DNA from: Pseudomonadota bacterium
GTDB taxonomy: Bacteria > Pseudomonadota > Gammaproteobacteria > Burkholderiales > Rhodocyclaceae
DNA length: 41,293 nt
Direction: 5' to 3'
NCBI GenBank assembly: GCA_021849505.1
Contig: JAJZSW010000017.1
Location: 1-41,293 of the forward strand
This document shows positions 1 through 41,293 of the stretch, in pieces. Made by a program: the position numbers and the translations under genes. Position 1 is the first letter of the stretch, and the number at the start of each line of letters is the position of its first letter. The notes beneath the pieces were generated by a model that had not been told where the DNA came from, searched no databases, and saw only the letters and a list, made by a program, of their open reading frames with translations.

Positions 1-1471
1 CCCGGGCCAGGCCCGGATTGAGGGCGCGCAACCCCGCCCCAACTGATTGGCCAAATATCTCGTGCTCGATCCCGGCGAGGCTGTTGGCCTCCTGCAAAAG
101 ACCATCCAGCAAGGCCGAATAGACCAGCAGCGGACTTGCCCGCAGGCGGTCGGGGATGAACTGGGATGCCAGAGGCTCGATGCGGGCGAGCCCCGTCACC
201 GCAGCGGCGAAGTGGAAGGCGAGCTCGCGCCCGGCCCAGGCGGGCACCCGCGCCAGATAGCCGAGTTCGGCGCGGTAACGCTCCAGGGGCAGGCTCGGCA
301 CCGCCAGGCGGTCGAGCGCCTCGCGCGTCGCCTGACGCTCCCGGGCGGTGAGCAGGCCCACGCCGTACAGGGCCTCGGCGGCGCTGCCCAGCACGGCGAG
401 CCGCTCGGCCGGGCGCGCCCGCGACAGGTCGCCCTGCAAGCCGCGGCCGCTGGCGAAGGCCGTGGCCTCGACATCCAGACTGAGCCGCAGCGCCGACACG
501 CGCAGCTTTTGCGGCAGTTCCGGCAGGGCCGCGCGCAATTCAGCCAGGAATGCCGCGCTGGCGGCGAAGCGCTGCGCGGGCGACAGGGGGGCTTCAAGTT
601 CCCGGGCAAAGCGCCGCAACTGGCCGGCAAAGGGATGCCTGTCGAGGCGCCCGGCCAGTTCATTCAGCGGCTGCTTCAGGTCGCGGGTGGCGAAGAGCGT
701 TTCGATGGCCTGGGCGAGTTGCTCGAACTCGGGCTCGCTGCGCCCCTGCTGGCGGGCATAGGCCCGCACCCGCCCGGCGTCGGCGGCATCCGGCTGCGAG
801 TGGAGCTTGTTGCGCAGCGGCGCGAAGCCGGCATCCAGAGTGGCGAGACTGGAGGAGAGTTCGTGGGAGCGCGTCACCGTCGCGCCATTGTGCGGCAGCG
901 GCAGCAGCAGCGCCGCCTGGCGCAGCAGCAGAAAGTCCCGTTCCCCTTGCTGGCGGGCGGCTAAAGCGGCCAGAATCGCCTCTGCGGCCGCAATCTCGTC
1001 CTCCACCTGGAAGGCGCCCCGGTAGTAGCGCGCCCGGCGCAGAATCCAGCCGTTGTCCGCCGCAACCAGATAACGCTCCAGCAGGATGGCCTTCAGCGCC
1101 GCTTGTCCCGGCGTGGCGGCCAGGGCCTCGGAATCGGTGGCGGCCAGCACGTTGCCCACCAGGAAACCGGCTTCCCGGAGCGCGCGGGCGCGTTCGCCGA
1201 GCCTCCCGTGCTGGATGCCGCCCCCATGGGGCGCGCAGGCAGAAGCTTCGGGGGGCAGCACCGCACCGTCCTTGCAGAACCAGTAAATCCCGTCGAAGGG
1301 ACCTCTCGGGTCGGTCTTCATCCCGGCGAGCCACCGGGCCATCTCATCAGTGTCGGGGAGCGCGCCGGCTATAGAGAGAGGCGTCCATGCGAGAAACAGG
1401 ACGGCCAAAAGCCTACCTGTCGCAGCAAGGATCGCGCATGGCAAGGTATCGGTGCGTCTATCGTGGTTCAT
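1..1471 (-). CDS. Secreted PEP/pyruvate-binding domain protein, N-terminal part (runs off left edge)
   Basis: About 490 codons are open without a stop from ATG 1471 down to the window edge, so the gene is 3'-truncated here. Residues about 13-37 form a hydrophobic signal-peptide-like stretch ending ..SIAGA. The following region is a helical, Ala/Leu/Arg-rich segment with no domain I can name. The last visible residues include LNPGLAR, which resembles the segment that opens the PEP/pyruvate-binding (PPDK N-terminal-like) domain in a family of large, often exported PEP-synthase-like proteins. The catalytic part lies outside the window. Upstream the spacing GAGCAGGC-ATG gives only a weak ribosome site. 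Strong alternatives to this frame on the opposite strand (47-964) are Arg/Gly/Gln-rich shadows. The reading frame is secure; the family name is inference. Confidence 0.6.
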   Translation of the reverse strand, partial: MNHDRRTDTLPCAILAATGRLLAVLFLAWTPLSIAGALPDTDEMARWLAGMKTDPRGPFDGIYWFCKDGAVLPPEASACAPHGGGIQHGRLGERARALREAGFLVGNVLAATDSEALAATPGQAALKAILLERYLVAADNGWILRRARYYRGAFQVEDEIAAAEAILAALAARQQGERDFLLLRQAALLLPLPHNGATVTRSHELSSSLATLDAGFAPLRNKLHSQPDAADAGRVRAYARQQGRSEPEFEQLAQAIETLFATRDLKQPLNELAGRLDRHPFAGQLRRFARELEAPLSPAQRFAASAAFLAELRAALPELPQKLRVSALRLSLDVEATAFASGRGLQGDLSRARPAERLAVLGSAAEALYGVGLLTARERQATREALDRLAVPSLPLERYRAELGYLARVPAWAGRELAFHFAAAVTGLARIEPLASQFIPDRLRASPLLVYSALLDGLLQEANSLAGIEHEIFGQSVGAGLRALNPGLAR

Positions 1472-1564
1472 GCCTGCTCACCCAAGGGGGTTGCCGGCCA
1501 GCAACCCCGGCGTGAAATGCCTACTTACATTATGGAGGTATGGAGCGCATAGGCAATTCAATGA

Positions 1565-1739
1565 GAATTCGGGGAGGATCTCGGGCTCCGGCCGCCATGG
1601 TCAATCGCCGATTTCGTCCCGTTCGCCGCCGGCACCAACCTGCCGTGGCTGCAGGAAAAACTTAAGTAAGTGCGGCACATCCTGCGGCTCCTGCGTGCCC
1701 GAGATCAAGCGGATGCTGGCGGTGCCGCAGGCGGCTTGA
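1565..1739 (+). pseudogene. 3' remnant of a BFD-like [2Fe-2S] domain gene with a 4-bp frameshift
   Basis: The frame from 1565 reads ..TNLPWLQEKLK and stops at 1667-1669. One frame over, starting at the next bases, it continues as CGTSCGSCVPEIKRML and ends at TGA 1737-1739. The join carries a tandem TAAG-TAAG at 1663-1670; removing one copy gives an uninterrupted LQEKLKCGTSCGSCVPEIKRML. The pattern CGTxCGSCxPEIKRxL is that of the BFD-like [2Fe-2S] domain found at the C-terminus of NasA-type assimilatory nitrate reductases and in NirB. The 5' part of the gene is missing, because a TGA lies in frame at 1562. This is a dead gene end. The parent family is inferred from the Cys motif only. Confidence 0.6.
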
Positions 1740-1760
1740 AAGTCGGCGCTGGCCGTGGCA
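1737..1760 (+). repeat. Short dispersed repeat, copy A (degenerate)
   Basis: TGAAAGTCGGCGCTGGC begins exactly at the stop codon of the remnant gene. The same string, with few changes, occurs at 2934, 9000 and 24839. The second half of this copy diverges. Confidence 0.4.
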
Positions 1761-1802
1761 AAAAATATGGAAAAGCAGGACTAGAGCACTTACATTAAAG
1801 AA

Positions 1803-1822
1803 CCAAGGCCCGAGGGCCTTGG
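1803..1822 (-). terminator. Rho-independent terminator of the small minus-strand gene
   Basis: CCAAGGCCC-GA-GGGCCTTGG is a perfect 9-bp stem. On the minus strand it is followed by TTCTTT. It lies 18 bp past the stop codon at 1841, so it fits termination of the leftward small gene. Confidence 0.65.
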
Positions 1823-1840
1823 GGTGCTACGGGTTATCTA

Positions 1841-1987
1841 TTAACGCTTCTTACTGGACTGTGGCGAGGACTGTGGTTGGTGCTTGATCGTTTCGACGAC
1901 ATGCGTCTTCGGATACTGTTGCGCCTGTTTCACCGTGGTGAATTGCCCGTTACCGGCATTGCGGCCGATCTTCTGATTTGTAGCCAT
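1841..1987 (-). CDS. Small basic protein, 48 aa, function unknown
   Basis: The start ATG at 1987 has a good ribosome site (GAGG, then 5 nt). The protein begins MATNQKIGRNAGNGQFTTVK and ends in a Lys/Gln/Ser-rich tail. The core IGRNAGNGQF..V..A...P.THVVETIK resembles a group of 50-70 residue proteobacterial proteins of unknown role with the pattern IGRDAGTGxF..VETIK; this is from memory and unverified. There is no signal peptide and no Cys. The same frame is open further upstream (see the interrupted frame to 2191), so this ORF may be either a free-standing gene or the 3' end of a broken longer one. The downstream terminator at 1803 supports real transcription. Confidence 0.5.
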   Translation of the reverse strand: MATNQKIGRNAGNGQFTTVKQAQQYPKTHVVETIKHQPQSSPQSSKKR

Positions 1988-2191
1988 ATAGACCTCATAA
2001 AAGGGGTTGTCCTGATGGACGGCTTGAATTACATTGGCTACTCCCAGTACTACTTGGGAGGCCTCGCAAGATGCCACCACGGCCCCGGTAATCTCTGTCC
2101 CCGCAAGAGTCAGAAAGGTTACCGGGGCCTTCCTTTAGGCCGTTGCCGGGAGGCAATCAACAACGGCCAAGGTTAATAAGATCAGTCTCAT
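1841..2191 (-). pseudogene. Longer reading frame interrupted by one in-frame TAA
   Basis: ATG 2191 follows a very strong ribosome site (AAAGGAGGGCGT-ATG). It opens a signal-peptide-like sequence MRLILLTLAVVDCLPATA, then TAA at 2137-2135. The same frame then runs open from RKAPVTFLTLAG.. straight into the 48-residue protein above, 116 sense codons in all apart from the one TAA. The simplest reading is a secreted-protein gene killed by a nonsense mutation, with its 3' part possibly still translated from ATG 1987. Recoding of the TAA cannot be excluded from sequence alone, but no structure suggesting it was found. Confidence 0.45.
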
Positions 2192-2301
2192 ACGCCCTCC
2201 TTTCGGTTAGCTGTGGATAGTTTTTGCAAGAATAGCGGCACCTCAAACAGCTGCAAAGTAAAAAATTTTTGTCTACTGAATAATCAATAAGTTAACAATT
2301 T

Positions 2302-2334
2302 ATCTAGTGGATGAGAAAATTTATACCACTAGAT
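2302..2334. promoter_or_regulatory. Inverted repeat in the AT-rich region upstream of def
   Basis: ATCTAGTGG (2302-2310) and CCACTAGAT (2326-2334) are perfect 9-bp inverted arms around a 15-nt AT-rich spacer. The stretch 2205-2400 is markedly AT-rich against a GC-rich background. It holds no ORF I can support and probably carries the def promoter; the inverted repeat could be an operator or an mRNA hairpin. Confidence 0.45.
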
Positions 2335-2399
2335 TTAGTAGGTTTCGCGGCGAAAAAAGCGCGCAAATAATAATCAGTCTGTTGCAAGTAAATAGTCTA

Positions 2400-2936
2400 A
2401 TGGCCATTAAAACCATCCTCCGAATGGGCGATCCCCGGCTGCTGCAAGTAGCCGAGCCGGTCGGCGACCTTGCCGATCCGGCGCTGCGCGAACTGATCCG
2501 CGACATGTTCGACACGATGGAAGCCGCAGGCGGCGTGGGGCTGGCGGCGCCACAGATCGGGGTGGGACGGCAGGTGGTGATCTTCGGTTTCGAGAAGAGC
2601 GCGCGCTATCCGGAGGCGGCGCCGGTGCCGCGCACGATCCTGATCAACCCGGTGATCGAGCCGCTGGACGACGAAGAGGAAACGGGCTGGGAGGGCTGCC
2701 TGTCGGTGCCCGGCCTGCGCGGCGAGGTGCCGCGCTTTAGCCGCATCCGCTACCGCGGCGTCGATCCGGACGGGAAGGCCATCGACCGTACGGTGGCGGG
2801 CTTCCATGCGCGTGTCGTGCAGCACGAGTTCGACCACCTGATCGGCAAGCTGTTCCCGATGCGCATGCGCGACTTCACGCGCTTCGGCTTTACAGACGTA
2901 CTTTTCCCCGAGTTGGCGGGCCAGCCGGACGACTGA
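2400..2936 (+). CDS. def: Peptide deformylase
   Basis: A 178-residue metalloenzyme that removes the formyl group from the N-terminal Met of nascent proteins. All three family motifs are present: [11 protein letters not shown] at about 44-54, EGCLS at 98-102 with metal ligand Cys100, and QHEFDH at 141-146 with His142, Glu143 and His146. Length is that of a normal enzyme. ATG 2400 was chosen because the protein then begins [15 protein letters not shown] as deformylases do. An in-frame ATG at 2307 would add 31 residues of AT-rich, non-conserved sequence. No clear Shine-Dalgarno precedes 2400. The gene stands alone here, convergent with the PCu(A)C gene, instead of next to fmt. A diverged, truncated second copy lies at 6086-6337. 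Confidence 0.95.
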
Positions 2937-2958
2937 AACTCGGCGCTGGCAGGACGGC
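2934..2958 (+). repeat. Short dispersed repeat, copy B
   Basis: GAAACTCGGCGCTGGCAGGA plus CGGC starts in the def stop codon and lies in the convergent gap before the PCu(A)C gene. It matches the copy at 24840 at 21 of 23 positions and the copy at 9002 at 20 of 23. Confidence 0.45.
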
Positions 2959-2976
2959 TATTGGGAGGCCGTATGG

Positions 2977-3471
2977 CTAGTGCTTTTTCCCGGCCATCCC
3001 GCCCATGGAACCGGAGCCCGAACCCGGGTTTCTCACGGGCACGCTGATCACCTTGCTGCTCCCGTCGTCCAGGCCGAGGGTGATCGGCACCAGGTCGCCT
3101 TCCCTGAGCGGAAGCCGCATTTCGATCAGCATGACATGCAGGCCGCCTGGCTTGAGCACCGTTTCGCCGCCCGGCGGCACGGGGATGTCCTTCACCTGGC
3201 GCATCTTCATGACGCCGCCCTCGTTGAGGTGGGTATGCAGCTCCGTGATGCGCGAGACCGTGTTGGCTGCCTTGACGATCCGGACTTCCCGGGGGCCGGC
3301 GTTGCGGATCGTCATGTAGGCGCCGGTCGCCATGGCCCCGGGTGGCGCCAGGCGGATATAGGCATCGCTGACCGTGAGCTGGTCTGCCGCACCGGCGGCA
3401 TGAGCGATTCCGCAATTCATGGCGGCGCCGAGCAGGCCGGCCAGCATCAGCTTGGGCTTGAATCGATTCAC
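2977..3471 (-). CDS. Periplasmic copper chaperone PCu(A)C family
   Basis: A 164-residue exported protein with a signal peptide ending about residue 26 (..CGIAHA-AG). It has the PCu(A)C copper-binding spacing H-x10-M-x21-H-x-M: His79, Met90, His112, Met114. Relatives hand Cu(I) to the CuA centre of cytochrome oxidase or to SCO proteins in the periplasm. The C-terminus is Gly/Ser/Met/His-rich (GSMGGMAGKKH) and may add metal ligands. The start is GTG 3471, which overlaps the TGA of the upstream SCO1-like gene by 4 nt, so the two are translationally coupled and very likely work together in copper delivery. Confidence 0.9.
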   Translation of the reverse strand: MNRFKPKLMLAGLLGAAMNCGIAHAAGAADQLTVSDAYIRLAPPGAMATGAYMTIRNAGPREVRIVKAANTVSRITELHTHLNEGGVMKMRQVKDIPVPPGGETVLKPGGLHVMLIEMRLPLREGDLVPITLGLDDGSSKVISVPVRNPGSGSGSMGGMAGKKH

Positions 3472-4379
3472 TTTGATGCTCCTTGCAGCGATGCACCGTC
3501 GGTGGATGCTCGCCGGGCGATCTCCTCGCGCAGGCGGGCAACGACCTCATCCACCGGCTTGCCGTAGGGGAACTTGGCGAGGAACTGGCCGCCGGGCGCA
3601 AGCAGGAACATGCCCGCCGTGTGATCGACCGCGTAATGGGCGGGATTCACCTTGGGGTCGATCACCTTCTCATAGCGCACCTTGAAGTTGTCGGCGGCGC
3701 GCCTGACCAGTTCCGGCGAGCCGGTGGCGCCCAGGATGCGGGCGTCGAAGAAGCCGGTGTAGTTGCGCAGCTGCACCAGCGTATCGCGCTCGGGATCGAC
3801 GGAGATGAACAGGCCCTGCACCCTGGCCGCGTCGTCGCCGAGCTGCTTGAGCACCGCGGCCATTTCGAGCAGGGTCGTGGGGCAGATGTCGGGGCAGAAG
3901 GTGTAGCCGAAGGTGATCAGCTGGAAGCGGTCCTTGAAGTCGCCGTCCATCACGGCGCGTCCGTTTGCAGCCTGCAGCAGGTAGCGCGGGTTGATGCCGA
4001 CCTCGGGCATGTCCGGCGTGGCGGCCAGCTGGTGGGCATTCGGCGGGTTGAGCGGACGGGCGGCGACTTCCAGTTCGACCATCAGCGCGGCGCGCGGCGG
4101 ACACTCCGCCTTGCGCTGACCCTGGGCGAGGAAGGCCTCGCTGGTGGCCTGCTCATAGGCTTCGCCGAGCTCGCGCGTCTTGGCCACGCGGGCAATGACG
4201 ATGGATTTGGCGCGGCTGACGACTTCGGCGTGGCCGCAGGCCAACGCGCGACCGTTGATGTTGCCGAGGGTGGCGACCACCGCGCGCACCGGGTCAGGTT
4301 CAGCGCTGGCAGCCGGCATCGAGAGTGAAATCGCCATGGCGGAGGCAAGGGCAGAGGCAAGGGTACGGAAATGCATCAT
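3468..4379 (-). CDS. SCO1/SenC family copper-insertion protein with N-terminal extension
   Basis: About 303 residues from ATG 4379 (a second ATG follows at 4376). A signal peptide of about 24 residues ends ..SMPAASA. Residues about 25-115 form a Cys-containing segment (ALACGHAEVV, ECPPRAAL) that is not part of the usual SCO core. The thioredoxin-fold SCO domain follows, with the copper motif FCPDICP and the distal ligand His in VDHTAG. Members insert copper into the CuA site of cytochrome c oxidase or act as thiol reductases. An in-frame ATG at 4529 would add 50 charged residues with no export signal, so it was rejected. The gene is coupled to the PCu(A)C gene. The N-terminal extension is unusual and unexplained. 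Confidence 0.88.
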   Translation of the reverse strand: MMHFRTLASALASAMAISLSMPAASAEPDPVRAVVATLGNINGRALACGHAEVVSRAKSIVIARVAKTRELGEAYEQATSEAFLAQGQRKAECPPRAALMVELEVAARPLNPPNAHQLAATPDMPEVGINPRYLLQAANGRAVMDGDFKDRFQLITFGYTFCPDICPTTLLEMAAVLKQLGDDAARVQGLFISVDPERDTLVQLRNYTGFFDARILGATGSPELVRRAADNFKVRYEKVIDPKVNPAHYAVDHTAGMFLLAPGGQFLAKFPYGKPVDEVVARLREEIARRASTDGASLQGASK

Positions 4380-4467
4380 GGCGATGATCTTGAATTTACC
4401 GGGAGGTTGCGCATTTTCCAGCTTGGATCGCACTGATCCATGAGGCGTATCAATTTTCCAGCCGGCC

Positions 4468-4692
4468 TCAGCCTTGTCGCTTGTTTTCCTCGGCTTCGTC
4501 GAGTTGCATTCGTATTTCTTCCTGGGCACTACCCGATTCGTTCCCGGTCGAGCACCGCACGCCGCATCTTCCGCTCTTGCAGCTTCCCGGGGCAGCGATC
4601 TCGATACCCTCCTCGCCCATGTTCTTGAGCAGCAGGTAAATGGCGCCGACGGCGACGGCGAGCAGGATGAGGGCGATGAGGACGGTCAGCAT
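4468..4692 (-). CDS. Small Cys-rich membrane protein, unknown function
   Basis: A 74-residue protein with one N-terminal membrane segment (about 2-22, LTVLIALILLAVAVGAIYLL). A Cys cluster GSCKSGRCGVRC follows at about 36-47, then an acidic, Gln-rich tail. It lies in the same direction as, and 88 bp upstream of, the SCO1/PCu(A)C pair and just after yceH. The three closely spaced Cys beside a membrane anchor suggest metal or redox binding near the membrane, but that is inference; I do not recognise a named family. The frame is clean and its composition looks like a real membrane protein. Confidence 0.6.
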   Translation of the reverse strand: MLTVLIALILLAVAVGAIYLLLKNMGEEGIEIAAPGSCKSGRCGVRCSTGNESGSAQEEIRMQLDEAEENKRQG

Positions 4693-4722
4693 GGTGGCGT
4701 TCGGTGGATGGCGATGAGGCCT

Positions 4723-5370
4723 CTATCCTAGCGCGTCGAGCCGGGACTTCAATGCGGCAAGCTCGGCTTCAAGCTCGGCCACGCGCGCTTCCAGCTGGGC
4801 CAGCCGGGAAGCTTCGGCGCCGGAGGGCGACGCATCTTCCTGTTCCGTACCGCCCTGCACCTCGCCGCCGAACAGCTGCGCGTAGCGCGACTCGCGCTTG
4901 CCCGGCTCCCTCGGCAGGCGCACGACAAAGGGGCCATCTGCGCGCCGCGCCAGCGCATCCAGCGCGGTCTCGACTTCCGCGACATCCTTCAATGCGCACA
5001 GGCGGCTCGCCCGGCTGCGCAGTTCTCCGGGCGTCTGCGGCCCTCGCAGCAGGAGTTCGCAGACGATGCCTAGTTCCTGCGGGCTGAATTTCAGCGTGCC
5101 GTATTCACTGTTGCAGAAGCGGTGGCGGTATTTGGCGACACGACTGCCGTAGCCGCTCTCTTCGCTAACCAGGTATTTCCTGATCAGCTGGTCCAGGGTT
5201 TTCTGCACGGTCGTTTCGTCTAGATCGAGCACGGGTTCGCGGTTGCTCTTCTGATTGCAGGCATTGGTCAGGGCGTTCAGCGACAGCGGGTACTGCTCCG
5301 GCGTGGTGATTTCCTTTTCCAGCAGGCACCCGATCACGCGGGCTTCGTTGGGGGAAAGTTCGATGGTCAT
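4723..5370 (-). CDS. yceH: YceH family (DUF480) protein
   Basis: A 215-residue protein starting [20 protein letters not shown], the hallmark start of the YceH/DUF480 family. It is predicted to contain two winged-helix domains. Further family sequence includes [40 protein letters not shown] and [20 protein letters not shown]. The C-terminal 35 residues form a heptad-rich coiled coil ([20 protein letters not shown]). The molecular role of YceH is not established. The start overlaps the stop of the small upstream gene by 4 nt (ATGA), so they form one transcription unit. Confidence 0.92.
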
Positions 5371-5585
5371 GGTTTCCTGTGGTATTTCCTGAAAACGGTT
5401 CTGGCATCTTCATGGGCGCGATCCAGCGTACAGATCTTCGGGTTGTCGTCGTGGCCACTGAAGAACCCTTCCTCCTGCGCCTGCATCACCATTGCAATCG
5501 CAAGCTTGTCCGCGACATCGTACTTCTCGGTGATGAGGGTCGTGACTTCGTCGAGATAGGCTTCGTAGGTCAAGGGTTTTGCCAT
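5367..5585 (-). CDS. Small conserved protein, 72 aa, unknown function
   Basis: Begins [20 protein letters not shown] and contains [22 protein letters not shown]. It is soluble, mostly helical, without Cys or a signal peptide. It is translationally coupled to yceH by a 4-nt overlap and looks like a true gene by its balanced composition. I do not recognise a functional family. Confidence 0.7.
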
Positions 5586-5629
5586 GGTGTTCTGTCCTGG
5601 ATTAAACGTGAATTGGCCCGCGGTATAGC

Positions 5630-6037
5630 TTACTCGCTGACCTTGCCGCGCCCGGCCTTGATTGTGGCGCGCCGGGTTTTGCTGTCCAGCCGCTTTTTGA
5701 CCGATGTCCGGGTGGGCTGGGTCGGCCGGCGTTTTTTGGGCAGGACGGCAACGCTGTCGATCAACTCATGGAGGCGCCGCAAGGCTTCCCGTCGATTGCC
5801 TTCGAGGCTCCGGTATTCCTGGGCCTTGATGATGACGACACCGTCCTTGCTGATGCGCTGATCGCCGAGCGCCAGCAGCCTTTGCTTGACCGCCTCGGGC
5901 AAGGAGGAAGCCTGGATATCGAAGCGCAGATGCACGGCATTCGCGACCTTATTTACGTTCTGGCCACCCGCCCCTTGCGCACGGGTCGCCGTGATCTCCA
6001 CTTCGTTATCTGGAAGGGTGAAGCGTACACTCATCAT
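5630..6037 (-). CDS. arfB: Alternative ribosome-rescue factor B / peptidyl-tRNA hydrolase
   Basis: A 135-residue protein with the release-factor catalytic GGQ in QGAGGQNVNKVANAVHLRF (residues about 21-39). It has the basic C-terminal tail (KKRLDSKTRRATIKAGRGK) that ArfB inserts into the empty mRNA channel of stalled ribosomes. Size matches E. coli YaeJ/ArfB (about 140). The start could be the first or the second of two adjacent ATGs (6037 or 6034). It is the most upstream gene of the leftward group with the 72-aa gene and yceH, with a 44-bp gap. Confidence 0.92.
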   Translation of the reverse strand: MMSVRFTLPDNEVEITATRAQGAGGQNVNKVANAVHLRFDIQASSLPEAVKQRLLALGDQRISKDGVVIIKAQEYRSLEGNRREALRRLHELIDSVAVLPKKRRPTQPTRTSVKKRLDSKTRRATIKAGRGKVSE

Positions 6038-6085
6038 CCGACGATGTTACGAAGAAACCTCGAGTGAGTCTCCTGCCAAATCAAT

Positions 6086-6337
6086 GACCATCCGAACCCT
6101 GCCCTGCAGGCGCTGATCCGCAACATGTTCGACACGATGGCGGCTGCGGGCGGCGTGGGGCTGGCCGTGCCGCAGATCGGCGTGGGTTTGCAGGTGGTGA
6201 TCTTCGGCTTCGAGCGGAGCGATCGTTATCCGGAGGCCGAGCCGGTGCCCCGCACGATTCTGATCAATCCGGTGATCGAGCCACTGGGCGACGAGGAGGA
6301 ACTGAGCTGGGAGGGCTGCCTGTCGGTGCCCGCTTAG
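6086..6337 (+). pseudogene. Truncated second copy of peptide deformylase
   Basis: The frame contains [29 protein letters not shown] (shown as 6095-6181), then [11 protein letters not shown] and EGCLSVPA, ending at TAG 6335-6337. It aligns with residues about 27-104 of the intact def but lacks both the N-terminus and the HExxH motif, so it cannot be active. The central 200 bp are clearly homologous to 2500-2710 yet differ at many third positions, so this is an old duplicate or a def from another lineage, not a recent copy. Its stop overlaps the stop codon of the hybrid kinase on the other strand, placing the break point exactly at the kinase gene end. Confidence 0.85.
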
Positions 6338-8862
6338 CCCGAGGGTGCGCCGGCACCGTCGGCCTGCCGAAGCCACTCGAGAACGCCGCTGAAGAGGCGT
6401 TCGGGCACCACCGGCTTGCCGATGTGGTCGTTCATGCCGGCTGCGAGGCAGGCTTGCCGGTCTTCCTCGAAGGCATTGGCCGTCATGGCCAGGATGGGGG
6501 TTAGTGCATAGCCGGGCAGGCCGCGGATCCGGCGCGTCGCCTCGATGCCGTTCATGACCGGCATCTGCATGTCCATCAGGATCAGGTCGAACTGGCCGGC
6601 CGCGGCCAGGGCGACGGCTTCCTGTCCATTGCTCGCCCGCTCGACGCTCAACCCGGCCTCTTCGAGCAGGGTGCAGGCCACCTCCTGATTGACCGGCTCG
6701 TCCTCGACCAGGAGGATGCGCGCTCCGGGGAATGCGTTTTTGAGTTGCGCCTCGGCCGAGACCGGGATCGGCTGGGCAGCGACAGCAACCGTCGCCGGCG
6801 CGACCAGCGTCAGGGGCAGCTCGAACCAGAACAGGCTGCCACGGGCCGGTTCGCTTTCGAGGCCGATTTCCCCGCCCATCATCTCGACCAGCCGTTTGCT
6901 GATCGCCAGTCCGAGCCCGGTGCCCCCGTATTCGCGGGTGGTCGAGCCGTCGGCCTGTTCGAAGGCCCTGAACAGACGTCCGCGCTCGTGGGGGGCGATG
7001 CCGATGCCGGTATCCGCCACCTCGAAACGCAGGCGGTCGGCGCTGCGCCGCACGCGCACCGTGACCGAGCCCGCCGGGGTGAACTTGATGGCGTTGCCCG
7101 CCAGGTTGGCCAGCACCTGGCGCAGGCGCATCGGATCGCCGCGAAACAGCGCGCCCGCGAGTTCCGGCGGGCATTCGACCGCGAAGCGCAAGCCCTTTTC
7201 GGTTGCCTTGTGCGCCAGCAGATCCGCGAGGTCCGCCAGCGTCTCGCCGAGCCGGAAATCGACCTGCTCCATGACCAGGCGCTCGGCCTCGATCTTCGAG
7301 AGATCGAGGATGTCGTTGAGAATCTCGAGGAGGTGCGCGGCGGCGCCGGTGGCCTTGTCGAGCTGCTCGCGCGTCAGTGGATCGGTACTGCGGCGGCGCA
7401 CCAGCGAGATCATGCCGATCATCCCGTTCATCGGGGTGCGGATTTCGTGGCTCATGTTGGCGAGGAAGGCACTCTTGGCGATGTTGGCGCTTTCCGCCGC
7501 CTCCTTGGCGATGCTCAACTCCCGCGTGCGCTGGCGTACTTGTTCCTCGAGCAGATCGCGGCTCTGGGCGATCGCCTCCTCCGCGCGCTTGCGCGCCGTG
7601 ACGTCGACCGAGATGCCGCACAGGGCATAGATGCTGCCATCGGCGTTGCGCAAGGGCAGCTTGGTGCTCTGATACACCACGGTCTGGCCGGTGGCGGGCA
7701 CGGTGGTTACCTCCTCGCACCGCTGGAGGTCGCCCTGCGCGAGCACCTGCCGGTCGAATTCGCGAATCCTGGCTGCCGTGTCCGCAACGAAGAACCGCTC
7801 ATCCGTGTTGCCGACCACGGCTTCGAGCGGGACCCGCCACAGATCGAGCACAGCCTGGTTGGCGAACAGGTAGTGTCCCTCGGGATCCTTCAGGTAGACG
7901 CAGGCATCGAGGCTGTCGAGGATGGTGCGCAGGCGCCCTTCGCTCTCTTGCAGGTCATGCGTGCGCCGCCTGACCTGCCAGCGCAGCGCGGCGACGCCCG
8001 CCAGCAGCAGCAGTACGCTGACAGCCAGTCCGCCGAGGATCTGCACCACATGCGAGGGCAGGCGGCTGGGCATTTCCCCGCGCCATTTCTCGAGGATGCG
8101 GATGTAGGGCGCATCGGCCTCGCTGCGCCAGGCATTGAGCTGCCGGTCGATGGCCGTCAGCAGTTCGGCGTTCCTGCCCTTTGTGGTGGCGAAAAAGAGC
8201 TGAGCCGGCTGGAAAACGACCGGGGTCTCCACCATCTGGTAGCTCGGGGCATTGTAGTCGCCGAACAGGTTGTTACTGATCGCTGCATCGGCCTCGCCGG
8301 CGGACACCAGCGCAAAGGCCTGGTCGAGCGAATCGACACGCAGCAGTTTCACCTTGAGGCCGAAGCCCTCGACCATGCCCTGAAAGTTCTTTTCCTGGAT
8401 GCTGCCGCTCAGCAGCGCGACCCGCTTGCCATCGAGGTCGAACACCGAGCGGATCGCCAGTTCCCGGCGCGCGAAAACCTGCGACCAGCTGTGCAGGGCG
8501 GGCGTGGCATGGAAATCGAAGATCTCGTCGCGCTGGGCCGAATAGGCGACATCAGGCATCAGGTCGAGCCGGCCGTCGCGCAGGGCATCGAGGCAGGCCT
8601 CCCACACGCAGGTTTCATAGCGCAGCTGCCACCTTTCCTTTGCAGCAATGGCTTCGAGCAGGTCGATGAAGATGCCGGACGGCTTGCCGGCATCGTCCAG
8701 AAAAATCTTCGGCGCGTTGGCATAGACGCCGACACGCACTTCGCGCGCGTGCGTGATCCCGCTGCAGACGTACAGGATAAACACCGCTCCGAACAGGAGC
8801 GGCCGCAGGAAGCGGCGAAGAGTTGCATGCAAGCCCATTGGCATGGATACTAGCAGAAACAC
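6334..8862 (-). CDS. BvgS-like hybrid sensor histidine kinase
   Basis: An 842-residue membrane sensor. An N-terminal signal/anchor (about 15-38) is followed by a periplasmic SBP_bac_3-like solute-binding domain (about 41-262). A membrane segment lies at about 271-294 and a PAS domain at about 305-425. HisKA carries [11 protein letters not shown] with phospho-acceptor His472. HATPase spans about 575-685, with N590, DTGIG and GGTGLGL. A C-terminal receiver domain (about 714-835) has acidic residues at 720-722, phospho-Asp764 and Lys816. No Hpt domain and no response regulator gene lie nearby, so the output partner is elsewhere. The start is uncertain: GTG 8862, or ATG 8844 or 8838, none with a strong ribosome site. 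The ligand is unknown; amino-acid-like solutes are typical for this sensor fold. Confidence 0.93.
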
Positions 8863-8876
8863 CCATGGAGTCGCCT

Positions 8877-9002
8877 ATGTCGAAACCCCGCATCGATGCG
8901 GGCCACTACCCGACGCGGGAACGCTGGGCCGAGAGCGCCGTGCCTTTCCTGCTCGGCCTCGGCCCGAAGGACAACGGCAAGCCGCTGACCGTCCCGGATT
9001 GA
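8877..9002 (+). CDS. Orphan 41-codon ORF, unknown
   Basis: ATG 8877 has a good ribosome site (GGAG, 6-nt spacing). The product starts MSKPRIDAGHYPTRERWAES and continues ..PFLLGLGPKDNGKPLTVPD. It is soluble, without Cys. It is divergent from the hybrid kinase and convergent with the flavodoxin-like gene. The composition looks like real protein, and the abrupt end at a TGA that begins repeat copy C suggests it may be the 5' end of a truncated gene. I do not recognise the family. Confidence 0.45.
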   Translation: MSKPRIDAGHYPTRERWAESAVPFLLGLGPKDNGKPLTVPD

Positions 9003-9024
9003 AAGTCGGCGCCGGCGGGACGGC
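9000..9024 (+). repeat. Short dispersed repeat, copy C
   Basis: TGAAAGTCGGCGCCGGCGGG plus ACGGC starts at the stop codon of the 41-codon ORF and fills the convergent gap before the flavodoxin-like gene, the same arrangement as copy B after def. Confidence 0.45.
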
Positions 9025-9026
9025 AC

Positions 9027-9581
9027 TCAGCCAGCGATACGGCGCGTGGCCGCCGCGACACGCTCCCCGAACAGCCGCGCGGTTGCGAGGTCGCCGGCGA
9101 ACATCTCGTCCGGGTTGCTGTCGGACGGCGACTGCGTCATCACGCCGCCGAACGAGCCGACGTAGTTGATGTCGTTGCGCTGCGCGGCCTTGGTGTTGGA
9201 CGGCATCATCCCGGTGCCGACCCAGAGGCCGCCGTGCTGCATGGCGAGCGTGAAGAAGTAGTGCAAGGTCGAAAGCTTGTCGCCGTTCATCGTCGCGCTG
9301 TTGGTGAAACCGGCGAACAGCTTGTCCTTCCATGCCTGGCTGAACCAGGGCTTGCTGGAGGCGTCGGCGAATTTCTTGAACTGCCAGCTCACGCTGCCCA
9401 TGTAGGTGGGCGACCCGAAGACGATGGCGTCGGCGGCATTCAGCGTTTCCCAGCCGTCGGCGGGCAGGTTGCCATCGGCGTCGATGGGGACCAGTTCGGC
9501 GCCCGCGCCGGCGGCGACGGCCTCGGCGACGCGCAGGGTATGGCCGTAGCCGGAATGGAACACGACAGCGATTTTCGACAT
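9027..9581 (-). CDS. Flavodoxin-fold NAD(P)H:quinone oxidoreductase-like protein (WrbA-related)
   Basis: A 184-residue soluble protein. It begins MSKIAVVFHSGYGHTLRVAE, with the FMN phosphate loop HSGYGHT typical of WrbA-like flavodoxins, and then AIVFGSPTYMGSVSWQFKKF and GFTNSATMNGDK, which frame the isoalloxazine ring. Members bind FMN and reduce quinones. ATG 9581 was chosen for its AAAAGGAGACTCACC ribosome site. It lies 13 bp behind the ygiD-type gene in the same direction, so the two are likely co-transcribed and controlled by the divergent LysR gene; a shared role in aromatic or quinone stress is inference. Confidence 0.85.
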   Translation of the reverse strand: MSKIAVVFHSGYGHTLRVAEAVAAGAGAELVPIDADGNLPADGWETLNAADAIVFGSPTYMGSVSWQFKKFADASSKPWFSQAWKDKLFAGFTNSATMNGDKLSTLHYFFTLAMQHGGLWVGTGMMPSNTKAAQRNDINYVGSFGGVMTQSPSDSNPDEMFAGDLATARLFGERVAAATRRIAG

Positions 9582-9594
9582 GGTGAGTCTCCTT

Positions 9595-10416
9595 TTACGA
9601 GTTGAGGGTCGGGGTTGCGGGTTGGAAGGCGAAGGCATCCATCGCCAGCACGTAATCGTCGATGCCGGCATGCAGGCGCCTGACGCGGCCGCCCTCCCCG
9701 CCGGCCCCCAGGGCCACGAAAAACGGCAGCAGGTGGTCGTCGTCGGGATGGGCGCGCACGGCGTGCGGTGCCTGTTGGCGATAGTCGAGCAAGGCCGCCA
9801 GATCGCGGGCCTTGACGCGCTGCCAGAACCAGTCGGCGAATTCGCGCACATAGGCGGGCGCCTCTCCGCCCTGCAGGTAGGCCTGGCGGAAATCGCCGAG
9901 GTTGTGCGTGAGGTTGCCCGAGGCGATCACCAGAAAGCCCCGCGCCGCGAGCGGCGCGAGCGCCCGGCCGAGCGCGTGGTGATGGGCGGGACCGAGATGA
10001 CTCTGGATCGAGAGCGGGATCACCGGCACGTCGGCATCGGGAAACATCATCCGCAGCGGAATCCAGGCGCCGTGGTCGAGGCCGCGTTGCGGATCGCCCG
10101 CCGCGGCGAAGCCGGCGGCGTTCAGGCGCTCGATGACCTCCCGCGCCGCTTCGCGGCAGCCGGTGGCGGGATACTGGATACGGAACAACTGCGCCGGGAA
10201 GCCCCAGAAGTCGTGGATCGTCTCGGGACGCTCGGCCAGCCCGACGGTCGGAACGGCAGTGTCCCAGTGCGCGCTGACGACGATGATCGCGCGCGGTTGC
10301 GGCAGACGCGCCGCCGCGCGCGCCAGCGTGGCGCCGGCGACGCCGGGGCGCAGGGCGAAGGTCGGGGCACCGTGGGGCACGAACAGACTGGGCAGTGCGG
10401 TGGATTGCGGCAACAT
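9595..10416 (-). CDS. ygiD: YgiD/LigB-type class III extradiol dioxygenase family protein (4,5-DOPA dioxygenase-like)
   Basis: A 273-residue protein with the LigB-fold pattern: SLFVPHGAP (His15), VVSAHWD (His50), RGLDHGAWIPLRMMFP (His115) and a later His-rich segment. These match the metal-binding residues of YgiD/DODA proteins, which can cleave catecholic substrates; the physiological substrate in bacteria is unclear. ATG 10416 follows CGGAGACATCATC, a good ribosome site. An upstream in-frame start at 10512 would overlap the LysR gene and its promoter and was rejected. It is divergent from the LysR regulator with a 95-bp gap. Confidence 0.88.
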   Translation of the reverse strand: MLPQSTALPSLFVPHGAPTFALRPGVAGATLARAAARLPQPRAIIVVSAHWDTAVPTVGLAERPETIHDFWGFPAQLFRIQYPATGCREAAREVIERLNAAGFAAAGDPQRGLDHGAWIPLRMMFPDADVPVIPLSIQSHLGPAHHHALGRALAPLAARGFLVIASGNLTHNLGDFRQAYLQGGEAPAYVREFADWFWQRVKARDLAALLDYRQQAPHAVRAHPDDDHLLPFFVALGAGGEGGRVRRLHAGIDDYVLAMDAFAFQPATPTLNS

Positions 10417-10511
10417 GATGATGTCTCCGAAAGCGATGGACGCACTGTAGGTGAAACCTTCGGAGCGAAATAGGTGACAATGAGCGCATCTTTGTTCCAG
10501 GAAAAGCAACA

Positions 10512-11414
10512 ATGGACCGGCTCGATGCCATGCGCCTGTTCGTGCGGGTCGCCGAACGGGGCAACTTCTCCGCCATCGCCCAGGAACTGGGCGTGGCCCG
10601 TTCCGTGGTCACGCGCCAGATCGCCGCGCTCGAAGCGCATCTGCAGGTAAAGCTGCTGGCGCGCAGCACGCGGCGGCTCTCGCTGACCTCGGGCGGCGCG
10701 GCCTATCTCGAAAAGTGCCGCGTTATCCTGAATCTGGTGGACAGCGCCGAGTCCGATCTGGCCGGCGAGCGGCAGGTGCTGCGCGGGCCGATCCGCCTGA
10801 GCCTGCCGCTCAGCTTCGGAATACGCCACCTCGCGCCGCTGCTGCTCGAATTCGCGACCGAACATCCCGAGGTCAGTCTCAATGCCGACTACAGCGAGCA
10901 GCGCAGCAACCTGTTCGAGGAGGGCATCGATCTCGCGGTGCGCATCGCCAGCCGGCTGGCGCCCGGCGACGTGGCGCGGCGCATCGGCACCAGCAGGATG
11001 TGCGTGGTGGCGTCACCGGATTACCTCGCCCGCCACGGCGCGCCGCGCCATCCGGACGAGCTGATCCACCACGAATGCTTGGCCTACAGCGGCAATCCGA
11101 ACCCGCTGCTGTGGGAGTTCCTCATCGATGCGCGCCCGCAGGGCTTTCCCGTGCGCGGCCGGCTGCAGGCGGGCAACGGCGACGTGCTGCTGCAGGCCGC
11201 GGTCGCCGGCTTCGGCATCACCTGCGCGCCGGCCTTCATTTGCGCCGCTGCGCTGCACGCCGGACAGGTGCATGAAATCCTCGCCGACTTTCCGCAAGCC
11301 GAACTGGGCATCCATGCCCTGCTTCCCGGCAACCGGCTCGTCCCCCAGCGCGTGCGCGCGCTGATCGACTTTCTGGCCGAGCGCCTGGGCCACGAAACCG
11401 CCTGGCGGGTTTGA
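10512..11414 (+). CDS. LysR family transcriptional regulator
   Basis: A 300-residue protein with an N-terminal winged HTH (about 1-60; MDRLDAMRLFVRVAERGNFS, then VARSVVTRQIAALE) and a substrate-binding effector domain (about 90-295). It resembles the CrgA/DmlR-like group that starts MDRLxAMxxFVxVAExGSF. It is divergently arranged with the ygiD-flavodoxin pair, the usual layout in which a LysR protein regulates its neighbours from the shared 95-bp intergenic region. The inducer is unknown. Confidence 0.93.
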   Translation: MDRLDAMRLFVRVAERGNFSAIAQELGVARSVVTRQIAALEAHLQVKLLARSTRRLSLTSGGAAYLEKCRVILNLVDSAESDLAGERQVLRGPIRLSLPLSFGIRHLAPLLLEFATEHPEVSLNADYSEQRSNLFEEGIDLAVRIASRLAPGDVARRIGTSRMCVVASPDYLARHGAPRHPDELIHHECLAYSGNPNPLLWEFLIDARPQGFPVRGRLQAGNGDVLLQAAVAGFGITCAPAFICAAALHAGQVHEILADFPQAELGIHALLPGNRLVPQRVRALIDFLAERLGHETAWRV

Positions 11415-11415
11415 A

Positions 11416-11622
11416 TTACTCCCGCAGACATGGCTTGACGATGGCGCAACTGGTCTTGCGACTTATCCTGCACTCCGCACTGCCAGGGACAAGATCGAAG
11501 GAGCAGTCGCGCGCCTGCAGCATCGCCCAGTCCTCCGGCGCATAGGCGGTGGGCGGCAGGTTGGCCGGGAAGTAGACGCAGCCGCCGCACAGCTCGTGCG
11601 GATCACTTTTCCTTGCGGACAT
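11416..11622 (-). CDS. Small Cys-rich protein downstream of tusA
   Basis: A 68-residue protein from ATG 11622. It reads MSARKSDPHELCGGCVYFPA, then CSFD, AEC, TSC and KPC: six Cys in all, including a CxxC, with no signal peptide. It overlaps the end of tusA by 20 nt and is the last gene of the TetR-DsrE-TusA unit. Metal, Fe-S or persulfide binding is plausible from the Cys content and context but not shown. No strong ribosome site is seen; coupling to tusA translation is likely. I do not know a named family. Confidence 0.55.
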   Translation of the reverse strand: MSARKSDPHELCGGCVYFPANLPPTAYAPEDWAMLQARDCSFDLVPGSAECRISRKTSCAIVKPCLRE

Positions 11623-11842
11623 GGTAGCGGAGCACGCCGTTCTCTTCGACGACCGACAGCAGGGTTTGTCCCGAGCGTGCACACCACGAGGGGATATCGG
11701 TGCGCGTGCCGACATCTGTGGCAATGATTTCCAGCACGTCGCCGACGGCCAGGTTCTTCATCGTCTTGTTGGTCTCGACCATCGGCATCGGGCAGCACTT
11801 GCCGCTGGTATCCAGCGTATGGGTGGCGCAGGGCGCGTTCAT
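11603..11842 (-). CDS. tusA: TusA family sulfur-carrier protein
   Basis: A 79-residue protein. It has the family motif CPMP (catalytic Cys17 followed by PMP) in LDTSGKCCPMPMVETNK and the usual two-layer alpha/beta sequence ending YHVRKEK. TusA-type proteins carry persulfide sulfur between sulfurtransferases and DsrE-like partners in the cytoplasm. ATG 11842 was preferred over ATG 11848, because the GAGGAGG ribosome site would abut the latter but sits 6 nt from the former. It lies 11 bp after a dsrE-family gene, the same pairing seen in sulfur-oxidation and tRNA-thiolation modules. The local physiological role is unknown. Confidence 0.9.
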   Translation of the reverse strand: MNAPCATHTLDTSGKCCPMPMVETNKTMKNLAVGDVLEIIATDVGTRTDIPSWCARSGQTLLSVVEENGVLRYHVRKEK

Positions 11843-11853
11843 GGGCATCCTCC

Positions 11854-12270
11854 TCAGAAATACTGGCAGTGATCGGCCTTGAGGGCCTTTTCGTTGAGGA
11901 ACCAGGCCGCGCCGACGATGCCCGACGCCTCGGGGATCAGGTTGCCTTCATTCACGCCGAAGATCGCGCCGGCCAGGCTGCAGGCATAGAAATTCACCGA
12001 GCCGGTCGCCTTCAGCGCCTTGATCACGTCATGGATTTCGGTCGGCAGGCCGGCTTTCGCCACGCCGGCGCGCACCATCTCCTCCTCTGCGCCGTGGCGG
12101 CCATCGATGCGCAGCGCCGCCGCGCCCTCGACGGAGAGCGCCTTGACCGCCCAATTGACGAACAGGATGTCAACCTGCGTCCCCTCGGTCGCCGTGAGAT
12201 AGGCGAAGGCGAGCGGCGTCAGGATCTTGTCGTAGGAATCGTCACGTACCACGATGGCCATCGATTGCAT
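11854..12270 (-). CDS. DsrE/DsrF/DrsH-like family protein
   Basis: A 138-residue protein beginning MQSMAIVVRDDSYDKILTPL, with FYACSLAGAIFG near residue 94. This fits the DsrE-like fold used by the peroxiredoxin-like DsrE family, here with one Cys in the position of the sulfur-accepting Cys and another close to the C-terminus (HCQYF). A strong ribosome site (AAAGGAG, 6 nt) precedes ATG 12270. It is probably a sulfur-transfer partner of the TusA encoded next to it. An operator-like site lies just upstream at 12287-12303. Confidence 0.85.
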   Translation of the reverse strand: MQSMAIVVRDDSYDKILTPLAFAYLTATEGTQVDILFVNWAVKALSVEGAAALRIDGRHGAEEEMVRAGVAKAGLPTEIHDVIKALKATGSVNFYACSLAGAIFGVNEGNLIPEASGIVGAAWFLNEKALKADHCQYF

Positions 12271-12286
12271 TTGTTTCTCCTTTAGA

Positions 12287-12303
12287 ATGAACAGTCGTTC
12301 GAT
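12287..12303. promoter_or_regulatory. Operator-like site between tetR and dsrE
   Basis: ATGAACAGTCGTTCGAT carries the half-sites GAAC and GTTC with a 4-bp spacer and the same flanking GAATGAAC as the palindrome upstream of tetR. It probably lets the TetR protein control the dsrE-tusA part separately. Confidence 0.5.
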
Positions 12304-12324
12304 ATGGTGGAAATAAAAAAAGCG

Positions 12325-12915
12325 TCAAGCGGCGATGCCACGCCAGCCGCACTCCCAGCAGGCATCGAGCAAGCCGGGCAGCGGGGTGTCGAGGGCACCG
12401 TCGAGGCGCGCGGTGATGAGGCGGATCGCTCCGCCGAACAATGACGCGGTCGCCACCATCGGATCGGCGCGGCGCACTTCGCCCCGGTCCATGCCCGCTT
12501 CGACAAAGGCGCGCATGGTCGCGAATGGGCGCGACGAGCAGACCGGCGGATCGTCGGGCAGAAACTCGCGATGCTTGGCATGAAGCATGAATTCCATAGC
12601 CTCGCGATTGTTCTCGGTAAGCTGGAACAGCATCGCCATGATCGCGCGGCAGCGATCGTGAGCACTTTCATGGCGCTCCGCGATGACGGCGAGCTCGCCC
12701 TGCAGGCCATCCATCAATCCGTAATACAGCGCCCGCGCCACGTCCTCCTTGTCCTTGAAGTGGTGATAGATCGACCCCACGCTCACCTGCGCAGCGCGGG
12801 CAATTTCGGGCACCGAGGTGTTGAAATAGCCGCGCATGGCGAACAGGTGCAGAGCTGCGGCGAGCACCGTTTCGCGAATCTTGCCGGGTTCGAGGTTGGC
12901 GGGTTTGCGGGCCAT
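12325..12915 (-). CDS. TetR family transcriptional regulator
   Basis: A 196-residue repressor with an N-terminal HTH: IRETVLAAALHLFAMRGYFN, then VSVGSIYHHFKDKEDVARAL at about residues 45-64. A helical ligand-binding domain follows. It is the first gene of the leftward TetR-DsrE-TusA-Cys-rich set. The 12-bp palindrome 17 bp upstream of its start and a related site before dsrE suggest autoregulation and control of the sulfur genes. The ligand is unknown. Confidence 0.92.
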   Translation of the reverse strand: MARKPANLEPGKIRETVLAAALHLFAMRGYFNTSVPEIARAAQVSVGSIYHHFKDKEDVARALYYGLMDGLQGELAVIAERHESAHDRCRAIMAMLFQLTENNREAMEFMLHAKHREFLPDDPPVCSSRPFATMRAFVEAGMDRGEVRRADPMVATASLFGGAIRLITARLDGALDTPLPGLLDACWECGWRGIAA

Positions 12916-12931
12916 TGCGGACTAATATTGA

Positions 12932-12943
12932 ATGAACGTTCAT
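12932..12943. promoter_or_regulatory. Palindromic operator upstream of tetR
   Basis: ATGAACGTTCAT is a perfect 12-bp palindrome inside an AT-rich segment, immediately upstream of the tetR start. GAAC/GTTC palindromes of this kind are typical TetR-family operators. Confidence 0.6.
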
Positions 12944-13072
12944 ATTAATCCTGTTCAAACCGCAATGCAAGTAGCACCTACATCAAAGCTTGTCTGACAT
13001 CGTCAAAAGGTGTATTAATGCCCTCATAAAGGTAACGCATCCAACAACAAACCGACAGAGAGAGTGCCTGGC

Positions 13073-14077
13073 ATGAGCGATCAAATCGACGCCAGCGAGA
13101 AGCAGGGCATGGCTGCCGACGAGCAGTGGTTTCGCATGCTCTTCGATGGAACCGCCGACCCGGCGCGCATCATGGAAGCCCGCCTGCGGCTGGCCAGCAG
13201 CATCATGGAGAGCACCAGCGAAGGCATCCTGGTCACCGACGAACGCGGCTCCATCATCGCCGTCAATCCGGCCTTCAGCCACATCACCGGCTACAGCGCC
13301 GGCGAGGCCATCGGCAGGCGGCCGAGCCTGCTCAAGTCCGACCATCATCCGCCGTCCTTCTACGAGGAACTCTGGAACTCGCTGCTCAACGAGGGACGCT
13401 GGAAGGGCGAGATCTGGAACCGCCACAAGAACGGCACCGCCTATCCGATCCTGCAGACGATCAATCGCATCGCGCCCCGCGACGGCATGCCGGCCTGCTA
13501 TGCCTCGGTGTTCCACGACATCACCGCGCTCCATCTGGCCAACGAACGCTTCCAGTATCTCGCCTTCCACGACCCGCTGACCGGGCTGCCCAACCGCGCC
13601 CTCTTCCACGATCGGCTGGCCCATGCCATCGAGCGTGCGCGCCGTGATGGATTGCAACTGGCAGTGATTTTCATCGATCTCGACGGCTTCAAGGAAATCA
13701 ACGACAGGCTCGGCCACGACATCGGCGACCTGCTGCTGCGGGAGATTGCCCAGCGCATTCGCAGCCGGGTGCGACGTGCGACCGACACGGTGGCCCGGTT
13801 CGGCGGCGATGAGTTCCTCGTGCTGATGGAAGACCTCAAGGGACCGAACCACTGCGAGGATTTGGCCGCCGAACTCATTGCCGACATTTCCCTGCCGCTG
13901 GAACTGCGCGCTCGTGACGTCAGCGTCGGTGCCTCCGTGGGGCTGGTGCGTTTTCCCGAAGACAGCGTCGATCCAGGCGAACTCGTCAAGTACGCCGACA
14001 TCGCCATGTATGCCGCCAAGGCGGCGGGCAAGAACCGCTTCAGCAAGTTCCTGCCGGACATGCTGAAGGGAATCTGA
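13073..14077 (+). CDS. PAS-GGDEF diguanylate cyclase
   Basis: A 334-residue cytoplasmic protein. PAS spans about 42-155 (ILVTDERGSIIAVNPAFSHI). GGDEF spans about 163-332 with an intact active site GGDEF at 244-248 and a product-inhibition I-site RATD at 235-238, five residues before it. It should therefore make c-di-GMP and be feedback-inhibited. There is no membrane segment, so the signal is probably sensed by the PAS domain inside the cell. ATG 13073 was chosen; a GTG at 13064 is possible. It precedes the hvf operon by 104 bp but is probably separate, given the promoter signal in that gap. Confidence 0.93.
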   Translation: MSDQIDASEKQGMAADEQWFRMLFDGTADPARIMEARLRLASSIMESTSEGILVTDERGSIIAVNPAFSHITGYSAGEAIGRRPSLLKSDHHPPSFYEELWNSLLNEGRWKGEIWNRHKNGTAYPILQTINRIAPRDGMPACYASVFHDITALHLANERFQYLAFHDPLTGLPNRALFHDRLAHAIERARRDGLQLAVIFIDLDGFKEINDRLGHDIGDLLLREIAQRIRSRVRRATDTVARFGGDEFLVLMEDLKGPNHCEDLAAELIADISLPLELRARDVSVGASVGLVRFPEDSVDPGELVKYADIAMYAAKAAGKNRFSKFLPDMLKGI

Positions 14078-14103
14078 CGCCCAAAAATATTTCCGAGCAT
14101 TTT

Positions 14104-14131
14104 TGTAAGATATTTCCCGGCTGCACGTCTA
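14104..14131 (+). promoter_or_regulatory. Candidate ECF-sigma promoter of the hvf operon
   Basis: TGTAAG (14104-14109) and CGTCTA (14126-14131) are separated by 16 bp, the spacing and style of many ECF -35/-10 pairs. It lies 50 bp upstream of the hvfA start. An AT-rich inverted repeat CAAAAAT..ATTTTTG (14082-14105) and a direct repeat ATATTTCC (14087 and 14110) overlap it. The operon itself encodes an ECF-like sigma factor, which makes autoregulation likely. Confidence 0.55.
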
Positions 14132-14181
14132 ATCGGTGCAAGTCGCAGTATTCCCCCGGAAATCACCACAGGAGACACACC

Positions 14182-14508
14182 ATGAAAAAGAAAACCACCC
14201 TTACCCTCGCCGCCGGCGCCGCCTTCGCTGCCACCACCGCATTTGCCCCGCTCGCCAGCGCGGCCGACAATCCCTTCGGGATGGCCAAGCTCGACAGCGG
14301 CTACCAGCTGGCCCAGGCCGACAAAAAGGCCGACGGCAAGTGCGGCGAAGGCAAGTGCGGCGCCGACAAAGCCAAACCCAAGGCCGACGACAAGAAGAAG
14401 GATGGCAAATGCGGTGAAGGCAAGTGCGGTGGCGACAAAAAGGCTGCCGATCCCAAGATGAAGGACGGCAAGTGCGGCGAAGGCAAATGCGGCGGGACAA
14501 AGAAGTAA
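14182..14508 (+). CDS. hvfA: HvfA-type RiPP precursor peptide with EGKCG repeats
   Basis: A 108-residue exported precursor. The signal peptide is residues 1-27 (..LASA-AD). A short leader-like stretch follows (NPFGMAKLDSGYQLAQADKK, 30-49), which has the F..L.SGY.LA pattern of HvfA-like precursors. The rest is Lys/Asp/Gly-rich with three DGKCGEGKCG units at 51-60, 74-83 and 95-104, giving Cys at 54, 59, 77, 82, 98 and 103. EGKCG is the motif whose Cys is converted by MNIO (DUF692) enzymes to thiooxazole- or oxazolone/thioamide-type rings in copper-binding relatives. A good ribosome site (AGGAG, 7 nt) precedes ATG 14182. It heads a six-gene operon. Family assignment is firm from the motif plus neighbours; the modification here is inferred. 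Confidence 0.9.
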   Translation: MKKKTTLTLAAGAAFAATTAFAPLASAADNPFGMAKLDSGYQLAQADKKADGKCGEGKCGADKAKPKADDKKKDGKCGEGKCGGDKKAADPKMKDGKCGEGKCGGTKK

Positions 14509-14514
14509 ATCCCC

Positions 14515-15357
14515 ATGTCTGACACCGCCCTTCACGGTGCCGGCCTCGGCTTCAGGCGGGAACTGATTCCCGACCTGAAGGCCGGGGTGCCGTCCTCGAT
14601 CGCATTCTTCGAGCTGGCCCCGGAAAACTGGGCCGGCATGGGCGGTCGTTCGGCGAAGGACCTGCGCCATTTCACCGAGCGCCATCCCTTCGTCTGCCAC
14701 GGCCTTTCGCTCGACCTCGGCGGGCCGCGCCCGCTGGATACCGAACTGCTGACGCGCATCAGGCGCTTCATGCGCGAACACGGCATGCGCCTCTACACCG
14801 AACACCTGTCCTGGTGCGGCGACGACGGCCACCTCTACGACCTGCTGCCGATTCCCTGTACCGCCGATGCCGTGAAGTGGGTCGCCGGCCGCATCCGCCA
14901 GGCGCAGGACATCCTCGAAATGCAGATCGGCATCGAGAACGCCTCGTACTACGTCGCCCCGCCGGGCGCGGAGATGAACGAAACCGAGTTCATCCGCGCG
15001 GTGATCGAGGAAGCCGATTGCCTGCTGCACCTCGATGTCAACAATGTCTACGTCAACAGCGGCAATTTCGGCTTCGACCCGCTCGCCTTCATCGACGCGC
15101 TGCCGCTCGAACGCACCTGCTACCTGCACATGGCCGGCCACTACGTCGAGCCGGACGGCATCCGCGTCGATACCCATGGCGCCGATGTGATCGATCCGGT
15201 CTGGCAGCTGCTCGACGCGGTTTATGCGCGCGTCGGCCCGTTGCCGACCTGTCTCGAACGCGATTTCAACATTCCGCCGCTGGGCGAACTGGCCAGCGAA
15301 GTCGCGCAGATTGCCGCCGCGCAGCGACGCGCCACCCAACTTCGCGAGGCCGCCTGA
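14515..15357 (+). CDS. hvfB: HvfB: DUF692 / MNIO RiPP-modifying enzyme
   Basis: A 280-residue TIM-barrel protein of the multinuclear non-heme iron oxygenase family. Likely metal ligands and active-site residues visible are His62 (VCHGLSLDLGG), Glu96-His97 (YTEHLSW), Glu141 (IGIENASYY), Asp174-Asn177 (LHLDVNNVYVN), His205 and His209 (YLHMAGHY), Asp219-His221 (DTHGADV) and Glu248 (CLERDF). Relatives oxidise Cys residues in precursor peptides. It starts 6 nt after hvfA and its stop overlaps the hvfC start (TGATG). It should act on the EGKCG Cys of the adjacent precursor, in the cytoplasm before export. Confidence 0.93.
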   Translation: MSDTALHGAGLGFRRELIPDLKAGVPSSIAFFELAPENWAGMGGRSAKDLRHFTERHPFVCHGLSLDLGGPRPLDTELLTRIRRFMREHGMRLYTEHLSWCGDDGHLYDLLPIPCTADAVKWVAGRIRQAQDILEMQIGIENASYYVAPPGAEMNETEFIRAVIEEADCLLHLDVNNVYVNSGNFGFDPLAFIDALPLERTCYLHMAGHYVEPDGIRVDTHGADVIDPVWQLLDAVYARVGPLPTCLERDFNIPPLGELASEVAQIAAAQRRATQLREAA

Positions 15358-16091
15358 TGCCCCCTGCTCTCCAATTTCAGGAATTCCAGCGCGACTTTGG
15401 CCGCCACCTGCGCGACCCGCGCAAAGCCGCGCGCCCGGCCGGCGTGCCCGCGCGCCGCGCCGCGATCTATGCCGAGCTGCTGTTCAACAACCTGACCGGC
15501 TTTCTCGACGCCTGCTATCCCGTCACGCGCAGCGTGCTCGGCGCAACGCGCTGGCGCCGCCTCCAGCGCGCCTTCTTCCGCGCCGCGCGCTGCCATACGC
15601 CTTACTTCCGCGAGATTCCGCGCGAGTTCCTCGACTGGCTGCCCGCCGACGCGGGACCGCGCTGGCTCAGGGAACTGGCGCATTACGAGTGGGTCGAACT
15701 GGCGCTCGACGTGATGGACGCGCCAACGCCCGCCCACGCTCCGGCCGGCGACCTGCTGGCCGGCATTCCGGTACTCGCGCCGGCGCTGATGAATCTCGCC
15801 TACGCCTGGCCGGTGCAGCACATCGGACCGGACTACCGGCCGCGCCAGCCGCGGCCCACCCATCTGCTGGTGTATCGGGACGCCGCCGACGAGGTGCAAT
15901 TCGTCGAGCTGAACCCCGTCAGCGCGCGCCTCGTCGACCTGCTGCTGGAGGGGCGACAGAGCGGCCGCGCCGCCTGCGCCGCCATCGCCGCCGAACTCGG
16001 CCATGCCGACCCGCAGGCGGTGATCGCCCATGGCGCAGCCTTGCTGGCTGATTTGCGCGCCGCCGGCGCCATTCTGGGAGTCAGGACATGA
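15357..16091 (+). CDS. hvfC: HvfC: DUF2063 RiPP partner protein
   Basis: A 244-residue protein. An N-terminal DUF2063 helical DNA-binding-like domain reads LQFQEFQRDFGRHLRDP, AAIYAELLFNNLTGFLDACYP and FLDWLP. A C-terminal half resembles the HvfC/BufC extension (HLLVYRDAADEVQFVELNPV). In known systems this partner binds the precursor leader and presents it to the MNIO enzyme. It overlaps hvfB by 1 nt at the start (TGATG) and the DoxX gene by 4 nt at the end. A longer in-frame upstream extension is Arg-rich shadow sequence of hvfB and was rejected. Confidence 0.92.
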   Translation: MPPALQFQEFQRDFGRHLRDPRKAARPAGVPARRAAIYAELLFNNLTGFLDACYPVTRSVLGATRWRRLQRAFFRAARCHTPYFREIPREFLDWLPADAGPRWLRELAHYEWVELALDVMDAPTPAHAPAGDLLAGIPVLAPALMNLAYAWPVQHIGPDYRPRQPRPTHLLVYRDAADEVQFVELNPVSARLVDLLLEGRQSGRAACAAIAAELGHADPQAVIAHGAALLADLRAAGAILGVRT

Positions 16092-16579
16092 AAAAGCTCA
16101 TCGGCAGACTGCTCGGCGGCATCGACCTGATCGGTCTGTGGATCGGCCTGCTCGGCCTGCGCCTGATTCTCGGCTGGGAATATTTCGAGTCCGGGCTGGA
16201 AAAATTCCGCGGCGAGAACTGGTTCGCCGACATCCAGGACAAGTTTCCCTACCCATTCAACATCGTGTCTCCGGAGATCAGCTGGCAGATGGCGACCTGG
16301 TTCGAACTGGTCGGCGGCATCGCCCTCGTGATCGGTCTGGGCACGCGCTTCTTCGGCGTCTCGCTGTTCATCCTGACGATCGTCGCCATCGCCAGCGTGC
16401 ATTGGCCGGCGGAATGGGCGAGCTTCGGCGATCTGCTCGAGGGCTACGTCATCACCGACCAGGGCCAGGGCAACTTCAAGCTGCCGGTGATCTTCATGGC
16501 AATGCTGCTGCCGCTGATCCTCGCGGGACCGGGACGCCTCTCGATCGACGCGCTGATCCGGCGTAGCATCGCCCGATGA
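16088..16579 (+). CDS. DoxX family membrane protein of the hvf operon
   Basis: A 163-residue inner-membrane protein with about four hydrophobic helices (about 10-30, 66-85, 87-105, 130-148) and the DoxX pattern LRLILGWEYFESGLEKF. A DoxX protein is a frequent fourth member of HvfABC/Buf loci. Its biochemical role is not known; respiratory or redox coupling and peptide handling have been suggested. It overlaps hvfC and the sigma gene by ATGA at each end. Confidence 0.9.
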   Translation: MKKLIGRLLGGIDLIGLWIGLLGLRLILGWEYFESGLEKFRGENWFADIQDKFPYPFNIVSPEISWQMATWFELVGGIALVIGLGTRFFGVSLFILTIVAIASVHWPAEWASFGDLLEGYVITDQGQGNFKLPVIFMAMLLPLILAGPGRLSIDALIRRSIAR

Positions 16580-17148
16580 ATCCTGCCGATGAACTCGCCT
16601 ACTTTCGCCCCGACCTGCTGCGCTTCGCCCGTCTGCAGCTGCGCGACGACCAGCTCGCTGAGGATGTCGTGCAGGAGACGATGATCGCCGCGCTCGCCGG
16701 CAGGCGGGATTTCGCCGGGCGTTCCGCGCTGAAGACCTGGATGTTCTCGATCCTCAAGAACAAGATCATCGACGCCATCCGCAGCCGCGAGCGAACGGTC
16801 AATCTCTCGGCGCTGTCCGGGGAGGAAGAGGAGTTCGAGGAGGCCTTCGACCGGCTATTCAAGGCCAACGGCCACTGGAAGCGGGACAATCGTCCCGGCG
16901 ACTGGGGCGATCCCGAGGAAACGCTGCGGCAGGCGCAGTTCTGGCAGGTCTTCGACGCCTGCCTCAACCACCTCACGGAAAACACGGCACGCGTGTTCAT
17001 GATGCGCGAGCTGCTCGAATTCGAGGTGGACGAGATTTGCACCGAGCTGCAGATCAGCGCCAGCAACTGCTATGTCATCCTCCACCGGGCGCGCAACAAT
17101 CTGCGCGGCTGCCTCGAACGCAGCTGGTTCGGTCCCGGAGAACCATGA
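16576..17148 (+). CDS. ECF-like sigma-70 family RNA polymerase sigma factor
   Basis: A 190-residue sigma factor. Region 2 is at about 10-72 (DELAYFRPDLLRFARLQLRD, LAEDVVQETMIAAL, LKTWMFSILKNKIIDAIRSR). Region 4 is at about 125-180 (LTENTARVFMMREL, EICTELQISASNCYVILHRA). An acidic insert (GEEEEFEEAFDRLF) and a loop of about 25 residues lie between the regions, a known trait of this subgroup. It lies in the hvf operon, coupled by ATGA on both sides, and is followed by its likely anti-sigma factor, so it should direct transcription of this operon from the 14104 promoter. Confidence 0.92.
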   Translation: MNPADELAYFRPDLLRFARLQLRDDQLAEDVVQETMIAALAGRRDFAGRSALKTWMFSILKNKIIDAIRSRERTVNLSALSGEEEEFEEAFDRLFKANGHWKRDNRPGDWGDPEETLRQAQFWQVFDACLNHLTENTARVFMMRELLEFEVDEICTELQISASNCYVILHRARNNLRGCLERSWFGPGEP

Positions 17149-17348
17149 TGTTGAGCTGCAAGGAAGCCACCCACGTGATGTCCGCCGCGCACGAACGCGA
17201 ACTGGGCCTGCGCGAACGCATCGCGCTGCGCCTGCACCTGCTGATGTGCATGGGCTGCCGGAACTACGATCGCCAGATGGAGTTTTTGCACAAGGCCTGT
17301 GCGCACATGACCGAGCGAAGCATCAGTGACGCTCCGCCCGATCCCTGA
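17145..17348 (+). CDS. Small zinc-finger (zf-HC2-like) anti-sigma-type protein
   Basis: A 67-residue protein. Cys5 (MMLSCKEATHVMSAAHEREL) and the H-x3-C-x2-C motif LHLLMCMGC give the zinc-binding pattern of zf-HC2 anti-sigma domains. There is no membrane segment, so it would be a cytoplasmic one-domain anti-sigma factor that could respond to metal or thiol oxidation through its zinc site. It overlaps the sigma gene stop (ATGATG); ATG 17145 or 17148 are both possible starts, with GGAG just upstream. It is the last gene of the hvf operon. Confidence 0.88.
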   Translation: MMLSCKEATHVMSAAHERELGLRERIALRLHLLMCMGCRNYDRQMEFLHKACAHMTERSISDAPPDP

Positions 17349-17380
17349 GTGCCTGCTCCCGCGGCACGTAACCAGACAGG

Positions 17381-18688
17381 CTATCGAGTCTCGGCGGGCT
17401 TTTCCGGTTCCGGCAGCCGGCTGGCGAGCACCTTGTCGACGCGCTTGCCGTCGAGGTCGACGACCTCGAAGCGCCACTGCTCCCATTCGGCGATGTCGCC
17501 GGTCTGCGGCAGGCGGCCGAGCAGCCACATCACCAGGCCGCTGAGCGTGTGATAGCGCCCCTTGTCCTCTTCCGGCACGGCCTTGAGCGCCAGCCTGTCC
17601 TTCAGCTCGGGAATCGGGATCAGCCCGTCGAGCAGCCAGGAACCGTCCTCGCGCTCCACCGCCCAGGCGTCTTCCTGGCTGCGCGGCTTGAATTCGCCGG
17701 TCACCGCCTCGAGCACATCCTGCAGCGTCACGATGCCCTGCACCTCGCCGTATTCGTCGACGACGACGACCATCTGCGTGCCCGAGGCGCGGAAATGATC
17801 GAGCAAGTCCATGCCCGTCAGCGTTTCCGGCACGAACACGGCCGGCAGCAGCAGCGCGGTCAGATCGACCTTGCCGACCTTGAGCGACTGGTTGAACAAC
17901 TGCTTGGCGCTGACCGTGCCGAGCACTTCGTGCAGGCCGCCGCGGCAGACGAGGAAGCGCGAATGGTCGGAATCGGCGACGGTGCGCAGGTTCGCGTCGA
18001 TGGGCAGGTCGATGTCCAGATAGACGATGTCGGCGCGCGGGATCATCAGCGAGCCGACCTGGCGATCGTCGAGCCGGAACACGTTGCGCACCATGTCGCG
18101 CTCCTGCTGCTCGATGACGCCCGCTTCCGAGCCTTCCTCGAGCATCGCGTGGATTTCCTCCTCGGTGACGCCTTGCGCCTCCTGCTGGGGCACACCGATG
18201 AGCCGCAGGATCGTGTCGGTCGAGAAGCTCAGCAGACGGACGAAAGGCCGCGTCAGCAGCGACAGCGCCTGCATGGGCTGCGCGACGAGACGGGCGATGT
18301 CTTCCGGATGGGTCTGGCCAACCCGCTTGGGGACGAGTTCGCCGATCACAATCGAAAAGTAGGTGATCGTGATGACCACCACCGCAGTGGCCAAGATTAT
18401 GCTCAGCTCGGCATCCAGCCCCCAGCTGGCCATGGCCTTCGCCAGCGGCGCGGCGAACACCGCCTCGCCGACGATGCCGCTCAGGATGCCGATCGAGGTG
18501 ATGCCGATCTGGACCGTGGACAGAAACCGGGTCGGCTCGTCGTGCAGCTTGACGGCGACGGCAGCAGCGCTGTCACCCTCTTCGGCGAGACGCGACAGGC
18601 GGGCTCGACGGGCGGTGACGAGGGAGATTTCCGACATCGCGAACAAACCGTTGAGCAGGATGAGAACGACCAGCAGCAGAAGTTCCAT
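17381..18688 (-). CDS. CNNM / CBS / CorC-type hemolysin family membrane protein
   Basis: A 435-residue protein. A CNNM (DUF21) membrane domain spans about 1-190 with three to four helices (MELLLLVVLILLNGLFAMSE start; IGITSIGILSGIVGEAVF; FSIVIGELVPKRVG). Two CBS modules span about 205-335 and a CorC_HlyC domain about 345-425. Members are linked to magnesium/cobalt efflux or resistance. It is convergent with the hvf operon, 32 bp from its end. No partner gene lies adjacent. Confidence 0.92.
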   Translation of the reverse strand: MELLLLVVLILLNGLFAMSEISLVTARRARLSRLAEEGDSAAAVAVKLHDEPTRFLSTVQIGITSIGILSGIVGEAVFAAPLAKAMASWGLDAELSIILATAVVVITITYFSIVIGELVPKRVGQTHPEDIARLVAQPMQALSLLTRPFVRLLSFSTDTILRLIGVPQQEAQGVTEEEIHAMLEEGSEAGVIEQQERDMVRNVFRLDDRQVGSLMIPRADIVYLDIDLPIDANLRTVADSDHSRFLVCRGGLHEVLGTVSAKQLFNQSLKVGKVDLTALLLPAVFVPETLTGMDLLDHFRASGTQMVVVVDEYGEVQGIVTLQDVLEAVTGEFKPRSQEDAWAVEREDGSWLLDGLIPIPELKDRLALKAVPEEDKGRYHTLSGLVMWLLGRLPQTGDIAEWEQWRFEVVDLDGKRVDKVLASRLPEPEKPAETR

Positions 18689-18738
18689 GGCAGGACCGGA
18701 TTGGTTTGCGCGGCAGCGCGACAGCCCCGATCATACCG

Positions 18739-18765
18739 GGCCGGGATGTTTGCTACGCCCCGGCC
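18739..18765. other. Hairpin in the gap upstream of the CNNM gene
   Basis: GGCCGGG (18739-18745) pairs with CCCGGCC (18759-18765) around a 13-nt loop. It lies between the leftward cysteine desulfurase and CNNM genes and may be a terminator for the former, though no T-run follows. Confidence 0.3.
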
Positions 18766-18801
18766 AGTCGTTCTTCAGCACGCAATCGAGGGCGGGAGGG
18801 T

Positions 18802-19938
18802 CTAGCCCGCCAGCTCTTTCCAGGCGACGATCAACGCCGCGGCAGCGGCATCGATGTTCTCTTGCGTCGTGTCCCGTCCGAGCGACAACCGTACCGCGCC
18901 GCGCGCCCGCTCCGCGGTGCACCCCATCGCCGCCAGCACGCCGCTTACCGCGTCGCCATGGGAGTGGCAGGCGGAGCCGACGGAGGCAGCCACGGCGGCT
19001 TGCGCTGCCGCCAGCAATGCTTTTCCGGAGATGCCGGGAAACGACACATGCAGCGTATTCGGCAGCCGGAATTCCTCATGGCCATTGAGCAGCAGGCCGG
19101 GCACACCCGCCTGCAAGCGGCGGTGGAGCCGGTCACGCATCGCCATCAGCTGCGGTACGGCCTGCGGCAGGCGTTCGCGCGCCAGCCGTGCCGTCTCGCC
19201 AGCGCCGACTATCAGGGCGACATTCTCGGTGCCCGGCCGCAAGCCCTGCTCCTGCCCCGCACCGAACAGGATCGGCTTGAGCGGCGTGCCCTGCCGGACA
19301 TACAGCGCACCGATCCCCTTGGGGCCGCAGAACTTGTGGAAGGCGAGTGTCAGCAGATCGACGCCGAGATCATCGACGTTCACCGGCAGCTTGCCCGCCG
19401 CCTGTGCGGCATCGGTATGCATCAGGCTGCCGTTGGCGTGCGCCAGTGCGGCGATCCCGGCGATGGGCTGCAAGGTGCCGACTTCGTTGTTGGCGAGCAT
19501 CACCGATACCAACGCCGTATCGGGGCGCAAGCAACCGGCGACTTGGGCAGCATCCACGCGCCCGGCTCCATCCACCGGAACGACCGAGATGTCCCAGCCG
19601 AGTTCGCGCAGGTGCAGCGCCGGCTGCATCACCGCCGGATGCTCGACGGCGCTGACGAGCATGTGCCGCTTCGCCGGCAGCGCACGTGCCATGCCCAACA
19701 ACGCCAGATTGTTTGCTTCGGTGGCATTGCCGGTGAAGACGATTTCTACAGCTTGTGCGCCAATCAAGTTGGCAACTTCGGCACGCGCCTTACCGACTGC
19801 CGCTTGTGCATGCTGGCCGTAGGCATGGCTCGACGATGGGTTGCCGAAGCCCGTTTCCAGCCACGGCCGGATGGCTGCCGCCACCTCAGGTGCAATCGGC
19901 GTCGTGGCGTTGTAGTCAAGATAGATGGGCAATTTCAT
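18802..19938 (-). CDS. Cysteine desulfurase (NifS/IscS-like)
   Basis: A 378-residue PLP enzyme that takes sulfur from cysteine as a protein persulfide. The start MKLPIYLDYNATTPIAPEVA is the family signature. PLP-pocket residues include His100, Asp176 and Gln179, with Schiff-base Lys202 (AFHKFCGPKG) and catalytic Cys324 (VGSACHSHGD). ATG 19938 was chosen by homology over an in-frame start at 19983. It is not in an isc or suf cluster but directly follows the TsoY-like membrane gene (13-bp gap) and a DsrE gene, so it may feed that sulfur-handling group. Confidence 0.93.
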   Translation of the reverse strand: MKLPIYLDYNATTPIAPEVAAAIRPWLETGFGNPSSSHAYGQHAQAAVGKARAEVANLIGAQAVEIVFTGNATEANNLALLGMARALPAKRHMLVSAVEHPAVMQPALHLRELGWDISVVPVDGAGRVDAAQVAGCLRPDTALVSVMLANNEVGTLQPIAGIAALAHANGSLMHTDAAQAAGKLPVNVDDLGVDLLTLAFHKFCGPKGIGALYVRQGTPLKPILFGAGQEQGLRPGTENVALIVGAGETARLARERLPQAVPQLMAMRDRLHRRLQAGVPGLLLNGHEEFRLPNTLHVSFPGISGKALLAAAQAAVAASVGSACHSHGDAVSGVLAAMGCTAERARGAVRLSLGRDTTQENIDAAAAALIVAWKELAG

Positions 19939-19951
19939 GGCTTGAATCCGA

Positions 19952-21064
19952 TCATGTTTGTGCCGGCTTGATGATGCCAACAAACTTCAGGAAAACAAAA
20001 CCGTAGATGGCAGCGGCGGCCGCGATGCTCAGGTAGGAAAACCCGAGGAACAGCAACGACGGGTAGTAGCTGACGTGACTATAGATCGCCAGCACTTCGA
20101 GGCCCACCAACACGCAAACGAGTCCCCATTGAGCGGGATAGAACTCCGGTTTGGGAAACTGGTGAACGAACCAGTCGCGGAAGGCAATTACACACAGGGC
20201 AATCCAGAATAGCGAAAGAGCGAACAGGATCACGACCGAAGTAAACGCCAGCGAAGTGATGTCGATACCCAGCGTCTCCTTCGTGTAGGCGGCAATTTTG
20301 TAGATCGAGATGGCGAACAGGCAATTGATCGGCACGACGATGAAATGTGACGGCTTGAGCGGATCGGCAGGGAGGTTGCCATGGGTCATCTGGGCCAGAA
20401 GGAGATACATCCCCTTGATGCCGTAGATGAACAGGCCGATGCTGATGGCACAGAGCGTCAGCACGCTCCCGATAGCCGTGACTTGAGGATCGGTTGCGGT
20501 CATCGTGACACCGGCACCCGCGAGCGCCACCATGCCCCAGGCGAAGACGTCGAGCAGCCAGTTGTAATTGAAAGCGACGGTTTTGCCGTCACGAAACAGC
20601 CAGGTCCTGCCCACCGCGACCGAGATGTAACCGAGAACAAGGAACAGGAACGCAAAGGGATAGACCCCATAGCTGAGCAGGGCCGGAACCTGCTCGGAGA
20701 ATTCAGGAAAGAAGAAAGCCACTGGGCCAAGGATGACATTGACCGTCATGCCAAGCGCCACAACAGGCGAAAAGATGCCGACGTTCATGGCGGGATCGGC
20801 AAGGAAATCGCGCATGTCGTTGCCAGACAGGCGCCATTGGACGAACTCCCTCGATAGCTTTGCGATCAGATAGAAGTGCAGCACGGTGCTGACCAGCATC
20901 ACCACCAACAGAAACACCGATGACGGGTCGTAGCGGCCCGCCAGGTCATCGATGCTGATGAGCTTTCCCCGGCGGGGAAACGTGAACTGCATCAGCACGA
21001 ATGGCATCAGGGCCAGCCCGCCCGCCGCCAGGGCGGATTGAAACCTCAAAGGCGTGTATTTCAT
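19952..21064 (-). CDS. Polytopic membrane protein, possibly TsoY-like
   Basis: A 370-residue integral membrane protein with about eight to nine hydrophobic helices. It starts MKYTPLRFQSALAAGGLALM and has motifs such as FFFPEFSEQVPALLSYGVYP, HFIVVPINCLFAISIY and FPKPEFYPAQWGL. Layout and length resemble the family I know as TsoY, found near sulfur- and selenium-related genes; that name is tentative. An earlier start at ATG 21085 has a better ribosome site (AGGAGG, 10 nt) and would add seven residues. It lies between a DsrE gene and a cysteine desulfurase, all leftward, so a role in sulfur-compound transport or oxidation is a reasonable inference. Confidence 0.6.
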   Translation of the reverse strand: MKYTPLRFQSALAAGGLALMPFVLMQFTFPRRGKLISIDDLAGRYDPSSVFLLVVMLVSTVLHFYLIAKLSREFVQWRLSGNDMRDFLADPAMNVGIFSPVVALGMTVNVILGPVAFFFPEFSEQVPALLSYGVYPFAFLFLVLGYISVAVGRTWLFRDGKTVAFNYNWLLDVFAWGMVALAGAGVTMTATDPQVTAIGSVLTLCAISIGLFIYGIKGMYLLLAQMTHGNLPADPLKPSHFIVVPINCLFAISIYKIAAYTKETLGIDITSLAFTSVVILFALSLFWIALCVIAFRDWFVHQFPKPEFYPAQWGLVCVLVGLEVLAIYSHVSYYPSLLFLGFSYLSIAAAAAIYGFVFLKFVGIIKPAQT

Positions 21065-21123
21065 GATTCCCCCCCATTGGCGCATCAACCGGCCACCTCC
21101 TCGCGGCCGGTTCCGGCCCGTTT

Positions 21124-21474
21124 TTAGAACACAAGAACCTTGTCGGCCCGCTCGGTCCATTCGGTCAGGATATCCATGGTGCCGCGCGCGGCGCCCTCGA
21201 CCAGACGGTCGTCGGCCATCCCGCGCGCGTCCATGCAGGTGCCGCAGACGGCAACCTCTCCCTTGCGCCGAATAACCGCGCCGAGCATGTCGCCGATGTT
21301 GTAGTAGCCCTGCGGCACTTTCTGCCCGGCGGCGGCACAGGCGGCGGCGTCACCCATGAGGAAGACGCGTACCGCCTCCTGGCTTTCGAGCAGCTTGCGC
21401 GCGAGCCGCAAGGCGTTGTAGCTGCGCTCGGTACCGTAGGGGGGATCGTTCAGAATGAACAGGTGGTTCGCCAT
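21124..21474 (-). CDS. DsrE family sulfur-relay-like protein
   Basis: A 116-residue protein starting MANHLFILNDPPYGTERSYN, a typical YchN/DsrE-like opening. AVCGTCMDARGM at about 75-86 contains the Cys77-x2-Cys80 pair in the place of the conserved DsrE Cys. It probably carries persulfide sulfur. GGAGG eight nt upstream supports ATG 21474; an in-frame start at 21513 overlaps the upstream gene and was rejected. It nearly abuts the exported thioredoxin-like gene upstream and precedes the TsoY-like gene. Confidence 0.87.
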   Translation of the reverse strand: MANHLFILNDPPYGTERSYNALRLARKLLESQEAVRVFLMGDAAACAAAGQKVPQGYYNIGDMLGAVIRRKGEVAVCGTCMDARGMADDRLVEGAARGTMDILTEWTERADKVLVF

Positions 21475-21475
21475 T

Positions 21476-21919
21476 TCACTTGCCTCCGCTCTTGATGACG
21501 GCCTTGAGTGCATCGAAATCCTTGCGTACCTTGTCCTGATAAATCAGGCCGGTCTTCGGCTGCCTGGGCGCATTCTCGAAGTCCAGCGCATCGGCCACCA
21601 TTTGAAAGCTCGACATGCCGTTGTGGTCCTTGCCGTCGGCGGCAATCAGCTGGTTGCCGTAGAACACGCCGGGAGCGGGTAGGCCGGGGGCGAGGCTGGC
21701 TGGCAGGATGCGGATCGGCACACGGTAGGTGTTCGCCACCTCGACGGCGACCTGCGTGTTGTTGTTGCAGCGCTGGCCGGGAGGATCCTTGTTGATGATG
21801 GTCAGCACCTTGTTGCCGGCGGCGTCGATGGCGCCGGGCACCGCCAGCGACTGGTCGGCCGCGACGATATGAGTGAATGACAGGACGAACAGTCCTGGGA
21901 TCAACTTGTGAATATTCAT
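21476..21919 (-). CDS. Exported protein with possible thioredoxin-like fold
   Basis: A 147-residue protein with a signal peptide (MNIHKLIPGLFVLSFTHIVA, cleaved near 21). The mature part reads VLTIINKDPPGQRCNNNTQV.. and later APGVFYGNQLIAADG, which resemble the first strand and the cis-Pro strand of a thioredoxin fold. There is only one Cys (CNNN), not a CxxC. A strong ribosome site (GAGGAGG) is present. It is the first gene of the leftward sulfur group, divergent from the ArsR-rhodanese regulator. A periplasmic sulfur- or thiol-handling role is inference. Confidence 0.7.
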   Translation of the reverse strand: MNIHKLIPGLFVLSFTHIVAADQSLAVPGAIDAAGNKVLTIINKDPPGQRCNNNTQVAVEVANTYRVPIRILPASLAPGLPAPGVFYGNQLIAADGKDHNGMSSFQMVADALDFENAPRQPKTGLIYQDKVRKDFDALKAVIKSGGK

Positions 21920-21941
21920 GGCTTCCTCCTCGTTAAAATAT

Positions 21942-21961
21942 CAATCTAAAGATTGTTAGAT
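21942..21961. promoter_or_regulatory. Palindromic operator region between the sulfur group and the ArsR-rhodanese gene
   Basis: Two overlapping inverted repeats are seen: CAATCT-AA-AGATTG (21942-21955) and ATCTAA-N6-TTAGAT (21944-21961). The site sits in the AT-rich divergent gap, 23 bp upstream of the leftward operon start. It is the expected target of the divergently encoded ArsR-type protein. Confidence 0.6.
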
Positions 21962-22035
21962 CAATTTAGCCGAGAGCGAACCGGCCTGTCAAGTGCAAAT
22001 TGACTTCCCACTCGTCGCCGCTAAGATGCGACGTC

Positions 22036-22689
22036 ATGAAGGATTCGCGCCACATCAAGGATCTGCTCTACGAGCAGGTCGCCCGCATCGGCAAGGCCGC
22101 CTGCAGCCCGAAGCGGCTCGAACTCATCGAACTGCTCTGCCAGGGGGAGAAATCCGTCGAGACCCTCGCCCGCGAGGCGGCGATCAGCATGAAACTCGCC
22201 AGTGCGCACTTGCGCGAGCTGCGCGCCGCGCGGCTGGTGGAAACGACCCGGCAGGGCAAGAACGTGATCTATCGCATCGCCAATCGCGCAGTGGCCGAGT
22301 TCTGGGTGGCGATCCGCTCCCTCGCCGAAGACCGGCTGGTCGAGTTGCGTCTCGCCCTCGAACAAATGGCCAGCCATCCCGGTGAAATGGCGCCGCAGGA
22401 TCGCAGCAGTCTGGTCAAGCTGGCGAAGAAGGGCGAGGTGATCGTGCTCGATGTGCGTCCTGCGAATGAATTTGAGGCCGCGCATCTGCCTTTCGCGCGC
22501 TCGATGCCGCTCGAGGAACTCAAGAACCGGTTGGCGGAACTGCCGGCCGGCAAAACGATCGTCGCCTATTGCCGCGGTCCGTATTGCCTCATGGCGCGCG
22601 ACGCGGTCGACCTGCTGCGCAAGAAAGGCTACGACGCGGTGCGCCTTTCCGAAGGGGTCGCCGAGTGGGGCATCGCACCGGTACGGTAA
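22036..22689 (+). CDS. ArsR-type HTH regulator fused to a rhodanese domain
   Basis: A 217-residue protein. A winged HTH (about 1-95; LELIELLCQGEKSVETLARE, AISMKLASAHLRELRAARLV) is followed by a rhodanese domain (about 122-215) with active-site Cys179 in VAYCRGPYCLMA. Other Cys are at 23, 35 and 184. Such fusions couple a persulfide-accepting sulfurtransferase to a DNA-binding domain and are thought to sense reactive sulfur. ATG 22036 is preferred to an in-frame start at 22000. It is divergent from the DsrE/TsoY/cysteine-desulfurase group, which it probably regulates through the palindromes at 21942-21961. Confidence 0.92.
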   Translation: MKDSRHIKDLLYEQVARIGKAACSPKRLELIELLCQGEKSVETLAREAAISMKLASAHLRELRAARLVETTRQGKNVIYRIANRAVAEFWVAIRSLAEDRLVELRLALEQMASHPGEMAPQDRSSLVKLAKKGEVIVLDVRPANEFEAAHLPFARSMPLEELKNRLAELPAGKTIVAYCRGPYCLMARDAVDLLRKKGYDAVRLSEGVAEWGIAPVR

Positions 22690-22704
22690 TGCTCCCTGAC
22701 TCCC

Positions 22705-22710
22705 TATAAT
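22705..22710 (+). promoter_or_regulatory. TATAAT -10-like element just before moaA
   Basis: A perfect TATAAT ends 6 bp before the GTG start of moaA, with no ribosome site and a poor -35 match (TACGGT). If used, it would give a leaderless moaA mRNA. It is 15 bp past the end of the ArsR-rhodanese gene. Confidence 0.35.
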
Positions 22711-22716
22711 GACCGC

Positions 22717-23733
22717 GTGACCACCCTGCCTCCCCTCCTCGATCAGTGCGGCCGCCCGGTGCGCGACCTGCGCATCTCGATCACCGACCGCTGCAATTTC
22801 CGCTGCGTGTATTGCATGCCGAAGACGGTGTTCGGGCGCGACTATCCCTTCCTGCCACGCGCCGAGTTGCTGAGCTTCGAGGAGATCGCGCGCATCGCCC
22901 GGCTGTTCGCGGCGCGCGGCGTGCAGAAGCTGCGGCTGACCGGCGGCGAGCCGCTGCTGCGCCATGGCGTCGAGAACCTGATCGCGCAGCTGGCTGGGAT
23001 TCCCGACCTCGAAGTGACGCTGACCACCAACGGCTCGCTGCTGGAGAAGAAGGCCGCGGCACTGGCCGCAGCGGGCCTGCAGCGCGTGACGGTGAGCCTC
23101 GACGCGCTCGACGACGCGATCTTCAAGCGCATGAACGACGCCGACTATCCGGTGGCGAAGGTGCTGGCCGGCATCGAGGCCGCGGCGGCGGCCGGCATGG
23201 TGCCGGTAAAGGTCAACTGCGTGGTCAAGCGCGGCGTGAACGAAAACCAGATCCTGCCGCTGGCGCGGCATTTCCGCAATTCGGGCCACATCCTGCGCTA
23301 CATCGAGTACATGGATGTCGGCAGCAGCAACGGCTGGAAACTCGACGAGGTGGTTCCTTCGGCCGAGGTACTGCGCGTGATCGGCGACGAATTCCCGCTG
23401 GAGCCGATCGACGCGAACTACCCCGGCGAGGTCGCCCAGCGCTGGCGCTACAAAGACGGCGCGGGCGAGATCGGCGTGATTTCCTCTGTGACGCGGGCGT
23501 TTTGCGATTCATGCACGCGCATCCGCCTCTCCACCGAGGGCAAGCTCTATACCTGCCTGTTCGCCTCCGAGGGGCACGACCTGCGCGAGATGCTGCGCGG
23601 CGGTGCCGAAGATGCGGCGCTCGAGGATGCGATCACGCGCATCTGGCAGGCGCGCAGCGACCGCTATTCGCAGCTGCGCATGGCGGCCACGCCGAATCTG
23701 AAAAAGATCGAGATGTCCTACATCGGTGGCTAA
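22717..23733 (+). CDS. moaA: GTP 3',8-cyclase (radical SAM), molybdenum cofactor step 1
   Basis: A 338-residue radical SAM enzyme that makes 3',8-cyclo-7,8-dihydro-GTP, with MoaC completing cPMP. The N-terminal SAM cluster is C26-x3-C30-x2-C33 (RCNFRCVYC). LTGGEPLLR binds SAM. The C-terminal cluster is [18 protein letters not shown]. It ends with the Gly-Gly tail SYIGG needed for activity. The start is GTG 22717; the ATG at 22709 is in another frame and stops at once. No Shine-Dalgarno is seen. It overlaps mobA by 8 nt, forming a two-gene Moco unit. Confidence 0.97.
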
Positions 23734-24295
23734 CGGAATAACCGGCCTGATCCTCGCCGGCGGCGCAGGCCGGCGCGTCGGCGGCGCCGACAAGGGTCTG
23801 CTCGACTATCGCGGCAAGCCGCTCGTTGCCCATGTCATCGAGCGCTTCGCACCGCAGGTCGATGCGCTGCTGATCAGCGCCAACCGCAACCTTGACGCCT
23901 ATCTCGACTACGGCTACCCGGTGGTGACCGACGCTTCGGCCGAGCGCCTCGGGCCGCTGGCCGGCATCGCGGCCGGGCTGCGCGCCTGCGACACGCCTTG
24001 GCTGGTGGTCTGCCCCTGCGATTGCCCGCAGCTGCCGCCGGATCTGGTGGCGCGGCTCATGGCCGGCATCGGTCAGGCGCGACTGGCCATCGCGTCAACC
24101 AGCGAAGGCATACAACCGACATTCATGCTGTGCCGACGCGAGCTGCTGCCAGCGCTGGAAAAATCGCTCGCTGCGGGAGAGCGCAAGGTACGCGCCTGGT
24201 GTCGAACAGAAGGCGCCGTCGAAGTGCGATTCGCGGACGCCGCGGCCTTCCGCAACCTCAACACCCCGGACGACCTGAAACTCAAGTCGGCTTGA
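23726..24295 (+). CDS. mobA: Molybdenum cofactor guanylyltransferase
   Basis: A 189-residue nucleotidyltransferase that joins GMP to molybdopterin to make the bis-MGD cofactor. The nucleotide-binding start is [20 protein letters not shown] (LAGGxxxRxGGxDK). PLAGIAAGL and [12 protein letters not shown] (usual form PCDxPxLP) follow, with [10 protein letters not shown] near the end. The start is GTG 23726, overlapping the moaA stop. Its last 14 nt overlap the convergent acyltransferase gene. It implies that DMSO-reductase-family molybdoenzymes are present; the [2Fe-2S] remnant at 1.6 kb may once have been one. Confidence 0.95.
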
Positions 24296-25388
24296 ACGAC
24301 GATTTCGGTATGGCGGGCTTCTGTCCGGCCTTGCAGATGATGCGGCGTTTCTGCCAGCGCGCTAAAGGAAGTTCGACATGTCGATGGAACAGGTCGGCGA
24401 CCAGATTGCTGGCCAGCCAGGCCACGAGCACGCCCCATGCGGCATAGCCAGGGTCGGCCGGAGCGAAGCGCTGGAATGCCGCATTGATGACCAGGCAAAC
24501 CGGGAAGTGCACCAGGAACAGTGCGTAGGAAGTCCCGCCGAAATAGTGCAGGTATTTCATTTCCAGATGCGTCATGTGCAGCCGGGTGCATCCCAGGACC
24601 AGCGCCGTCGCCAGCGCGAGCGCAATGCGGGGACGGAATTCGAACCACAGCGCGGCACCGGCGATGAGAACGATCAACCAGAGCAGTCGAGCATGCCAAG
24701 GGGTGCGGATGGCCCAGCCCGCGCCGACGCCCAGCGCATAGGCACCGAAAAAGTACAAGCCGGTGGCATCCCACTGCGCTGCGCGATTGAAATAGAACAG
24801 CGAGCCGACGGCGAGAATCACTATCAGGAGGGCACGCGAAAACTCGGCGCTGGTTGGACGGCATCCCCCAAGCCAAAGCAGCAGGACGAGCAGCGCATAG
24901 AGTTGAAAATCGATCGCGACATACCAGACGCCGGCCGACAGCGACTCGATGCCCAGCAGGCCATGCAGCAATCCTAGATGGGCCAGGAACTGCATGAGCG
25001 TCGGCGGGCTGCCGATCGAATCATGCGTCATCCACTGCCGGGCCAGGGTGGATGCGGCGATCGCCATGAGCAGGGCGACCATGAATGGCAGGACGAGGCG
25101 AAAATAGCGATCATGGATCAGGCAAAGCGGATGGGTGCCCGGTGCCAGTCCGCGGAAGGAAAGGGTCTGGGCAGCAAGAAACCCGCCGGTAGTGATGAAT
25201 ACCGCGACGGCATAGCGCCCGTACTCGGCCAGCCAGACATCGACCGTGGCGACCCAAGGAGCCAGCGTCGCTGCCTGGTCGCTCAACGGCCCATACCAGG
25301 CGAGATGATGCAGGACGATGAACTGCGCCGCGACGGCCTTGAGCAGATCGACGAGCAGGATGCGCGAGCGCAACGAGGGGGTCGTCAT
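24282..25388 (-). CDS. Acyltransferase family 3 membrane protein
   Basis: A 368-residue protein with about ten membrane helices and the family-3 acyltransferase pattern: LRSRILLVDLLKAVAAQFIV with HHLAWYGPL near the N-terminus, FRLVLPFMVALLMA, and FGGTSYALFLVHFPVCLVIN near the C-terminus. Members O-acylate polysaccharides, lipids or antibiotics at the inner membrane. It starts 2 nt after the relA stop (TGAGCATGA), so it is translationally coupled to relA, an unusual pairing. Its end overlaps mobA by 14 nt on the other strand. The substrate is unknown. Confidence 0.85.
   Translation of the reverse strand: MTTPSLRSRILLVDLLKAVAAQFIVLHHLAWYGPLSDQAATLAPWVATVDVWLAEYGRYAVAVFITTGGFLAAQTLSFRGLAPGTHPLCLIHDRYFRLVLPFMVALLMAIAASTLARQWMTHDSIGSPPTLMQFLAHLGLLHGLLGIESLSAGVWYVAIDFQLYALLVLLLWLGGCRPTSAEFSRALLIVILAVGSLFYFNRAAQWDATGLYFFGAYALGVGAGWAIRTPWHARLLWLIVLIAGAALWFEFRPRIALALATALVLGCTRLHMTHLEMKYLHYFGGTSYALFLVHFPVCLVINAAFQRFAPADPGYAAWGVLVAWLASNLVADLFHRHVELPLARWQKRRIICKAGQKPAIPKSSFKPT
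24839..24862 (+). repeat. Short dispersed repeat, copy D (inside the acyltransferase gene)
   Basis: AAACTCGGCGCTGGTTGGAC plus GGC matches copy B at 21 of 23 positions. On the coding (minus) strand it encodes RPTSAEF. Confidence 0.35.
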
Positions 25389-25390
25389 GC

Positions 25391-27610
25391 TCAGCCTCGG
25401 CTCACGCGCGTCACGCCGCTCACCTCGCCGAGCACCGCGATGATGCGCTGCAGCTGCGTGGCGCTGCCGAGCTCGACGGTGAAGGCCATGCGCGCGATGC
25501 CGGTCTTCGACTGCGTGTTGACGGCCGTGACGTTGACCTTCTCCTTCGACAGCACGTCGGAGATGTCGCGCAGCAGGCCCTGCCGGTCCGCCGCCTCGAC
25601 GCGCAGGTCGCAGGCGTAGATCTTGTCGGGCTTGCCACCCCAGGTGGCTTCGATCACGCGTTCCGGGTTGCGCGCCGCCATGTTGCGGAAGTTGGCGCAC
25701 TCGACGCGATGCACCGAGACGCCGCGCCCGCGCGTGACGAATCCGGCGATGGCATCCGGCGGCACCGGCTTGCAGCAGCGGCCAAGCTGGGTGAGCATCT
25801 TGTCCATGCCGACGACGAGGATCTGGCCCGTGCTCGGTGCGGACTTCGCGCGCTGGGTGAGGATTTCCGGCTCGGCCGTTTCCGCCGGCGGCTCGCCCTG
25901 CAGCGCGGTCTGGAGCGCGCGCGGGCCGACCTCGTCGCGCGCGGCGGCGAGGAACAGCGCGTCGGTGTTCTTGAAGCCGAGCTTGTGCGCCAGATCCTCC
26001 AGGTTGGCCTGCGCGGCGCCGTCGCGCTGCAGTTCCTTGGTGACCCAGGCGCGCCCGGCCGCGAGCATCTGGGTTTCCTGCTGGGCGGCGAACCAGGCCT
26101 TGACCTTCGTCCGCGCGCGCGGCGAGACGAGGTAGCCGGGACTGAGCCAGTCGCGCGACGGCCCGCCGGTCTTGGCGACCGTGATCTCGACGCGCTGACC
26201 GCTCTGCAGCGGGGTGTTTAGCGGCACGAGATGGCCGTCGATCTTCGCGCCGCGGCAGCGGTGGCCGAGGTCGGTATGCACGCGGTAGGCGAAGTCGATC
26301 GGCGTGGCGCCCTTGGGCAGATCGATGACGCGGCCCTGCGGGGTCATCACGTAGATGGTGTCGTCGAGGGCGGCGCGCTTGAACTGCTCGACCCAGACGG
26401 CCGAGTCGGTGATCTCGTCGCGCCACGACAGCAGTTGCCGCAGCCAGGCGATCTTGTCGTCATAGGCGGAATCCGCCTTCGTCGGCGTGTTGCCGGCTTC
26501 CTTGTAACGCCAGTGTGCCGCCACGCCGAGCTCGGCATGCGCGTGCATCTCGGGCGTGCGGATCTGCACCTCGAGCGCGCGGCCGTCCTCGGCCATCACC
26601 GCGGTATGCAGAGAACGGTAGTAGTTGCCCTTGGGGTGCGAAATGTAGTCGTCGAACTCGCCATGGATAGGCTGCCACAGCGCGTGCACGATGCCGAGCG
26701 CGGTGTAGCAGTCCTTGTCCTCCGCGACGATGATGCGCAGCGCGCGCACGTCGTAGACCTGCTCGAAATCGAGATCCTTCTGGCGCATCTTGTTCCAGAT
26801 GCTGTAGATGTGCTTGGGCCGGCCATACACCTCGGCCTGCGTCACGCCGGACTTGGCCAGCTCCTCCTTGAGGCGAACGACGGCATTGACGATGAAGGCC
26901 TCGCGTTCGAGGCGCTTCTCGTCGAGCTGCCGGGCGATCTTCTTGTAGGTGGCCGGCTCGATGAAGCGGAACGACAGATCCTCGATCTCCCACTTGATCT
27001 GCCAGACGCCGAGCCGGTTGGCCAGCGGCGCGTAGATTTCCAGGCTTTCGCGGGCGACCTCGACGCGCTCCGGCGTGTCGAAGTCGGTCAGGAAACGCAG
27101 GGTCTGCGTGCGCGAGGCGAGCCGGATCATGACGACGCGGAGGTCGGCCGCCAGCGCGAGCAGCATCTTGCGCAGGATCTCGGCCTGTGCCCGGATGTCG
27201 TCGGCACCCTGCGCCTTCTGCGCCGAGGCGCGCGCCGGGAGTTGCAGGGGGCGCAGCTGCTTGAGGCGATAGAGCCCATCGACCAGCTCGGCGACCGGCG
27301 CGCCCCATTGCGCCGCCAGTTTTTCATGTGCCTCATGTGCCCGTATGACGAATTCCGGCACGGCGAACAGCAGCGCCGCCAGCCGGCTGTCGAGGTCGAG
27401 GTTGAGCGCAGCGAGGATCAGCGCCGTGCCGAGGCCGTGCCCGAATGCCGTCTCGCCGGAGCCGACTTTCCGGTCGCCGTAGATTTCGCTGGCCTGGCTG
27501 ACGGCATGCAGCAGCTTCTGCGCGCCTTCTTCCGGCAGTCCGGCGATGAGACGTTCGAGCGTGGCCTGATCGATGCCGGAATCAGGGAGGGCGTGGACAA
27601 CGGAAACCAT
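25391..27610 (-). CDS. relA: GTP pyrophosphokinase RelA
   Basis: A 739-residue (p)ppGpp synthetase from ATG 27610, about the size of E. coli RelA. The N-terminal HD domain is degenerate (AFGHGLGTALILAALNLDLD lacks the HD pair), so no hydrolase activity is expected. The synthetase domain carries EFDDYISHPKGNYYRSLHTA; the EFDD form, in place of the RFKD of bifunctional SpoT/Rel, marks a monofunctional RelA. A TGS domain (YVMTPQGRVIDLPKGATPID), a zinc-finger-like Cys pair (GRCCKPVPPD) and a C-terminal ACT domain follow. Starts at 27673 or 27658 are also open. It is divergent from the Lon-like gene. Confidence 0.95.
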   Translation of the reverse strand: MVSVVHALPDSGIDQATLERLIAGLPEEGAQKLLHAVSQASEIYGDRKVGSGETAFGHGLGTALILAALNLDLDSRLAALLFAVPEFVIRAHEAHEKLAAQWGAPVAELVDGLYRLKQLRPLQLPARASAQKAQGADDIRAQAEILRKMLLALAADLRVVMIRLASRTQTLRFLTDFDTPERVEVARESLEIYAPLANRLGVWQIKWEIEDLSFRFIEPATYKKIARQLDEKRLEREAFIVNAVVRLKEELAKSGVTQAEVYGRPKHIYSIWNKMRQKDLDFEQVYDVRALRIIVAEDKDCYTALGIVHALWQPIHGEFDDYISHPKGNYYRSLHTAVMAEDGRALEVQIRTPEMHAHAELGVAAHWRYKEAGNTPTKADSAYDDKIAWLRQLLSWRDEITDSAVWVEQFKRAALDDTIYVMTPQGRVIDLPKGATPIDFAYRVHTDLGHRCRGAKIDGHLVPLNTPLQSGQRVEITVAKTGGPSRDWLSPGYLVSPRARTKVKAWFAAQQETQMLAAGRAWVTKELQRDGAAQANLEDLAHKLGFKNTDALFLAAARDEVGPRALQTALQGEPPAETAEPEILTQRAKSAPSTGQILVVGMDKMLTQLGRCCKPVPPDAIAGFVTRGRGVSVHRVECANFRNMAARNPERVIEATWGGKPDKIYACDLRVEAADRQGLLRDISDVLSKEKVNVTAVNTQSKTGIARMAFTVELGSATQLQRIIAVLGEVSGVTRVSRG

Positions 27611-27721
27611 CGGAAGGAATGGAGAGGGTGCGCGGACGGCGAGGTCGGAACGATGCATTTTACAGGGATGCAAACGGCGGTTTTGGGGTTACCATCCCGG
27701 GAAAAGCCGAATCAGTCCGCC

Positions 27722-30204
<2,483 letters not shown>

Positions 30205-30208
<4 letters not shown>

Positions 30209-32871
30209 GGGTCTGCCCTGCGCCTGGACCAGGCCTTGCGCGCCTCTTCGGCGAGGCCGAGCAGCAGCGCGAACGGCAGCATGTAAAGCCACGCCTCGCC
30301 CGACAACGGCGCCGTGCCGAACAGCCGGTTGCCCCAAGGCGTGTAGACGATCGCCAGCAACAGCGCCGCTTCAAAGGCGAGTCCCGCCAGCAGCAGGCGG
30401 TTGGCGAACAGCGGAAAGCGCCAGGCCGGCAGCCGCGGATGGCGGCAGACGAACAGATTGACCATCTGCGCCAGCACGATCGCGGCGAGGCAGGCCGTCG
30501 TCGCCTGCCGGTAGAGGGGATCGTCGCCGGCCGGCAACTGGCCGTACTGCCAGCCGCCTGCCTCCATCACGAAAAAGAAGGCGGCCATGGCGGCCAGGGC
30601 CTCGAGCGGACCGAGGAACAGATAGGCGCGCGCCAGCAGCGGCCAGGACAGCAGGCGCTCGCCGCGCGGCCGCGGCGGGCGGCGCATCGTGTCGGCGTGC
30701 GGCTTCTCGGCGCCGAGGGCCAGTGCCGGCAGCATGTCGGTGCCGAGGTCCACGGCGAGGATCTGGATGACGGTCAGCGGCAGCGGGATGCGCAGCAGCA
30801 CGAAAGCCAGGTAGGGGACGAGTTCGGGGATGTTCGAGGTCAGGATGTAGGTGAGGAACTTGCGGATGTTCTCGAACACCGCGCGGCCCTCCTCGATGGC
30901 ATTGACGATGGTGGCGAAATGGTCGTCGAGCAGCACGATGTCGGCCGCCTCGCGCGCCACGTCCGTCCCGGACAGCCCCATGGCGATGCCGATGTCGGCG
31001 GTCTTCAGCGCCGGCGCGTCATTCACGCCGTCGCCGGTCACGGCGACGATTTCGCCCTTGTGCTGCAGGGCCTGGACGACCAGCATCTTCTGCTCGGCCG
31101 TGACGCGGGCGAAGAGGATTTCCGGCGCGTCGAGCGCGAGCTGCAGCGCGGCCGGGCTCATCTGCCGCACCTGCTCGCCGGTCAGCACCAGCGGCTCGGC
31201 AGTACGCACGACATCGACCTCGCGCGCCAGCGCAAGCGCGGTATGCGGATGGTCGCCGGTGATCATGATCACGCGGATGCCGGCCTCGTGGCAGCGCGTC
31301 ACCGCCGCATGCACGTCGGGCCGCGGCGGGTCTTCGAGGCCGACCAGGCCGCACAGCTGCAGTTCGCTTTCCGCCGCCGGCTCGCCTGCGGCCAGCGGCT
31401 TCCAGGCCAGCGCCAGCACGCGCAGGCCGCGGTCGGCCATGTCCTCCTGGGCACGGCGGAACATCTCCAGCGCAGCGGCATCGAGCGGCCGCGCCGTCCC
31501 TTCGTCAAGCCAGGTCAGGCACAAGGGGAGCACCGATTCCGGCGCGCCCTTGCACCACAGATGGCCGCCGCGATCGTCCGCATGCGTCACCACCGCCATG
31601 CGGCGCCGCTCGGCATCGAAGGGAATCTCGGTGGCACGCCGGCCGGGCTCGGGAAGCGCGCCGGCGAATTCCCAGAGGGCGATCTCCATCGGGTCGCCGC
31701 TCGGCTGGCCGTCGAGGAATTTCAGGCTGTGACAGAAGCGCGCGACAGTGCGCAGGTGCAGGTCGCCGCCGCGCGGCCAGCGTTTCGCCGTCAGGTGGTG
31801 GCGGCCGGAAACGAACACCTCACGTACCGTCATGCGGTTCTGCGTCAGCGTGCCGGTCTTATCGGTGAGGATCACCGTCGCACTGCCAAGCGTCTCGACC
31901 GCGGGCAGATGACGCACCAGGGCGTTGCGCCTGGCCATGCGCTGGGTCGCCATGGCCAGCGACAGCGTCACCGTCGGCAGCAGCCCCTCGGGAACGTTGG
32001 CGACGATGATGCCGATGGCGAACATGAAGCTGATCCAGAACGGCAGACCGGCCAGTTGGCCGATGGCGAAGAACAGCAGGCCGAGACCGAGGGCCAGCAG
32101 CGCGACCAGGCGCGAAACCCGGCGGATTTCCCTTTGCAGCGGCGACTCGGTTTCGCCGGCGGTCTGCGTCAGATGGGCGATGCGGCCGAACTCGGTGCGC
32201 ATGCCCGTGGCGTAGACCACCGCGCTGCACTCGCCGGCGACGATCAGCGTGCCCGCGAGCAGCAGGCAACGCGCCTGCAGCGGATCGACGACCTCGTCCG
32301 CCGCCGGCCCGCGCACCCTGGGCCGCGACTCGCCGCTCAGCGTGGCGAGGTCGACGCGCAGGCCCCAGGCCTCGATGATGCGGCAGTCCGCCGGGACCCT
32401 GGCGCCTTCGGCAAGCAGCACCAGATCGCCGGGAACGAGAGCGGCGACATCGATGTCGACGTCGCCGCCGGCGCGCCGCACGCTGACCCGCTGCGGCAGC
32501 AGTTGGCGCAGGGCGGCCAGCGCCTGCTCGGCACGATAGGCCTGCCAGAAGGAAAAGACGCCATTGACGAGGATCACCCCGATGATCGCCAGGCCCAGCT
32601 CGGCCATGCCCTGGCCGGGATCGAAATGCTCGGCGAGGAAGGCCAGGCCGGCCGCCAGCCAGAGGATCAGCGCGAAGAAATAGGTGAATTCGCGCAGCAG
32701 GGTCAGCCACAGCGGCTGCCGTGGCGCGGCCTCGACGCGGTTCGGGCCGAACTCGGCCAGCCGCCGCCGCACCTCGCTCGCGGCGAGCCCCTGCCGACTG
32801 CCGCCGAGGGCGGCGAGCGCCGTGTCCGGCGCCTGCTGGGAGATGCGCATGCCGGGAAGTTCGTGTTTCAT
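30205..32871 (-). CDS. Cation-translocating P-type ATPase, Na,K-ATPase-like (type II)
   Basis: 888 residues. A cation_ATPase_N domain spans about 10-75. The actuator motif is LSGES (179-182), with Ser in place of the usual TGES Thr. Phosphorylation is at Asp337 in LTDKTGTLTQNRM. KGAPE-type nucleotide-binding (WCKGAPESVLP) and the hinge TGDGVNDAPALK follow. Helix M4 reads VANVPEGLLPTVT and M5-M6 reads SNIPELVPYLAF..LAVDLGTDMLPALALG, which closely resemble animal Na,K-ATPase (VPEGLL, DLGTDM), not calcium pumps (PEGLP). The ion is likely Na+ or K+. No beta subunit is visible. Its stop overlaps the convergent Lon gene by 4 nt; purL is 19 bp upstream. Confidence 0.92.
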
Positions 32872-32890
32872 CGCTTCCCGCGCGGGTCGT

Positions 32891-35800
32891 TCAGCCGACC
32901 CACCTCCGCGCGTTGCGGAACATCGTCATCCAGGGACTGTCCTCGCCGAGTTGGTCCGGATGCCAGCTCATCTGCACGGTGCGGAAGACGCGCTCGGGAT
33001 GCGGCATCATGATCGTGACGCGGCCGTCGGCCGTGGTCACGCCGGTAACGCCCTCGGGCGAGCCGTTCGGATTGAACGGATAGATCATGGCGGGCGCGCC
33101 GTGGTTGTCGATGTAACGGACGGCCACCTCCGGACACGAGGTGGCATGGAACACCGCACGGCCTTCGCCGTGGCTGACGACAACCGGCAGCCGCGAACCG
33201 GCCATGCCGGCGAAGAAGATCGAGGGCGACTTGGGAATCTCGACCATCGCGAAGCGCGCTTCGAACTGCTCGCTGCGGTTGCGGTGGAAGGTCGGCCAGC
33301 TCTGTGCGCCGGGAATGATGGCCGCGAGGTGGCTCATCATCTGGCAGCCGTTGCAGACACCCAATGCAAACGTGTCGGGCCGCGTGAAGAAGGCGGCGAA
33401 TTCGTCCTTGAGTTCCGGATGGAACAGCACCGATTTGGCCCAGCCCTGCCCCGCGCCGAGCACGTCGCCATACGAGAAGCCGCCGCAGGCCGCGAGGCCC
33501 TTGAAGTCGGCCAGATGCACGCGCCCGGCCATCAGGTCGGACATATGGACATCGACGCAGGCGAAGCCGGCACGATCGAAGGCCGCGGCCATCTCGACCT
33601 CGCCATTGACCCCCTGTTCCCTCAATATCGCCATTTTGGGCCGGTTGCCGCCGATGGCGAATGCGGATGCCGGATCGAATGTCAATGAGCACGACAGGCC
33701 GGGATCGGTAGCATCGAGAAGCGCGTCGAACTCTTCCTGAGCGCAATCAGGATCGTCGCGCAGCTTCGCGATCTGGTAACTCCCCTCGCTCCAGGCGCGC
33801 TGGAGGTCGACGCGACTGGCCGTGAATGCGGGCTTCGCGTTGCGCCAGACGCGGATTTCGTCGGCATCGTTGAGCGTGCCGATGCTGTGCGCGCAGGCGC
33901 CGAGGCCGGCATCGCGCAGGACCTGCATGACGGCGGCGCGGTCGGCGCGGCGGATCTGGATCACGGCGCCGAGTTCCTCGTTGAACAGCGCGGCGATCAT
34001 GCGGTCGCGCATGCGGCCGTCGAGGATCTGCGGCATGCGCTCGATGCCGTCGACGTCGTTCATCAGCGGGTCGTAGCAGAGCGCGTCGAGATTCAGCGAG
34101 ACGCCCAGATGCGCCGCGAAGCTCATCTCGGCCACGGTGGCGAACAGGCCACCGTCGGCGCGGTCGTGGTAGGCGAGAATCCGCGGGCGGAGCTGTTGGA
34201 CTGCCTGGAAGAATGCCTTGAGCAGCGCGGCGTCGGCATCGGGCGGCACGTCCCCGCTGACCCCATGCACCTGCGCCAGCGCCGAGCCGCCGAGGCGATT
34301 CCTGCCCTGGCCGAGGTCGATCAGGATCAGCTCGGTTTCGCCCTGTTCGTCCGACTGCAGCTGCGGCGTGAGGGTATTGCGAATATCGGCACAGGGCGCG
34401 AAGGCGGTGGCGATCAGTGACAGCGGCGCAATCACCGCCTTGTCCTGTCCGCCATCGTTCCACTTCGTACGCATCGACAGCGAATCCTTGCCGACCGGAA
34501 TCGATACGCCGAGCGCCGGACAGAATTCGAGGCCGACCGCCTTCACGGTGTCGAACAGCGCGGCATCCTCGCTGCCGTGTCCTGCCGCTGCCATCCAGTT
34601 CGCTGAGAGCTTGACCTGGCCGAGGTCGGCGATCTGCGCCGCGGCGAGGTTGGTGAGCGCCTCGCCGACCGCCATGCGGCCCGAGGCCGGCGCGTCGAGC
34701 AAGGCGAGCGGCGTGCGTTCGCCCATGGCGAAGCACTCGCCGAGGTAAGTGTCGTAGCCCATCGCGGTCACGGCGACATCCGCCACCGGCGTTTGCCACG
34801 GGCCGACGAACTGGTCGCGCGCGGTGAAGCCGCCGACGCTGCGGTCGCCGATGGTGATCAGGAAGCTCTTGCTCGCCACGGCCGGCAGGCGCATGACGTC
34901 GAAGGCCGCCTTCTGCAGGTCGACCTTGCCGAGGTCGAGCTGCGGCATCGTCACCTGCTTGCGTTGCGCGTTGCGATGCATGCGCGGCGGCTTGCCGAGC
35001 AGCACGTCCATCGGCATGTCGACGGGCTTGTTGCCGAAATGATCGTCCTTGACGACGAGCTGGCGTTCCTCGGTGGCCGCGCCGATCACGGCGAAGGGGC
35101 AGCGCTCGCGCTCGCACAGCGCGGCGAACTCCGCCAGCCGGTCCGGGGCGATGGCCAGCACGTAGCGCTCCTGCGCCTCGTTGCACCAGATCTCGCGCGG
35201 CGCCATGCCCGGCTCCTCGTTCGGCACGGCACGCAGGTCGAACTGCGCGCCTCTTCCGGCATCGTTCGCCAGTTCGGGCATCGCGTTGGAGATGCCGCCG
35301 GCGCCGACGTCGTGGATGGCGAGGATCGGGTTCCGGGCGCCCATCTGCCAACAACGGTCGATCACCTCCTGCGCGCGGCGCTGCATCTCGGGGTTGCCGC
35401 GCTGCACCGAGGCGAAGTCGAGGTCGGCGGTGTTGGTGCCGGTGGCCATCGACGAGGCCGCGCCGCCGCCCAGGCCGATCAGCATGCCGGGGCCGCCGAG
35501 CTGGATCAGCCGGGTGCCGGCCGGGAAGCGTTCCTTGAAGCAGTGGCGGTCGGCGATGTTGCCGACGCCGCCGGCAATCATGATCGGCTTGTGGTAGCCG
35601 CGCATCTCGCCGTCGAAACTTTGCTCGAAGGTACGGAAATAGCCGGCCAGGTTCGGCCGGCCGAATTCGTTGTTGAAGGCCGCCGCGCCGAGGGGCCCTT
35701 CGATCATGATTTCCAGGGCGGAAGCAATCCGGTCGGGTTTTCCATAACTGGATTCCCAGGGCTGGGCGTAGCCGGGAATCCTCAGGTCGGAAACCGAGAA

Positions 35801-36775
35801 GCCGCACAAGCCGGCCTTGGGCTTCGAGCCGCGCCCGGTGGCGCCCTCGTCGCGGATCTCGCCGCCGGAGCCGGTCGCCGCCCCCGGGAAGGGGGAAATG
35901 GCGGTCGGGTGGTTGTGGGTCTCGACCTTGGCGAGGATGTGGGTCGTATCCTCGATGTACTGGTAGCTTCCATCCGCCTGCGGGTAGAAGCGGCTGATCT
36001 TCGCCCCCTCCACGACCGCGGCGTTGTCGGAGTAGGCGACCACCGTGCCCTGCGGATGGGCCTGATGCGAAGCGCGGATCATGCCGAACAGCGAGAGCGG
36101 CTGCTCGGCGCCATCGACCGACCAGCTCGCATTGAAGATCTTGTGGCGGCAGTGCTCGGAGTTCGCCTGCGCGAACATCATCAGTTCGACGTCGGTCGGG
36201 TTGCGGCCGGCCTTAGTGAAATTCTCGACGAGGTAATCGATCTCGTCCTCCGAGAGCGCGAGGCCCAGTTCGCCATTGGCCTTGACCAGCGCGGCCCGCC
36301 CGCCGGCGAGGATATCCACGCTGGTCAGCGGCTGTGGCGCGACATGGTGAAACAGCTGCTCGGCTGCCGCGATCGAATCGAGCACCGACTCGGTCATCCG
36401 GTCGTGCAGCCGCCCGGCCACCTGCCGTCCCGCCAGCGCCGACTTTCGGATGTAGTAAGCCACGCCGCGCTCGATGCGCTTGATGGCCGCGAAGCCGCAG
36501 TTATGGGCGATGTCGGTCGCCTTCGACGCCCAGGGGGAAATCGTGCCGATGCGCGGCGTCACCAGCAGGAGTTCGCCCGCCGGTTCGGGCGGCAGCGTCG
36601 CGGGGATGCCCAGCAGGTTCTTCAGGCGCAGCAATTCCCCGTCGCCCAGCAATTCGTCCGTCTCGATGAAATACCAGTGTTCGGCATCCAGGCTAGTGCC
36701 CAGCTGATCCTGAAGACGGGCAAGGCGAGCGGCAGAGAAGGCGGCAGTGCCGCGCAGCGAAAGGATCTTGGACAT
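32891..36775 (-). CDS. purL: Phosphoribosylformylglycinamidine synthase (single-chain PurL)
   Basis: 1294 residues, the size of the large single-chain proteobacterial enzyme for purine step 4. An N-terminal PurS-like domain ([20 protein letters not shown]) is followed by a linker and two AIRS-type synthetase halves ([20 protein letters not shown] for the first ATP/FGAR site). The C-terminal glutamine amidotransferase has nucleophile Cys in [16 protein letters not shown] and His/Glu near the end ([10 protein letters not shown]). ATG 36775 is the first Met of the conserved N-terminus. It probably shares a transcript with the P-type ATPase gene downstream by proximity alone. Confidence 0.97.
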
Positions 36776-36888
36776 GACTGAATGGAAAGGGAAACCCCGG
36801 CTTTGAGGTGCCGGAATTATACCCTTCGGGATTTCATGCCCCGGGGGCGTTCAAGGGCAGAAATGATGCGGCGGCAGCGCTGTCGGCC

Positions 36889-38382
<1,494 letters not shown>

Positions 38383-38388
<6 letters not shown>

Positions 38389-38398
38389 ATATGTGAAC
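38383..38398. promoter_or_regulatory. Palindrome at the mmsA start codon
   Basis: GTTCA-TATATG-TGAAC is an inverted repeat with 5-bp arms overlapping the mmsA ATG. A second palindrome ATTCGAAT lies at 38416-38423. Both are in the short divergent gap with the IclR gene and are candidate operators. Confidence 0.45.
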
Positions 38399-38424
38399 GC
38401 CGTGCTGGATTATGAATTCGAATC

Positions 38425-39297
38425 ATGATAAGTTTCGATTTGCTCCAGTGTCAATTACTGTCGATCGATAATACCGAATACGGGGGTCCAATAACGGTGC
38501 AGGCAACACGGGATATTCCCAAGGGCAAGGCCGATCTGCCCAAGGCAGTCGTGCCTTCGGTGCTCAAGGCGGCCCGCCTACTCGACGAGGTGGCCGGGTC
38601 GCGCGATGCGCTGACGCTGGGCGAACTGGCCGCGCGCCTGAAAATCCCGAAAAGCTCGACCCTGGGACTGTGCACCAGCCTCACCGTTGCGGGCCTGCTG
38701 CGGCGCTTCGACGATGGTTCCTATCATCTCGGCACGCATCTGGTCGACCTGGCGCACGCCTACCTTGCCCGCACCGACCTGACCAGGGAGTTTTCGCAGG
38801 CACTCGACGCGCTCGGGGCATTCGAGGAGGAAGGCGCCGTGATGGCCCTACGCGAGGACAAGGATGTCGTCTATGTCGCCTGCCGCAATGGTCGCCTGCC
38901 GGTCGGCATCACCTACCGCATCGGCATGCGTCTGCCGGCCAGTTGCACGGCCACCGGCAAGGCGCTGATCAGCACCTTGAGCGATGCCGAGATCCGGCAG
39001 CTGTACCGCGGCGAGCGCCTGCCGCGCCTCACCGCAAAAAGCTGCCGCAGCATGGCAGCCCTGCTCAAGGAGGCGGATGTCATCCGCCGCCAGGGGTTTG
39101 CCGTAGACAACGAGGAAACCCGCGACGGCATGTGCTGCATCGGCGTTCCGATCGGCAATCCCGGCGAGCCGGCCATCGCCGCCGTGGCCGTCAGCATGCT
39201 GAAAGGCACCGATACGCCGAAGCAGCGCGACCAGGCCATCGAGGCACTGAAGGCCCTGGCGGAAACGCTTCTGCACCGTTTAAAAATGCTACGCTGA
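38425..39297 (+). CDS. IclR family transcriptional regulator
   Basis: Up to 290 residues. A winged HTH (about residues 45-105; VLKAARLLDEVAGSRDALTL, LKIPKSSTLGLCTSLTVAGL) is followed by the IclR effector domain (about 120-285; ALREDKDVVYVACRN, LPASCTATGKALIS, DNEETRDGMCCIGVPIGNPG). ATG 38425 gives an N-terminal AT-rich stretch without family similarity. GTG 38497 is a plausible true start, with GGGGGT upstream. It is divergent from mmsA and followed by the small membrane protein and the hydroxyacid dehydrogenase genes, any of which it may control. Confidence 0.92.
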   Translation: MISFDLLQCQLLSIDNTEYGGPITVQATRDIPKGKADLPKAVVPSVLKAARLLDEVAGSRDALTLGELAARLKIPKSSTLGLCTSLTVAGLLRRFDDGSYHLGTHLVDLAHAYLARTDLTREFSQALDALGAFEEEGAVMALREDKDVVYVACRNGRLPVGITYRIGMRLPASCTATGKALISTLSDAEIRQLYRGERLPRLTAKSCRSMAALLKEADVIRRQGFAVDNEETRDGMCCIGVPIGNPGEPAIAAVAVSMLKGTDTPKQRDQAIEALKALAETLLHRLKMLR

Positions 39298-39402
39298 TAC
39301 CGAACCCAACCAAGATCAAGCGTTTCTGCCACCCCAGACAGGAACAATTGAGAACCGCAGCAACTTTTTGGCAGCAAACATCACAACAGGAGGAGTTCAA
39401 CC

Positions 39403-39576
39403 ATGGAGACTGTAATCAAATTGCTGACCGGTCTCCTGGGCTTGCTGATGCTGGCCGGATTTCTCCTGCCCCCGGTGCTGAAGCTGAAAGCCGTTTCCCT
39501 TTCGCTCGTGGTCCTGGTCGGCCTGGGCATGGCCGCCTACGAGTTCTACGAGAATCTCCGCGATAACCACGACTAA
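39403..39576 (+). CDS. 57-residue two-helix membrane protein
   Basis: ATG 39403 follows a strong ribosome site (AGGAGGAGTTCAACC). The product is METVIKLLTGLLGLLMLAGF.. with two hydrophobic helices (about 5-22 and 30-46) and a charged C-terminus (EFYENLRDNHD). It ends 12 nt before the hydroxyacid dehydrogenase start, so they are likely co-transcribed. It is clean and well-started but of unknown function. Confidence 0.7.
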   Translation: METVIKLLTGLLGLLMLAGFLLPPVLKLKAVSLSLVVLVGLGMAAYEFYENLRDNHD

Positions 39577-39588
39577 GCAAGCTCTGCC

Positions 39589-40575
39589 ATGAAACCGAAA
39601 ATTCTCGTCAGTCGGGCGATCTTCCCTGAGGTCATCGAACGTCTCAGGGTTGATTTCGATGTCGATTACCATGACCGGGACAGCGCCTTGCCGCCCGACC
39701 AGCTCGCCGCCCGCCTGGCCGACAAGGACGGCGCGATCACCCTGCTGTCCGACCGCATCGACGCCGCCGCGCTGGCCGGCGCGAAACGGCTCAAGGCGGT
39801 CTGCAACGTCGCCGTCGGCTACAACAACTTCGATCTGGCGGCCATCACGCAGGCCGGCGTGATGGCCACCAACACGCCCGGGGTGCTGAACGACACCACC
39901 GCGGACACGGCCTGGGCGCTCCTGCTGGCCTCGGCACGCCGCATCGTCGGTGCCGACAAATGGGTGCGCGCCGGCCAATGGACGGGCTGGAAGTTCCACG
40001 ACGACTGGTTCGGCAGCGACGTGCATCACGCGACTTTGGGCATTCTCGGCATGGGCCGCATCGGCCAGGCGGTGGCACGCCGCGCGAGCGGCTTCGACAT
40101 GCGCGTGATCTATCACAACCGCAACCGCCTCGGTCCCGACCAGGAAGCCGGTGCCCGCTGGGTCGGCATGGCCGAGCTGCTGAGCCAGTCCGACTTCCTC
40201 GTCCTCTTGTTGCCCTACTCGCCGGCCGTGCATCACATCATCGGCGCAGCGGAAATCGCGCAGATGAAACCGACCGCCCACCTGATCAACATCGCGCGCG
40301 GCGGCATCGTCGATGACGGCGCGCTGATCGAGGCCCTGCGGCAAAGGCGCATCGCCGGCGCGGGCATGGATGTCTTCGAGAACGAACCGGCGCTCGACCC
40401 GCGCTTCTTCGGCCTCGACAACGTCGTGCTGACGCCGCACATCGGCTCCTCGACCCGCGCCACGCGCCTTGCCATGGCCTCGCTGGCGGCCGACAACCTG
40501 GTCGCGGCGCTGACCGGACGACGCCCTCCCAACCTGCTGAATCCCGAAGTCCTGCAGCAGGGAGCCGTCAAATGA
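39589..40575 (+). CDS. D-2-hydroxyacid dehydrogenase (glyoxylate/hydroxypyruvate reductase type)
   Basis: A 328-residue NAD(P)-dependent enzyme. Substrate-domain residues include CNVAVGYNNFDLAAI. The Rossmann motif is LGILGMGRIGQAVARR. The catalytic Arg is in NIARGGIVDDGAL, Glu in DVFENEPALDP and His in LTPHIGSSTRAT. The sequence is of the GhrB/GyaR group that reduces glyoxylate or hydroxypyruvate to glycolate or D-glycerate. It is coupled by ATGA overlap to the downstream tartronate-semialdehyde-reductase-like gene, so the two probably serve glycerate/glyoxylate metabolism. Confidence 0.93.
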   Translation: MKPKILVSRAIFPEVIERLRVDFDVDYHDRDSALPPDQLAARLADKDGAITLLSDRIDAAALAGAKRLKAVCNVAVGYNNFDLAAITQAGVMATNTPGVLNDTTADTAWALLLASARRIVGADKWVRAGQWTGWKFHDDWFGSDVHHATLGILGMGRIGQAVARRASGFDMRVIYHNRNRLGPDQEAGARWVGMAELLSQSDFLVLLLPYSPAVHHIIGAAEIAQMKPTAHLINIARGGIVDDGALIEALRQRRIAGAGMDVFENEPALDPRFFGLDNVVLTPHIGSSTRATRLAMASLAADNLVAALTGRRPPNLLNPEVLQQGAVK

Positions 40576-41293
40576 ACATCGGTTTCATCGGCCTCGGCCT
40601 CATGGGCCGCCCCATGGCCCTGCATCTGGCCAAGGCCGGCCACAGCCTGCATCTCTGGGCCCGCCGCCCCGCCGCGCTGGAGCCCTTCAAGGACGTCGCT
40701 GCGAAGGCCCACGTTTCGGCCGCCGAGGTCGCGAAACATGCGGAAGTCGTCTTCACGATGGTTGCCGATGCGCCTGATGTGCGCGAGGTCTGCCTCGGCA
40801 CCGACGGCATCGCCGCCGGCGCGCGGAAAGGCCTGATCGTCGTCGACATGAGCACGATCAACCCCAATGCGGCGCGCGAGATCGGCGCGGCGCTGGCGGA
40901 AAAGGGCATCGAGTTCGTCGATGCCCCGGTCTCCGGCGGGGAAGTCGGCGCAATCAACGCCAGTCTCACCATCATGGCCGGCGGCAAACCCGAAGTCTTC
41001 GCCAGGCTGCAGCCGCTGTTCGACAAGCTGGGCAAGTCGGTCACCCTGATCGGCGACTGCGGCGCCGGCCAGGTCGCCAAGGCCTGCAACCAGATCCTCA
41101 CCGGCGTGGGCGTGCTGGCCGTCGCGGAAGCCTTCAACTTCGCGGCGAAGAACGGCGTCGAGGTCGCCAAGGTGCGCGAGGCGCTGCTTGGCGGCTTCGC
41201 CTATTCGCGCATCCTCGAAAACCACGGCCAGCGCATGCTCGACCGCAACTTCAAGCCCGGCTTCAAGGCCTGGATGCACCAGAAGGATCTGCG
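40572..41293 (+). CDS. 2-hydroxy-3-oxopropionate (tartronate semialdehyde) reductase-like, 5' part
   Basis: 240 residues are visible before the window ends. The Rossmann start is MNIGFIGLGLMGRPMALHLA. DAPVSGGEVGA in the substrate loop is the GarR/GlxR form, not the usual 3-hydroxyisobutyrate dehydrogenase form. Active-site Lys is in GDCGAGQVAKACNQ. The reaction is tartronate semialdehyde to D-glycerate with NAD(P)H. It starts inside the previous stop codon (ATGA). The proximity of mmsA allows a 3-hydroxyisobutyrate dehydrogenase as an alternative, but the motif and partner gene favour GarR. Confidence 0.88.
   Translation, partial: MNIGFIGLGLMGRPMALHLAKAGHSLHLWARRPAALEPFKDVAAKAHVSAAEVAKHAEVVFTMVADAPDVREVCLGTDGIAAGARKGLIVVDMSTINPNAAREIGAALAEKGIEFVDAPVSGGEVGAINASLTIMAGGKPEVFARLQPLFDKLGKSVTLIGDCGAGQVAKACNQILTGVGVLAVAEAFNFAAKNGVEVAKVREALLGGFAYSRILENHGQRMLDRNFKPGFKAWMHQKDL

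Follow-up and report, generated by a model that had tools for sequence, protein, structure and literature searches.

The operon and its products

The window, a stretch of 41,293 nucleotides, carries on its plus strand six genes that are tightly packed as one operon (14104-17348, by direct sequence reading) in the order hvfA, hvfB, hvfC, hvfX, an ECF sigma factor and a ZAS anti-sigma factor. Its features are listed below.

14104..14132, +, ECF-type promoter TGTAAG-N16-CGTCTAA of the operon; the sole core match with zero or one mismatch in the draft assembly; its -10 is the CGTCTAAH published for Neisseria sigma-E (PMC2893595)
14140, +, predicted transcription start, about six nt past the -10 as in Neisseria (PMC2893595); TGCAA is conserved there in the window, L062 and L068
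14170..14174, +, ribosome-binding site AGGAG of hvfA, read directly
14182..14508, +, hvfA, a signal-peptide-like start (judged by eye) and three DGKCGEGKCG units with 6 Cys; NF050137 in three stretches
14515..15357, +, hvfB, MNIO maturase; PF05114 at 325.5 bits, NF003818 above cut-off, PDB 3bww at E 3.3e-75
15357..16091, +, hvfC, DUF2063/PqqD-like partner (PME1); NF050145 above cut-off; 3dee is the only solved relative found
16088..16579, +, hvfX, DoxX-type membrane protein; NF050144 and PF07681 above cut-off
16576..17148, +, ECF sigma factor of the TIGR02943 family, by family match and tree
17148..17348 (alternative start 17145), +, soluble ZAS anti-sigma factor with C4-H30-C34-C37; NF052368 and PF13490 above cut-off

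The tight coupling that the first-pass annotation had claimed was evident at the junctions: a 6-nt gap lies between hvfA and hvfB, hvfB and hvfC overlap by 1 nt (TGATG), and the hvfC/hvfX and hvfX/sigma junctions are ATGA overlaps of 4 nt each. Since the sigma/ZAS junction reads ATGATG, the ZAS starts at either 17145 or 17148. Rfam gave no family within the window at the gathering score. No terminator was found downstream of the operon; the single match lies on the minus strand inside hvfX, and 2.8 matches are expected in shuffles. In the comparison with the sibling genome G018, pN/pS was 0.13-0.20 for hvfA, hvfB, hvfC and sigma and 0.54 for ZAS; hvfX was left out because it is mostly deleted in G018.

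The same annotation had described a complete hvfABC-type operon with its own sigma/anti-sigma pair, and the matches over curated cut-offs confirmed this. The repeat domain of HvfA scored 64.5 bits (NF050137, cut-off 19.5), HvfB 398.8 (NF003818, cut-off 360), HvfC 288.8 (NF050145, cut-off 142) and HvfX 147.3 (NF050144, cut-off 80), while the full-length HvfA equivalog NF050188 stayed at 50.8 bits, below its cut-off of 95. Both marks of a captophorin operon are thus present, namely a precursor with a signal peptide (as judged by eye) and repeated (E/D)GKCG, and an HvfB-type MNIO with a DUF2063/RRE partner. A bufferin-1 (DUF2282) identity was rejected, as the precursor has no Pfam match and the BufB maturase family NF050167 gave 244.7 bits, under the cut-off of 310. 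The reading of HvfC as a DNA-binding regulator (PMC2954202) was set aside, since the window HvfC passes the RiPP partner family NF050145.

For the EGKCG class, the current assignment of the Cys modification is 5-thiooxazole (PMC13097082; PMC13419390). A substrate with two repeats lost 8 Da on modification (PMC13097082), about 4 Da for each modified Cys, which would amount to about 24 Da for the six Cys of the window's HvfA. The captophorins fontiphorin, oxazolin and gonophorin have the EGKCG precursor and the MNIO and PME1 pair in common with the window operon (PMC13097082); the word anti-sigma is absent from the main text of that paper. In a survey of MNIO clusters, Buf_EGKCG clusters consist of precursor, MNIO, DUF2063 and DoxX genes, as in the window, and small numbers of EGKCG clusters include oxidored_molybd (PF00174) and ferric reductase genes, which by domain fit MsrPQ (PMC12452194). 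The survey links sigma factors and NrsF to Buf1 clusters, unlike the EGKCG operon with ZAS seen here; its accessible text mentions anti-sigma once and shows no ZAS.

The sigma factor scored 264.2 bits (TIGR02943, cut-off 162.2) and the 66-aa ZAS 72 bits (NF052368, cut-off 50). The pattern C-x25-H-x3-C-x2-C directly after an ECF sigma gene marks them as a pair of the MseR/HrsE kind. C4, H30, C34 and C37 occupy the positions published for Neisseria MseR (PMC2893595) and are invariant in 21/21 aligned ZAS. The structure model of ZAS has three helices (pLDDT 91) and is closest in shape to RsiW of the zinc-form SigW-RsiW (TM 0.70, though the Foldseek E is only 0.9).

The operon promoter and its placement

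In the draft assembly (2.75 Mb, 94% complete), the only perfect match to the core GTAAG-N16-CGTCTAA is the one at 14105-14132, and no site with one mismatch was found. The published Neisseria sigma-E consensus is GTMAGBWTT-(12/13)-CGTCTAAH (PMC2893595). When compared with it, the window promoter GTAAGATAT-12-CGTCTAAT fits in its -10 and spacing and deviates in the -35 at two of nine positions. The -10 and the conserved placement of the motif supported the ECF promoter previously proposed at 14104, but the start proposed at 14131 was corrected to approximately 14140, as predicted by analogy with Neisseria.

The placement of the motif followed the arrangement of the operon. Where sigma-ZAS stands at the 3' end, the motif precedes the first gene in 12 of the 14 examined operons and the internal sigma gene in none (0/14). 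As its W/Y positions were chosen after the matches were seen, the strict form should be considered as well, which gave 8/14 at a threshold of at least 12 and 13/14 at a threshold of at least 11. The motif is rare where sigma-ZAS stands at the 5' end (1/23 before hvfA, 0/23 before sigma), so this promoter wiring is not universal, and a two-block search of the 5'-type loci revealed no convincing motif. Plus-strand matches ~440 nt inside sigma genes fall where a conserved segment of the sigma protein is encoded and were not counted as promoters. The 54 examined loci are a chosen, not a random, set; they include only some of the 22 hvfC places at order level that have no linked ZAS. Co-location counts were tallied by eye from tables.

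Other genes behind the motif

The motif also precedes 15/17 msrB genes (the msrB query passes TIGR00357 with 134.6 bits against a cut-off of 113) and 8/11 DUF2282 (bufferin-1, bufA1) genes near related sigma-ZAS pairs. L077, labelled bufferin-linked in the tree although its short contig has no bufA1, stands outside these 11.

The msrAB gene, a published target of Neisseria sigma-E, served as a positive control. The core search with at most one mismatch placed a site before the msrAB fusion gene in five of the six Neisseria-like genomes (L223, L224, L227, L228 and L242); the sixth (G537) has a likely counterpart site. The gene downstream of the L224 site is MsrA/MsrB with 944.9 bits against a cut-off of 522. 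One-mismatch sites in the Neisseria-like genomes were no commoner than in the reversed control, and most end in CGTCTGA. One further perfect site (L225), with no clear target, was seen in G567.

In the window's own genome, a weaker site with two mismatches to the operon core stands before msrPQ. It is kept in G009 and G015, was found at all three close MsrP homologues in the eight genomes searched, and ends just 5 nt upstream of the ATG. The genome has 24 two-mismatch sites, of which 19 were put through a mechanical ORF test: 17 fall within ORFs of 200 aa or more on the same strand, and the remaining two are upstream of msrP and of an ApaG-like ORF (family match under cut-off). A degenerate-pattern match at C158:42262-42292, antisense within an 812-codon open frame, was taken as chance. 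The window's sigma factor probably also drives msrPQ elsewhere in the genome.

The proposed switch and its counterparts

We take the YedY in the Caulobacter sigma-F regulon to be MsrP. In the Caulobacter sigma-F/NrsF system (CC3254-CC3257, bufferin-1 type), an ECF sigma drives precursor-DUF692-DUF2063-DoxX operons and the YedY gene from GTAACC-N16-CGAA promoters; its DUF2282 precursor and six-helix membrane anti-sigma differ from the EGKCG precursor and soluble ZAS of the window (PMC3511200).

The gene set of the window operon is that of Neisseria meningitidis NMB2140-NMB2145 (sigma-E/MseR; gonococcal NGO1948-NGO1943), one autoregulated operon of a DoxX protein, three further genes, sigma and ZAS (PMC2893595), so an operon of this kind is already known. 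MseR likewise has Cys4, His30, Cys34 and Cys37, and the promoter the same -10, CGTCTAAH (PMC2893595). In six genomes of one genus with the Neisseria-type layout, the three further genes are hvfA, hvfB and hvfC. The DoxX gene stands first in the Neisseria operon and after hvfC in the window, and the published trans target is msrAB in Neisseria and the target here is probably msrPQ. The window sigma shares 45-49% identity with the Neisseria-like sigmas and is not their sister in the tree; it groups with Rhodocyclales sigmas, some of which adjoin DUF2282 operons, and the 3' placement of sigma-ZAS probably arose more than once.

In Haemophilus influenzae (RpoE2/HrsE), the anti-sigma is likewise a ZAS, of 67 aa, and the sigma regulon takes in methionine sulfoxide reductases as well as a DoxX/DUF692/DUF2063 cluster (PMC7907618); the HvfA (oxazolin) of this species has three AEGKCGEGKCG motifs (PMC13419390). 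Unlike in the window, the sigma/anti-sigma pair lies beside msrAB, away from the hvf cluster, and the self-control of rpoE2 is very limited (PMC7907618).

We consider it likely that the six genes form a complete captophorin unit, which makes an EGKCG thiooxazole metallophore and is regulated by an ECF sigma/ZAS switch of its own. This would be a self-amplifying envelope switch for metal/oxidation stress that couples the metallophore to methionine-sulfoxide repair. The self-amplifying wiring, already suggested in the first-pass annotation, is supported by the family matches, the conserved promoter placement and the published Neisseria and Haemophilus counterparts; the sensor role that the annotation gave to the soluble zinc-finger protein is putative. 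At rest, zinc-loaded ZAS would hold the sigma factor. An envelope-linked stress (an oxidant, a thiol-reactive metal such as copper, or both) would alter the Cys4/His30/Cys34/Cys37 zinc site and free sigma, whose complex with RNA polymerase would transcribe all six genes from 14104-14132. HvfA, the maturases HvfBC, HvfX, sigma and ZAS would therefore all be made, giving positive feedback with a built-in brake. The six HvfA Cys would become 5-thiooxazoles, and the peptide would be exported and bind copper. By analogy with the counterparts, we infer the anti-sigma action, autoregulation, thiooxazole formation and copper binding for the window organism; the stress signal, the msrPQ control and a role for HvfX there are likewise putative.

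The signal might be narrower. Displacement of the ZAS zinc by copper or another soft metal would make the operon chiefly a copper-excess response with no oxidant part, as the copper induction of E. coli msrPQ via CusSR (PMC9302797) could suggest; we regard this as rather unlikely, given that methionine sulfoxide reductases are among the other targets of the motif and that the Haemophilus counterpart responds to hypochlorite (PMC7907618). Slightly better placed, yet still tentative, is an oxidation of the ZAS Cys by hypochlorite, disulfide or electrophile stress, with the thiooxazole peptide serving beside MsrPQ chiefly as a thiol buffer of the envelope or as a scavenger of oxidants, and copper binding being secondary. 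The motif before msrB, msrPQ and msrAB agrees with it, as do the Haemophilus genes that hypochlorite induces in an RpoE2-dependent manner, among them a doxX-COG3767-DUF692-DUF2063 cluster whose domains are those of the hvf genes (PMC7907618). Against it, the meningococcal sigma-E operon was unresponsive to hydrogen peroxide, diamide and singlet oxygen (PMC2893595), and what has been measured for products of this class is copper binding.

It is highly improbable that the sigma-ZAS pair merely sits at the end of an operon driven by another promoter. The probably repeated origin of the 3' placement and the many hvf operons without a nearby ZAS match (91/95 hvfC places in the class sample, tallied by hand) would allow it, but the motif tracks the 3' sigma-ZAS arrangement. 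No sigma-70-like promoter was matched in 13900-17700 either, which is weak evidence because shuffles average only 0.5.

The motif placement by operon arrangement, the motif before DUF2282 and msrB genes and the weaker msrPQ site are added here to what is known from Neisseria; judging by this comparison, the repair of oxidised envelope proteins may fall under the same switch. The chances seem even that the TIGR02943-sigma/ZAS pair and TGTAAG-N16-CGWCYAA define a betaproteobacterial regulon joining EGKCG and DUF2282 thiooxazole metallophores to methionine-sulfoxide repair (MsrB, MsrPQ, MsrAB) and ArsS radical-SAM genes. Metallophore operons would then have acquired the switch repeatedly at their 3' end. 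Small Cys-rich peptides encoded after the promoter would be unrecognised members, namely NPCAAK-repeat proteins and peptides of 43-44 aa that carry EGKCGACGGH or EGEKCGSCGGH together with a hydrophobic tail. MNIO-PME1 peptides are widespread. If, in many environmental betaproteobacteria, a single sigma/ZAS switch does preside over both these peptides and methionine-sulfoxide repair, the role of the peptides, for example copper buffering against envelope oxidation, becomes testable in harmless strains, and the promoter could be used to find further members of the class.

The operon and its distribution

The operon was read directly on the forward strand at 14182–17348 as six genes (hvfA-hvfB-hvfC-hvfX-sigma-ZAS, where ZAS is a soluble zinc anti-sigma factor), preceded by a promoter-like site at 14104–14132. 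Adjacent genes are 6 nt apart at one junction, share 1 nt at another and share 4 nt (ATGA) at two more; the last junction reads ATGATG, so that ZAS may start at 17145 or 17148. The structural parts matched the NCBIfam models for the HvfA repeat domain, HvfB, HvfC and HvfX; the sigma factor scored over the TIGR02943 cut-off and the last gene over those of the anti-sigma family NF052368 and Pfam zf-HC2. The operon found in the first-pass annotation is real and was well read. The precursor scored below the cut-off of the full-length HvfA equivalog, so it is an EGKCG relative and not HvfA in the strict sense.

The sole solved relative found for HvfC was 3dee, according to the available text the product of gonococcal NGO1945 (PMC13097082; PMC2954202), which by gene number falls within the Neisseria rpoE operon NGO1948–NGO1943 (PMC2893595). 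This kind of operon is already in print, with the same gene set, the same anti-sigma class and autoregulation shown. In the available text of the literature searched, we found no description of a promoter common to EGKCG and DUF2282 operons with ZAS, nor of a connection between that promoter and msrB or msrPQ in Rhodocyclales.

HvfC exceeded the cut-off in 11 of the 61 genomes searched, the window's own included. The order hvfA-B-C-X-sigma-ZAS was present in five of them (G000, the window's genome; G003; G015; G018, of the same genus, g1, as the window's assembly; and G026) and sigma-ZAS-hvfA-B-C-X in two (G008, G009); a linked sigma-ZAS pair was absent from the stretch read in the remaining four, one of which lies at a contig edge. 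Tallied by hand and with contig ends ignored, a ZAS match lay near 4 of 95 hvfC places in the class sample (274 genomes) and near 30 of 52 in the order sample (300 genomes). By the same hand tally, ZAS was upstream in 21 of these 30, downstream in 7 and on the other strand in 2. One downstream case is the window; the other six belong to a single genus (f215/g288), and their order, X-A-B-C-sigma-ZAS, agrees with that of the operon published for Neisseria.

Two of the 21 upstream cases (L194, L196) have ZAS heading the hvf operon and a divergent sigma gene, so that the pair is split. The hvfX gene of G018 (L066:5735-5821) is reduced in frame to a 28-codon remnant, with the remaining operon genes open; HvfX may be dispensable there, or the truncation may be an assembly matter. 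In another HvfA-like peptide (L068:3872-4033), the majority of units carry ASCG or ANCG in place of KCG; natural variants like this could help tell which Cys are modified.

Promoter placement and the origin of the 3' arrangement

A stretch of 260 nt ahead of the first gene was scanned for TGTAAG-N15..18-CGWCYAA (13 scored positions, threshold at least 12), the degenerate positions of which were picked after a first look at the data. Where the sigma-ZAS pair stands at the 3' end of the operon, the motif preceded the first gene in 12 of 14 examined operons (shuffled mean, 0.04) and in all 14 at a score of 11; the strict form gave 8/14 at 12 and 13/14 at 11. It preceded the internal sigma gene in 0/14. 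In the 5' arrangement it was found before hvfA in 1 of 23 operons and before sigma in none of the 23, and in operons without a same-strand sigma in 2 of 17. The bufA1 (DUF2282 precursor) genes near a sigma-ZAS pair had it upstream in 8/11. The reversed motif, used as a control, gave 0 in all locus classes. Since the motif lies before the first gene and never before the internal sigma, the sigma and ZAS of the 3' arrangement appear, judging from sequence, to be transcribed solely at the end of the metallophore transcript; this matches the self-amplifying positive feedback proposed earlier for this operon.

A promoter-like motif also occurs ~440 nt into the sigma genes of L086, L090, L095 and others; as this segment is a conserved coding one, we take it as a coding coincidence and not as a promoter.

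In the sigma tree, the five sigmas of the window's group with the order A-B-C-X-sigma-ZAS cluster together with support, nested in a wider group of 10 rows that includes sigmas labelled as DUF2282-linked. The 3' sigmas of Zoogloea are placed elsewhere, and so are the Neisseria-like sigmas. One Neisseria-like row sits on a long branch, and several of the deep forks in the tree are left open. As at least two changes of the 3' label are needed outside the Neisseria-like genus, the 3' arrangement probably has more than one origin; one gain and one loss is a possible alternative to repeated gain.

A candidate regulon

As a positive control, the core search (at most 1 mismatch) found the site before a thioredoxin-MsrA-MsrB gene in 5/6 Neisseria-like genomes, the gene's identity being confirmed by family in one of the five; this agrees with the published Neisseria msrAB target. 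Apart from the operon's own site, the window's genome contains none with fewer than two mismatches at this spacing, and one of 24 two-mismatch sites precedes msrPQ:

G000:C70:6082-7002, minus strand, msrPQ (MsrP, 456 bits vs a cut-off of 207; MsrQ, 196.5/130)

GTAAGG, the spacing and CGAC-AA of this site are conserved, with a partly changed spacer, in G009 and G015, the remaining genomes in which a close MsrP was found; these two closely resemble each other there, so that the conservation amounts to about two independent observations; a fourth, weak MsrP match (G010) was set aside. G009 has the 5' arrangement, and its own hvf operon is without the motif. G018 has a perfect site ahead of a thioredoxin-like and a DsbD-like gene, both matches being under the cut-offs.

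Among the matches listed, the best 80 loci with related sigmas included 17 with msrB, 15 of them with the motif, and 14 with a gene for the radical-SAM protein ArsS (query, 456.8 bits vs a cut-off of 300), for which the motif score was at least 12 in 5 and 11 in the other 9. According to the available text of an earlier MNIO cluster survey, a few EGKCG clusters carry oxidored_molybd and ferric reductase genes (PMC12452194), in line with a link to MsrPQ.

Perfect motifs also lie upstream of 43-44-aa Cys-rich peptides with hydrophobic tails at L104:4713 (minus strand; EGKCGACGGH) and L108:6929 (minus strand; EGEKCGSCGGH), both on contigs with bufA1; these are possibly new small members of the peptide class. 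At L121:4103 (plus strand) the motif precedes an NPCAAK-repeat protein with a signal-like start, possibly an unrecognised Cys-repeat metal peptide. TGTAAG-N16-CGACTAA at L258 (G015:C201:2296-2324, minus strand) lies outside any 200-codon open frame, before a 122-aa ORF and near a divergent gene that by eye resembles a membrane/FAD-oxidoreductase fusion.

ZAS as the candidate sensor

The ZAS model is a three-helix domain (pLDDT 91). Its nearest solved fold was RsiW in the zinc form of SigW-RsiW (TM 0.70; Foldseek E 0.9, non-significant), and the sequence search found no solved relative. Only C4, L19, H30, C34 and C37 are invariant in 21 aligned ZAS. For MseR, the ZAS of the Neisseria sigma-E operon, the available text reports anti-sigma action weakened by Ala at Cys4, Cys34 or Cys37 and not weakened by His30Ala (PMC2893595).

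Hypochlorite is reported as the trigger of the Haemophilus counterpart (PMC7907618); in meningococcus, none of three oxidants acted as one (PMC2893595). We lean toward combined metal/oxidant envelope stress as the signal. Caulobacter sigma-F, whose anti-sigma factor NrsF is unlike ZAS, joins bufferin-type operons with a YedY gene and responds to chromium and cadmium (PMC3511200); coupling between such peptides and methionine-sulfoxide repair thus seems a recurring theme, with regulators that differ from case to case.
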